DNA of 43,858 nucleotides, taken from a virus. The translations under genes and the position numbers were made by a program. The stretch covers positions 1 to 43,858 of the IMG/VR virus record IMGVR_UViG_3300020442_003262. One strand, 5' to 3'. The notes beneath the pieces are model-generated. The model saw only the letters and a list, made by a program, of their open reading frames with translations, was not told the origin of the DNA and ran no database searches. Position 1 is the first letter of the stretch, and each line of letters begins with the position of its first letter. This document shows positions 1 through 43,858 of the stretch, one piece after another.

Positions 1-821
1 TTTACTAATGATGTAGTAATAGCATATCTATCAGCACCTGGAGCTGAATAGTTTGGCGCTCCTAAAGCATTATCAACTAAACTAGAATCAGTATTTGAAT
101 TTACTGTTGATTCAGTAATTTGTAAACCAACTACATTATTTGGTGTATTTGAATATTTATCTCCAGCATTATCAAGTGTAATTGAAGCTGCTGGTACATA
201 TACAAAGTTTCCTCTTAAAAAGAATACACCTTCTTTAATACTAAATTCTGCGTTTTGTCCAATTGGATTTGTAATTGATGATGCAACTGCAGGAGATGCG
301 TTAGTTGGATTAGTTCCTCCACCTACACAAACAAATGGAGTTCCGGTGGCATTACTTTGTGCTACTTCTCCAGCAACAAATGATTTAAATGCACCACCTG
401 TTCCGGATGATTGATATTTAAGATATATTGTATGAGGGTCTGAACCACTTGAAGCTTCTACTCCAATAACAGTTGCTGTGACAGCATTTGTTTGTCCAGT
501 TAATGTTGAACCTATAAGAGTTTCTAAAACAGCTGCAGTAGTTGTATAGTTTGTTGAACTATGTTGGAATGAAGATTCTACTTTAATAAAATCACGATTA
601 ATGTTTAATGATTTTTCTCCATTTACAACTGAATCACCTTCTTTAAAAGCGTATTGACCAAATCTATCGATTTGAGCTTGCAAGGCTGTTTGCATTTGAG
701 TAAGTTCTCTTGCTTGAACAGATACTCCTGGCTTAAATAGTATACGATGAAATCCTTTTGTTTCGTCAAAGTCATCGTAATACGGCGTGACATTGTAATT
801 TTTTACTACTGTAGTTCCCAT
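1..821 (-). CDS. DUF4815-type virion structural protein, C-terminus outside window
   Basis: The frame is open from an ATG at 821 to the window edge (about 273 codons), so the 3' end is missing. It begins MGTTVVKNYNVTPYYDDFDE and continues KGFHRILFKPGVSVQARELTQ, the N-terminal signature I associate with the DUF4815 family of marine T4-like phages. Its place just after gene 8 is where T4 carries genes 9 and 10, so a baseplate or fibre-attachment role is likely but inferred. The start is preceded by AGGGA about 7 nt upstream. The visible part is rich in Ser, Thr and Gly, as is usual for beta-structured virion proteins. Confidence 0.8.
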   Translation of the reverse strand, partial: MGTTVVKNYNVTPYYDDFDETKGFHRILFKPGVSVQARELTQMQTALQAQIDRFGQYAFKEGDSVVNGEKSLNINRDFIKVESSFQHSSTNYTTTAAVLETLIGSTLTGQTNAVTATVIGVEASSGSDPHTIYLKYQSSGTGGAFKSFVAGEVAQSNATGTPFVCVGGGTNPTNASPAVASSITNPIGQNAEFSIKEGVFFLRGNFVYVPAASITLDNAGDKYSNTPNNVVGLQITESTVNSNTDSSLVDNALGAPNYSAPGADRYAITTSLV

Positions 822-837
822 AAATTTTCCCTAATAC

Positions 838-857
838 TATATTAGAATTCTAATATA
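838..857. repeat. 20-bp perfect palindrome across the gene 8 stop
   Basis: TATATTAGAATTCTAATATA reads identically on both strands and contains the TAA of gene 8. It could form a weak AU-rich hairpin between gene 8 and the DUF4815 gene, or be a protein site. It has no GC-rich stem or U-tract, so I do not call it a terminator. Confidence 0.4.
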
Positions 858-2470
858 ATTTTAATATCTTCAATCTGTGTTGCAGTTCTGTTAATTGGTA
901 ATCTATTTTCTAAGAATAATATATCACCAGACTCTCTATCTAATTCAGCAGCTTTTACAGCATTTGAACTTTCAAGAGTACCGTTAGTTGAGCTTGTACC
1001 ACCTACAACTTCTTCTCCATTTGTAAATGAGGTATAACCTGTTTTTTCATTTTGGTGATAATAAACGAAACCATTTGAGGTATCAATCTCTGTGACAAAG
1101 GCGACGGCTCCAGAGGTTTGACCTGTGATTACTTCATCTACCGTAAATGAACTAACATTTGAACCAACACTAAATGTGTTTGAAAAGTCTAAGTAATCCA
1201 TTGCTTTTAGAGTATCAGAAGATGCTATTTGACCTGCTGCTGCTCCAGTTCCATTTAATGGATTTTTAACTAACATAATTTGTCTAAAGTCATTACCTAC
1301 TGTAATATCTCCACTACCATCAGCACCATCTAACTTAACATTAACTCCCATAAAGAATCCGCCAAGTTCAGCTCTTGGGTCAGTACCATGACCACTCTTC
1401 TCACTACCTCTGTAGTTTGGTGCAATAACAGCTCGAGCAGTTCCTAATGAACCACCTCCACCAGATAGTACAACTTTAGCTCTTGTATAATTTGTTCCTT
1501 TACCAGTCACTGTAATTGCTGTGACTGCTCCACTTGAAATAGTTGCTGTTGCAGTTGCTCCAGTTCCATCACCTGTAATTGTGACTGTTGGAGCTGATGT
1601 ATAACCCGACCCACCAGCTGTGACTTCAATTCTTTCGATTCCGGCAGCGAGGGAATCATCTCTTGAAGCTTTTTGGTTTAGGTATTGAGCATAATCTGCT
1701 TCAGTAAGGTTTGCTTCAGCATCAGCATCAGCAGCATAAGCAAATGTTAAAATTGCATTTGCGGCTACTGTACCAGTTGTATTAGCACTCATTGTAATTT
1801 GTGTTCCAGCAACTGAACTAACTTTTCTACCTGAACCAATGTTAGTTCCTGTAATAGTCATACCAACTGCGATATCATCATTAATTTCTTTTAAGATGAT
1901 TTTATTTTGTGCATTTGCAGCTTGGACAGCCACTTGAGCTTCTCCACCCATTGAGATATATTTTACTGGCATATATGAGTTTGTTAAAAACTTTTCTGCA
2001 TCAGCTACTGAAACAGTATACATATATTTCCATGAATATCCATCGGATTCTGCTTGTGGTTGTGTTAATGTTTGAGTTGGTTGTACTGTTGAAGCACCAC
2101 CGCCTGCTACGATACATTTATAAACCTTAAATTCACTAGTGATAACATAGAATTTCTTATCGAAAATATTTCCATCATCGGAATCCCATGCTACATAAGA
2201 TGTTGAACCGTCCCATGTGTGTCTTGGTACTACATGAGATACGTTTGCTGAAGATACTTTCTTTACTGCTATAAGGTTTGACCTTGCCTTTCCATATTCA
2301 TCAAGGTGGTCGCCCGGTGTAGGAGCTGTTGCTTCATCAGTTGTATCTGACGTGGAATTAGACCACACATCAGCTTTACCAATACCTACATAAACTGCGC
2401 TATTTGAAATATCTTCTTTAAAATTATTTGAGTTAACAACTCTAAAATTACTTGATACTATTGCTGCCAT
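842..2470 (-). CDS. 8: Baseplate wedge subunit gp8
   Basis: Homologue of T4 gp8, a subunit of the six baseplate wedges. Both ends match: near the N-terminus [41 protein letters not shown] and [12 protein letters not shown], then [11 protein letters not shown], and at the C-terminus [12 protein letters not shown] followed by [12 protein letters not shown], which parallels the T4 ending. It is 542 residues against about 334 in T4. The extra length is a central Gly/Thr-rich insertion (about residues 180-350) with [13 protein letters not shown]-type repeats, plus an ITGQTSGAV module near residue 450. A TATAAATA late box lies 45 nt upstream. Confidence 0.9.
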
Positions 2471-2480
2471 TTTTAATTAC

Positions 2481-5381
2481 CTATTCTATTTCCACGAATG
2501 TTCGTGTATTATATTTATTTATATTAGTTGGATTGACGTTTTGAATTTCTACATCACCTAAAAAGCTTATTTGTTGGTTTGAACTAAATAATCTATGAGT
2601 ATCGTAGAAATTGCCTTTCCTTTGTTTACTACCATTATTTATAATGGTCTGAAAATTGTCATGATTAAATCCATTATGGATATTTGTCATATTATGATTT
2701 AAACTTAATATTAAGATTTCTTTTTGATTTCTTGCTCTTAATTCGTTTTGAGCTCCAGATTCTAATGTGACGATTGGGTCTCTTGTATAACCTAATCCAG
2801 GATTCGTAACTGTTGAACCTGTGATTAATCCATCAGCATCAATTGTAAATGTTCCTGCTGCAGTAACGTTTGTACCTAAAAGATTTCCATCTGAATCTTT
2901 TGCATCTGGTTGTGGGAATACAACTGTAGGAGCAGTTCTAAAGTTCTTTTGAGATGGACCTAATATATTTATTTTTGATATCTTAGTTGCGTTTGGATTT
3001 GCTGCAATTGAACCAAAGAGTTGAGCAAAACCTCCACCTTCATTTGAAATTGTAATAGCATCTCCATCTAACTCACCATCTGAAGTTAATCCTATTGTTG
3101 CAACTGGAGTTGTTGTTGATTGACCACTTGCTGCTGTTCCAGTAAATGAAACACTTAATGGTCCACCAGTATATCCAAATCCTTTTTCACCAATCTCTAT
3201 TGATTTTACTTTACCATCAGTTTTTGTTAAATCTACAGTTGCAGTTTGTCCAGTTAATTTATGTCCTGTTCCACTTCCAACTGAAGTTAAACTAATTGCA
3301 GTTCCACCATTTGTGGCTGCTAATTTAATTGTTGTACTAGTTTTATCCCTTACAAAATATGTAGTATTATTAGTTAATCCACCTACTGCAGTATTACTAT
3401 TACTATTATATGTGACTTGGTCTCCATCTGCTAAAGCAGCAAGTTGAGGTGTAGTTAAAGTAATTGTATTATTTGAAGTACTTACAGCTGAACCTGGATT
3501 AAAAGTCATGGCTGTTGGAGCAGCAATTACTGCTTGTGGGTCACCATAATCTTCACCACCCGCAGATATCGTAATTGCATTTACTTTACCACCCGAAATT
3601 CCTGTAGTAATTGTAGCTGCTGTAAAGCCTGAAGCTGCAGCCGCATCAGATGTTGTAAGTGTTGGAGCACTTGTATAACCTGAACCTCCCACTAAATTTG
3701 CAAAACCTGTTATAACACCATTCTTTAATGTTAAAGAAACTGTAGCATTTTTATGTATTTTCGCTTGAGCAATTGGTGAGAATTGAGAAGCAAAAGCTTC
3801 TACTAATATTGGAATATCTTCTATACCAATAACACCGGGTTGTTCTTTCGGCATTGATATAAGGTTTAAAGCATCGGTTAATATATCATTTGTTAATTGT
3901 ATGAAGATTAATATTTCTGCAAAATATACAAACCCAGCTGGATGTACTAATTTATCAAATGCATTTTCCCAATCTGTTAAATTTCTACCCGTTTTAATAA
4001 GGTATGCAAATTTCTGAAACTTATTACTATCATGTATTACTTGGTTATATGATAGGAATCCTCTTTGGTCTAGGTACGAGCCACGTTGTACGAATGTCAC
4101 AGATGCCCCAGACGATAAAGTTATGGCAGAGGATAGGGTTATTACCTTCCCATTTGCACTAACAGCAGTCACAGATGGAGCATTTGCAAGTGTATAAGTT
4201 GTTCCACTTATAAGTTTTGAACCTGGTCTAATTAAAGCATTACTTGCTGTAATGTTTACAGTTGTACTACTATTTGAAGCTGAGCTTAATGTTGTTGTGT
4301 GACGAGGGTCCTGGTCCCAATCACCTTCTGAAGGTATAAGGACTTTGTCGTAGGGAAATTCAACTTCTGCAGTATCGTTAAAAAGCAATCTAAAAAAGAT
4401 TTCGATAGAATCTGAACTTCCCCTTAACTTATAAAAATCAATAATGGATTTATATAAAGTTCTTTTATTTCCGACAGTATTTCTAGGTAATGATATTCCA
4501 ATTTCTTTCTGCATCATAGTCAGGAAATTAGAATCATTTAAATCAATATCCATAGCATCTTCAATTGTATTCATAACATTTGAAGGACCTGGTCCAACCC
4601 ATCGTTTTACAATAGTTGTTATACTCGCACTATAACCATTAAATGAACTTAATCCGTTTACAGTAAATGTTTTACCAATTTGAAATGCCGTTGTATTTGC
4701 AAGTGTTCCAGGTAATTCATTACCATTTGTAATTTCTACATTAATATCATTCAATGGGATTGTCATTGTGGTCGCAGCACCTTTAATTGAATGTTGTATA
4801 CCCGTTCCTACACCAGTTAAATTAATAGCGCTTCCACCTTTTGTTGTGCTTAATTGTATTTCACCACCATTTGAGAAAACAATAAAGTATTGAGTTTCAT
4901 CTACTAATCCTTGAATATTAGTACCATCACCAACATCATATATAATTTGAGTGCCAACTGGTAAAGCCCCTTGGTTGGTGCTACCTACTATTAACTTATT
5001 GTTAGTGGTATCAACTACCGATGATGATGAACCATCAAAGGTGAATTTGGCTGGTGATGAACCAGTTGGCGAAGTGATTGTAAGAGTTGAACTAGCACCT
5101 GAAAAATCTGTAAAGAATTGGTCATTATCATTAGTTGGGTCAGGTATTCTAAATCTAGCTAAACCATCTAATATTACATCATTAAACGTTAAAGTTTCTT
5201 GATATATAAATTCATCCATATTCATGAATGCATAATATGATTCCAAGAAAGAACGTAGTTTAGCTTTATCTGCTAATATTTCACCAGGAATAATTTGGTC
5301 TAAACGAATATGTTCTTTAGTTTCTACTAAAGTTGAATCATCTAATCCAATCGCACCTGGTGTTAAAGTATTTTTTGCCAT
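2481..5381 (-). CDS. 7: Baseplate wedge protein, gp7-like
   Basis: A 966-residue protein lying exactly between genes 6 and 8, where T4 has gene 7 (about 1030 residues). The N-terminus (about 1-90, DDSTLVETKEHIRLDQIIPG then LRSFLESYYAFMN) looks like the conserved part. The rest is Gly/Ser/Thr-rich and repetitive. Two copies of a module ending in GTG-x-x-H occur near residues 130-200 and 640-715, and several G-x-GYTSAP-type repeats lie near 560-920. The call rests on gene order, size and composition more than on direct similarity. Its ATG overlaps the TAA of gene 6 upstream in a TAATGG junction. Confidence 0.65.
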   Translation of the reverse strand: MAKNTLTPGAIGLDDSTLVETKEHIRLDQIIPGEILADKAKLRSFLESYYAFMNMDEFIYQETLTFNDVILDGLARFRIPDPTNDNDQFFTDFSGASSTLTITSPTGSSPAKFTFDGSSSSVVDTTNNKLIVGSTNQGALPVGTQIIYDVGDGTNIQGLVDETQYFIVFSNGGEIQLSTTKGGSAINLTGVGTGIQHSIKGAATTMTIPLNDINVEITNGNELPGTLANTTAFQIGKTFTVNGLSSFNGYSASITTIVKRWVGPGPSNVMNTIEDAMDIDLNDSNFLTMMQKEIGISLPRNTVGNKRTLYKSIIDFYKLRGSSDSIEIFFRLLFNDTAEVEFPYDKVLIPSEGDWDQDPRHTTTLSSASNSSTTVNITASNALIRPGSKLISGTTYTLANAPSVTAVSANGKVITLSSAITLSSGASVTFVQRGSYLDQRGFLSYNQVIHDSNKFQKFAYLIKTGRNLTDWENAFDKLVHPAGFVYFAEILIFIQLTNDILTDALNLISMPKEQPGVIGIEDIPILVEAFASQFSPIAQAKIHKNATVSLTLKNGVITGFANLVGGSGYTSAPTLTTSDAAAASGFTAATITTGISGGKVNAITISAGGEDYGDPQAVIAAPTAMTFNPGSAVSTSNNTITLTTPQLAALADGDQVTYNSNSNTAVGGLTNNTTYFVRDKTSTTIKLAATNGGTAISLTSVGSGTGHKLTGQTATVDLTKTDGKVKSIEIGEKGFGYTGGPLSVSFTGTAASGQSTTTPVATIGLTSDGELDGDAITISNEGGGFAQLFGSIAANPNATKISKINILGPSQKNFRTAPTVVFPQPDAKDSDGNLLGTNVTAAGTFTIDADGLITGSTVTNPGLGYTRDPIVTLESGAQNELRARNQKEILILSLNHNMTNIHNGFNHDNFQTIINNGSKQRKGNFYDTHRLFSSNQQISFLGDVEIQNVNPTNINKYNTRTFVEIE
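2516..2523 (-). promoter_or_regulatory. Late promoter box for gene 8
   Basis: TATAAATA on the minus strand, 45 nt before the gene 8 ATG, inside the end of the gp7-like gene. It matches the T4 late consensus recognised by the gp55/gp33 system, and a gp33 gene is present in this window. In AT-rich DNA some copies are expected by chance; the position supports this one. Confidence 0.5.
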
Positions 5382-7255
5382 TATGATTTAATTCTTGATG
5401 TTGTTGTATATGTTATACTTCCACTTGAACCAGCTGTTGCGATGGTATCAATTTCTGGAGTAATGGTTACGAATGAACTATCTATCATTAAAAGTTGTTC
5501 TCTCTTTGGAGCGATATCTAATGAATCTGGTATTACACTAATTTTAATCGATGCGTTTGTTGTAGGAATAAAGTTATTTAAAGTAATTGTTCCTTTTGAT
5601 ATATTAACTTCACCTGCATCAGCAACCACTGTGACGTTTTTACCAGATACAATTTTATATACTATTACAATTCTTTTATTTGAATCGGTTGTATCAGTTC
5701 TATCTCCAAAGAAATGGTCAGCAGTATCAGAACCTTGTAGTTTGAAAGCTGTTGAAGATATTAAATGTTTATCTGAAGCTCCTCTATCAAAGAATGGTCC
5801 TGCAAAATTCAATGTATGATTTTGTGTTGATACTGTTCCATCGGCCGCGAGTGTTGGTGTTATATTTTGGAACATTCTAGGTCGAATAGAACTGTTTAAT
5901 ATTGCTGGGTCTGCAGTATCAACATCATTTGTTAATTCTGAATGTCTAAATACACCATCAAATTTATTTAAATTATTAAAATTATAATCACTTACAACAT
6001 CTTTAATGAGTGTTGTTAATTCAACTGAACTTCTATCTGTAAGGTTTGGATTATATTTAAATCCTACATCTAATTCTAATCTTGTAAATACTGGGTCAAC
6101 AATAATAGGTGTGACCGATACAACGTTCTTACCTTTTAATACTGTTTCTTTTATTTCAGACTTTTCATCTTCAGTTAATAACTCTGCAAGTAATGGTTTG
6201 ATGGCAATATATATTCTACCATAATCAGGTATTTCTTGGTCTTCACCACCCCATGTTGCAATTGAATCTATATTTGTAAAACTCTTTTTAATGATAGATG
6301 AATAATCTTGAGATGTGACAGCTCTGTTTTGAGCAATAAAAGTAAGTGGTGCATTAAACCTTATTGATTCTGTTGTTTCTGATTCTGAACCACCAGCAGC
6401 TTTTGTGACTAATGTTGGAGCACTTGCTGTAAATCCACCAATTTGGTCAACCATTGTAAATACACTAGCACCATTTGAATCAGCGCCTTTTGTTTTTACA
6501 TAATCAATTGTGACAATATTATCATTTACTGGTTTATAACCTGTGACTCCATCTCCAAAATATATTTCAAAGAATCCTGATGGATTTTCTTGTATGAAAT
6601 AAACTTTAGTAGTTGCATCAACATCTTTTAATGTTTCGAATTTAGTATAGATGTCAAATGCTGTTGACCCTTGATTCTGCTGTACGCGCACGCGTAACGT
6701 ACTCGTGTCCGCGTCTTTATCACTGAGTTGAAACTTTTGATTCTCAATATCATTATCAACTCTATATTTAAGTTCTCTATATGAACCTTCAACAATATTT
6801 ACATTAGTAAAACTATAAAGGTTTCCTTCTAACTTTGCTTGTTTTGCTTCTAAAACAACATATTGAAACTCTTCACCATCAACAATAGTATTTAATTTAG
6901 TACCTCTTGGTAAATCTAAGTTTGTTGGTTTAGTACCACTTACACCCGATACATCAACACTAATATTTACTACTGCCCTTGGTGATAAAACTGAACGTGG
7001 TACATATCCTAAAAGTTTAGCCCTTGTGACCACATTACCTCTAATTTGAGCTGAGTCTAAGAAGGCTTCATTTAAACTAAAATGAGCATTCATTGCATTA
7101 TAATGAGTATTATATGCTAATACATCAAGAAGGATATTAAGACCTGAACCTTCAAAATCATAATCATTAAATTCGTTTTGTTGCTTTAAAAAATTTTTGA
7201 GATTTTGTTTTATAGTATCAAAATCTAATTCTGTGACGTTTAAATTACTAGCCAT
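5381..7255 (-). CDS. 6: Baseplate wedge subunit gp6
   Basis: Homologue of T4 gp6, which forms the inner ring joining baseplate wedges. It is 624 residues against about 660 in T4. The N-terminus is typical: LDFDTIKQNLKNFLKQQ, then SGLNILLDVLAYNTHYNAMN, then FLDSAQIRGNVVTRAKLLGY and VPRS. The middle (about 290-420) contains RFNAPLTFIAQNRAVTSQDY and the YIAIKP stretch of the gp6/J-like fold. Its ATG overlaps the stop of gene 25 (TAATGGC), so the two are probably translationally coupled. An odd GC-rich codon cluster sits near 6680-6715. Confidence 0.92.
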   Translation of the reverse strand: MASNLNVTELDFDTIKQNLKNFLKQQNEFNDYDFEGSGLNILLDVLAYNTHYNAMNAHFSLNEAFLDSAQIRGNVVTRAKLLGYVPRSVLSPRAVVNISVDVSGVSGTKPTNLDLPRGTKLNTIVDGEEFQYVVLEAKQAKLEGNLYSFTNVNIVEGSYRELKYRVDNDIENQKFQLSDKDADTSTLRVRVQQNQGSTAFDIYTKFETLKDVDATTKVYFIQENPSGFFEIYFGDGVTGYKPVNDNIVTIDYVKTKGADSNGASVFTMVDQIGGFTASAPTLVTKAAGGSESETTESIRFNAPLTFIAQNRAVTSQDYSSIIKKSFTNIDSIATWGGEDQEIPDYGRIYIAIKPLLAELLTEDEKSEIKETVLKGKNVVSVTPIIVDPVFTRLELDVGFKYNPNLTDRSSVELTTLIKDVVSDYNFNNLNKFDGVFRHSELTNDVDTADPAILNSSIRPRMFQNITPTLAADGTVSTQNHTLNFAGPFFDRGASDKHLISSTAFKLQGSDTADHFFGDRTDTTDSNKRIVIVYKIVSGKNVTVVADAGEVNISKGTITLNNFIPTTNASIKISVIPDSLDIAPKREQLLMIDSSFVTITPEIDTIATAGSSGSITYTTTSRIKS

Positions 7256-7704
7256 TATCTTAACCTTCTTAATTCTATGTTTAAATTTGTTTCGGTATCA
7301 AATTCTTTTATTCTAAAATAAACTTGAATATTATATGAATTTCTATTAGGATTATCTTGTATATTAATTGCACCAACACTTACTCTTGGTTCAAAGTTTT
7401 TTATACATTTTTTAATTCCATCTCTTAATTGAATTCGAGTAATTGCATCATTTGGTTCAAAGAGTAAACCAACTAGATTAGCTCCTTTTTTAGAACCAAA
7501 AGGTCTTTCATTAAAGTTAGTGACTAAAAGATTTTTGATTGCATTTACAATAGCCCTATCATCTTTTAAAGGGATAATATCTTTTCTTATTGGATGTATT
7601 GCTAAAGATAAATCCAAATCACGATAAGGTTTCTTCTTAGCAACTATCTTAGATGCCGGAATTCCCTCTTTAATTTGCTTGTCTGTTTGTGATAATCCTG
7701 CCAT
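7255..7704 (-). CDS. 25: Baseplate wedge subunit gp25
   Basis: Homologue of T4 gp25, a small wedge protein related to type VI secretion TssE. It is 149 residues. Family features visible are DLSLAIHPIRKDI, IVNAIKNLLVTNFNERPF with the conserved NERPF segment, then GLLFEP and IKKCIKNFEPRV. It lies directly upstream of gene 6, as in T4-like phages. The ATG follows a TATAAATA late box by only 5 nt, so the late transcript should start at or next to the ATG. Confidence 0.93.
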   Translation of the reverse strand: MAGLSQTDKQIKEGIPASKIVAKKKPYRDLDLSLAIHPIRKDIIPLKDDRAIVNAIKNLLVTNFNERPFGSKKGANLVGLLFEPNDAITRIQLRDGIKKCIKNFEPRVSVGAINIQDNPNRNSYNIQVYFRIKEFDTETNLNIELRRLR

Positions 7705-7709
7705 ATAAC

Positions 7710-7717
7710 TATTTATA
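7710..7717 (-). promoter_or_regulatory. Late promoter box abutting gene 25 start
   Basis: TATAAATA followed by GTTAT and then ATGGC. By the T4 rule (box at -13 to -6) the +1 falls on the A of the ATG, giving a leaderless mRNA. The 18-nt string TATAAATAGTTATATGGC recurs at 12950 before another gene. Confidence 0.6.
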
Positions 7718-8984
7718 CAGGTGGAACGATACTTTGGCCACCTAAAGCCGAAGTAAATTCATTACTTTTCTCTGTAATTCCTCCAAATCCACTTAAATCT
7801 ATTGTTTTTGGTATACCTATTAATGTCATAAACATACAAAAATCAAAGGTAATCCATTGAGTCAAAGCACCTAATCCTATTGCATCAAAGAATGCTGTGA
7901 CCTTATTCATCCATTCTTTTAATAAGAATGTTTGCCAATTCTCTTTAAACTCTTTTAACTTTTGAGTAATTCTAGCCACTTGAAATTCAAGGTTAACTAC
8001 ATTATCATCAATCTCACCACCTAATAAATCCAATACACCAAATCCTGCTATCGATAATCCACCTAATCCATCAAGAGTTGCCTTTGTATATTTTTCCATA
8101 GCTTTATTACGAGCATCAATTAAATCCTGACCTGTTAAAGTTCCTTCTAATGATTCTAATTCAGCTTTAAATTTTGCTTTTTCTGCATCTACAACTGCTT
8201 TAATCATTCCTTCTATATCAATTGAAAGTGGTACAGGTAATGATGGTAATCCTAAAGCACTCCATATTAAATCAAACTTACTAATTAATCCACCAAATCC
8301 AGTAAACATTTCACCATTCATAAACTTAGTGACTTCATTCTTTATAAAATCCATCACCTGTTTTGCTTTTAATTCAGCATTATCTAATCCATATTCACCA
8401 CCGAATTGTTTATATTCATCAGGTAATAGTTTATATAATGAATCGATTTTATTATTACGAAGTTCTAATATCAGTTTATTTAACTCTTCAGCTGACATAT
8501 CAGGGTTTGCCGCTCTTAGCGCTTCAATTTGAGCTTCTACATCAGGCCCATAACCACTAATTTCTTTTGCTAATTCTTTTAAATATTCTCTATCAGTAGC
8601 GACCTTTAATATATCAATACTAATTCCTAAACCTGGAACTGTCATTGTTAAACTAATAGGAAATAAACTATTAATTAATTCTAATATTTTGGTTGGTACA
8701 TATATATGAAACTCTTCAATCAACCTTTGTATCATGATTTTAAATTCTTGTTCAGGTATACTAATCGCTTTAAAATCTGGGTCATAAGGACTTAATATAC
8801 TTCTTACACTATCTAAAATCTTTTTTAAATCTTCACCTTGTTTTTTTAATTCTTCAACACTTGATAATGCTGCCTTTTCAGCTTCAGTAGCTAACTTACC
8901 AAAAAAATCCATTAAGTTTTTTGGTGTAGGTAATAAAACCGCTGGACATTCCAATGGTGGAATTTCTACTTTTATTTCAGACAT
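7713..8984 (-). CDS. Unknown protein of the baseplate cluster
   Basis: I do not recognise a named family. The 423-residue product is mostly helical, with charged coiled-coil-like stretches (about 25-60, 150-185 and 265-300) and hydrophobic Gly/Pro segments such as LFPISLTMTVPGLGISIDIL (about 105-125) and the C-terminal WITFDFCMFMTLIGIPKTID (about 365-385). It lies between gp5-like and gp25, and its ATG coincides with the end of the gp5-like gene. A structural or assembly role in the baseplate hub is the obvious inference; a tape-measure-like or chaperone role cannot be excluded. Confidence 0.6.
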   Translation of the reverse strand: MSEIKVEIPPLECPAVLLPTPKNLMDFFGKLATEAEKAALSSVEELKKQGEDLKKILDSVRSILSPYDPDFKAISIPEQEFKIMIQRLIEEFHIYVPTKILELINSLFPISLTMTVPGLGISIDILKVATDREYLKELAKEISGYGPDVEAQIEALRAANPDMSAEELNKLILELRNNKIDSLYKLLPDEYKQFGGEYGLDNAELKAKQVMDFIKNEVTKFMNGEMFTGFGGLISKFDLIWSALGLPSLPVPLSIDIEGMIKAVVDAEKAKFKAELESLEGTLTGQDLIDARNKAMEKYTKATLDGLGGLSIAGFGVLDLLGGEIDDNVVNLEFQVARITQKLKEFKENWQTFLLKEWMNKVTAFFDAIGLGALTQWITFDFCMFMTLIGIPKTIDLSGFGGITEKSNEFTSALGGQSIVPPV

Positions 8985-9487
8985 TATACTATTTTTGTTT
9001 TTTGTCCTGGCTTAGATACAATTGTAATTCCACCTTCTGCGTCCATAGTAATACTTGAACCAGCTTGGTGTACGATTTGTATATTGCCAGGTGTATCATC
9101 AAATATAACTGTATGACCAGATTCAGTCACATGAGTTTTCTTTTTGATATCATCAGTTGGTACATCTTTTGTACCATCAGTTTGTGTTGGTATACTACCG
9201 ATTATAATCGGGTCTTGAGCGCTTCTTCCATCTCTAAAGAATCCAACAACCCATGAACCAACTAATAAAGCATGAGTACTTCCTACTCCCGCTTTAGATG
9301 CAGAAGTATTTGGTAATAAAACAGTTGCCCAGGGAAGTTCGTCCTTTGTTGGACCTCCATTAGCTTCTGTTTCATAATAACCGTATGGTCTTACTTTAAC
9401 TCTTGCATATAATTCAGTATCATCAATATCTTCTACGGCACCAATGAACCAAAAAAATTCGTGGTTTATAAATTCATCTCTTATCAT
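8984..9487 (-). CDS. 5: Baseplate hub protein gp5-like, OB-fold, no lysozyme domain
   Basis: A 167-residue protein with the N-terminal OB-fold of T4 gp5 / VgrG-type hubs: FWFIGAVEDIDDTE, ARVKVRPYGYY, LPWATVLLPNT, VGSWVVGFFRDG, and DPIIIGSIP. It ends in a short segment of alternating beta residues (about 125-167, SGHTVIFDDTPG, SITMDAEGGITIVSK) like the start of the gp5 needle. T4 gp5 has 575 residues with a central lysozyme; here that domain is absent. The ATG overlaps the gp27-like stop as ATGA. Confidence 0.75.
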   Translation of the reverse strand: MIRDEFINHEFFWFIGAVEDIDDTELYARVKVRPYGYYETEANGGPTKDELPWATVLLPNTSASKAGVGSTHALLVGSWVVGFFRDGRSAQDPIIIGSIPTQTDGTKDVPTDDIKKKTHVTESGHTVIFDDTPGNIQIVHQAGSSITMDAEGGITIVSKPGQKTKIV

Positions 9488-10818
9488 GCTGTTTTTTCTT
9501 CCTCTTCAGGTTCACTACTATCAATATCAATACCAACTGAATCTCTCATTAATGTGACCTTTTGTTCAAAGGATGTTGTAAAATAACTTTTAATTTCTTT
9601 CACTAAGTATTTACCACCCAAATATTTATCGTACATTGTTGATTCATCTAATTGGTCAGCAGAAGATGCTTTACTTACATCAACTTGTACTATAGTACCA
9701 ACCTCTAATCCAAAATCTCCTACAATTAACATTTCCATTGTATTAGATTCTAAAGCTTTAAATTGAGCTTTTGCTTTCATTATTGTATTATCATTTGGTG
9801 AATGATAATTATCTTCTTTTTGTCCTGTATTTAATGATATGTAATAGTTTTTAGATTCAGTATTATCTTTAAAATCATTTTCATTTACTTTATCATTACT
9901 TGAATAAGGTTGAAACTCATTTAATTTATTATCACCACTATATCGATATTCATCTACTACATATTCCTTTTTGTAAATATCTAATTTATGAACCTTTGAT
10001 GAATAAACACCTTCTCCAATATTAGAGAATTGTGAAAAATTAACTGGTGATGAAAAGCTTTTAATTCTTCTACTTACTTCATCATAATATCCTGGAGTTC
10101 CAGGATTATTTGCAAAGAATGATTTTAGTTCAAATGTTTTATATGGTTCTTTTTCAAACATCTTTTTTAATGAATCTAAATATACACCTTTTTTAATTGT
10201 TTCATAAAAATAAAATGGCGTACTATCTTCATAAGCATTTTTTAATAACCAATTTGCTGCTATAAGTGGCCTTAATCTAGGAAAAACTCCAGATACTGGT
10301 GTCTTTGTTGATGTATTAATATTTTCTATTCTTTCAATAGATAAATCATTCTTTATAATTTGTTGTATAGTATTTCCTATTGTACCTTTGAATGGACGTT
10401 TAAGTAATTTTGCTTGATTAGCAATAAGATGTGGTGAAGCAATTCTTAAATGATAAAATTGTCTGCTTGGGGACGTACGCGCGTAATCATATATTTCTAT
10501 TATTCTTGTTTCAAATTCCCATTTTGTATCTTCATCTTTATCTTCTGATTCTTCTTGTTTTTGTTTTTGTATTTTTAATTCTAATTTTTCATTACCATTT
10601 AATCTTAATAAACTTAAGATATTACCTGAATCTTGTACAAAAAGATTTCCTTCAATATAAGGATTATGAATACTTTCAGTAAATTCGAGCTTCATTAACA
10701 TTTCTCTAATATCAATTGGCTCAGTTTTATTTGCCGGATGTAAAAGGGCTTGGTCTACGACATAAGAATCTGGCGACACCGACCCTGCGGCATTTAATTT
10801 TTCAGTTTGATTAGACAT
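9484..10818 (-). CDS. 27: Baseplate hub protein, gp27-like
   Basis: A 444-residue protein directly upstream of the gp5-like gene. Its N-terminal half (about 30-140) has the hub fold pattern: IDIREMLMKLEFTESIHNPY, GNLFVQDSGNILSLLRLNGN, LELKIQ, then a FETRIIEIYD strand. Further on, FPRLRPLIAANWLLKNAYED (about 180-200) and the FKALESNTMEMLIVGDFGLE segment (about 355-375) fit gp27/gpD-type hubs. Similarity to T4 gp27 is distant, so the name rests on position and fold-level pattern. The C-terminus is strongly acidic (SEPEEEEKTA). A GC-rich codon cluster occurs near 10475-10490. Confidence 0.6.
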   Translation of the reverse strand: MSNQTEKLNAAGSVSPDSYVVDQALLHPANKTEPIDIREMLMKLEFTESIHNPYIEGNLFVQDSGNILSLLRLNGNEKLELKIQKQKQEESEDKDEDTKWEFETRIIEIYDYARTSPSRQFYHLRIASPHLIANQAKLLKRPFKGTIGNTIQQIIKNDLSIERIENINTSTKTPVSGVFPRLRPLIAANWLLKNAYEDSTPFYFYETIKKGVYLDSLKKMFEKEPYKTFELKSFFANNPGTPGYYDEVSRRIKSFSSPVNFSQFSNIGEGVYSSKVHKLDIYKKEYVVDEYRYSGDNKLNEFQPYSSNDKVNENDFKDNTESKNYYISLNTGQKEDNYHSPNDNTIMKAKAQFKALESNTMEMLIVGDFGLEVGTIVQVDVSKASSADQLDESTMYDKYLGGKYLVKEIKSYFTTSFEQKVTLMRDSVGIDIDSSEPEEEEKTA

Positions 10819-11599
10819 TTATTAAATCTTCAAATTTATCTACAAATCTTTCTACGTAATTTGGGTCTACATATCTGATTTTAGACCTATCTTCATTTCT
10901 TTCAAATTCAAAATTTCTATATGATTGATATGCTAAATCCGATGAAGCAACTCCACCTGTAATATGTAAAGCATTTGTGACAGGTTTCTTTTCACCATCA
11001 TTTTCGTTATAGTAATAATAAGGGGCATCGGCATAGTTCCAAACTCTATATGTACTCACTCTATCAGTACTTGTACTACCTACAATTTCTTCCCTTGAAC
11101 CATCTGGTTCATGCATATTACCTATAAAATTACCACTATCAATTATTAATTGATTCATATCAACATTTTTCTTTATAAGTTTACCTGTTGCTCCTGATGT
11201 TTGACCAGTAATTGTTTCACCAAGAGTAAATTTACCTGCAATACTATCAACCTGTGTAGTACCAAGCATCTTAGTTTCCATTTCAATTACTTTACCTTTA
11301 TATTCTTTTTCTATATAAGAATGTAAAGCACTCGCTGACATTGGCCATGAACGATATCCATCATGTAAAAAATCATTTACTACAAAGAATGTCCAATATA
11401 GTTTGGGATTCTTATATAATCTACTTGCAACAATATCAGGCCTTTCACCATCTTTTATTTCATATAATTTATATCCTGAAAATTCATCAACGAATGTTGG
11501 TAAAGGACGAACTGAACGAAAGATATCGACCATTTGTGTAATGGAACCTTCCCTATTAAAGTCATAATCTATTTTTGGAAATTGTTTAAAAAAGCTCAT
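10811..11599 (-). CDS. 53: Baseplate wedge subunit gp53
   Basis: Homologue of T4 gp53, a wedge protein with a LysM-like fold. The diagnostic segments are MVDIFRSVRPLPTFVDEF (about 23-40), RPDIVASRLYKNPKLYWTFF then VVNDFLHDGYRSWP (about 53-87). It is 262 residues against 196 in T4. The extra length includes a module near 120-145 with [13 protein letters not shown], nearly the same as one in gp8. The ATG overlaps the stop of gene 48 (TAATG), so the two are coupled. Confidence 0.85.
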   Translation of the reverse strand: MSFFKQFPKIDYDFNREGSITQMVDIFRSVRPLPTFVDEFSGYKLYEIKDGERPDIVASRLYKNPKLYWTFFVVNDFLHDGYRSWPMSASALHSYIEKEYKGKVIEMETKMLGTTQVDSIAGKFTLGETITGQTSGATGKLIKKNVDMNQLIIDSGNFIGNMHEPDGSREEIVGSTSTDRVSTYRVWNYADAPYYYYNENDGEKKPVTNALHITGGVASSDLAYQSYRNFEFERNEDRSKIRYVDPNYVERFVDKFEDLINV

Positions 11600-12462
11600 T
11601 AATCCTCCTTACTTCCAGCATTTTCAGCCTCACTTACTTCTGAATCAGTAATTCCAGGTGAAGCATCTGCCATTGGACCACGTTCATATTTTGGTGAACC
11701 ATCATCACCGTATAAATCATCTCTAGTAAGCATTTTACCTTCTTTGAATGATAGTGATATACTAATCTTAGGTGCCATGAAATCACTGCCTACTCTATGA
11801 AATGCTCCTTGTTGTGCAAAGAAGTTTGTATCTAATCCACCAATATAACAATCATGTACAATTGGAAAGAATTTAGATTCATTTTCACCTGACATAAATT
11901 GAATTCTAAACATTGCTGGATATCTTACGGTATATCCTATTGAACCTGTTTTTTCTGCATACATTAACCTACGAAACTTATGGCATATTTTTCCAACTGT
12001 ATTTGCTTCATCTTCATTACGAGGTGTCATTTCAAATGCCATTGTAAAGTTTCTCATTTCCATACCACTAAATGTTAATTCAGTCATAGGATTAACTGCA
12101 ATTCTTTTAGATAATAAAGTTTGTTTTGCTATTTTATCGATACCTGGTAAACTTGCTGCAGTTCTTAATCCAAGAGCTAATCTATCTTGTTGTGTTGTTC
12201 CAGCAGCTCCACCGCCTTTTGAATTAAAGTTTTCAGCAGATTTAAAGTCACCCATATCTAATCCTTCATAACTGGCTCCATCAGCCAGTGTTAAAGAAGA
12301 AGGTATGGGTAAAAAAACTGCTTGCTCATCTTCGTTATTCGTAATTTTTACAAATGGATAACCACCATCTTGGTCGATTAATTGCGCTAAATGTTGAGGA
12401 AATACGAGTCTCGTACCACCACTTTTTTCCTTTGCTTCCGGTTGTTCTTTGTTTTCAGCCAT
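11599..12462 (-). CDS. 48: Baseplate tail-tube cap gp48
   Basis: A 287-residue protein resembling the gp48/gp54 family that joins tail tube to baseplate. The supporting stretch is NPMTELTFSGMEMRNFTMAF then EMTPRNEDEA (about 123-152), typical of the tube-like fold of this family, followed by YTVRYPAMFRIQF and a GGLDTNFF segment. The first 20 and last 30 residues are charged and probably disordered. It is the first gene of the leftward baseplate operon. Its start codon overlaps the late promoter of the divergent gene 4. Confidence 0.7.
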   Translation of the reverse strand: MAENKEQPEAKEKSGGTRLVFPQHLAQLIDQDGGYPFVKITNNEDEQAVFLPIPSSLTLADGASYEGLDMGDFKSAENFNSKGGGAAGTTQQDRLALGLRTAASLPGIDKIAKQTLLSKRIAVNPMTELTFSGMEMRNFTMAFEMTPRNEDEANTVGKICHKFRRLMYAEKTGSIGYTVRYPAMFRIQFMSGENESKFFPIVHDCYIGGLDTNFFAQQGAFHRVGSDFMAPKISISLSFKEGKMLTRDDLYGDDGSPKYERGPMADASPGITDSEVSEAENAGSKED

Positions 12463-12469
12463 ATAAATA
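12462..12469 (+). promoter_or_regulatory. Late promoter box for gene 4
   Basis: TATAAATA on the plus strand, 33 nt before the gene 4 ATG at 12503. Its first base is the A of the gene 48 start codon on the other strand. An ATG at 12473 is only 3 nt after the box and upstream of any likely +1, which argues for the 12503 start. Confidence 0.65.
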
Positions 12470-12495
12470 CCTATGTTAATTAAAAACTATAGTAT

Positions 12496-12503
12496 TATTT
12501 ATA
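12496..12503 (-). promoter_or_regulatory. Late promoter box for gene 48
   Basis: TATAAATA on the minus strand, 33 nt before the gene 48 ATG. It ends on the A of the gene 4 start codon, mirroring the box at 12462. The two boxes and both start codons form an interlocked, near-symmetrical 42-bp divergent promoter. Confidence 0.65.
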
Positions 12504-12949
12504 TGGCTTACAAAGGTAGATACAAAATAAAAAACCCTGATAAGTATTTAGGGAATGCAAATAAAGTGGTATTTCGGTCTCTCTGGGAAAGAAATGCTTT
12601 TAGATGGTGTGAAAACAATCCAAATATAAGAGCTTGGAGCTCTGAAGAGATTGTTGTTCCATACAAATGTAGCGTAGATAAGAGATTACATCGCTATTTT
12701 GTTGATTTATATATTGAAATGACTAATGGAAAGACCTTTTTAATTGAAATTAAACCTAAAAAGGAAACTCAACCGCCTAAACAGCCCAAAAGAAAGACGA
12801 AAAGATATATCAATGAAGTACTTACATTCACAAAGAATCAGGACAAATGGGAAGCAGCTGACCAATATGCTCAACATAAAGGTTGGAAGTTTCAGGTTTG
12901 GACTGAGGAAACTTTAAAGAATCTAGGCATAAAAGTACTTAACACTTGA
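12503..12949 (+). CDS. 4: Head completion protein gp4
   Basis: Homologue of T4 gp4 (gp50/gp4 head completion), which finishes packaged heads before tail joining and has an endonuclease-like fold. From the ATG at 12503 the protein starts MAYKGRYKIKNPDKYLGN, followed by VVFRSLWERNAFRWCENNPN (about 22-41), SSEEIVVPYKC, HRYFVDLYIE, TFLIEIKPKKETQPP and a C-terminal WKFQVWTEETL. The D in FVDLYIE and the E-x-K in IEIKPK look like a nuclease-type active site. The longer start at 12473 is rejected because it lies too close to the promoter box. Confidence 0.88.
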   Translation: MAYKGRYKIKNPDKYLGNANKVVFRSLWERNAFRWCENNPNIRAWSSEEIVVPYKCSVDKRLHRYFVDLYIEMTNGKTFLIEIKPKKETQPPKQPKRKTKRYINEVLTFTKNQDKWEAADQYAQHKGWKFQVWTEETLKNLGIKVLNT

Positions 12950-12957
12950 TATAAATA
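12950..12957 (+). promoter_or_regulatory. Late promoter box abutting the 12963 gene
   Basis: TATAAATA followed by GTTAT and ATGGC. The predicted +1 is the A of the ATG, and there is no room for a Shine-Dalgarno sequence in a transcript from this box. The same 18-nt string precedes gene 25. Confidence 0.6.
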
Positions 12958-12962
12958 GTTAT

Positions 12963-13550
12963 ATGGCAAGTTTATTTGATACAGTTCAGGCTCAAGCTTT
13001 CCGTGCGGGTATAACGCCGCGTACGAAGGAAAGTATTAAATGGTTTCAGGATAAAGTACAAGAATTACCGAAACCAACCAGAGCTAAGCTTATGAGAGAT
13101 AAGAACTTAGACCCACAGGGAAAATCAGTAATTGGTGAAATGTACATGTATACATATGACCCTAAACTGAAAAAGACATTACCATATTATGATAGATTTC
13201 CTTTAACAATTATGGTTGATGAAGCACCTGGTGGATTCTATGGTATTAATCTGCATTATTTAAACTATGATTTAAGGGCTATCTTTTTAGATAAACTCTT
13301 AGATTTAGCGCCCAAAAAAGTTAAGAACGATACAAGGTTAACTAAAATGAAATATAGTTTATTGAAAGGAAGTTCAAAATTAAAAGAGTTTAAACCTTGT
13401 TTCAAACATTATTTAGCAAAACATGTTAAATCACAATTTGTAAGAGTACCTATAACTGAATGGGAAATTGCAGTATTCTTACCAGTTGAGAGATTCCAAA
13501 AGGCTTCAACATCTCAAATTTGGAAAGATTCACAAAGGATGATTAAATGA
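12963..13550 (+). CDS. Conserved protein of unknown function in tail/head-completion block
   Basis: A 195-residue protein beginning MASLFDTVQAQAFRAGITPR. Notable segments are GEMYMYTYDPKLKKTLPYYD then RFPLTIMVDEAPGGFYGINL and HYLNYDLRAIFLDKLLD (about 59-120). I recall similar proteins as conserved hypotheticals in marine T4-like phages, but no function. It is basic and lies between gp4 and a tail-tube-like protein, so a role in head or tail completion is possible. Its stop overlaps the start of the next gene by 4 nt (ATGA). Confidence 0.75.
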   Translation: MASLFDTVQAQAFRAGITPRTKESIKWFQDKVQELPKPTRAKLMRDKNLDPQGKSVIGEMYMYTYDPKLKKTLPYYDRFPLTIMVDEAPGGFYGINLHYLNYDLRAIFLDKLLDLAPKKVKNDTRLTKMKYSLLKGSSKLKEFKPCFKHYLAKHVKSQFVRVPITEWEIAVFLPVERFQKASTSQIWKDSQRMIK

Positions 13551-14182
13551 GTACAATAGACAGATTAAAATCTACATTAAATAAACATGATGGAATGGCT
13601 GTACAAAACAGATTTAATGTTATATTTACACCACCATCTCAAAGTTTATTAAATTTAAATTTTGAATCAATCCTTTCATCAGCTTTATCTGGTGGATTTA
13701 GTATGAAAAATTTAATTAACGACCCAAGAGATATAAGTTTACTTACAGAGAAAGTAAATTTGCCGGGTAGAAAAATATCAACTTTTCAATACGGCGCGTA
13801 CGAACAAGAGAATTCTTATCCTTATGATTTCATAGATGACGATTGTCAAATGACTTTTAAAGGTACAAATGATATGTACATTAGAAGAATGTTTGATAAC
13901 TGGATAGAAGGTATATATTCTACCGAAGGTCATGTAGTAGGTTATAAGGATGATTATGCAGTAGATGTAGTAATACAAATGCTAAACGTGAAAAACATTC
14001 CCATATATGGAGTGAGACTGGAAAAAGCTTACCCAGTCAGTATTAGTGGGATTGAATTAAATCAGGATGCATCAGCACCAGTAAGCTTGACAGTTGATTG
14101 GAAATATGATAAATTTATTCCGGAAGGAGCTTTATCATCTTCAATCTCTATAGCGAGAAGCGCTTTAGAATTATTGACGTAG
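13547..14182 (+). CDS. Tail-tube-fold protein (gp54/gp19-like)
   Basis: A 211-residue protein with the pattern of phage tail-tube folds: a strand with NRFNVIFTPP (about 22-31), LLTEKVNLPGRKISTFQYG (about 65-83), YPYDFIDDDCQMTFKGTND then MYIRRMFDNWIEGIY (about 91-125), and a final VSISGIELNQDASAPVSLTV then DWKYDKF pair of strands (about 166-192). It could be the baseplate tail-tube initiator gp54 or a tube paralogue of gp19. Placement between gp4 and gp26, away from a sheath gene, favours gp54. It overlaps the previous gene by 4 nt. Confidence 0.65.
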   Translation: MSTIDRLKSTLNKHDGMAVQNRFNVIFTPPSQSLLNLNFESILSSALSGGFSMKNLINDPRDISLLTEKVNLPGRKISTFQYGAYEQENSYPYDFIDDDCQMTFKGTNDMYIRRMFDNWIEGIYSTEGHVVGYKDDYAVDVVIQMLNVKNIPIYGVRLEKAYPVSISGIELNQDASAPVSLTVDWKYDKFIPEGALSSSISIARSALELLT

Positions 14183-14192
14183 GAGATAAATT

Positions 14193-14903
14193 ATGGCTTT
14201 GCCAATAGTGAACTCTTCCCGGTATAGCACTAAGCTACCATCAACCGGAGAAGAAATAGAGTATAGACCTTACTTAGTTAAGGAAGAAAAAATTATGATG
14301 GTTGCGCTTGAATCGAAAGATAACAAGCAAATAATGAGTTCGATGAAAGATATTATAAAGGCTTGTGTCTTTAAAGATAATTTCAACATCGATTCGTTAA
14401 CTTCATATGATATTGAATGGATGTTTATAAAGCTTCGTTCTGTTTCAGTTGGAGAAATGGTGACATTAAATATGCCATGCTCAGCTGGAGAATGTAAAGC
14501 TAAAACTGAAATTGAATTTAACCTAGGAGATGTGGAAGTATCTGATACTCCTGACCCTGTAGTTAAAATCACAGATGAAGTAGGAGTGAAAATGAAACAT
14601 CCAGGTATGGATGTAATGGAAACATTTACTGAAGAAAAACTTCAAACATTAGATGGAGCTTTTGAATTAGTACAATGTTCAATGGACGTGATATACGATA
14701 AGGATGAAGTATATCCAATCGTTGGTGAAACTGATGAGGATGTAAAAGTTTTCTTAGACTCTCTAAGTACAGAACAGTTTAAGAAACTAGTTGAATGGAT
14801 TGGATTGACACCAACCGTTAAAGGAAATATAGAATGGAAATGTATTGAATGCGGTGCAGATAATACATTCGAAGTTAGAGGCATAAACAGTTTTTTTACA
14901 TAG
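14193..14903 (+). CDS. 26: Baseplate hub assembly protein, gp26 family; zero-frame product
   Basis: A 236-residue member of the T4 gp26 / T4_baseplate family. Features are LPSTGEEIEYRPYLVKEEKI then MMVALES near the N-terminus, FNIDSLTSYDIEWMFIKLRS (about 65-85), a Cys pair CSAGEC (about 97-102) and a second Cys pair WKCIEC-G (about 217-222), the last two suggesting a metal-binding knuckle. A GGAG precedes the ATG. The gene ends in S-F-F-T on a T-TTT-TTT slippery heptamer, and an adjoining -1 frame continues 65 codons (see the separate entry). The arrangement recalls the G/GT tail chaperones placed before tape-measure genes in many phages. Confidence 0.85.
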   Translation: MALPIVNSSRYSTKLPSTGEEIEYRPYLVKEEKIMMVALESKDNKQIMSSMKDIIKACVFKDNFNIDSLTSYDIEWMFIKLRSVSVGEMVTLNMPCSAGECKAKTEIEFNLGDVEVSDTPDPVVKITDEVGVKMKHPGMDVMETFTEEKLQTLDGAFELVQCSMDVIYDKDEVYPIVGETDEDVKVFLDSLSTEQFKKLVEWIGLTPTVKGNIEWKCIECGADNTFEVRGINSFFT

Positions 14904-14932
14904 GCCTCTCTCATGATTCTTTAGTGAATCAT
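14891..14932 (+). promoter_or_regulatory. Candidate -1 ribosomal frameshift site with downstream hairpin
   Basis: Slippery heptamer T TTT TTT at 14891-14897 in the zero frame of gp26, four nt before the zero-frame stop (14901-14903). A perfect 7-bp stem follows, ATGATTC (14913-14919) with GAATCAT (14926-14932) around a 6-nt loop, 15 nt after the heptamer. That gap is longer than the 5-9 nt usual for a stimulator, so the hairpin's role is uncertain. The slip site and the open -1 frame are directly visible. Confidence 0.7.
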
Positions 14933-15094
14933 TATAGAACTAACTTCGTGATGATGCAGCACCACAAATACAGTTTGACGGAACTGGAAAATATGCTTCC
15001 GTATGAGAGAGAAATATATTTAGCTCTCTTGGCAGAACATATTAAGAAGGAGAATGAAAAAATAGCCGAACAAAATCGGAAGATGAAAATGTAA
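14897..15094 (+). CDS. -1 frame extension of gp26 (GT-like tail chaperone domain)
   Basis: In the -1 frame relative to gp26 the sequence stays open for 65 codons, reading YIGLSHDSLVNHYRTNFVMM then QHHKYSLTELENMLPYEREI and a charged tail ending KMKM, stop TAA at 15092-15094. The residues before the first internal ATG (14951) already look like protein, and no Shine-Dalgarno precedes that ATG, so expression as a gp26 fusion of about 300 residues is more likely than separate translation. The HHKYSLTELENMLPYERE segment looks like a tail-assembly chaperone domain. Independent initiation at 14951 (47 aa) is the alternative. Confidence 0.75.
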   Translation, partial: YIGLSHDSLVNHYRTNFVMMQHHKYSLTELENMLPYEREIYLALLAEHIKKENEKIAEQNRKMKM

Positions 15095-15107
15095 TTAGGA
15101 GAACGAC

Positions 15108-15488
15108 ATGGCAGAAGCGACAGACAATTCAAGAAATGAAGTTGAAATTGATTTAGATAAGTACATGAGTCTAATTGAAAAATTAGACGCGGCGGAAGAT
15201 ACTATTGCAGAAATGCAAGAAGAAGCAAGGAAAGCTAAGCAAGGACTTGAACCGCCAAAAAGAAAATTTATAGATTTATTCTTAGATGATAATGATATAA
15301 ATGAAAAATCAATTATTGGATTTATTTCTTTTACGTTAATGACCATATTTGGTATAACAGATTTAGTCACTGCTCTAGTTTGGGATATGGACCTTAAGGT
15401 ATCTGAGACAATATATACAAGTTTTGTAGTTGTCACATTAGGTGCGTTTGGTATATCAGAAGCTGGTAAAGCATTTGGCGGAAAATAA
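15108..15488 (+). CDS. Small two-span membrane protein with coiled coil
   Basis: 126 residues. Residues about 12-45 form a charged coiled coil (DLDKYMSLIEKLDAAEDTIA). Two hydrophobic segments follow, about 70-90 (IIGFISFTLMTIFGITDLVT) and 98-118 (ETIYTSFVVVTLGAFGISEA), and the protein ends KAFGGK. A strong TTAGGAG precedes the ATG. It sits between the gp26 frameshift pair and the tape-measure-like gene. A holin is conceivable from the topology, but the location argues for a tail-tip or injection function. I do not recognise the family. Confidence 0.75.
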   Translation: MAEATDNSRNEVEIDLDKYMSLIEKLDAAEDTIAEMQEEARKAKQGLEPPKRKFIDLFLDDNDINEKSIIGFISFTLMTIFGITDLVTALVWDMDLKVSETIYTSFVVVTLGAFGISEAGKAFGGK

Positions 15489-15500
15489 AGGGTAAAATAA

Positions 15501-17321
15501 ATGGCTGAAAAACCAGACAGTAGTAAAGAAACTTTAAAAACTTTAAAAGAAAACGCAAAAAAGTCAGCTGAAGCTGTTAAGAGACAGGAAGCTGCTGATA
15601 GAGGCGCCAAAAAGAGAGCTGAAAATTCTGATAAAAAGCGTGAAGCTCAAACCAAAGTTCTAGAGGCTATGCTTGAAGTTGATAAACTTCGAGCTGCTGG
15701 TGATGAGAAGAACGCTGATAGATTAGAAAAGAAAATTACAAAGTATTCAGATGCTATTGAAGCAACTGAAGGTAGTAATATAAATGCTCAAGTATTTGAA
15801 GAATTAATTAAAGGTGTTAAAACTGCTAATGATGATACTGCTTCTAGATTTGAAGCCCTTGATACTAATCAAAAAGCTTTTATTGAAAAAGAAAAGTTTG
15901 GTATTACCAATCTTGCCGAAAGAATAAAAGAACAAACTGCAGCTGAAGAAGCTTCAGATGGAATGGTTGAAAAAGCTCTTAGTAAATTAGATGGCTTTGG
16001 AATGGGAGCCAATGAGAATAGTAGATTATTAAGAGAAGAATTTCAAAGAGCTCAAGAGCTTGAAGCATCAGGAAGAGCAGAAGATATTAAAGCAGCTCGA
16101 GAAATCAAAGCTGCTGTTATTAGTGCTGCGTCAGATGAAGAAAAGAGAAGAGAAGCTGAAGAATTAGCAGAAGAACAAAACGCAAGACTTACTCAAATAG
16201 CAGATGGATTTAATAACTTTGCTGATAAGTATGGTGATTCAGCAAAATCTGCTGTGAAAACAGCTGGATTCCTTGGTGTAATTGCTGCCTTGATATTTGG
16301 AGCAATTGACCCAGATAAATTATTAAAACTGGTTGATGAAATCGTAACTGGTTTCTTAGAAATAATTGAAGGATTTATGGCCTTTATTAGTGGTGATACA
16401 GATAGAGCAAATGAACTACTAGGTAAAAACTGGAAACTATTACTCGGTGCGATTACTGGTGTTGCTTTATGGTTTGCTGGACCAATCATCAAAATATTCG
16501 GTAGTATGTTTACTATGTTGAATAAGGTTATGAAGGTTGTTAAATTCTTTAGAATAACTGCTATTGCTGGATTCGTAAAGAATATGGTAGTAAACTTAGC
16601 TCAAATGGCAAAAGATTTAGCAATGACAGCTTTAAATAAAGTTGTAAAAGCTGCAAAAGCATTTAGAGTTTTTGCTTTAGGTACAATGATTCCTAGTTTA
16701 ATGGGTGTATTTTCAGCTATAGTGACCGCTATGATTCCGGTAATTGCAGCAGTCTGGCCAGTAGTTGCAATCATAGGCGTTATTGCTGCGGCCTTTATGT
16801 TAATAAAGAACTATTTAGGAGAAGGTGCATCAATTACTGATACTCTGAAATATGCTATGTTATTACTCTTAGATGGTTTAGGTCATATTGTAAATGCCTT
16901 TACGTTTATACCAAGAAAAATATTTGGATTCTTTGGTGAAAGGATTGGTAAATTCTTACTTGGTGATGATTTCAAAATGCCTGATTTTATTACAAAAGGT
17001 ATGAAAACTAATAGGGCTTCAGAATTTAAAGCAGAACTTGATTCACGTGTACCAGATACTACTGAAATAGATGGTGAAATTGTAGATGTAGCGGAACAAG
17101 GTGTGGAAGGTTCTCCTTATGATATAAGCGAATTAGAAGGTATGCAAGATGAAAACCTAGAAGGTCAGCTTGATTTACAAGGAGCTGGAGGTGGTCAAAT
17201 ATTAGCTGCTCAGAATAATGTTCAAGCAACAAATTCATCTAGTTCACAAATGATTGTTAATCATACACCACCATCAAGTGCATCAATTAAATTGGCTGCT
17301 TATTCAGCGTACGCAAATTAA
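15501..17321 (+). CDS. Tape-measure / gp29-like tail protein
   Basis: A 606-residue protein, close in size to T4 gp29 (590). Residues about 1-250 are highly charged and helical (KETLKTLKENAKKSAEAVKR and similar). A central hydrophobic part follows with several membrane-like helices (about 255-275, 310-330, 395-430). The C-terminal about 100 residues are acidic and then Ser/Asn-rich. This charged-helix plus hydrophobic-segment architecture, right after a gp26/frameshift chaperone pair, is that of a tail length tape measure. The call is by architecture and context. Its last codons include a GCGTACGC cluster. Confidence 0.65.
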   Translation: MAEKPDSSKETLKTLKENAKKSAEAVKRQEAADRGAKKRAENSDKKREAQTKVLEAMLEVDKLRAAGDEKNADRLEKKITKYSDAIEATEGSNINAQVFEELIKGVKTANDDTASRFEALDTNQKAFIEKEKFGITNLAERIKEQTAAEEASDGMVEKALSKLDGFGMGANENSRLLREEFQRAQELEASGRAEDIKAAREIKAAVISAASDEEKRREAEELAEEQNARLTQIADGFNNFADKYGDSAKSAVKTAGFLGVIAALIFGAIDPDKLLKLVDEIVTGFLEIIEGFMAFISGDTDRANELLGKNWKLLLGAITGVALWFAGPIIKIFGSMFTMLNKVMKVVKFFRITAIAGFVKNMVVNLAQMAKDLAMTALNKVVKAAKAFRVFALGTMIPSLMGVFSAIVTAMIPVIAAVWPVVAIIGVIAAAFMLIKNYLGEGASITDTLKYAMLLLLDGLGHIVNAFTFIPRKIFGFFGERIGKFLLGDDFKMPDFITKGMKTNRASEFKAELDSRVPDTTEIDGEIVDVAEQGVEGSPYDISELEGMQDENLEGQLDLQGAGGGQILAAQNNVQATNSSSSQMIVNHTPPSSASIKLAAYSAYAN

Positions 17322-17323
17322 AA

Positions 17324-17345
17324 AAGGGACCCTTTCGAGTCCCTT
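17324..17345 (-). terminator. Intrinsic terminator of gene 32 operon
   Basis: Stem AAGGGAC / GTCCCTT (17324-17330 with 17339-17345) around an 8-nt loop. Read on the minus strand it is followed at once by a run of Ts then AATTT, the classical form. It lies between the converging tape-measure and gp32 genes. In the plus direction it lacks a good U-tract, so it is best as the leftward terminator after gene 32. Confidence 0.8.
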
Positions 17346-17362
17346 CATTAAGTCAATATAAA

Positions 17363-18268
17363 TTAACTTTCTTTTGCTAGTTTAGCAAAATAACTGAGTG
17401 TGTCATCTTCATCAGAAGCTGGTTCCGATGTTCCTAATGATTCTGCCTGAGCAGTACTCATTGTAGGAGCCGATTCAACTGGAGCTGAGTCCATTTGAGC
17501 TGGCATCGGGTCATGACCAACTTCAACACCAAGAACTCTGTTGAGTTTCATTTTTAACTCATCATAAGTTTTATAGTTCTCAGGTTTCAAGAAATCTTGT
17601 AATGAATATAATCCATCATAAACTTCTTGTAATCTGTTTTCATCACCTTCAAACAATGCTGCAGGTTTTGAAAATTCAGATTTATCATAGTTAACCCAAC
17701 CTTCGACTTTTCTGATTTTGATTTTAAAGTCAGCGCCTTCCCAGAAATCATAAGGATTTATTGGGTCTTCATCAGCAAATTGTGGTTGCATAACATCCAT
17801 GATTTTATCAAAGATTTTTTTACCAAATTGATAAAGGAATACTTTACCTTCATTTTGCGGATTTTCAGGGTCTGAAATAACTAACACATTTGATATATAG
17901 TGTAGCCTTCTTTTTCTTTCCCTTGCTAACGCTTTATCTTCATCTCTCCCAGAGTTCCAAAGAACAGCATTGGATTCTCCGACTGGGTCGGGTTGTCCAA
18001 TTGAGGTTAATGAATTTTCTATGTACCATAGACCAGTAGGACCTTTAAACCCGTGGTCCCAATATCTTACCCAAGGAAGGTCTTCACCCTCTTTGGCAGG
18101 TAAGAATCTTACCACGGCATAACCGTTCCCTGCTTTATCTCTGGTGGGTTTCCAGAATCTATCATCCCCATAGGATTTAGTTTCTGCTTTTGTGGATACT
18201 GCTTCCGCAGCCTTTACGAGTTTGTCGATTGACGAGCCTCGCATGCTCTTTAAGTTATCTAATGACAT
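17363..18268 (-). CDS. 32: Single-stranded DNA-binding protein gp32
   Basis: Homologue of T4 gp32, the replication and recombination SSB; 301 residues, the same length as T4. The N-terminal basic segment (SMRGSSIDKLVKAAEAV) supports cooperative binding. The core has FWKPTRDKAGNGYAVVRFLP, WVRYWDHGFKGPTGLWYIEN and DFWEGADFKIKIRKVEGWVN then YDKSEF. The C-terminus is acidic (ASDEDDTLSYFAKLAKES), as in T4 where it contacts gp59 and other partners. The whole protein has no cysteine, so the T4 zinc site (one His, three Cys) is absent. It has its own sigma70-like promoter and GGAG. Confidence 0.95.
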   Translation of the reverse strand: MSLDNLKSMRGSSIDKLVKAAEAVSTKAETKSYGDDRFWKPTRDKAGNGYAVVRFLPAKEGEDLPWVRYWDHGFKGPTGLWYIENSLTSIGQPDPVGESNAVLWNSGRDEDKALARERKRRLHYISNVLVISDPENPQNEGKVFLYQFGKKIFDKIMDVMQPQFADEDPINPYDFWEGADFKIKIRKVEGWVNYDKSEFSKPAALFEGDENRLQEVYDGLYSLQDFLKPENYKTYDELKMKLNRVLGVEVGHDPMPAQMDSAPVESAPTMSTAQAESLGTSEPASDEDDTLSYFAKLAKES

Positions 18269-18330
18269 ATTTTTCTCCGTATGTACAATGTATTACTGAA
18301 TTATCCACTTTATTCATAATATAGAGTTAT

Positions 18331-18359
18331 ATTATAACATATAACTAGGCTTTTGTAAA
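18331..18359 (-). promoter_or_regulatory. Sigma70-like early promoter for gene 32
   Basis: TTTACA (18359-18354), 17-nt spacer, TATAAT (18336-18331). It gives a leader of about 60 nt with GGAG before the gp32 ATG. Same design as the other TTTACA-N17-TATAATATA promoters in the window. It overlaps the last codons of gene 59. Confidence 0.85.
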
Positions 18360-18938
18360 GGACTTTTTCAAAATATCTAAACATTTTTTATCGTCAAACT
18401 TTACAAAAGGTTTGTATTTAGTTATCTTCCGATAGATATCTGGCCAAATAATAGTTTCAGTTATCTTCTTATTTTCCCTTTCAACAAAGTTTGTTATAGA
18501 ATCGATGATTACAATTGTTTCCAAAAGTATTTCTTCTTGCATCCATAACTTTATAATCAATGGGTGATTGGAGTTCTCTGAAGACAGTATGTTATCAATT
18601 GAACTTTCAATCTCACTAATTTTATTTATATCATTTTGAAAGCTATAGTGAATTGATTCCATAACTTTCTTATGAGAAGTATAATATTGTTCTCCTCCTT
18701 CATTAAGCATATCCCCGACATACTTAACATCATTTTTGAAATTAGCAATATAGAATTCTTTTAAATGTTTTCCATAAGTCTTTGCTAGTTTCGCAAAAAA
18801 GTATTTATCCTTTCGATTAAAAAAGGATTGAGGTTTAATAGAAGTTTTAAAATTATATTTTAAAGCGTCGTACGAATCCGTCTCAAAATGCAATTTGAGC
18901 GCATTATATAGTTTATAACTTTCATACGGGTCATTCAT
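18345..18938 (-). CDS. 59: Replicative helicase loader gp59
   Basis: Homologue of T4 gp59, which loads the gp41 helicase onto gp32-coated forks. It is 197 residues against 217 in T4. The matching pattern is YKLYNALKLHFETDSYDALK then YNFKTSIKP and FNRKDKYFFAKLAKTYGKHL (about 7-58), parallel to T4 VYKLYLMIKQH and RRDKYFFQKLSEKY, then the helical C-terminal half with LLETIVIIDSITNFVE (about 132-147). It overlaps gene 33 by 4 nt, and genes 33, 59 and 32 form the T4-type block. Confidence 0.92.
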   Translation of the reverse strand: MNDPYESYKLYNALKLHFETDSYDALKYNFKTSIKPQSFFNRKDKYFFAKLAKTYGKHLKEFYIANFKNDVKYVGDMLNEGGEQYYTSHKKVMESIHYSFQNDINKISEIESSIDNILSSENSNHPLIIKLWMQEEILLETIVIIDSITNFVERENKKITETIIWPDIYRKITKYKPFVKFDDKKCLDILKKSFTKA

Positions 18939-19186
18939 ACTGGAAGTTTATTTTTCCTTTTGCCTCTAATTAAATTTAATGAAGAGGCTTCTTCTTCTAA
19001 TTTCTGTTTTAAACTATCAGTTAAAAGCCTCTTTAAGTTTCTAAAATCTAAACCTCTATCTTCAACTATGTAAGTTGCTGCATCAATATAAGACATATTA
19101 TGTTGTGAGACCATAACTTCTACAGCCATCGAGAATCTTTTTCTCGTCATAATTTTTTCTTTTATTGGTACTTCTATTTTATTCAT
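18935..19186 (-). CDS. 33: Late transcription coactivator gp33
   Basis: An 83-residue protein in the gp33 position next to gp59 and gp32. T4 gp33 (112 residues) links RNA polymerase, the late sigma gp55 and the sliding clamp. Visible parts are TRKRFSMAVEVMVSQHNMSY then IDAATYIVEDRGLD (about 14-48), and a basic C-terminus. I cannot confirm the clamp-binding tail by eye. The TATAAATA boxes elsewhere in the window fit its presence. It overlaps the peroxiredoxin stop and the gp59 start by 4 nt each. Confidence 0.8.
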   Translation of the reverse strand: MNKIEVPIKEKIMTRKRFSMAVEVMVSQHNMSYIDAATYIVEDRGLDFRNLKRLLTDSLKQKLEEEASSLNLIRGKRKNKLPV

Positions 19187-19674
19187 AGTTGTGATAATAG
19201 ATTCTCAGGTGTTGATTCTTCGTATGGGTCTGTTTCGCAATTATCGCAGATTCCATTTTCTGGTAGGAAGGTTTCTATGACACCGTCGTTTATGACAGCA
19301 GCATATCTCCATGACCTTGCACCAAAACCTAAGTTTTCTTTATGTACTAACATACCAAGTCTTCTTGCAAAAGAACCTGAACCATCAGCTAAGTATTTTA
19401 CATGCTCAACACCAAGATGTTTAAACCAAGCTTGCATAACAAATCCATCATTCACAGAAGTACAATATACTTCATCAACGCCTTTTGCTAAAATCTGAGC
19501 ATAGTGTTGCTCAAAGCCTGGTACTTGTTGAGATGAACATGTAGGAGTAAATGCACCTGGTAATCCAAATACAACTACTCTTTTTCCGGAAAAAACTCCG
19601 GAACCTTGAATAGATGGTCCTGGTCTATTATCAAAGACCAAACTATTCATATTGATATCATAATTTATATTCAT
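19183..19674 (-). CDS. Peroxiredoxin (Prx5-type)
   Basis: A 163-residue thiol peroxidase that reduces peroxides. The active-site loop LPGAFTPTCSSQQVPGFE carries the peroxidatic Cys46 with the P-x-x-x-(T/S)-x-x-C motif. Further family features are GVDEVYCTSVNDGFVMQAWF, LADGSGSFARRLGM and RSWRYAAVI. Cys143 and Cys146 (ICDNC) could resolve the sulfenic acid. It has no signal peptide, so it acts in the cytoplasm. It is embedded in the gp33-gp59 operon with 4-nt overlaps on both sides, which implies expression with replication genes. Confidence 0.93.
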   Translation of the reverse strand: MNINYDINMNSLVFDNRPGPSIQGSGVFSGKRVVVFGLPGAFTPTCSSQQVPGFEQHYAQILAKGVDEVYCTSVNDGFVMQAWFKHLGVEHVKYLADGSGSFARRLGMLVHKENLGFGARSWRYAAVINDGVIETFLPENGICDNCETDPYEESTPENLLSQL

Positions 19675-20852
19675 TCAAATACCCTCATTAATATACAATC
19701 CTTATTAATTCTCCCATTAGGAGAAGTTATTTTAGTTGTGATATCATCCCAAAACTTTTCTAATTGCTTTTCAGTTTTAGATAGTACTAAGGGAAGCATA
19801 TCGTCCGGTTTACGAAGTTTAGCAGTTTTACTTAACTTCTCATCATGATTTTTTATCGATGTTCCTGATATTAAGAATCCATCTGTAGCGGTCGTCACGT
19901 ATTCGGTCAATCGCCTTTGTTTAGTATTATATACCCACAGTTTAGATTTATTCGGTATTAATACAGGGTTAATCGATGCAAGTTTAGATTCTTCACATTC
20001 ATTTTGATACTGAAGATTTGTCACTTGCTCATCTGATGTCTTTCTTTTGTGCGCACGAGGAACTCTCATGGCTTTAAAACTTTGTTTGAGTTTATCCATA
20101 TCTTTAAACATGTCATCGTACATGTTAAGCATTTTTCTTTTATTTGCTTTTGAGATATGTGAATATGCTTCTACTGCTTGGTCACAGGTTTTTTCATAAG
20201 CATCTTTGATACATTCATACTCAGGCATTATCATTCTTTTAAATGGTTCAATAGCATTTCCTTTGAATCCATGACCTTTAAATCTAGAATATAAGTTAAA
20301 CTTTTGTGTATAGTTTTCTTCAAACCAACCTTCAACAATTATTTCATCAAACTCTGCGTATAGAGTTTCCATTAATTTAATTCTTGTTCTTTCTGCTGGT
20401 GGAATAACTGGAGGTTTAGGTTTATTAGAAATTTCTTTTACAATCTTTGAACCTTCCTTCTCCATTTTCTTGAGATGCTTGTTAACAATTTCAAGACGCT
20501 CATCCATAGGATATCCTTTATATCCTGCATTAAGCATAGCGATAGGTTGATATGATTTCATACGATACTTCCAATCAGGAAGTTTCTTAAGATTGTTTAT
20601 TTGGTCTTTAGTAAACCCTAAAACATTTTTGCAGTAATTTTGTACAGTGACTGCAGATGTTTTCTTTACTTCAAAATAATAGAACCAACGAGTACCTCGC
20701 ATCCATTCATGCATTCTTGCAACTTCGTCTTTGAGTTTTGTATTCTTATTTAATTCAACTAAAACTCCATTCTCTTCTGCATACGTAGGCTTTGGACCCA
20801 TAAACGCTTCATCAGCGCTTTTTAATCTTCTTTGTTTTCTAGCTTTTGCCAT
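19671..20852 (-). CDS. Conserved protein of unknown function upstream of peroxiredoxin
   Basis: A 393-residue, very basic, helical protein that I cannot assign. The N-terminus (KARKQRRLKSADEAFMGPKP) is Lys/Arg-rich. The middle has long charged helices (about 115-150 and 210-275), and the last 90 residues are more beta-like (KLWVYNTKQRRLTEYVTTAT then DGFLISGTSI). There are no signal peptide, membrane segment or catalytic motif that I can see. Position ahead of gp33/gp59 hints at nucleic-acid binding or a virion-internal role. Its ATG overlaps the stop of the 61-residue membrane gene. Confidence 0.75.
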   Translation of the reverse strand: MAKARKQRRLKSADEAFMGPKPTYAEENGVLVELNKNTKLKDEVARMHEWMRGTRWFYYFEVKKTSAVTVQNYCKNVLGFTKDQINNLKKLPDWKYRMKSYQPIAMLNAGYKGYPMDERLEIVNKHLKKMEKEGSKIVKEISNKPKPPVIPPAERTRIKLMETLYAEFDEIIVEGWFEENYTQKFNLYSRFKGHGFKGNAIEPFKRMIMPEYECIKDAYEKTCDQAVEAYSHISKANKRKMLNMYDDMFKDMDKLKQSFKAMRVPRAHKRKTSDEQVTNLQYQNECEESKLASINPVLIPNKSKLWVYNTKQRRLTEYVTTATDGFLISGTSIKNHDEKLSKTAKLRKPDDMLPLVLSKTEKQLEKFWDDITTKITSPNGRINKDCILMRVFE

Positions 20853-21037
20853 TAAGTATTATCTCCATCTCTGTATTCGATATCAGATTTATCGAATGGT
20901 TTTCTTTTTTTCCAAAATTCTTTCTCCCAGAATAAAGGAATTCGTTTATGTTTCTTTTCTTCTTCAATCACTACACTACTCACGTAAGCGAATAAGAAAG
21001 ATGCTAAAATTAAAACTATTCCTATTAAATATTCCAT
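20852..21037 (-). CDS. Small single-span membrane protein
   Basis: 61 residues: one N-terminal membrane helix (about 4-22, IGIVLILASFLFAYVSSVVI) followed by a charged cytoplasmic-type tail with KKRKPFDKSDIEY. No family recognised. It lies just downstream of a strong terminator-like hairpin whose U-run is within a few nt of the ATG, so part of its expression may depend on readthrough. Confidence 0.65.
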   Translation of the reverse strand: MEYLIGIVLILASFLFAYVSSVVIEEEKKHKRIPLFWEKEFWKKRKPFDKSDIEYRDGDNT

Positions 21038-21040
21038 ATT

Positions 21041-21093
21041 AAAAAAGGTGGGGGTCAGGGAATTGTGATAAGGAGTTAGAAACCCGTTCCCCC
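21041..21093 (-). terminator. Intrinsic terminator or attenuator
   Basis: On the minus strand a stem GGGGG-AA-CGGG pairs with CCC-TGA-CCCCC across a 22-nt loop and is followed by ACC and a run of six Ts. It is much more GC-rich than its surroundings. It sits after the 121-residue gene and directly before the 61-residue gene, separating the early unit from the operon leading to gp33. Confidence 0.75.
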
Positions 21094-21105
21094 GAAAATA
21101 TGAAA

Positions 21106-21471
21106 CTACCCACGCCTCATCCTCGCAATATCGGTAGCTTCTTCTTTATTTATTACAGGTACTGCATTTGACTTATGCATTGTGGCAATACCTTTGATTA
21201 ATGTGCCGGTATATTTCATAGGTTCTTTTTTACCTGTGGTATTTCCACCTCGTGCAAACGTACCGTCTTTCATTTGTTGTTCCATCATTGATGGATATTT
21301 TTCTTTAAACTCTTGAGCCTCACGTAATCTATCCTTTGTTCTTTGGTCAACTTTAATTGGACCATTTGAAACTGGCTTCTTACGCCTTGTGGACTTAAGA
21401 GCATGATTTTTTCTTTTTCTTCCTGTTGGGTCATAACGTAAAGACCCTATGTAAAAATTTGTTGAACTCAT
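21106..21471 (-). CDS. Small basic conserved protein
   Basis: 121 residues, strongly basic (TGRKRKNHALKSTRRKKPVS near 17-36), with no hydrophobic segment. I recall similar hypotheticals beginning with NFYIGSLRYDPTGRKRK in marine T4-like phages, without a function. The ATG is 7 nt after the -10 of a sigma70-like promoter, so the mRNA would be leaderless or nearly so. A GC-rich terminator follows, making this a single-gene unit. Confidence 0.75.
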   Translation of the reverse strand: MSSTNFYIGSLRYDPTGRKRKNHALKSTRRKKPVSNGPIKVDQRTKDRLREAQEFKEKYPSMMEQQMKDGTFARGGNTTGKKEPMKYTGTLIKGIATMHKSNAVPVINKEEATDIARMRRG

Positions 21472-21478
21472 AATGTAT

Positions 21479-21507
21479 ATTATATCATAAAAATTTGTAT
21501 TTGTAAA
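21479..21507 (-). promoter_or_regulatory. Sigma70-like early promoter, start-codon proximal
   Basis: TTTACA (21507-21502), 17-nt spacer, TATAAT (21484-21479), then ATACATT and ATG. Only 7 nt separate the -10 from the ATG. The same TATAATATACATTATG occurs at 38300. Confidence 0.8.
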
Positions 21508-21515
21508 CGATTTTT

Positions 21516-21785
21516 TTAAGTATGTTTATGATAAGAATCGACTAGTTCTCTTCCTTTCAATTCTTTTCCAAAAAATACTTCTGAACCATCTGGTAGAATT
21601 CTTTTAATTAATCCACTATTATAAATTATATCAGTGACGTGTTGACCATCTGCAGTATCCTGTGGCCTTGTATCATACCACATTGAACTAAGACTGTGCC
21701 TATGGAATGAACTAAAAGATTCAGCCCATTTTTCTGCTTTTAAAAGGTCTCTTTGATATTGAACCTTATCATCATACTGTGTCAT
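21516..21785 (-). CDS. Small protein of unknown function
   Basis: The likely start is the ATG at 21785 (MTQYDDKVQYQRDLLKAEKW), giving 89 residues; the frame stays open further upstream, but that part overlaps the preceding gene. It is charged with no membrane segment. Notable stretches are SSMWYDTRPQDTADGQHVTD and LPDGSEVFFGKELKGREL, perhaps a small alpha/beta fold. It belongs to a chain of overlapping small genes running from 22706. No family recognised. Confidence 0.65.
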   Translation of the reverse strand: MTQYDDKVQYQRDLLKAEKWAESFSSFHRHSLSSMWYDTRPQDTADGQHVTDIIYNSGLIKRILPDGSEVFFGKELKGRELVDSYHKHT

Positions 21786-21963
21786 AATCAGGTTCTCCGT
21801 CATGTGGCCAACCATTGAGTAAGTCTCCTTCGTATGGTACATGACCAACGTGCTTTTTCAATAGTTGAATTCTTTTCTGTTCCCAAAGTAATTTGAAATC
21901 AGTATCCTTTGCGTTATCTCTTGCTTTCTCAAGAGCGTTTAATCTTTTACTTGTAATACTCAT
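21772..21963 (-). CDS. Small charged helical protein
   Basis: The ATG at 21963 (MSITSKRLNALEKARDNAKD) gives 63 residues. A TTG nine nt upstream would extend it slightly, but the ATG overlaps the preceding TGA as ATGA, which argues for coupling. The first 40 residues are a charged helix; the end (GHVPYEGDLLNGWPHDGEPD) is Gly/Asp-rich. Function unknown. Confidence 0.7.
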   Translation of the reverse strand: MSITSKRLNALEKARDNAKDTDFKLLWEQKRIQLLKKHVGHVPYEGDLLNGWPHDGEPDYDTV

Positions 21964-22076
21964 TCTCCCCAATCCTCAAAAATTACTAGGTATACTCCAT
22001 AACAGAATAAACCTACGAATGTAGCTGCAGCAATAACAATACCAGCGTAAGCTAACTTATCTACTAAATATTCCAT
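21960..22076 (-). CDS. 38-residue single-span membrane protein
   Basis: A very small gene: MEYLVDKLAYAGIVIAAATF then VGLFCYGVYLVIFEDWGE. Residues about 9-32 form one membrane helix, and the C-terminus is acidic. The start overlaps the stop of the upstream gene (TAATG) and its own stop overlaps the next start (ATGA), the junction style of its neighbours, which supports it being real. Function unknown; tiny membrane proteins of this kind occur at several places in this window. Confidence 0.65.
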   Translation of the reverse strand: MEYLVDKLAYAGIVIAAATFVGLFCYGVYLVIFEDWGE

Positions 22077-22405
22077 TATGCTGCCTCCAATCTTGGTTTG
22101 ATGATATCATCGGCTGCACACCAATCGTCAAACGATTTGCCTCCGATATTCCATTCAATTCTAGAATAATCATCGTTAAAATCTCTACCATATCTCCAAT
22201 CGTATAGAGAGAAATAACCGAACTCGTCTTCATCTTCGTTTTCCCAACGAACGACCCACTCGGTTGTTATTTTATCACCTTTGCCTTCGAATGCTGGCTG
22301 ACCAAATATTTCTTTGAGCTCAGCAAAGGAAGCAAAGATTGAACCTCTTAATGAACTACCAGTTAAGTAAGTAGTATCATCCATATTTTCAAATTTAATA
22401 GTCAT
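22076..22405 (-). CDS. Small acidic conserved protein
   Basis: 109 residues, acidic and aromatic-rich, with a compact alpha/beta look: GSIFASFAELKEIFGQPAFE, TTEWVVRWENEDEDEFGYFS then LYDWRYGRDFNDDYSRIEWN. I recall similar hypotheticals in marine T4-like phages. The pattern 'W-V-V-R ... F-x-L-Y-D-W' recalls small proteins that fold like nucleotide or host-factor binders, but no function can be assigned. It overlaps neighbours at both ends. Confidence 0.7.
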   Translation of the reverse strand: MTIKFENMDDTTYLTGSSLRGSIFASFAELKEIFGQPAFEGKGDKITTEWVVRWENEDEDEFGYFSLYDWRYGRDFNDDYSRIEWNIGGKSFDDWCAADDIIKPRLEAA

Positions 22406-22706
22406 CTTGATTCCTCATGGCTTGATAATTCTCGTAGTAAGAGGTACCCTCAAGCCATTTTTGAGTATTCTCTTTTGAATAATATCTGTTTTCATCGGAA
22501 TGTAAATCCAATCCACCAGGCGATTGATGCTTGGCTGACATAACTGACTTTGTCAGTTTGGATTGCTTTTTCTTGATTTCCGCTTTCCTAGCGTCAAGTT
22601 TAGCAATTGCTTCTTGGAATTTTACTTCTTCCTTATGTTTCTTTACCTCTTGCTTAAGCATAGCTTTGATATCAGCAAAGGTATAATCATCTTTTGATTT
22701 AGGCAT
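22395..22706 (-). CDS. Small lysine-rich helical protein
   Basis: 103 residues. Residues 10-60 form a highly charged helix (IKAMLKQEVKKHKEEVKFQE, then AIAKLDARKAEIKKKQSKL), probably a coiled coil. The tail has Tyr and Asn (SKENTQKWLEGTSYYENYQA). There is no membrane segment. It overlaps the next gene by 11 nt and the previous by 8. Function unknown; early expression is likely from the 23193 promoter. Confidence 0.7.
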   Translation of the reverse strand: MPKSKDDYTFADIKAMLKQEVKKHKEEVKFQEAIAKLDARKAEIKKKQSKLTKSVMSAKHQSPGGLDLHSDENRYYSKENTQKWLEGTSYYENYQAMRNQDDY

Positions 22707-22884
22707 ATGTCACTCCTTCGTAAAAGTATTCATATTCTGAGATATCCCAATCATCCATGACTTCATCAATTACTTTATCTTTGAAGCCAAGTCTAAATAA
22801 GATATTTTGCTTGAATGTCAGTTTGACATTGTGTGGGATTCGAGTTGCAATGTGCTCGAAGTTTGCTACGATAGTAAATCTCAT
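22699..22884 (-). CDS. Small protein of unknown function
   Basis: 61 residues: MRFTIVANFEHIATRIPHNV then a basic middle (KLTFKQNILFRLGFKDK) and an acidic aromatic end (DDWDISEYEYFYEGVTYA). Its ATG overlaps the stop of the KOW-like gene (TAATG). No family recognised; position suggests an early takeover or modulator protein. Confidence 0.65.
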   Translation of the reverse strand: MRFTIVANFEHIATRIPHNVKLTFKQNILFRLGFKDKVIDEVMDDWDISEYEYFYEGVTYA

Positions 22885-23159
22885 TACGCCACCTCCAAGA
22901 TTGAAAGTGGTGCATTGTATTTAGTACCTTTAATGGCGATTGTAGCCCATGAACGTCTGATGTCCATGATGATAGCTTTTTCTTTTCCAGCTTTGCTGTT
23001 GCAAATAACTGTATCACCAACTTTAAAAGTTGACCTAGCTTTTCTAGCCAGTTCATTTTTCAGAAATGCTCTTCTGATTTTAAGTGAAGCAATGACATTG
23101 TTCATGTCTTGCATGTTATCGATCGAATCGATCGCTTTGATTACATTTGATATTTTCAT
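22884..23159 (-). CDS. Small KOW/SH3-like protein, first gene of an early operon
   Basis: 91 residues: a basic helical N-terminus (about 1-42) and then a small beta domain, TFKVGDTVICNSKAGKEKAI followed by IMDIRRSWATIAIKGTKYNA and PLSILEVA. The V-G-D-x-V ... G ... A-x-I pattern is that of KOW/SH3-like RNA- or protein-binding folds, and I recall comparable short proteins in cyanophages. It follows a sigma70-like promoter and AAGGAG. Codons 10-14 contain a perfect 15-bp palindrome with two of the three GATC sites seen in the window. Confidence 0.7.
   Translation of the reverse strand: MKISNVIKAIDSIDNMQDMNNVIASLKIRRAFLKNELARKARSTFKVGDTVICNSKAGKEKAIIMDIRRSWATIAIKGTKYNAPLSILEVA
23120..23134. repeat. 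15-bp palindrome with two GATC sites
   Basis: CGATCGAATCGATCG, two CGATCGA arms around a central A/T. It lies at the start of an early gene about 60-75 bp downstream of the 23193 promoter. GATC is otherwise almost absent from the window, so the palindrome stands out as a possible protein or methylation target. Confidence 0.45.
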
Positions 23160-23192
23160 ACTAACTCCTTATTTTTATCAATTTATAGGTAT

Positions 23193-23221
23193 ATTATAAC
23201 ACATTCTTTTGCAAATGTAAA
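23193..23221 (-). promoter_or_regulatory. Sigma70-like early promoter
   Basis: TTTACA (23221-23216), 17-nt spacer, TATAAT (23198-23193). Upstream lie phased A-tracts (AAAAAAAA and AAAAAAA blocks at 23222-23242) like an UP element. The leader of about 30 nt carries AAGGAG. Nearly identical to the promoter at 23955, including its A-tracts. Confidence 0.88.
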
Positions 23222-23233
23222 GGTTTTTTTTCA

Positions 23234-23410
23234 CTTTTTTTCAATTATTTTTAAAAAAGTCGAGAGAGCCTTCGATTCACCGCAACTTCTGCTGTTCCCA
23301 GCTCTCTCTAGATGATTAGCTTCCCACCTCACAGTCGTAATCTGTTCTTGTGGCCCACCGAAGAATAGGGAGGGATATACGAGTCCCGGTCTAATCCATC
23401 TTAAAATCAT
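23234..23410 (-). CDS. Possible 59-residue protein overlapping a structured RNA
   Basis: The frame from the ATG at 23410, which overlaps the stop of the 170-residue gene as TAATG, runs 59 codons: MILRWIRPGLVYPSLFFGGP then QEQITTVRWEANHLERAGNS and RSCGESKALSTF. The junction style matches its neighbours, but the codons (CTC, CCC, TCC, GGG) are unlike the AT-rich usage elsewhere and the DNA can fold strongly. I rate coding and structural RNA about equally likely. Confidence 0.4.
23253..23400 (-). ncRNA. Candidate structured RNA ending in a terminator
   Basis: A GC-rich island on the minus strand. A long-range stem pairs GAUGGAUUAG (23400-23391) with CUAAUCAUC (23319-23311), one G bulged. Inside are GGGA/UCCC, CCUAU/GUGGG and ACAG/CUGU hairpins. 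A second domain closes with GAGAGAGC (23308-23301) against GCUCUCUC (23269-23262), encloses GCUG-GGAA-CAGC, and is followed by GACUUUUUU. No known class is recognised: it lacks a tRNA T-loop and the conserved GAAGGAACGC core of glnA-type riboswitches. Confidence 0.45.
23262..23308 (-). terminator. Intrinsic terminator
   Basis: 8-bp stem GAGAGAGC/GCUCUCUC with a 31-nt structured loop, then GAC and six Us (23258-23253). It would end the transcript from the 23955 promoter before the 23193 promoter begins a new unit. Confidence 0.65.
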
Positions 23411-23922
23411 TATCCTACCTCCGGTAGGACTATCTCATCTCTATTACCAATCCAGTCTCTAAGACCTTCATCGTTAATAGCGTATTCGCCATCTTCCATA
23501 AGGAACTCAGCTTTATACTGAGTTCTTTCGCCAGCGGCAAGTAGAGTCCATGTCTCAGTTTTTTCGAGAATTTCTTTTCTCATCCAACCGTCTTCACGAT
23601 TGTCTGTGACTTTTATAGCTTCCCATTTTCCAACAGGGTTGAGCCATAAGTTTGTTGGACTTTCCCAATCTTCGCAAACTTTTTGCGAATGAGGAACTAT
23701 GCTCCACTCAAGGATGTATTCCTTAGAACCATCATTTGAGTATGTGATAAGAGCTTCAAGACTCTTAATAACGCTTTCCACGTTATTGAAGTCTTTAAAG
23801 TTAGGAACTACGTACGTAGTACCGCCTTTGAACTTCCAGTATTGAGGACATTCGCCCTTACCGTCCCAATCATGGGCACCATAGTTTTCTTTATATTGGG
23901 TGTGTATTACTAATTTTTGCAT
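23410..23922 (-). CDS. Conserved early protein of unknown function
   Basis: 170 residues: MQKLVIHTQYKENYGAHDWD then GKGECPQYWKFKGGTTYVVP, a stretch I recall in marine T4-like hypotheticals. It is Trp-rich and acidic, with no membrane segment or signal. The end is EYAINDEGLRDWIGNRDEIV. It has its own sigma70-like promoter and AAGGAG, so it is probably expressed early and strongly. Function unknown. Confidence 0.75.
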   Translation of the reverse strand: MQKLVIHTQYKENYGAHDWDGKGECPQYWKFKGGTTYVVPNFKDFNNVESVIKSLEALITYSNDGSKEYILEWSIVPHSQKVCEDWESPTNLWLNPVGKWEAIKVTDNREDGWMRKEILEKTETWTLLAAGERTQYKAEFLMEDGEYAINDEGLRDWIGNRDEIVLPEVG

Positions 23923-23954
23923 TCTAACTCCTTATTTTTAAAATGTATAGGTAT

Positions 23955-23983
23955 ATTATAACATACTTTTTAGCAAATGTAAA
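23955..23983 (-). promoter_or_regulatory. Sigma70-like early promoter
   Basis: TTTACA (23983-23978), 17-nt spacer, TATAAT (23960-23955), leader with AAGGAG. Upstream A-tracts repeat those before the 23193 promoter, so the two promoter regions look like a duplicated cassette of about 60 bp. Confidence 0.88.
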
Positions 23984-24016
23984 GGTTTTTTTTCACTTTT
24001 TTTCACTTTTTTTTAG

Positions 24017-24466
24017 TTAAAAATCTCCTTCTGCTACTTGAAAGCAAGGTATTCCATTAGCTCTCCACATAGAAACAACTCTGTTTCTGTCATCGAAAAC
24101 TAAATCTGGCTTCCAATCTGCTGCTATTAAAGCGTCTAATACATCTTTTTTGAACTCGTCATCAGCTCTGAAGTCTTCATCTTCTCTTAAAAATAAGTGA
24201 GAGAACTGAACTCCAGCTGAGTATAATTGAGTTTCAGTGACTTGTCTATGTCTTTCATTTCTAGCTGAAACAACAACTATTTCAGCACCAGCATCTTGTA
24301 ATGCTATAGCCATATCAACTACGTTTTGGTTTGGAGTATCGCCCTTCATAACTTCAGGGTCCATAAAAGTTTTCCAATCATTATTACCATCAGAAACTAA
24401 ATGCCTTCTATGCTCGATATTCATAAGAGTACCGTCTACGTCGAATATTACTTTGTTTAATGTCAT
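24017..24466 (-). CDS. HAD phosphatase, T4 PseT 3'-phosphatase-like domain
   Basis: 149 residues with the layout of the phosphatase domain of T4 polynucleotide kinase (PseT): motif I FDVDGTL with Asp9 and Asp11, then HRRHL, PNQNVVDMAIALQDAGAEIV then VVSARNERHRQVTETQL (motif II Ser), LFLREDEDFRADDEFKKDVL (motif III Lys) and VFDDRNRVVSMWRANGIPCF (motif IV). It should remove 3' phosphates from nucleic acid ends, or act on nucleotides. No kinase domain is attached. It is behind its own early promoter with AAGGAA. Confidence 0.88.
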   Translation of the reverse strand: MTLNKVIFDVDGTLMNIEHRRHLVSDGNNDWKTFMDPEVMKGDTPNQNVVDMAIALQDAGAEIVVVSARNERHRQVTETQLYSAGVQFSHLFLREDEDFRADDEFKKDVLDALIAADWKPDLVFDDRNRVVSMWRANGIPCFQVAEGDF

Positions 24467-24489
24467 ATTATTTCCTTATCTATAGGTAT

Positions 24490-24518
24490 ATTATAACACA
24501 TTCTTTTGTAAATGTAAA
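24490..24518 (-). promoter_or_regulatory. Sigma70-like early promoter
   Basis: TTTACA (24518-24513), 17-nt spacer, TATAAT (24495-24490), then a short leader with AAGGAA before the HAD phosphatase ATG. A-tracts lie upstream (24521-24540). Confidence 0.87.
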
Positions 24519-24537
24519 CGATTTTTTTAACTTTTTT

Positions 24538-24924
24538 TTAATTTATTTTAGCGCAACGCCTTTTAGCTTTATTGAGTATATGATAATTATTATATAATAC
24601 AATAAACATTATATTATTCATTGATTGTAAACCCTTTTTAGATAGGGTTCCTCGTTTTAAATCGTATTGAACGGCTGGAGTAATTAAAGCAACTTTAGTC
24701 CATATTAAACTATTTGTTGATGGCTTTTCTCCAAAGATAGGATTTGCTTCTCTTACACAGTTGTATTTAGTTCCTTCTACTGTAGTCCATACATCAAGTG
24801 CTTGGAATAATGCAAAGGTTGCCCATTCAGCTGTACCAGGCGGGTCAGCTAGTTCAAATTGGAGTGTATATGGTGACGGCCTCTGTCTTTCCTTTAACTT
24901 TGATTGTATCGACAAATTGTACAT
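24538..24924 (-). CDS. Small membrane protein (DUF5658-like)
   Basis: The frame is open to 25212, but upstream of about 24900 it is antisense-free overlap with the cyclase gene in another phase. The likely start is the ATG at 24924, giving 128 residues and a 71-nt overlap with the cyclase end. The core AEWATFALFQALDVWTTVEG then TKYNCVREANPIFGEKPS and two hydrophobic stretches (LIWTKVALITPAV, NIMFIVLYNNYHIL) resemble small phage membrane proteins of the DUF5658 type. It ends in a basic KAKRRCAKIN. It is the last gene of the cyclase-curli unit. Confidence 0.65.
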   Translation of the reverse strand: MYNLSIQSKLKERQRPSPYTLQFELADPPGTAEWATFALFQALDVWTTVEGTKYNCVREANPIFGEKPSTNSLIWTKVALITPAVQYDLKRGTLSKKGLQSMNNIMFIVLYNNYHILNKAKRRCAKIN

Positions 24925-26704
24925 CTCTTGCTGGACAGCTATAATGTGTTTCCTGTCCCAACAACACTCGAACCCCATCATAATTTCTTGTTTGTCCTTC
25001 GAGTCTAGACGCCAAGTTGACTGCGTCTCCAATGACGGAATAGTCAAATCGAGCTTCTGAGCCCATGTTTCCGACGATGCATTCACCTGTGTTGATACCA
25101 ATACCAATATCAATCCTAGGTAAACCTTTACTTTCCAATTCAATAATGAATTCATCTGCTGCCTCCAATATTTCCTGAGCTGTGTCGATTGCTCTTGCTG
25201 CATGGTCTTCACATCTCAAAGGTGCGTTCCAAAATGCCATGATACAATCACCCATAAATTTATCAATTGTACCACCATTCTTGAGAATGATTTTTGTCAT
25301 TCTATCTAAATAATTATTTATAAGGTCAACTAACCCTGCAGGATTATTGAGAGTTTTATAATGTTCTGAGATTGGTGTAAACCCTACGATATCCATAAAC
25401 ATAAATGTCATATATCTTTGGTCACCACCAAGTCTTAATAAATCAGGGTTTTGTTGTAATTCTTTTACTAAGTCAGGAGATACATAGGTTCCAAATTGTT
25501 TCTTAATTTGTTGCCTTAACATATATTGACGATAGAAGTTATTGAAGGCCGTTGAAGTTAGTAAAATTATATATAATATTAGTATATAACTAAGGTCAAG
25601 GAGTATCTGCGAGCTGCTCCACAGAGACCAGCTGAGATATCCAGAACCAGCAGTCAAAGATACAAATAATAAACCAGATATCCATATCGGTAGATAATAC
25701 ATTGACAGTATTATTATTAATCCACCAACAGCCATAATTCCTAATTCAACTGTAGTAGTCCAAAGTGGACGTGAGATTGGATTATCAGATATGATTGTTT
25801 GTAAAGCATTTGCTTGTAATTGATGTGGATATAATAAACCGCCTGGTGTTGGTATTTGATTTGCTATACCTTTCGCACTTACACCAATTATAACGGTTTG
25901 TCCTTGTAAATCTGGTATTGGATTAAGACCATGATGAGTTTTTTCTCCATATTCATATTCAATAAATTTACTATTCCATTTTAACCATATACTTCCATCT
26001 GAATCTGTAGGTATATCAAAAGGTCTTAATACTATACCTTCGATACCAGCTTCATTTGTTTTTACTGTATAACTTTTTTTATTCTGTATTGCTCTTACTG
26101 TTTCTAATGGTAATGATGGATATAAATCTCCATTGATTTGAGATATTAATGGTATTCTTCTTGTGATATTATCTACCTCAGGAGATGCATTAATTAATCC
26201 TACACCCCAAGCTTGAGATTCTAATTCTTCTATATTGGTAATTAATCCATCATATTTGTATATAAAATTAAGTGGGTCAGTATTTCCAAAGGTTGCGTAC
26301 CCCACGTACGGCGCGCGCGTACTACGTCCACGTGCGTCTGCGTCCTGCGCAAGAATGATACCATTATCTTTTATCCATGATGCAAATACTTCGTCTCCAC
26401 CGAATCTATCTTTTTCCGGAAACATAATAGTAAATACAATCATACCTGCACCAGCATTACGAAGGTCTGATATCATTTGAGCGTAATTTTGTCTAGGCCA
26501 AGGGAATTGACCTATTTCTTCTAAAGATGTTTCACCAATATTTAATATAACAATATCAGTTGATTCTTTTTCTGGTAAGGATTGTATATATTGGTCAAAA
26601 ACATTTAACCTTGTTTGTTCTACTAACTGTGGGTCAGATATTCTAACACCAACTAATAATACTAATAGAATAATAGAAGTCCAAATGGACGTAAGATATT
26701 TCAT
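24854..26704 (-). CDS. CHASE2-domain class III adenylate cyclase
   Basis: 616 residues. One membrane helix (about 7-22), a CHASE2-type sensor outside the cytoplasm (about 30-310, with QLVEQTRLNVFDQYI, FPWPRQNYAQMISDLRNAG and VDNITRRIPL), three more helices (about 318-388), a short linker, and a class III cyclase domain (about 428-612). Catalytic residues are present: metal Asp438 (FMDIVGFT) and Asp486, adenine-selecting Lys482 (IDKFMGD) with Ser556, and transition-state Asn563 and Arg567 (GDAVNLASRLEG). It should make cAMP in response to an envelope signal. Codons 118-138 are strikingly GC-rich. It follows the curlin-like gene directly. Confidence 0.93.
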   Translation of the reverse strand: MKYLTSIWTSIILLVLLVGVRISDPQLVEQTRLNVFDQYIQSLPEKESTDIVILNIGETSLEEIGQFPWPRQNYAQMISDLRNAGAGMIVFTIMFPEKDRFGGDEVFASWIKDNGIILAQDADARGRSTRAPYVGYATFGNTDPLNFIYKYDGLITNIEELESQAWGVGLINASPEVDNITRRIPLISQINGDLYPSLPLETVRAIQNKKSYTVKTNEAGIEGIVLRPFDIPTDSDGSIWLKWNSKFIEYEYGEKTHHGLNPIPDLQGQTVIIGVSAKGIANQIPTPGGLLYPHQLQANALQTIISDNPISRPLWTTTVELGIMAVGGLIIILSMYYLPIWISGLLFVSLTAGSGYLSWSLWSSSQILLDLSYILILYIILLTSTAFNNFYRQYMLRQQIKKQFGTYVSPDLVKELQQNPDLLRLGGDQRYMTFMFMDIVGFTPISEHYKTLNNPAGLVDLINNYLDRMTKIILKNGGTIDKFMGDCIMAFWNAPLRCEDHAARAIDTAQEILEAADEFIIELESKGLPRIDIGIGINTGECIVGNMGSEARFDYSVIGDAVNLASRLEGQTRNYDGVRVLLGQETHYSCPARDVQFVDTIKVKGKTEAVTIYTPI

Positions 26705-27505
26705 TTAGTTTCCTTGTGTGACAGAAACGGAGCAACCACCAACAGTATTACATGTTTGACTTAGGCTATATGATTGATTTGTATCTCCGGTTTGAGTTAA
26801 ATTTAAATCAGTACCATAAGTTCCATTCAAGGTAATTGTTGCAGTGTGAGCACCAGTTTTCTTTTGTACGATTGATGCTTCATTATAATCATTATTAATT
26901 GTAAGATTTAATGTTTTATTTCCATTCTGCATTTGTTTAACATATACATCGTTATGGTCTCCATAGATATTTGCTATTATACTATGAGTGATTGAGCTTG
27001 AATCTTGTTTTTGGCTGCCTTTAAAATCATTTTCATCGCCATGAATATCTAATCTGACATAGTTTCCACCAGGTTCTGTTCCATCATAATTCCAATTTGG
27101 AGTTAAACTATTATTAAGTTCAAATCCTTGGCCAAATACAACGTTGTTATCATCACCCCAAACATGGAACTGAAAGTCATTTGCATTACATGGAGTTGTT
27201 GAACATTTTTGTCTAATATCAATATCGTTATTGACACCATCTAAATCTCCGCCCCAATTATAACCTGAACCCCAATCATCGGTATATCCAACATATAGGT
27301 TATTTCCTATTTGGTTTATTTTAACAGTATTGTTTTGATGGTCAAAAGAAAATCGAATTAAATTATTATATCCATACTGATTGACATTAATTTCAAAATT
27401 ATCTCCACCGTTAACTTGGTCAACATGGACGTGATTATCATCTGCATAAACAGATAATGATAAACTAACTAGACTGATTAATATATATTTCAATTCCATC
27501 TCCAT
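26705..27505 (-). CDS. Curlin-repeat secreted protein 1
   Basis: 266 residues. Signal peptide in about 1-21 (ELKYILISLVSLSLSVYA before DDNH). The mature part is Asn/Gly/Asp-rich with degenerate repeats of about 22-25 residues such as GDNFEINVNQYGYNNLI, QNNTVKINQIGNNLYV, GDENDFKGSQKQ and GDHNDVYVKQMQNGNKTLNL. These match the G-x-x-N-x(5)-Q pattern of curli subunits CsgA/CsgB, which form amyloid strands. A Cys pair lies near the C-terminus (TCNTVGGCSV) and another near 100. The 5' end overlaps the FecR gene by 41 nt. CsgG and CsgF genes upstream give the likely export route. Confidence 0.85.
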   Translation of the reverse strand: MEMELKYILISLVSLSLSVYADDNHVHVDQVNGGDNFEINVNQYGYNNLIRFSFDHQNNTVKINQIGNNLYVGYTDDWGSGYNWGGDLDGVNNDIDIRQKCSTTPCNANDFQFHVWGDDNNVVFGQGFELNNSLTPNWNYDGTEPGGNYVRLDIHGDENDFKGSQKQDSSSITHSIIANIYGDHNDVYVKQMQNGNKTLNLTINNDYNEASIVQKKTGAHTATITLNGTYGTDLNLTQTGDTNQSYSLSQTCNTVGGCSVSVTQGN

Positions 27506-28619
27506 CGTTGAATTGCATTACGCCTTCGTAATCATTAGTGACAACATCTATAAATCCACTGCCACCGGCTCCTATTATAATATTTATAACTCCATTGACA
27601 CTTCGAAAGAAAACTAAATTACCATCTTGTTCAAATACATTAAATTGAGAATCTTTGTTAAATCCTACTTGTGCACCTTTTAATTTAAATCCACTTAAAT
27701 TTCCACCGCCTTCTTGCGCGTCCGCGAGAACAACTTTAGTTCTTTCTAAAGCTTCAACTACATCTAATAAATCTCTTAAAAAATCAACATCTAATAAATC
27801 GATATCGAGTTCTGAGAATTCTAAATCTTCTTCAGTTTCTGCTAATGCATCTGTTTCCAATTCGTTAAATTCTAAAAAATCAACATCTAATATACCACCA
27901 TCTTGGTCCTGGTCATCTTTAGCCTGTTCTTCAATTGCTTGTTTAACCTCACTTGGTGGATTAACAATAAACATATTATCAATCATACTTGGTGTTAAAC
28001 CATTAATTGTGACTGGAGTTGTAGGGTTAGAATCCATTGTACTTACCATTGTAGCTTGATAAGGTTGGTTTAATATAACCTCGCCTGCTAAATTCGATAC
28101 ACTGATTTCACCCGACGGGTCACCGTTCGCATCAGGTAATAATACTATAAGACTTCTTCCTAACTCATCAATTGTTGTAGTAAAATCTGTACCACGAATA
28201 CCGATGGTTGCTGTAGGAGTTTGTATATCAATGTTTGCTTTATTAATTAATCCTTTGGAACCTGAAGCAAACCTGGCAGTTCCCATAACCATTCTCATAC
28301 TCATTTTCGAAAGATTAGGATTAGGGTCATAATATATTTCATCGATATAAACTTCTGTATGTTCTTTCAAAGCCAATTCGGCTGAATCAATGAATTCAAT
28401 TAGCATACTTCCCATTGCGGTTTCTGCTCTATCATATAATTCTACGGGAAGTACTGCACCAGATACAACAATCTCCTCTTGTTGTCTGACGATTTTACCT
28501 ACACCTGTAGATTCTACTATATCACCAATGGAGTCAGCATAAACTGACCCCACTAGTAAAAAACTACTAACTATCGTTAGCTGAATCTTTCTGATTAATT
28601 TGAATGACTGAATTATCAC
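27465..28619 (-). CDS. FecR-domain periplasmic protein
   Basis: 384 residues. Signal peptide in about 1-29 (IQLTIVSSFLLVGSVYA before DSIG). A FecR domain follows (about 30-190): SMLIEFIDSAELALKEHTEV then YIDEIYY, GTARFASGSKG and the hallmark IDIQTPTATIGIRGTDFTT. The middle (about 235-300) is very acidic with two DVDFL repeats, and the end is Gly-rich and beta-like. FecR-domain proteins are often encoded with CHASE2 sensors in bacteria, so it may be the periplasmic partner of the cyclase. Its start overlaps the second curlin-like gene by 53 nt. Confidence 0.9.
   Translation of the reverse strand: MIIQSFKLIRKIQLTIVSSFLLVGSVYADSIGDIVESTGVGKIVRQQEEIVVSGAVLPVELYDRAETAMGSMLIEFIDSAELALKEHTEVYIDEIYYDPNPNLSKMSMRMVMGTARFASGSKGLINKANIDIQTPTATIGIRGTDFTTTIDELGRSLIVLLPDANGDPSGEISVSNLAGEVILNQPYQATMVSTMDSNPTTPVTINGLTPSMIDNMFIVNPPSEVKQAIEEQAKDDQDQDGGILDVDFLEFNELETDALAETEEDLEFSELDIDLLDVDFLRDLLDVVEALERTKVVLADAQEGGGNLSGFKLKGAQVGFNKDSQFNVFEQDGNLVFFRSVNGVINIIIGAGGSGFIDVVTNDYEGVMQFNDGDGIEIYINQSS
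27581..27588 (-). promoter_or_regulatory. Possible late promoter box for curlin-like gene 1
   Basis: TATAAATA on the minus strand inside the FecR gene, 75 nt before the curlin-like start. The position is compatible with a late internal promoter, but a chance match in AT-rich coding DNA cannot be excluded. Confidence 0.3.
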
Positions 28620-29295
28620 TTGTAATATCCAATGTTATGATAGCATTTGGTGTAGCACATCCACCACCTGAAGCTGCGCATGTTCCAGATAGTTGGTTGA
28701 TATCTACATCGGCACTATCGCCATTTAATTCAACGGTCATTTCGTTTGCGCCATCTTTTTGTAAAGTGTTAATATTATTTGATGCACCGGTTATATCCCA
28801 GTTCCAAACTATATCATCACTTTCCCAATCGACATCAAAAACATTTGAACTACCGATAACAATTAAATCAGCATTTAAACGTTCTGCACTAAAAGCTGAA
28901 CCTTGGTCTAAGTCAAAAGTATTACTTGAACCGGTTACGCTAAAGTTTATATCAGAATCATCTGAACTGCCTGTACTACCAATCGTCCAATCTATTTCAT
29001 TTGAATCACCAGTAAAATCTAACTTATAAGTTGAATTATCAGCGGTGACTGGACCAAATAAAATATTTGAATTACCAGTAAAATCTAAATCAAACTCAAG
29101 TGTTGCACCAGTGATTAACATTGCAGTTGAAGAAGATGAGAAGTCATTACCTCCTATCTTGTTTCCAAAACCTTCTTGGTCAATGTATAATTTAAGTGTA
29201 TCACCAGTTTGAGTTATTATGATTTCGTTATCATCAGTATCAGCGAAAATGGTTGTTGTCGACAATAATAAAATTAAACTAATTAGTTTCTTCAT
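28567..29295 (-). CDS. Curlin-repeat secreted protein 2
   Basis: The ATG at 29295 (MKKLISLILLLSTTTIFADT) gives a clean signal peptide and 242 residues; the frame is open 11 codons further upstream, inside csgG. The mature part has about nine spaced repeats of the form D-F/I-TG-D/S-SN, for example LDFTGNSNILF, LDFTGDSNEID, FSVTGSSNTFDLDQG, VIGSSNVFDVD and DITGASNNIN, ending in two stricter curlin-like units (VDINQ, IQINQ). A TCAASGGGCAT Cys pair sits near the C-terminus, as in curlin-like protein 1. Likely an exported amyloid-type subunit or nucleator. Confidence 0.85.
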   Translation of the reverse strand: MKKLISLILLLSTTTIFADTDDNEIIITQTGDTLKLYIDQEGFGNKIGGNDFSSSSTAMLITGATLEFDLDFTGNSNILFGPVTADNSTYKLDFTGDSNEIDWTIGSTGSSDDSDINFSVTGSSNTFDLDQGSAFSAERLNADLIVIGSSNVFDVDWESDDIVWNWDITGASNNINTLQKDGANEMTVELNGDSADVDINQLSGTCAASGGGCATPNAIITLDITSDNSVIQINQKDSANDS

Positions 29296-30205
29296 TTTCG
29301 TTATACCCCTCGATTTCCCAATAGCCACGCCTGTGACCTTGGTGTATTAATTCCAACACGGCTGCTTCAATTGCAGTTCGTGTTGCGTAAGTCACTGACT
29401 CATTATTACCCACACCATCCTCGTACTCTACAAGTTCGGTACCTTGCTCGATAAATCTAAATATATCTCCGCTTTTACCATAACTCAATACAGTTTTACG
29501 AGTCTGTACATTAAGTAAAACCTCTCCCGTAAGAACTGAAACAGCTCTCATCGAGACAGTCACAACATCTTGACGATATTGTTTTGTAGCACCAATACCA
29601 AGATATCTAGCACCTCTACCGCCAGATTTGATATTAGTATCATATCCTATTACACCACCTTCGATAATCATACCAGCAAAAAGTAGTGAATTTAATTCTT
29701 TAAATTTTTCTTCTCCATTCTTTTTAGCAAAGTCTTGTCTTGCTGAACGGATGATTTGTCTTTCTCTTACTAAATGGTCTAATCCATTTCTTTCTACAAC
29801 CCTAAACCATTTACCTTGGCCGGCTGTTTTTAATGCATCAATAACTAATTCAACACCACCCTGTGATACTGCAGTAGAAAAGTCAGCAATATTATCCTTT
29901 GGTTTTCTTTGTCCAGTTTTATCTGCAAATTGATATACAGCAACAACTGGCATTTCTTTAGCTGGTGGTAAATCTAAAAGTTCTATGTATGATGGTAATC
30001 TTATTACTTCTGGTTCTTCTACACAGAGAAATGGTAAAGCTTTTTCAAAAGAACGTCCTACGGCTTTTGCATAGTTAAGCAAATCGTGTGGATACTGTTC
30101 TCCCCAAAAATCTGGATTACATTCCTGTGGATAGTCTGTAAATCTTGGATGCATTGCGCACCCAGATATAATAAGTAATAAACTAAGAACCGTCGCCCGA
30201 ACCAT
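29279..30205 (-). CDS. csgG: CsgG outer-membrane curli secretion channel
   Basis: The start at 30205 is chosen because GGAGG lies 8 nt upstream. It gives a lipoprotein signal, MVRATVLSLLLIISGC, with lipidation at Cys16. The core matches E. coli CsgG closely: VVAVYQFADKTGQRKP, DFSTAVSQGG, GKWFRVVERNGLDHLVRERQ, IIEGGVIGYDTNIKSGGRGA then RYLGIGA, VLTGEVLLNVQTRKTVLSYG and FRFIEQGTELVEYE. About 60 extra residues with two Cys lie between lipobox and core. In the constriction loop the Phe56 equivalent is kept, but the Tyr51 and Asn55 equivalents look replaced by Lys and Asp. It should form the nonameric pore for the curlin-like proteins. Confidence 0.95.
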   Translation of the reverse strand: MVRATVLSLLLIISGCAMHPRFTDYPQECNPDFWGEQYPHDLLNYAKAVGRSFEKALPFLCVEEPEVIRLPSYIELLDLPPAKEMPVVAVYQFADKTGQRKPKDNIADFSTAVSQGGVELVIDALKTAGQGKWFRVVERNGLDHLVRERQIIRSARQDFAKKNGEEKFKELNSLLFAGMIIEGGVIGYDTNIKSGGRGARYLGIGATKQYRQDVVTVSMRAVSVLTGEVLLNVQTRKTVLSYGKSGDIFRFIEQGTELVEYEDGVGNNESVTYATRTAIEAAVLELIHQGHRRGYWEIEGYNENEETN

Positions 30206-30782
30206 CGACATCACCTCCAAAGTATCCAGTGCCGATTGGTATTTCTATTATTGTTTCAGTTCCATCTGAATCTACAATTGTCATTCTAATATATTCGGTA
30301 CCATCGTCTCCGGTTATCACTTCGTAGGTAATAGTTGAGCCTTCTAAAACAAAAGACCCAAATCGTACTGGGTTATCGTTCGAAAACATGCTTTCAACAA
30401 GCTGTTTTGCCATTTGAGCATATATTCTCGATTCTAAGTTTCTTATAAATTTCGCTAATGTAGTATTATCAGCTTCTCTTTCAGCAGCTTTTCTAGCTGA
30501 TTCAAGAGCTTCTTCTATGGCTTTCTTTCTTGAATGTTCTTGGTTTTCGATTGTAAGATAATGCGCACCAGTTCCTTGTCCATTAAATGATGGATTCTTA
30601 AACTTGTGTACAATTTCTTGAGCTTGAAGTGGTTGAGCCATAAAGAACCAAATCCCGCCACCAATTAGAAGTAAACCAAGAGTAAATGAAAACAACTTTT
30701 GTTTCCAACTGCGTCTTTCTGGACGCATAACTTCATAGCCGTAAGTATTTAACTTACGTAATATATGTCCTTCAGTTATCAT
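30183..30782 (-). CDS. csgF: CsgF-like curli assembly factor
   Basis: The start at 30782 follows AGAGGA and gives 199 residues. A basic N-region of about 30 residues precedes a hydrophobic segment (about 33-52) ending AQPLQA, which could be cleaved like a signal peptide or stay as an anchor. The mature part starts QEIVHKFKNPSFNGQG, matching the CsgF motif (F-x-NP-x-FGG) that plugs the CsgG pore. It then has YLTIENQ, a charged helix and FGSFVLEGSTITYEVITGDD then GTEYIRMTIVDSDGTETIIE like the CsgF C-terminal beta region. It overlaps csgG by 23 nt. CsgE and CsgD are not seen. Confidence 0.85.
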   Translation of the reverse strand: MITEGHILRKLNTYGYEVMRPERRSWKQKLFSFTLGLLLIGGGIWFFMAQPLQAQEIVHKFKNPSFNGQGTGAHYLTIENQEHSRKKAIEEALESARKAAEREADNTTLAKFIRNLESRIYAQMAKQLVESMFSNDNPVRFGSFVLEGSTITYEVITGDDGTEYIRMTIVDSDGTETIIEIPIGTGYFGGDVDGSGDGS

Positions 30783-31050
30783 TTTTTCCTCTTTTCTTTT
30801 CATTTTCTCTCATTTCTAAAATAACATCTACTTTCTGCTGTAAACGTATCATATCTTGGTCGAGCATACGCACTTGGTCAATTAGTTTAATTAATTGTAC
30901 ATGCATTTTTTCTACTTCTGGTTCTATATTCTCAGATATAAAATTCCATACAAAATATACATAATAACCTAAACCAATTACCATAACTGTTGGAAATCCA
31001 TAATCCTTTATTAAACTTACAACGGTAAAATCTGGCGCTACTACATCCAT
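30772..31050 (-). CDS. Single-span membrane coiled-coil protein B
   Basis: 92 residues: IKDYGFPTVMVIGLGYYVYF then VWNFIS as a membrane helix (about 14-38), followed by a long coiled coil (about 45-85) and a basic tail. It is a clear paralogue in layout of the gene just upstream (D-x-G-x-P-x(5)-G-Y motif, then heptads). Such proteins resemble BhlA/UviB-type holins in architecture, but here they are immediately upstream of csgF, so they may instead be envelope partners of the export system. Overlaps csgF by 11 nt. Confidence 0.75.
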   Translation of the reverse strand: MDVVAPDFTVVSLIKDYGFPTVMVIGLGYYVYFVWNFISENIEPEVEKMHVQLIKLIDQVRMLDQDMIRLQQKVDVILEMRENEKKRGKNDN

Positions 31051-31346
31051 TAATCTCTTCTCACATCAACTTTGCCATCTTCAATAAAATTTTCTGAACG
31101 GGAAATTCTTTCGATATCAGGCCTGAGTTCTAACGCTGAACTGACTAATAAATCTATTTTAATCATTTCATTATTCATTGTACGAACTCTATTCTCTAAA
31201 CTATTTACAAACATGGTTAAAGTTTTAATATTATCTACTAAACCTTCCATTATTTGTTTCATCACTAGGAAGATAAAATAACCCATGACCAAAGCTCCTG
31301 CTATAGGCAGGCCTAAGTCACCGATTATTGACAATATATCTTCCAT
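31050..31346 (-). CDS. Single-span membrane coiled-coil protein A
   Basis: 98 residues: IIGDLGLPIAGALVMGYFIF then LVMKQI forms a membrane helix (about 7-31), then heptad-like repeats (NIKTLTMFVNSLENRVRTMN) and a charged tail. It is the first gene after a TATAAATA box (10 nt before the ATG) and leads the curli-FecR-cyclase genes, so the module is probably transcribed late. Holin-like topology is noted; no known family is certain. Its stop overlaps the start of protein B. Confidence 0.75.
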   Translation of the reverse strand: MEDILSIIGDLGLPIAGALVMGYFIFLVMKQIMEGLVDNIKTLTMFVNSLENRVRTMNNEMIKIDLLVSSALELRPDIERISRSENFIEDGKVDVRRD

Positions 31347-31356
31347 AATACATTGT

Positions 31357-31364
31357 TATTTATA
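31357..31364 (-). promoter_or_regulatory. Late promoter box for the curli-like module
   Basis: TATAAATA, 10 nt before the ATG of membrane protein A, in a 35-nt intergenic gap. It is the only obvious promoter heading the genes from 31346 leftward, which suggests late expression of CsgF, CsgG, curlin-like proteins, FecR and cyclase. Confidence 0.6.
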
Positions 31365-31381
31365 ATAGTTAAGTGTCTAGA

Positions 31382-31609
31382 TTACACTATTTCAATAGAT
31401 AATATTGTATCTAATTGGATATCTTCCCATTTAGAACGGTCGATATCCCATACTAATATCTTATCTGAATCGCTTTGAAATGTACGAGGGATATTATAAG
31501 TTCCTGTAAGAACTTTATTTGAGGAAAGGGATTTGAACTTAACTTTACAGTTGTTGTTCGTTAATAGCTTTTGAGCTTCGTTAAAATTGTACACTGACTC
31601 CACATCCAC
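31382..31609 (-). CDS. Small DUF2693-like protein
   Basis: 75 residues: a helix (VYNFNEAQKLLTNNNCK) followed by a small beta domain, VKFKSLSSNKVLTGTYNIPR and ILVWDIDRSKWEDIQLDTIL. The layout resembles the DUF2693-type short phage proteins with an SH3-like barrel. Function unknown. The start overlaps the iscA-like gene by 29 nt. Confidence 0.6.
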   Translation of the reverse strand: MDVESVYNFNEAQKLLTNNNCKVKFKSLSSNKVLTGTYNIPRTFQSDSDKILVWDIDRSKWEDIQLDTILSIEIV

Positions 31610-31892
31610 ATGATGATTTTTCTTTGGGGTTTATTATTTTAAAAAATTCTTGTATACCTTCTACGACGTAATCTAAGGTTGCGTCCTCAAGGAAGGGCAT
31701 AGATTGTTCATCGATAACGACATTGAAGGAGCCGTAGTCAAACACGTGGTCATTATCATGTACTTGGGATTCAAAAGCAAAAACGTATTCGAACCCAGCA
31801 CAACCACCACCAGAAACACCAATCCTAATTGTATCATGCGTTCCGTTAGTTTTGAGGATGAGTTTTTGGATTGCTTCATTCGTCAGTTCCAT
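31581..31892 (-). CDS. A-type iron-sulfur carrier (IscA/ErpA/HesB)
   Basis: 103 residues, full length for the family. Cluster ligands are Cys31 in GVSGGGCAGFEYVF and the C-terminal Cys95 and Cys97 in SSCGCGVSVQF, matching Cys35, Cys99 and Cys101 of E. coli IscA. It also has VVIDEQSMPFLEDATLDYV. It would carry Fe-S clusters from the adjacent IscU-like scaffold to targets. A HesB-like gene is known in some marine phages; pairing with IscU is less usual. Overlaps iscU by 17 nt. Confidence 0.93.
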   Translation of the reverse strand: MELTNEAIQKLILKTNGTHDTIRIGVSGGGCAGFEYVFAFESQVHDNDHVFDYGSFNVVIDEQSMPFLEDATLDYVVEGIQEFFKIINPKEKSSCGCGVSVQF

Positions 31893-32307
31893 AGTAATTG
31901 TGTCTCCTATGCGCCGTTTTCTTTTCCCAATCTTCGATTGCGTGTTTGATAGTTTCTTCAGCTAATACAGAACAATGTAATTTTATAGGTGGTAATTCTA
32001 ATATATCAGCTATTTCTTTATCTTTAATTAATTTAGCTTCTTCTAATGTTTTACCTTTTAACATTTCGACAAACGTGGTTGATGATGCAATTGCTGAACC
32101 ACAACCATAGGTTTTAAATTTTACATCTAATATAGTATCATTATCATCAAGTTTTAAATCCAGCTTCATTACATCTCCACAAGCTGGAGCACCTGCAAGT
32201 CCAGTAGCGACCATAGGGTCTTTCGGATCGAATCGTCCTACCGCGTGTTTTTCCGGGTTAGCAAGGACAGATTCGAACCGTTCTACGACCTGCTTTGAAT
32301 ATGCCAT
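31876..32307 (-). CDS. iscU: Iron-sulfur cluster scaffold IscU
   Basis: 143 residues. All scaffold ligands are present: Cys43 and Asp45 (GAPACGDVMKLDL), Cys69 (KTYGCGSAIASS) and His111-Cys112 (KLHCSVLAEE). The LPPIKLHC segment is the chaperone-binding motif (LPPVK in bacteria), so host HscA could act on it. It would assemble 2Fe-2S clusters with a host cysteine desulfurase, as no IscS is seen here. It starts on a TAATG overlap with the previous gene. The last 12 residues are phage-specific. Confidence 0.95.
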   Translation of the reverse strand: MAYSKQVVERFESVLANPEKHAVGRFDPKDPMVATGLAGAPACGDVMKLDLKLDDNDTILDVKFKTYGCGSAIASSTTFVEMLKGKTLEEAKLIKDKEIADILELPPIKLHCSVLAEETIKHAIEDWEKKTAHRRHNYYGTDE

Positions 32308-32558
32308 TAGTTAGCAAATGCTACACTCACGGCTAATGAGGTTGCTACACCTGTTAAAGTATCATCTGGAGCTTTTGCTATATAAGCTATCTCATTTGCA
32401 GCCAAAGTGACTGTAGCGATGGTTGTACCACCAGCATTCTTTTGAGTTATAACTTGAACAGATGTTTTATTATTGTGTACTCTTACAAGTTTGGCGAAAC
32501 CAACATTTGATGCCGAAGATAAATTACCTTCTGAACCTAACAATCTTAATACTGTCAT
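32307..32558 (-). CDS. Small probable virion protein
   Basis: 83 residues, beta-rich and uncharged: MTVLRLLGSEGNLSSASNVG then VHNNKTSVQVITQKNAGGTT and LAANEIAYIAKAPDDTLTGV. It looks like a small decoration or connector protein, of a kind I recall in marine T4-like phages, but no specific role is known. It couples to iscU by TAATG. Confidence 0.65.
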   Translation of the reverse strand: MTVLRLLGSEGNLSSASNVGFAKLVRVHNNKTSVQVITQKNAGGTTIATVTLAANEIAYIAKAPDDTLTGVATSLAVSVAFAN

Positions 32559-32571
32559 TTAAATTACCTAT

Positions 32572-32796
32572 TTATTTTTTTGCGTTTTTACGTGGTCTGC
32601 CTCTTTTAGCCGGAGCTTTTTTAGGTGCAGCCTTTTTTCTTGGTTTACGCTTTGGTGTTTTACCATCAACGTAAGCTTCATTCACGTCAGGTGTTGATTT
32701 ATCATCAGCCTTATAACGTCCTTTAGGACCTCTAGCTCTTACGCCAGATGCTGGTTTCTCTTCACCTACGAAAAGTTTTTTTAACCAATTAAACAT
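32572..32796 (-). CDS. Small basic AT-hook protein
   Basis: 74 residues with about one third Lys/Arg. The C-terminal part KTPKRKPRKKAAPKKAPAKR then GRPRKNAKK contains an AT-hook core (RGRPRK) in a histone-H1-like Ala/Pro/Lys tail. The N-terminus MFNWLKKLF is amphipathic. It probably binds AT-rich DNA, which suits this genome, either for packaging or for host nucleoid effects. A late box lies 31 nt upstream. Confidence 0.75.
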   Translation of the reverse strand: MFNWLKKLFVGEEKPASGVRARGPKGRYKADDKSTPDVNEAYVDGKTPKRKPRKKAAPKKAPAKRGRPRKNAKK

Positions 32797-32827
32797 AATG
32801 CCTCCATTATATATTATTACTTATTAT

Positions 32828-32835
32828 TATTTATA
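32828..32835 (-). promoter_or_regulatory. Late promoter box for the AT-hook gene
   Basis: TATAAATA, 31 nt before the ATG at 32796, overlapping the end of the lysozyme gene. It would drive the AT-hook, small virion, IscU and IscA genes late. Confidence 0.55.
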
Positions 32836-33298
32836 CCGACTCTAATCTCGTCATAAGCCTTTCAGCTCTGTTCGTTACTTGTTTATACCATCTAGAATCT
32901 CTACCTTCTACAGCAGCTTCTTTCCAGTCTCCACTATACAATGCAGCATTGTGGCGTTTGAACTGACTTAATCTTGTGAGTCCCATATTAAACATCATGT
33001 TTGCAACGATTTGTTTCACTTCTTGTGGATAACCGTCCCAACCATCATGTAATTTTTTGCAGTCTTCGATAACAGTTTGAACATCTTTCTCAAAACATTC
33101 ATTAACTCTCTCCTCGGATACTACTTCTCCGACTTCCCATCCACATTCAGGGTCATCTTCTAATACTAAATGACCTATTCCAAATGTTGGATAGCCTAAA
33201 TGGTCATGATATATTTCATATACCACGCCTTCATCAACTTTTAAAGTTTCCTTTAATTGTTCGATATCTATGTCATTACTATCTTTACTAAAGAACAT
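32831..33298 (-). CDS. T4-type lysozyme (GH24 endolysin)
   Basis: 155 residues, close to T4 gpe (164). The catalytic triad is visible: Glu23 (LKVDEG), Asp32 (YHDHLG) and Thr38 (PTFGIGHL), followed by FEKDVQTVIEDCKKLHDGWD, VKQIVANMMFNMGLTRLSQF and the C-terminal RDSRWYKQVTNRAERLMTRL. It cleaves the glycan strands of peptidoglycan at lysis. No signal peptide, so release needs a holin. AGGAGG lies before the ATG, below a 5' hairpin. Confidence 0.95.
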   Translation of the reverse strand: MFFSKDSNDIDIEQLKETLKVDEGVVYEIYHDHLGYPTFGIGHLVLEDDPECGWEVGEVVSEERVNECFEKDVQTVIEDCKKLHDGWDGYPQEVKQIVANMMFNMGLTRLSQFKRHNAALYSGDWKEAAVEGRDSRWYKQVTNRAERLMTRLESV

Positions 33299-33315
33299 AA
33301 TAACTCCTCCTAAAA

Positions 33316-33349
33316 GACATGTAAATGCTAAGTTTTTTCTTAGAATGTC
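33316..33349 (-). promoter_or_regulatory. Hairpin between EF-hand and lysozyme genes
   Basis: On the minus strand GACAT pairs with ATGTC and CTAAG with CTTAG around an AAAAAA loop, with a 7-nt asymmetry between the two stems. It lies just before the AGGAGG of the lysozyme gene. It may act as a weak terminator after the EF-hand gene or hold the lysozyme leader; T4 gene e is known to have a regulatory leader hairpin. Confidence 0.45.
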
Positions 33350-33354
33350 TATAA

Positions 33355-33618
33355 TTAACCACGGATATCTACTGGCTTACCACACCTTCTTTTCGAAAAC
33401 AGGTATGAAGTAGCTTTCCTTGCCTCACCTTTTGAAAGTTGGTCATCGCCATTTTTGTCTGCATATTCGAAAAGTCCTTTTCCAATTTTGCATCCGCCCA
33501 TAGCCATCTCAGCTTTTGAGATATAACCATTTTCATCTAGGTCAAAACGTTCCATTCTCCAATCAGCGTATACGCTTGAAGTTGAAACTAATAATATTAT
33601 TGCAACTAACTGTTTCAT
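33355..33618 (-). CDS. Secreted EF-hand calcium-binding protein
   Basis: 87 residues. Signal peptide 1-18 (KQLVAIILLVSTSSVYA before DW). Two EF-hand loops: residues 26-37, DLDENGYISKAE, and 54-65, DKNGDDQLSKGE, both with acidic residues at the ligand positions. Two cysteines (43 and 78) could form a periplasmic disulfide. It should bind calcium in the periplasm. It sits just ahead of lysozyme, so a role in envelope weakening is possible. A strong AAGGAG precedes the ATG. Confidence 0.88.
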   Translation of the reverse strand: MKQLVAIILLVSTSSVYADWRMERFDLDENGYISKAEMAMGGCKIGKGLFEYADKNGDDQLSKGEARKATSYLFSKRRCGKPVDIRG

Positions 33619-33638
33619 TTTTTTCTTCTCCTTGAACT

Positions 33639-34103
33639 TTATGTTATAATTACAATTGGTGGTGATTCTTCCTCATCAACTGAATCCTCATTCTTGCCAT
33701 TTCCTGACACTGGATTCGATGGTGTAATTATATAATTCGGATTCTCATGCATCACCAATTCCCCTAAAGTTTCAAGATACTTATGCATATCCATTGACAA
33801 TCGATTAAATGGTTCACTTACCTCAATCATTTTTTGCCATTCAACATAAGCAGCTTTATAATTATTATCATTAAATTCGTTATGAACACTATCACCTGTA
33901 ATAGGATGTGTTCCACCAGATGGATGCCAATATGCTGTGGTCTTATGTTCATCTGGTATAATCATATTAAATTCTCTTGTAATCTTTACTTCATCATCTC
34001 CCGCTACGTATCCTTCTAATACAACATCCAGAGACATAGTTAATCCTTCTTGATTTCTTTGTTCTCTCCAACTATGTGGACCGTATTTTACAATCGTTTC
34101 CAT
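33639..34103 (-). CDS. Unknown protein following a probable tail protein
   Basis: The start at 34103 (METIVKYGPHSWREQRNQEG) overlaps the upstream TAA as TAATG and is preferred over an ATG 9 nt before. 154 residues, acidic. It has LTMSLDVVLEGYVAGDDEVK, TAYWHPSGGTHPITGDSVHN and a helical segment. The last 30 residues are low-complexity and acidic and end in PPIVIIT. Coupling to the upstream fibre-like gene hints at a chaperone or accessory structural protein; no family recognised. Confidence 0.65.
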   Translation of the reverse strand: METIVKYGPHSWREQRNQEGLTMSLDVVLEGYVAGDDEVKITREFNMIIPDEHKTTAYWHPSGGTHPITGDSVHNEFNDNNYKAAYVEWQKMIEVSEPFNRLSMDMHKYLETLGELVMHENPNYIITPSNPVSGNGKNEDSVDEEESPPIVIIT

Positions 34104-34921
34104 TATGGGCAAATTCCGTAGTGGTCAAATTCGTGTGCGGTATGTACATAAAATGTATGTGCTGTTGTATCAGCATATCCTGACTTTTTATATACAATTG
34201 TAAATGTGGCATCATTTGTTTTAGTTCCATCCCAACATTCATCTGAAGAGAAAGCTTGAAGTTTAAAATCTCCAGGTGTTGAACCACTACTTACGCTTGA
34301 TGGATAGAAAGTATGGTCAGCATTTGGAGCAAAATGGTATGTTGCATTACCAGTTTGAGTTGTATATGCAATAAGACCTAAACCAGCATTATTACCTGAA
34401 TTAGAAAAATTAACTCTAAAGGTATCTGGTTTTCCAACAGTATTTGAAAAGAATATACTACATATAAGATACAATGAATTTTGTGTCATTGCTGAATTAC
34501 TACCTGATGCATTTCTAAATGTTCCGGTACCGGTATTTTCTTGTAAGTAAAAATGTTGTGTCCATCCTCCACCACTACCTGTAGCAAATGTAGTGATTTG
34601 ACGTATTGAATATCGAGTTACGTTAGCACCAAATCCGTTATATGAATCATATGAATAAAAACGTCCTGCACTTGTGAATGCACCGGAACTAGTACTTGCA
34701 AAATTTGTTTTTGTATATGGTAAAAATTCTGCGTAATTGTAAAATTCTGACATTTCAAATGGTGCGCCATCAGCGGGGTCTGTACCTGAAGTGGCATTGT
34801 TTGAAACATCCTTTAATGATATATTTGATGTGTTAGTATATCCCGATACTGCTGCTCCTATACTTCTGTCTGTACCTGCAGTTGTACCAAGGGATAACTG
34901 ACCTGATGAAGCCATTGGCAT
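34103..34921 (-). CDS. Probable virion/tail-fibre-like protein
   Basis: 272 residues (270 if the ATG at 34915 is used). The N-terminus MASSGQLSLGTTAGTDRSIG then AAVSGYTNTSNISLKDVSNN resembles the start of small fibre or structural proteins of marine phages. The rest is Ser, Gly, Thr, Asn, Tyr and Phe-rich and beta-like, with His-rich ends (TTAHTFYVHTAHEFDHYGIC). No signal peptide. Host-contact or decoration function is inferred from composition and the late neighbourhood. Confidence 0.6.
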   Translation of the reverse strand: MPMASSGQLSLGTTAGTDRSIGAAVSGYTNTSNISLKDVSNNATSGTDPADGAPFEMSEFYNYAEFLPYTKTNFASTSSGAFTSAGRFYSYDSYNGFGANVTRYSIRQITTFATGSGGGWTQHFYLQENTGTGTFRNASGSNSAMTQNSLYLICSIFFSNTVGKPDTFRVNFSNSGNNAGLGLIAYTTQTGNATYHFAPNADHTFYPSSVSSGSTPGDFKLQAFSSDECWDGTKTNDATFTIVYKKSGYADTTAHTFYVHTAHEFDHYGICP

Positions 34922-34922
34922 A

Positions 34923-35189
34923 TTACTTTATAATCGAAGATATATGGTCTTCGAACTCCTCTATTTTTTCTGTTCTATTTGGCCAAAGAATATATTCTTT
35001 CTCTGGGTTCTTTTTTAAATTGCTTAAAAGCGGTAATATAGCATTATATAACTTATTGAGTTTATCCTCTAAGTCTTCTGCCTTTGATGAAGTTGATTCA
35101 ACTTTTGTTGTGGCCTTTTGTACAGCCTCAAGTTCTGATTCATCTACAGCAGTAAATCCAAAATCAAAATCTAATAAATTATCTGACAT
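34923..35189 (-). CDS. Conserved small acidic virion-region protein
   Basis: 88 residues: MSDNLLDFDFGFTAVDESEL then a coiled coil (VESTSSKAEDLEDKLNKLYN) and LPLLSNLKKNPEKEYILWPN then RTEKIEEFEDHISSI. I recall this pattern as strongly conserved in marine T4-like phages, without a known function. A late box is 22 nt upstream. Confidence 0.75.
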   Translation of the reverse strand: MSDNLLDFDFGFTAVDESELEAVQKATTKVESTSSKAEDLEDKLNKLYNAILPLLSNLKKNPEKEYILWPNRTEKIEEFEDHISSIIK

Positions 35190-35192
35190 ATT

Positions 35193-35411
35193 TTATTCCT
35201 CTATATCTTTATATTTATAATGTCTAGGTATCTGTTTTGTCTTATCTTTGTGAATTTGTGTCACACTATGTTTAGGTTGAGCTTTACGTGCTTTAACATC
35301 TGGAAAGTCGGACTTTTTCAGGCCGTTAAAGATTCTATCCCATTCATTGGATAATCGATTATAATCTTCAGGCCTCCTTTTGGAACCCTTTCCACCATGC
35401 CACTTGCTCAT
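35193..35411 (-). CDS. Small basic protein
   Basis: 72 residues, very basic: MSKWHGGKGSKRRPEDYNRL, WDRIFNGLKKSDFPDVKARK and HYKYKDIEE at the end. There is no membrane helix. It overlaps the 64-residue gene by 4 nt. Similar short hypotheticals occur in T4-like phages; function unknown. Confidence 0.65.
   Translation of the reverse strand: MSKWHGGKGSKRRPEDYNRLSNEWDRIFNGLKKSDFPDVKARKAQPKHSVTQIHKDKTKQIPRHYKYKDIEE
35212..35219 (-). promoter_or_regulatory. Late promoter box for the 88-residue gene
   Basis: TATAAATA, 22 nt before the ATG at 35189 and inside the end of the preceding small gene. Position supports a late promoter for the structural genes to the left. Confidence 0.5.
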
Positions 35412-35602
35412 TTAAATACAACACCGCCTCTACGTACTAATTCGTTTTTAATTTTTTGTTTATCTTTTGGCCGAGTATTATCTGCATTATATTTTTCTAT
35501 AAGGTCAGATTTACTCATTCCCTTGATATACGGATGTATTACAGAAACTTTTTTAGTGGCTCTGTCAATTTGTTTATGTGATTTACCTAGTTTAGTTGGC
35601 AT
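35408..35602 (-). CDS. Small basic protein
   Basis: 64 residues: MPTKLGKSHKQIDRATKKVS then IHPYIKGMSKSDLIEKYNAD and KDKQKIKNELVRRGGVVFK. It is strongly basic and helical at the C-terminus, so a nucleic-acid-binding role is possible. It overlaps its neighbours (4 nt and 11 nt). Family unknown. Confidence 0.65.
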   Translation of the reverse strand: MPTKLGKSHKQIDRATKKVSVIHPYIKGMSKSDLIEKYNADNTRPKDKQKIKNELVRRGGVVFK

Positions 35603-35726
35603 ACTTATCCATTAAATATTTTACACCTTCAATTACACCCCAAATAATTATGCCCCATAACGCAAGATTAAATGCGAGATAAGCAAAGTTAAGTGGGAAC
35701 CAAAATAAATTTGTTAAAAATTCCAT
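35592..35726 (-). CDS. 44-residue membrane protein
   Basis: A tiny gene coupled by TAATG to the HAD phosphatase: MEFLTNLFWFPLNFAYLAFN then LALWGIIIWGVIEGVKYLMD and KYAN. Almost the whole peptide is hydrophobic, with one or two membrane passes (about 5-36). Its length and junctions match the other tiny membrane genes in the window. Function unknown. Confidence 0.65.
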   Translation of the reverse strand: MEFLTNLFWFPLNFAYLAFNLALWGIIIWGVIEGVKYLMDKYAN

Positions 35727-36328
35727 TATATTTTTTTCACCTTTCCTGTTTTATTAACTAAATACGCTTCAAAACTGACATGTGGAAATTCTCTCTTTAA
35801 ATCTAATAAAGCAGTAAGATTTTCCTTATGGTCATCAAATAATCTAATACGTGCATACTTTTCAGTTTGTAAATATTTTCTAAATATTATCTGTTTTGCA
35901 GCAGCACTGGATTTATTTGACATATTACCAGCTCTTTCTACGTACACCTTATCCATTGGAATACCATTCTCTTCGAATGTTCTAATGAATAAATCTCTAT
36001 CATCCATATCAGCTCTTGCCGTTACGATGATAACTTTACTTCCAGCTTTTGTTGCATTCTTAATTATGGCTTTTGCCTTTGCAATCATTCTACCAATTGG
36101 TATTGCTGTCTTGTAAAAAATCTTTGAGGATTTAAATTGACCGTAATCGTAGTATTCACCCTTCTTTAATTTATACTTATTAAATTCTTGTGGTGTTAAT
36201 ACCTTTACAACTTTATTACCGGCCTTAACTTGTACTCTAGCATCAGTCGTAAACATAGTATCATCTATGTCAAAGATAGTCAAACCTTTGTTTGATTCTG
36301 CTAAATATTGTTCGAAATTTAATTCCAT
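35726..36328 (-). CDS. HAD-family phosphatase
   Basis: 200 residues. Motif I IFDIDDTMF (Asp20, Asp22), motif II VIIVTARADMDDRDLFIRTF (Thr), a Lys in the NKSSAAAKQIIFRKYL stretch and motif IV IRLFDDHKENLTAL. This is a HAD hydrolase distinct from the PseT-like one at 24017 and of a type conserved in T4-like phages; the substrate is unknown. It has both a late box and a sigma70-like promoter, the latter placing +1 at or next to the ATG. Confidence 0.8.
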   Translation of the reverse strand: MELNFEQYLAESNKGLTIFDIDDTMFTTDARVQVKAGNKVVKVLTPQEFNKYKLKKGEYYDYGQFKSSKIFYKTAIPIGRMIAKAKAIIKNATKAGSKVIIVTARADMDDRDLFIRTFEENGIPMDKVYVERAGNMSNKSSAAAKQIIFRKYLQTEKYARIRLFDDHKENLTALLDLKREFPHVSFEAYLVNKTGKVKKI

Positions 36329-36335
36329 AGAGTAT

Positions 36336-36364
36336 ATTATAACACATTTTTAGTGTTTTGTAAA
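36336..36364 (-). promoter_or_regulatory. Sigma70-like early promoter, start-codon proximal
   Basis: TTTACA (36364-36359), 17-nt spacer, TATAAT (36341-36336), then ATACTCT and ATG. The -10 to ATG gap is 7 nt, so the mRNA is predicted leaderless or with a 1-nt leader. Confidence 0.82.
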
Positions 36365-36375
36365 GGTATATACTC

Positions 36376-36383
36376 TATTTATA
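36376..36383 (-). promoter_or_regulatory. Possible late promoter box for the HAD gene
   Basis: TATAAATA, 47 nt before the ATG at 36328 and just upstream of the early -35 box. Together they would give tandem late and early promoters. A chance match is possible. Confidence 0.4.
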
Positions 36384-36391
36384 ACAATATT

Positions 36392-36598
36392 TTATCGAAG
36401 AGTATCTTTTATAACCTCTATCTTATCTTGAGCTTCAGCAATTTTAGCAACTTCTTTTTCAATAGTTTCAACTAAATCACTATGTTCTCCAACACCTACT
36501 GAATTTCTAGTATATACTAAAATATTTGCTTTTGCTACTTCAATTTCTCCATTCAATTTTTGAATAAGAGCGTTCAATAAAAAATGTTGATGTTCCAT
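36392..36598 (-). CDS. Small coiled-coil protein
   Basis: The ATG at 36598 (MEHQHFLLNALIQKLNGEIE) gives 68 residues; the open frame extends 19 codons upstream, but that part overlaps the exonuclease gene. It is almost entirely helical with heptad patterns (VETIEKEVAKIAEAQDKIEV). Function unknown; it may act with the exonuclease, whose stop is next to its start. Confidence 0.65.
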   Translation of the reverse strand: MEHQHFLLNALIQKLNGEIEVAKANILVYTRNSVGVGEHSDLVETIEKEVAKIAEAQDKIEVIKDTLR

Positions 36599-36599
36599 A

Positions 36600-37313
36600 T
36601 TACTTCCTCTGGTTCGGCCACATCTGGCGCCTTTTAAATTCATTAATTGTTTCAACTAACTGTTTATCCCACTTATCTCTATGAGATACAAATATTTGTG
36701 GACCTCTATCACCTGCAATTGCAACAACCAATTGAGTAATTGGTATACCAGTTCGCTCTTCCCACATAATAGCATAAGCGGTTGCTTGCATATAATAACC
36801 TTTTATCCACTCTTCTTTCTTTTCTTTCTTTGAAGTTTTCCAATCGATAATAGATGGTTGTCCATTCCATACTCCAACTAAATCAACTCTTCCTGCGACA
36901 CCAAGATGTTCTGAATAAAGAGCGCATTCCTGTCCCCAAACTTCAGTTAAGTTTTTATCAATCTCTGGTTTTATTTGATTAAATACAAACTCATCTTGAA
37001 ATGTTTCTTTCTTAGCCATGTAATCTTCTTCATTATTTACATAGGCTTCTAGTATCTCGTGTACGCGTGTACCGCGTGTGGAAGCTTCTGAGGATATCCT
37101 ATTGGCTTCTTCTTCACCAACTCTTGCTCTCCATTTTGCAATTGCTTCTTCAGATAGAATAGATAAACAAGTAGTAATTGAATAATACTTATTACCTTTT
37201 GGGTCAGTATACTGTCGATACTTCGGTCCTGTTTCTGCTTTTAAATCATTATATCCTAAATCAACTATTCTATGATTAAATCTTCTTCCATAGTTGAGAA
37301 CATCTGTTGTCAT
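36600..37313 (-). CDS. PD-(D/E)XK exonuclease (RecB/Cas4/MGME1-like)
   Basis: The start at 37313 (MTTDVLNYGRRFNHRIVDLG) overlaps the upstream TGA as ATGA; a start 6 nt earlier is possible. 237 residues. Core motifs are STRGTRVHEILEAY (motif with His and Glu), CALYSEHLGVAGRVDLVGVW (catalytic Asp), SIIDWKTSKK (D-x-K) and YYMQATAYA (Gln-x-x-x-Tyr). These define RecB-type nucleases. It is likely a single-strand end-processing exonuclease in phage recombination or DNA turnover. A GC-rich codon cluster lies in the STRGTRVHE region. Confidence 0.88.
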   Translation of the reverse strand: MTTDVLNYGRRFNHRIVDLGYNDLKAETGPKYRQYTDPKGNKYYSITTCLSILSEEAIAKWRARVGEEEANRISSEASTRGTRVHEILEAYVNNEEDYMAKKETFQDEFVFNQIKPEIDKNLTEVWGQECALYSEHLGVAGRVDLVGVWNGQPSIIDWKTSKKEKKEEWIKGYYMQATAYAIMWEERTGIPITQLVVAIAGDRGPQIFVSHRDKWDKQLVETINEFKRRQMWPNQRK

Positions 37314-37411
37314 AACCATGCCATTATCCCCGTTAAAAATGCTCCAAATAACATTCCATATAAGAACGCTTTATATTGAGCATATCCATATTCTTCTTCA
37401 GTATACTTCAT
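37310..37411 (-). CDS. 33-residue membrane protein
   Basis: MKYTEEEYGYAQYKAFLYGM then LFGAFLTGIMAWL. Residues 14-33 form one membrane helix after a charged N-terminus. It is joined to its neighbours by 4-nt overlaps (ATGA) on both sides, which supports it as a real gene despite its size. Function unknown. Confidence 0.6.
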   Translation of the reverse strand: MKYTEEEYGYAQYKAFLYGMLFGAFLTGIMAWL

Positions 37412-37653
37412 TTTGTTTTTATATTACCTCTTAATCTAGGTGGTAATCCACTTTTAATTCTATCTTGAACTTCTTTCCATCCATCACCTGCTCTTCCAAG
37501 AACAGTTTTACCACCATCATAATCTATATTCATTTTAGAATAGTATGATTGTATATGTGGATTTTCTTCTAAAAATTTTACTTTATCGTCATACGACATA
37601 ATTTTTTCAAAGACTTCATCGGTCTCATTATTTTTAAATTCATATGTTGGCAT
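37408..37653 (-). CDS. FmdB-like small protein lacking zinc ligands
   Basis: 81 residues: MPTYEFKNNETDEVFEKIMS then a helix (DKVKFLEENPHIQSYYSKMN) and GLPPRLRGNIKTK. The opening MPTYEF and the following strand resemble FmdB-type zinc-ribbon regulators, but no CxxC pairs remain. I recall the same protein as a conserved hypothetical in marine T4-like phages. Overlaps the 185-residue gene by 14 nt. Confidence 0.65.
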   Translation of the reverse strand: MPTYEFKNNETDEVFEKIMSYDDKVKFLEENPHIQSYYSKMNIDYDGGKTVLGRAGDGWKEVQDRIKSGLPPRLRGNIKTK

Positions 37654-38197
37654 GATTAAACCACTCCGGTATATCTCTATTGGTCCAAACCATTTTGAAC
37701 CGTTCTTGTTTAGTTTTGTAAAAAGCTCGATAAGATTTTACTTTATCTTCAAACATACATTCAGGGTTTGATTTCATTGCCAGTTTAAATTCTGTTTGAG
37801 GTATTGTTGGTATATTATCTGGTATCGTACTTAATACATTTCTTAATTTAGTATCACTACTATGTGTTTTATTGTATCTATATTTATATTCATCACAAAG
37901 AGCGATAAAATGTTTGTAATGCCACTGATAATTTGAAAGAGATTCCATAGTCCAAACTGTACAAGGATGATTATAATGTACAGCTTTATAGAGTTTATCC
38001 TCTCTCCAGTCATTGAGTATATAATGTTTAACCATTCTTTTTCCAGATTTAGATGGTCTAAGTTCCACATACCCATCGAGCATACGATGGGCAGTAGATA
38101 ACATTTGTGCCGACTCAACAATCATTTTAACTACATGCTTATCGCATTGCTGTTGAGCCGCTTTCACTGGGTCATTATCTAATATAAAAATATTCAT
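37640..38197 (-). CDS. Conserved T4-like phage protein of unknown function
   Basis: 185 residues: MNIFILDNDPVKAAQQQCDK then HVVKMIVESAQMLSTAHRML, followed by HYNHPCTVWTMESLSNYQWH and an aromatic C-terminus MVWTNRDIPEWF. The N-terminal half with CDKHVVKMIVE is a pattern I recall as very conserved in cyanophages and pelagiphages. The invariant-looking His and Cys residues suggest a catalytic or metal function, but none is known to me. Coupled by ATGA to a tiny membrane gene. Confidence 0.75.
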   Translation of the reverse strand: MNIFILDNDPVKAAQQQCDKHVVKMIVESAQMLSTAHRMLDGYVELRPSKSGKRMVKHYILNDWREDKLYKAVHYNHPCTVWTMESLSNYQWHYKHFIALCDEYKYRYNKTHSSDTKLRNVLSTIPDNIPTIPQTEFKLAMKSNPECMFEDKVKSYRAFYKTKQERFKMVWTNRDIPEWFNHANI

Positions 38198-38292
38198 AAT
38201 AATTTTTCAACTATTCCTACTCCAGCTCTAAGTGCTATTGTAGCAAATATCAATAATAAAAATAAATCAATAACGTCAAATTGTGGTTGCAT
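38194..38292 (-). CDS. 32-residue membrane protein, first in early unit
   Basis: MQPQFDVIDLFLLLIFATIA then LRAGVGIVEKLL. Residues 8-22 are hydrophobic, one membrane pass. The ATG is 7 nt after the TATAAT of a perfect early promoter, and the stop overlaps the next ATG (ATGA). The leaderless or near-leaderless placement makes it a likely first-translated gene that couples the downstream 185-residue protein. Confidence 0.65.
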   Translation of the reverse strand: MQPQFDVIDLFLLLIFATIALRAGVGIVEKLL

Positions 38293-38299
38293 AATGTAT

Positions 38300-38328
38300 A
38301 TTATAACATATTTTTAGGCATATGTAAA
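38300..38328 (-). promoter_or_regulatory. Sigma70-like early promoter, start-codon proximal
   Basis: TTTACA (38328-38323), 17-nt spacer, TATAAT (38305-38300), then ATACATT and ATG. The 16-nt string TATAATATACATTATG is identical to that at 21479. Confidence 0.82.
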
Positions 38329-38329
38329 C

Positions 38330-38473
38330 CTATTTTTTCCTTTTCTTTTTAAGTCTATGCATTTTAGCATATAATCTGTGTTGTCTCATTTCTCGAATAT
38401 TATTCACAAATCTTCTCCTTTTTCTTGCTCTTGAAGATTTTATCATTCTGTCTGCTTGCTTAGTTAATTCCAT
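38330..38473 (-). CDS. 47-residue highly basic protein
   Basis: MELTKQADRMIKSSRARKRR then RFVNNIREMRQHRLYAKMHR and LKKKRKK. About 45% Lys/Arg, helical and likely nucleic-acid binding. An ACAGGAG lies 8 nt before the ATG, a good Shine-Dalgarno. The stop is 2 nt from the -35 of the next promoter. Confidence 0.7.
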   Translation of the reverse strand: MELTKQADRMIKSSRARKRRRFVNNIREMRQHRLYAKMHRLKKKRKK

Positions 38474-38533
38474 AACTTCTCCTGTAATTAATTTAAACAT
38501 AATAAACAGATTTTTTTCGATAGGCTTGCCTCC

Positions 38534-38962
38534 TTATTTAACTATGAGATTAGGAAAAGCATCACTAACTAATTTTTTAGTGATACCAGTGATTTTTAAT
38601 TTTTTGTCCTTTGCTAAAACTAACATTTCTGCTTCATCAGCATGTAATGTTTCTAAAAGACTTACAAACATACTTTCACGTCTTATAGGATTTAGGTCAA
38701 GGCCTGTAGGACCTTTAAAGAAATATTTAAATCTCTTATGTCCTCTATATAACGTTTGGTATTCGTGTCCAGCTGGAGCATCGTCAGCTTCGTAAGGCGG
38801 TTTGCCTTCAGGTAATAATGATACTACATCAGCATCAAAGTTTATTCTTAGCACATCAGTAAGTGCTGGGTGTTTGTACTTTCTAAGATATGCTATTCTA
38901 TCGTCTCTCGACTTTAGCTTTCCAGCATCCTTAAGTACTTTTGAGATTAATGGTTTCGCCAT
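38534..38962 (-). CDS. DUF6433-like conserved T4-like phage protein
   Basis: 142 residues: MAKPLISKVLKDAGKLKSRD then RIAYLRKYKHPALTDVLRIN, SLLPEGKPPYEADDAPAGHE then RFKYFFKGPTGLDLNPIRRE. I recall this as the DUF6433 family, found widely in marine T4-like phages, with unknown function. It overlaps the RNase H gene by 32 nt. Location near replication genes suggests a DNA-metabolism role. Confidence 0.75.
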   Translation of the reverse strand: MAKPLISKVLKDAGKLKSRDDRIAYLRKYKHPALTDVLRINFDADVVSLLPEGKPPYEADDAPAGHEYQTLYRGHKRFKYFFKGPTGLDLNPIRRESMFVSLLETLHADEAEMLVLAKDKKLKITGITKKLVSDAFPNLIVK

Positions 38963-39818
38963 TGTAAAATTCCTCCACTACTTCAATCAATTGATTACAT
39001 CTCTTTTTTATTAAATAATTTAAAACTTTCATTCGCGGTGCGATTGGTTGTTCTATAAAAGTATTTATAATGTTATTTTGTATATCCTCAGGAATTTCAG
39101 CTAAATCAATTAACTTTTTATTCCTTTGATAATTCCTATAGGTATTCTCATCCATACATTCTCTAAGATTGTCAGATTTTTCTAACCAATCATCAATCCT
39201 TGTTTGTCTTAATGGTGATTGGCTTGAATCGCTAATAAATGTATCATCAGCTGATAGAACGTTTGGAATACCATCTCCAGAATCACCTCTCATAATATGA
39301 TTAAATAAGTAAGTTCTAGGATTTCCATCCTTATCTTTTACTAATTTTTTCTGCATTGGTGAGAACTGTCGAACGTTCTTAAATTTTTGTAATTGTATAA
39401 AATCTTTATCTGATGAAACAATCATAACTGGTTCATCTTGGCCAAACTCTTGTGTACGATATACTAAAGTACCTATAATATCATCAGCTTCACAACCTTC
39501 AATATGTATAACTTTATATGGTAGATTTTGTTTAATTTCTTCTCTTACAGTATGTAAGGTATGAAATATTGTTGGCCAATCATGAGTATCATCATTATCT
39601 CTACCTTTTTTTCTATTTGCTTTATACTCTGGAAAGTAATCGCGTCTCCATGTATTCATACCATCACAAGCAATAACCATTTGTCCATACTCATCTCTAT
39701 ATTTTTTATTATACATTCTTATAGAATTTAGTATCATATGCCTTATCATATCTTCATCATTTAATTTTTGTATAAAAATATTTGATAAAGCAATTTGGTT
39801 AAAATCAATTATTATCAT
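38931..39818 (-). CDS. rnh: RNase H / 5'-3' flap exonuclease (T4 rnh-like)
   Basis: Homologue of T4 RNase H, which removes RNA primers. I choose the ATG at 39818 (MIIIDFNQIALSNIFIQKLN) because GGAG lies 6 nt before it; three in-frame ATGs upstream are alternatives. 295 residues, T4 has 305. Metal-site acids appear in IIIDFNQ, VIACDGMNTWRRDYFPEYKA, IEGCEADDIIGTLVY, IVSSDKDFIQLQ and the helix-3-turn part RGDSGDGIPNVLS. Overlaps both neighbours. Confidence 0.93.
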   Translation of the reverse strand: MIIIDFNQIALSNIFIQKLNDEDMIRHMILNSIRMYNKKYRDEYGQMVIACDGMNTWRRDYFPEYKANRKKGRDNDDTHDWPTIFHTLHTVREEIKQNLPYKVIHIEGCEADDIIGTLVYRTQEFGQDEPVMIVSSDKDFIQLQKFKNVRQFSPMQKKLVKDKDGNPRTYLFNHIMRGDSGDGIPNVLSADDTFISDSSQSPLRQTRIDDWLEKSDNLRECMDENTYRNYQRNKKLIDLAEIPEDIQNNIINTFIEQPIAPRMKVLNYLIKKRCNQLIEVVEEFYNGETINLKST

Positions 39819-40284
39819 CATCATCTCCATCTAAGTCAAATTCAGGGTCAAAGAAAATTTCCATTTGTTCCATTTTTTCTCTGAGTTGTTCATTTTGCTC
39901 TGCTGTTTTTTTGATTTTTAGATGTAATCTATCCATTTCTCTGTGTAAGTCATGGGGTAAACCTAAGTATCTGTTTAGCATAGCATTAAATATATTTACT
40001 AAAACAAACATATCTTTTGATTCTGGGTAAGCTTCATTTCTAAATTCCATTCCTTCAAAGATTTTCCAATCTGATAGAACACCATCTTGGATTACATGTT
40101 CCATATAACTAAGCATTTCTTGTGTCATTTCAACACATTCATCACTCGCTCCTTGAGCTGCTTCATAAGATTCTTTTAGAGTTGGTGGTAAACCATCAGA
40201 ACTTTTTCTTAGTTTTTCATTATGGTCGTGTAGTGCCTTCTTTTTTCGTTCCTCAGGCGTCGGAAACTTAATTATTTTAGCCAT
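39805..40284 (-). CDS. Conserved coiled-coil protein upstream of RNase H
   Basis: 159 residues: MAKIIKFPTPEERKKKALHD, then AAQGASDECVEMTQEMLSYM, PESKDMFVLVNIFNAMLNRY then LGLPHDLHREMD, a C-terminal coiled coil (KKTAEQNEQLREKMEQME) and an acidic DLDGDDDDNN tail. A conserved hypothetical of marine T4-like phages by my recollection. Early promoter close upstream (9 nt between -10 and ATG). Function unknown. Confidence 0.75.
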   Translation of the reverse strand: MAKIIKFPTPEERKKKALHDHNEKLRKSSDGLPPTLKESYEAAQGASDECVEMTQEMLSYMEHVIQDGVLSDWKIFEGMEFRNEAYPESKDMFVLVNIFNAMLNRYLGLPHDLHREMDRLHLKIKKTAEQNEQLREKMEQMEIFFDPEFDLDGDDDDNN

Positions 40285-40293
40285 ATATAGTAT

Positions 40294-40322
40294 ATTATAA
40301 CATATTTTTAGTCATTTGTAAA
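40294..40322 (-). promoter_or_regulatory. Sigma70-like early promoter, start-codon proximal
   Basis: TTTACA (40322-40317), 17-nt spacer, TATAAT (40299-40294), then 9 nt to the ATG at 40284. Predicted leader of 0-3 nt. Confidence 0.82.
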
Positions 40323-40745
40323 CAAGTTTTTTACACTTTTTGCGCCAATACGTACATTAATGATACCATTATAATACTTATCACTACCAAGTACCTCTCT
40401 GTCGAATTGTTCCTTAGCTTCCAGATATGCGCATTCACCCTTTGATTGACAGAGGTGAAGTATTTCCCTAAAGTACGTATCTTCTCCAACCTTTTCTCTT
40501 TCTTCATTTAAATGTTTATTTGACCCAAAGTAATCTCTCCAATCAGATTCTACTAGGAGTCTTTTCCTTCGTTTGCGTGTTTTTGTGATAGGTAAGGTTT
40601 TCTTGGACCAGAAAAATTTTTTTCCAATATATTTTCTATCCGTGCCACGATTAGTAATACAGTAAACAAACCCATAATAATCATCCGGACCAAAATCTTC
40701 TGGAGGTTCAAACGGTCTTCCTTCATAATACCAAGGGCTAATCAT
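40308..40745 (-). CDS. Putative GIY-YIG-like nuclease
   Basis: The start at 40745 (MISPWYYEGRPFEPPEDFGP) gives 145 residues; an ATG 6 nt earlier is possible. The stretch YYGFVYCITNRGTDRKYIGK followed by KFFWSKKTL fits the G-x-V-Y-x-I ... Y-I-G motif of GIY-YIG folds, then a basic loop (TRKRRKRLLVESDW), YFGSN and CAYLEAKEQF with a candidate catalytic Glu. I recall it as conserved in T4-like phages. Nuclease activity is inferred from the motif only. Confidence 0.6.
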   Translation of the reverse strand: MISPWYYEGRPFEPPEDFGPDDYYGFVYCITNRGTDRKYIGKKFFWSKKTLPITKTRKRRKRLLVESDWRDYFGSNKHLNEEREKVGEDTYFREILHLCQSKGECAYLEAKEQFDREVLGSDKYYNGIINVRIGAKSVKNLFTND

Positions 40746-40887
40746 TTTCATAGTAGTTAAAGTCTAAATCGTCTTTTTCTTCTTCTTCTATGGGTTCACC
40801 ACAATGCGGACAAAAATTCACTTTAACATCTCTATCGTCTGCTTTAATAACAAAATGATTATAACAGTATTCGCAGTCTAAAATCAT
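40738..40887 (-). CDS. 49-residue zinc-ribbon protein
   Basis: MILDCEYCYNHFVIKADDRD then VKVNFCPHCGEPIEEEEKDD and LDFNYYEND. Two CxxC pairs (C5-E-Y-C8 and C26-P-H-C29) make a classical zinc ribbon, followed by an acidic tail. The start overlaps the glutaredoxin stop as ATGA, and the end overlaps the next gene. A small regulator or protein-binding module is likely. Confidence 0.75.
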   Translation of the reverse strand: MILDCEYCYNHFVIKADDRDVKVNFCPHCGEPIEEEEKDDLDFNYYEND

Positions 40888-41141
40888 CTATTCTCCAGCC
40901 AGGATTCAAAATCCGTATATCCACCAATAATCTCACCATCTTCTATATGGTTTTGTTTTACTCTTATTTGTGGGAATGTCCTGGCACCAGGAAATTGACT
41001 AAACAATTCTTCTCTTGTAAAGTCTCTATCTAATTTAAAATACTCATACTTATGTTCAGTTTCCTGAATAAATTGTTGAGCTACTCTTACCGCTTTGTCA
41101 CAATAAGGACAAAAATCTTTTCCAAATATTTCTATAATCAT
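40884..41141 (-). CDS. Glutaredoxin
   Basis: 85 residues, typical glutaredoxin size. The active site is FGKDFCPYCDKA with Cys11 and Cys14, followed by the cis-Pro stretch TFPQIRV and the GGYTDFESWL glutathione-binding end. It is encoded with nrdA and nrdB, so its job is most likely reduction of ribonucleotide reductase, as T4 nrdC does. Cytoplasmic. Confidence 0.95.
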   Translation of the reverse strand: MIIEIFGKDFCPYCDKAVRVAQQFIQETEHKYEYFKLDRDFTREELFSQFPGARTFPQIRVKQNHIEDGEIIGGYTDFESWLENR

Positions 41142-41350
41142 TTAAAAATCCATTGATTTAAAGCCATTACTGCACCCATCAATCCTAACATTGTAAATTG
41201 TATAATTGACATGATTGCAACAATGCTTAGTTGTTTTTCAGCCCAAGGAGCTAACTCTTTTTCTTGCCAATCATTAAATTGCTCAGGAGTAGCATCTCTA
41301 GGTTTATCTAAATTTAGAGGTAGTTGATGTTCATACCTATCAGGTCTCAT
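41138..41350 (-). CDS. Small membrane protein between nrdB and glutaredoxin
   Basis: 70 residues. The N-terminal 40 are hydrophilic (MRPDRYEHQLPLNLDKPRDA, FNDWQEKELAPWAEKQLS) and the C-terminal part (about 43-67, IVAIMSIIQFTMLGLMGAVM) is one membrane helix. It overlaps nrdB by 4 nt (ATGA) and glutaredoxin by 4 nt. Function unknown; it may bring nucleotide metabolism to the membrane. Confidence 0.7.
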   Translation of the reverse strand: MRPDRYEHQLPLNLDKPRDATPEQFNDWQEKELAPWAEKQLSIVAIMSIIQFTMLGLMGAVMALNQWIFK

Positions 41351-42402
41351 AAAGATAATCCTTTTAGTGTTTTATCATCTACATCTTTTTTTACTCCACC
41401 AACAACATAAGAACTAATCTCAGTTTCTTGTGGAGCAACTTGAACATTTCCACCACCTATCCATTTTTCAGTCCATGGTAATGGGTTCATTTGAGAAACA
41501 GTATATGGACATTGTAAACCAATTGCTCTCATTCGTTTACATCCTATCCATTCAACATATTGTTTCAATATATTTTCATTAAGTCCAATCATTGAACCAT
41601 TTTTGAATAAATATTCTGCCCACTGTTTTTCTTGTTCTATTACTTTTATATATAAGTCAATACATTCTTGCTCTGTTTCTTTTGCAATCTTTTCAAATTC
41701 TTTTTCATCTCTTTTTAAGAGTTTAAGTATTGTAGTTGTACCAGCCAAATGCGTATTCTCATCACGGGCAATAAATTTAATTATTTTCGCATTACCTTCC
41801 ATCTTTTTAAGTTCAGCAAATGCCCAACTGCAGGCAAAGGATACGTAAAAGCGTACACCTTCTAGGGCATTCGCTGACATCATACACATCCACAAAGCTT
41901 TCTTGCTTGGCTTATTAATAAGGTCATCATAATATTTTGCAATATCGTTTCCACATTCTAAAATCTCTTTAACATCTAACATATTATCAAATACTGAACT
42001 TGGGTCCGGATATATATTTCTTATAATATGTGTATAAGACCTTGAATGAATTGTTTCAAAAAAGGACCATGTTTCAACCCAGTTCTCTAACTCAGGTAAT
42101 GAAACAATTGGTAAAAATGCGAGGTTAGGCGCACGGCCTTGTACTGAATCTAATAGGATTTGTCTTTTTAAATTTGATGTAAAGATATGTTGTTCATGTT
42201 TTGAAAGGCTATGAAAATCAGCTTTATCTTTTGATACATCAACTTCTTCTGGTCTCCAGAAAAATCCTAATTGTTTATCGGTTATTTTTTCGATGACTGG
42301 ATATTTAACTTGGTCGTATCTTGCGATGTCAACACCTTCATCAAAAAACATTTTCTTTTTTAAATGCGATTGTTTATTCTTTTTTAGAATTGGCAATTTC
42401 AA
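41347..42402 (-). CDS. nrdB: Ribonucleotide reductase class Ia small subunit NrdB
   Basis: 351 residues. The di-iron site and radical Tyr are all present: Asp62, Glu116, His119, Tyr123 (FFETIHSRSYTH), Glu181 (NALEGVRFY), Glu215 and His218 (ARDENTHL). The C-terminus (NVQVAPQETEISSYVVGG) is E. coli-like; a loop present in the E. coli protein is missing. No ATG is available near the expected start: TTG codons at 42402 and 42396 are the candidates, the second 7 nt after AAGGAG. With NrdA and glutaredoxin it makes dNTPs for phage replication. Confidence 0.95.
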   Translation of the reverse strand: MKLPILKKNKQSHLKKKMFFDEGVDIARYDQVKYPVIEKITDKQLGFFWRPEEVDVSKDKADFHSLSKHEQHIFTSNLKRQILLDSVQGRAPNLAFLPIVSLPELENWVETWSFFETIHSRSYTHIIRNIYPDPSSVFDNMLDVKEILECGNDIAKYYDDLINKPSKKALWMCMMSANALEGVRFYVSFACSWAFAELKKMEGNAKIIKFIARDENTHLAGTTTILKLLKRDEKEFEKIAKETEQECIDLYIKVIEQEKQWAEYLFKNGSMIGLNENILKQYVEWIGCKRMRAIGLQCPYTVSQMNPLPWTEKWIGGGNVQVAPQETEISSYVVGGVKKDVDDKTLKGLSL

Positions 42403-42476
42403 ACTCCTTTAATTTTTTTAGTTCTCTTTCTACTATTTTTTCGACGTCTTCTACGTCAGGCAACATACACCAATCT

Positions 42477-43858
42477 TCAGATGACGCAGGCTTCGCAGTC
42501 TTCGTCGTCGATTGGGATATCTTGGATTGGGTTTTCTTCTTCATGTTGAGGTTCCATTTCTCCTGCACCATCATATGTATTGAAATAATACAATTGTTTT
42601 AATCCATACTTATAAGCTGTCACTAAGTCCGTTATCATTTCAGACATAGGAATCTTATTATCCTCATAGTGTTCTGGATTATAAGATGTATTGACCGAGA
42701 TTCCCTGGTCTATATATTTTTGTAATATACCACAAATGGCTAAATAACCTTGTGGCGATTTTTGGTCCCATAGTAAATCGTACTTGTTCTTAAGGTGATG
42801 ATATCCTGGTACAACTTGTGCCATTACACCATCCTTTGATTGTTTATATGATACTAAAGCTCTTGGAGGTTCAATACCATTAGTACTATTACTAATTTGA
42901 GCGGATGTTTCAGCCGGCATTAATGCCATTAAAGTTGAGTTTCTGATACCCGTTTCTATGAGTTGATTTCTTAACTCTGGCCACGGGAGTCTCTCTCTGT
43001 GCTTTGTTAAATTATTTATCGCTCTTTTATATGTATCATTTGGGAGTTTTCCACGGGCATATTTTGTCTCATGATTTAAAGGAATTTTCCCTTTTTCAAT
43101 AGCTAAATCAGCCGATGCTTTAATTAAATAATAACTCCACGCTTCTGCATATTCATCCACTGTTTCGTATGCTGATTCATCATACTTCAAATCTCTTTTT
43201 GCTAAGAAATATGCGAGGTTGATGATTCCAATCCCAAGGGGGCGTCTATTAATAGTCCCTCGTTCAGCGGCGGGAATAGGATACGATTGATAATCAAGTA
43301 GCTCGTCAAGAGCGCGAACAGCAAGATTACAATATTTCTCAAATTCAGATGGTTCATTGATTAGTCCCCAGTTAATTGCGGAAAGAGTACATAAAGATAT
43401 TTCTCCATTTGAATCGTCATAAGCATCTAATGGTTTTGTTGGTAAATCTATTTCACAACATAGATTACTCATACGTATAGGAGCAACTTTCTCATTAAAT
43501 GCGCCATGTTTATTTGCATGGTCTACATTCATAAGATATATTCTACCTGTATCTTTTCTTTCGGTTAAAAACATTTGAAATACTTCAAGGGCTGGTAATG
43601 ATTTCTTTCTAATAGAAGTTGCCCTTTCATATTTCTCATATAATTCTTTAAATTTATTTTGGTCAGCAAAAAATGTTTCATATAATCCTGGTACATCATT
43701 TGGGTCAAAGAATGTTATATTACCACCTTCAATTAATCTTTCATACATTAACTTATTGAATTGAAAAGCGTAATCCATGTGGCGAACTCTAGTTTCTTCA
43801 GTTCCTTTATTATTTTTTAATACAACTAAATCTTCAAATTCATAATGCCATAATGGTA
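42477..43858 (-). CDS. nrdA: Ribonucleotide reductase class Ia large subunit NrdA, N-terminal part outside window
   Basis: The frame is open to the window edge; the true start lies beyond 43858. The visible 460 or so residues start PLWHYEFEDLVVLKNNKGTE and match E. coli NrdA throughout. Active-site residues visible are the Cys439/Glu441 equivalents in MSNLCCEIDLPTKPL, Cys462 in SLCTLSAINWG, the radical-transfer Tyr pair in QLYYFNTYDGAG, and the redox tail CEACVI. It reduces ribonucleoside diphosphates with NrdB. A 74-nt gap separates it from nrdB. Confidence 0.96.
   Translation of the reverse strand, partial: PLWHYEFEDLVVLKNNKGTEETRVRHMDYAFQFNKLMYERLIEGGNITFFDPNDVPGLYETFFADQNKFKELYEKYERATSIRKKSLPALEVFQMFLTERKDTGRIYLMNVDHANKHGAFNEKVAPIRMSNLCCEIDLPTKPLDAYDDSNGEISLCTLSAINWGLINEPSEFEKYCNLAVRALDELLDYQSYPIPAAERGTINRRPLGIGIINLAYFLAKRDLKYDESAYETVDEYAEAWSYYLIKASADLAIEKGKIPLNHETKYARGKLPNDTYKRAINNLTKHRERLPWPELRNQLIETGIRNSTLMALMPAETSAQISNSTNGIEPPRALVSYKQSKDGVMAQVVPGYHHLKNKYDLLWDQKSPQGYLAICGILQKYIDQGISVNTSYNPEHYEDNKIPMSEMITDLVTAYKYGLKQLYYFNTYDGAGEMEPQHEEENPIQDIPIDDEDCEACVI

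Follow-up and report, generated by a model that had tools for sequence, protein, structure and literature searches.

Gene clusters resembling the curli-type (type VIII) secretion system have been described in phages in several papers from 2020 to 2022 (PMC7029224, PMC9599517, PMC9004378). The full set, including a FecR protein and a cyclase, was reported in 2022 for pelagiphage podoviruses and myoviruses, together with its expression in metatranscriptomes and its global distribution, and host aggregation and superinfection exclusion were put forward as roles (PMC9599517). Other proposals are "sibling capture" (PMC7029224) and, for the Methylophilales phage Melnitz, whose cultures displayed no clumping, lysis timing (PMC9004378). 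In bacteria, clusters of FecR-domain proteins and CHASE2 cyclases are known from Campylobacterota (PMC9239204).

The contig analysed here (the window, 43,858 nucleotides of IMG/VR record IMGVR_UViG_3300020442_003262) belongs to a marine T4-like phage and harbors eight consecutive genes on the minus strand, transcribed from 31346 down to 24854, whose adjacent ORFs overlap or abut. They encode, in this order, a pair of small transmembrane (TM) proteins, CsgF, CsgG, a first curlin-repeat protein, a FecR-domain protein, a second curlin-repeat protein and a CHASE2 cyclase. The original prediction had named this gene set, and all eight genes were found with the strand, order and coordinates it had given; its reading of the locus as a curli-type pore with its own cargo and a FecR/CHASE2-cyclase pair was right, but it had also taken the complete set, with its FecR and cyclase genes, as new, when exactly this set is reported in PMC9599517. 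Since the module is already known, a further copy matters little; the findings added here make it possible to test why, in abundant marine phages, curli genes are always accompanied by a FecR/CHASE2 cyclase.

An assembly chimera, which the same prediction had named as a possible flaw, is not supported, because the module, together with both the left-hand and the right-hand neighbors it has in the window, recurs on independent viral contigs. Nor are the genes unlinked or degenerate in related phages. All 48 viral loci in which 7 kb or more of sequence follows csgG keep the csgF-csgG-curlin-FecR order; in 47 of these the cyclase gene follows downstream, and in the remaining one it is inverted and lies just upstream. 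Likewise, all 33 cyclase loci for which 6 kb or more of upstream sequence is available contain csgF, csgG, curlin and FecR genes, and the catalytic residues are intact. The nearest baseplate relatives of the contig are only about 39% identical, and NrdB gave no pointer to the host.

The csgG gene (29279..30220, minus strand) encodes a predicted outer-membrane lipoprotein export pore (Pfam CsgG, 2.6e-53), which matches the E. coli CsgG structures in the PDB with an E-value of 3e-49 and displays an SGC lipobox. Its constriction loop has one residue more than that of E. coli and no equivalent of Tyr51, and loop variants occur among viral CsgG proteins. CsgF (30183..30803, minus strand; Pfam CsgF, 3.7e-15), the putative extracellular chaperone and CsgG plug, gave no match to PDB sequences with phmmer, but its N-terminus, which would bind CsgG, retains the F-x-NP-x-F motif; this reads HKFKNPSFNG across viral CsgF proteins and FQFRNPNFGG in E. 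coli. CsgE is an accessory protein that acts as a periplasmic gate, and in its absence export is inefficient. Since CsgE (PF10627) was found in none of the eight records tested, among them those of Melnitz and of the Pelagibacter phage HTVC008M, the window itself being a fragment, the efficiency of export is uncertain.

Two putative cargo proteins are encoded by the module. Curlin-repeat protein 1 (28567..29328, minus strand) contains three curlin-type strand motifs, a number reached by 0.6% of shuffled sequences, and its C-terminal tail is IQINQKDSANDS. Curlin-repeat protein 2 (26705..27505, minus strand) contains seven strand-Q motifs, against a maximum of six in 2000 shuffles. The Curlin_rpt scores of the two proteins, 0.0023 and 0.015, respectively, are both under Pfam's own cut-off. 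The structure model of the second protein (pLDDT 79.7, pTM 0.77) is a predicted beta-solenoid, which aligned with beta-helical and solenoid folds at Z values up to 17.9 (VIA-align); a Foldseek search returned no significant match. An NDIYVTQ-type start, the same motif as the FecR tail described below, is frequent in mature phage curlins (31/70 and 16/42, versus 1/780). Both proteins are predicted to be Sec-exported and to carry curlin repeats, and with a CsgG pore lipoprotein, a CsgF with the CsgG-binding motif and curlin-repeat cargo the locus is, judged by sequence, a putative type VIII secretion system.

The module is probably transcribed late in infection. An exact match to the T4-type late promoter-like octamer, TATAAATA, is located at 31357..31364 (minus strand), some 10 bp ahead of the first ORF of the module, and in 14 of 81 viral loci an exact octamer lies in the 80 bp that precede the module, versus 1.8% of random 85-bp windows. 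It is not general among viral loci, and in the window it is suggestive only, because 15 octamers are found there when 8.5 are expected. The first two genes encode paralogous proteins of 98 and 92 residues (31050..31346 and 30772..31050, both on the minus strand), each with a TM segment and a coiled coil, which match phrog_18771 (E-values of 4.2e-29 and 1.9e-27, respectively) and no Pfam domain. The published label "histidine kinase" was rejected, as these proteins (92-115 residues, about 95) have no HisKA or HATPase match in Pfam and no histidine is conserved among the copies of the window, HTVC008M and Melnitz; the first protein of the window contains no histidine. That these are small proteins devoid of kinase features appears to be new, and the label should be removed from the literature.

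The FecR-domain protein (27465..28619, minus strand) is encoded between the two curlin genes and is composed of a predicted signal peptide, a FecR/anti-sigma periplasmic-type domain, an acidic linker and a C-terminal beta domain. The FecR domain (residues 66-151; Pfam, 3.3e-7) is the sole match in the protein and follows a signal-peptide-like N-terminus; a canonical anti-sigma factor of the FecI/FecR type was rejected, given that the N-terminal cytoplasmic anti-sigma region is absent. The AlphaFold model aligned with the CSS domain of PupR (Z 14.8, rmsd 2.6, 134 residues), the structure matches listed being taken up by the FecR domain, and, as modelled, the protein has a periplasmic signalling fold of the FecR type. 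In the C-terminal beta domain a strand is predicted about every 10 residues (pLDDT 83-89 over 311-380), and the protein ends in a curlin-like tail, IEIYINQSS. Each of the 96 distinct phage FecR proteins analysed (55/55 and, in further loci, 41/41) has such a CsgB/curlin-like end (hydrophobic-x-[VIL]-x-Q), against a background of about 1% in other proteins (7/502 and 6/473); of 15 bacterial FecR proteins encoded close to CHASE2 cyclases, only one has it. The C-terminal glutamine, Q382, is invariant in 41 sequences, whereas the stricter pattern G..N.x.x.Q is present in 4 of 55, the conserved feature being the looser phi-x-phi-x-Q tail. E. coli CsgB ends in the same type of tail (IRVTQR), and so do one or more curlins in most of the bacterial csg operons analysed. 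A recognized Curlin_rpt domain at the FecR C-terminus was rejected, and the tail may be convergent, because Pfam Curlin_rpt matches no FecR protein and a profile comparison with the curlins shows little similarity (hhalign P 0.007, probability 5%). The presence of this tail in all phage FecR proteins examined appears to be new, and its sharing by a sensor and an exported protein suggests a possible link, concrete and physical, between the curli and cyclase halves of the module.

The last gene (24854..26704, minus strand) encodes CHASE2 and a class III adenylate cyclase in one protein (Pfam CHASE2, 1.2e-41; Guanylate_cyc, 4.7e-20), with matches to PDB cyclases down to 2.7e-35. The metal, purine and transition-state residues are present (D438, K482, D486, S556, N563 and R567), D438, K482, D486 and R567 being invariant in about 60 viral cyclases, and the enzyme is predicted to be catalytically complete. 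The earlier description of an envelope-to-cAMP signalling pair is supported, as FecR and CHASE2 cyclase genes are neighbors in bacteria too (within about 4 kb in 19 of the 40 loci examined here; see also PMC9239204). Neither class I nor class III cyclases were detected in a sample of 61 Pelagibacter, and a cAMP-binding domain was found in five, which makes the classical CRP/csgD route unlikely there. This argument appears to be new and, if SAR11 is the host, speaks against the published CRP-csgD analogy.

We hypothesize, at roughly even chances, that the locus is a late-expressed, phage-borne curli-type exporter in which FecR mimics the cargo and reports the state of export to the cyclase. CsgF and CsgG would carry both curlins out of the infected cell, on whose surface these would assemble into amyloid and alter adhesion. 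The cargo-like end of FecR, in the periplasm, would dock on the cargo site of CsgG or on curlin strands, and its docking state would be relayed to CHASE2 and set cAMP synthesis. Because cyclases were absent and cAMP-binding domains scarce in the Pelagibacter sample, cAMP would act there without a known receptor, and in SAR11-type hosts, mostly devoid of cAMP receptors, possibly through some other target. The lack of clumping in Melnitz cultures (PMC9004378), the missing CsgE and the low similarity of the FecR C-terminus to curlins also count against the hypothesis. The mimicry itself, by which a curlin-type end docks on pore or curlin and the CHASE2 cyclase reports amyloid export as cAMP, is proposed more tentatively. 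If true, it would constitute a second-messenger sensor coupled to export, of a kind that the literature searched does not describe for the curli of any organism, installed in hosts mostly without cyclases and CRP-type receptors.

The lysis-timing role proposed for Melnitz would make of an ungated CsgG-CsgF pore and the TM pair a holin/spanin-like device that depolarizes or perforates the envelope, FecR and CHASE2 sensing the damage. A phage lysozyme gene is found just upstream of the module in the window and its close relatives, the TM pair has the size and layout of holins and spanins, and the late-promoter octamer and the absence of CsgE from the records tested point the same way. Nevertheless, no annotated lysozyme adjoins the module in HTVC008M, matches to holin and spanin profiles are insignificant (phrog_4898, E 0.063; phrog_739, E 0.082), and two conserved curlins, the conserved CsgF motif and the FecR tail are left unexplained; we consider this role unlikely.

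Still less probable is a purely host-side defence, in which amyloid on the cell surface keeps competing phages from adsorbing and the cAMP branch is incidental. Although such amyloid is what the module would be expected to produce and the idea was put forward in PMC9599517, a late promoter in the window would come late for exclusion, and the cyclase is unlikely to be incidental because its linkage is kept and its catalytic residues are conserved. Least probable of all we regard a gateless CsgG that admits nutrients or cofactors into the infected cell under the regulation of FecR and the cyclase, as raised in PMC7029224 and PMC9599517. The lack of a CsgE gate in eight records and a constriction loop unlike that of E. 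coli would agree with uptake, but export fits better because none of the 48 loci that reach far enough downstream lacks curlin genes and CsgF retains its plug motif.

The phage module is close to two bacterial systems. With bacterial curli (E. coli csgBAC-csgDEFG and the alphaproteobacterial csgF-csgG-curlin operons) it has in common CsgG, CsgF, curlin-repeat cargo and the CsgB-like tail, but the bacterial operons examined carry neither FecR nor a CHASE2 cyclase nor the two TM proteins (0/12), and no CsgE was found in the eight records tested. With the FecR/CHASE2 clusters of Campylobacterota (PMC9239204) and Alphaproteobacteria it shares the pairing of a FecR-domain protein with an adjacent CHASE2 class III cyclase, although those clusters have no curli genes nearby (0/40) and their FecR proteins mostly lack the tail. 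Inheritance of the whole module from one bacterial operon was rejected on these counts, csgG included; the apparent bacterial carriers (L085-L090) resemble phage contigs binned into bacterial MAGs. Among phages, Melnitz (MZ577097) has the same order, with a serine at the position of the catalytic asparagine of other cyclases, and its record annotates FecR, a cyclase and two curlin-repeat proteins, whereas the accompanying paper gave csgA/csgB as missing (PMC9004378). The pelagiphage module (HTVC008M, HTVC023P-type podoviruses and pelagimyophages; PMC9599517, PMC7029224) has the same genes in the same order as the window, differing only in sequence (for HTVC008M, CsgG is 51.5% identical over the matched part and the cyclase 42.4%) and in its position relative to gp32/gp59.

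The 43.9-kb IMG/VR record carries, flanked on either side by T4-like genes, eight consecutive minus-strand genes (31346 to 24854) that overlap or abut and encode two transmembrane (TM)/coiled-coil proteins, CsgF, CsgG, curlin 1, FecR, curlin 2 and a CHASE2 adenylate cyclase, as the original prediction had described; their membership in the type VIII secretion (T8SS)/phage curli set is held with very high confidence. The T4-like genes of the window include a baseplate gp6-like gene, a baseplate hub, the SSB gp32, the helicase loader gp59 and a T4-type exonuclease, and a ribonucleotide reductase gene is also present. An ORF provisionally placed at 24538-25212 (its start being uncertain), weakly similar to DUF5658, overlaps the cyclase gene at its 3' end in a different reading frame. 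The full set with FecR and cyclase, presented in the original prediction as new, is already in the literature. CsgF and CsgG with hypothetical partners were reported together with the suggestion of 'sibling capture' (PMC7029224, 2020), a role in lysis was put forward and no clumping seen (PMC9004378, 2022), and CsgF, CsgG, two curlins, FecR, adenylate cyclase and 'HK' were described in podoviruses and myoviruses, along with the expression and ocean-wide distribution of the module (PMC9599517, 2022). The records of Pelagibacter phage HTVC008M and Methylophilales phage Melnitz likewise show an identical gene order. Since the full set is published, the window contig is one more member of a known module. 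The earlier interpretation as a whole is partly supported. The published label 'histidine kinase' for the two small TM proteins falls, because they show neither a kinase domain nor a conserved histidine.

IMG/VR was scanned with a CsgG alignment and the eight protein families were mapped onto the best 80 of 386 relatives, among which the same gene order was found nearly throughout. Within these 80, loci with at least 7 kb downstream contain a curlin and FecR (48/48), the cyclase (47/48, being inverted and directly upstream in the remaining locus, L076) and a second curlin (39/48), and those with at least 3 kb upstream contain CsgF (64/64) and the two TM proteins (58/64). A reverse search from the cyclase recovered csgF, csgG, curlin and FecR in all 33 loci with enough upstream sequence. 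An assembly chimera, raised originally as the possible undoing of the module, is not upheld, because relatives share the window's neighbours on both sides, namely lysozyme, NifU and HesB on the left and PNKP phosphatase, gp59 and gp32 on the right, with both flanks on one contig in L006, L020 and L194.

The NifU-like/HesB-type iron-sulphur pair travels with the module, since it lies directly before it in the window (31581-32307) but separates the curlin 2 and cyclase genes in seven relatives (L006, L010, L013, L015, L020, L192 and L194, with NifU alone detected in the last two). A phage lysozyme (32831-33298) is the upstream neighbour in the window's clade and bears on the proposed role in lysis. 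In a sub-group of five loci (L048, L049, L050, L052, L072) curlin 2 was not detected, and past the downstream end of the cyclase gene two TM coiled-coil-like ORFs are encoded on the other strand, which shows that the TM pair need not stay within the operon. Contigs from Flavobacteriales, Saprospirales, Rhodobacteraceae, Pirellulales and Pelagibacter MAGs (L085-L090) bear the viral-type module, whole or in part; they have the look of phage sequence that was binned with bacteria. The CsgG of OR851715.1 (L004), an unverified 1.5-kb 'Salmonella phage' contig of coverage 2, may be bacterial or a contaminant instead of a phage gene.

Neighbouring FecR and CHASE2-cyclase genes are a bacterial arrangement, a FecR ORF being found within ~4 kb in 19/40 alphaproteobacterial CHASE2-cyclase loci, and the pairing has also been described in Campylobacterota (PMC9239204). 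As csgG is absent from all 40 of these loci, and FecR, cyclase and TM pair are absent from 12 bacterial csg loci (L095 and L185 represent one operon, which leaves 11 distinct loci), the phage module joins two bacterial systems, in agreement with PMC9599517, which reports these genes missing from bacterial T8SS operons.

A putative link between the export and cyclase halves is the curlin-like C-terminal tail of FecR. The motif hydrophobic-x-[VIL]-x-Q occurs in the last 11 residues of 55/55 distinct complete phage FecR proteins, 47/67 curlin 1, 32/40 curlin 2, 1/58 CsgG, 0/53 CsgF, 0/47 cyclases and 7/502 other ORFs, and in 41/41 of a second, separately fetched FecR set vs 6/473 in the background, these FecR counts coming from related sequences and hence not from independent events. 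When 41 FecR proteins with identities as low as 28% were aligned, all had the terminal Gln, and conservation reached 90% or more at both hydrophobic positions, with variable flanking positions. E. coli CsgB ends in the same tail, most of the bacterial csg operons examined encode one or more curlins that do so too, and the motif is also frequent at the start of mature phage curlins; among FecR proteins near bacterial CHASE2 cyclases it was found in 1/15. AlphaFold predicts a beta domain at FecR residues 311-381, with strands about ten residues apart and pLDDT 83-89 until the last residues. Because the profile match between FecR and curlins is weak (P 0.007) and Pfam calls no curlin repeat in FecR, it is safer to read the tail as functional mimicry than as a sign of common ancestry. 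That FecR acts as a sensor of export is a possibility that we put forward tentatively.

Every viral cyclase copy that covers the positions in question has the two metal aspartates, the lysine that selects adenine and the catalytic arginine, and the catalytic Asn is replaced by Ser in 10 viral cyclases, including that of Melnitz. CRP-csgD-type control, used as an analogy in PMC9599517, is unlikely if Pelagibacter-type cells are the hosts, because class III and class I cyclases were each found in 0/61 genomes of one Pelagibacter-assigned genus, of unreported completeness, and a cAMP-binding domain in only 5/61, always within one kind of 870-residue frame. This rare frame (Pelagibacter genomes L101-L103), whose cNMP-binding domain is weak and possibly duplicated, is the sole cAMP-receptor candidate seen in the 61 genomes. 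Neither HTVC008M nor Melnitz encodes a cAMP-binding domain. With such hosts, another cAMP target, or cAMP export, would be required. The single CsgG found in the genus, on a 3-kb contig with viral gene order (L089), is most likely phage sequence. The window's nearest baseplate relatives are only ~39% identical and do not tie it to a Pelagibacter host. A T4-type late promoter octamer, TATAAATA, lies ~10 bp ahead of the first module gene; exact octamers within 80 bp upstream of 14/81 viral copies, partly redundant, vs 1.8% of random windows, suggest late expression in the window's clade, not generally across copies.

Export of the curlins by the module is considered with moderate confidence. Curlin 2 contains 7 strand-Q motifs vs at most 6 in shuffles and is predicted to form a beta-solenoid; the top structural matches of this model are beta-helical proteins, which shows a shared arrangement and is no sign of ancestry. 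No CsgE was found in eight records tested. CsgF retains F-x-NP-x-F, the segment with the phenylalanines critical to the CsgF-CsgG complex, and CsgG aligns end to end with the E. coli CsgG structures. In E. coli the pore is formed by Tyr51, Asn55 and Phe56 (PMC6957492), whereas the constriction loop of the phage CsgG lacks a Tyr51 equivalent and is one residue longer, and at the Phe56 position viral copies keep Phe or have Leu instead.
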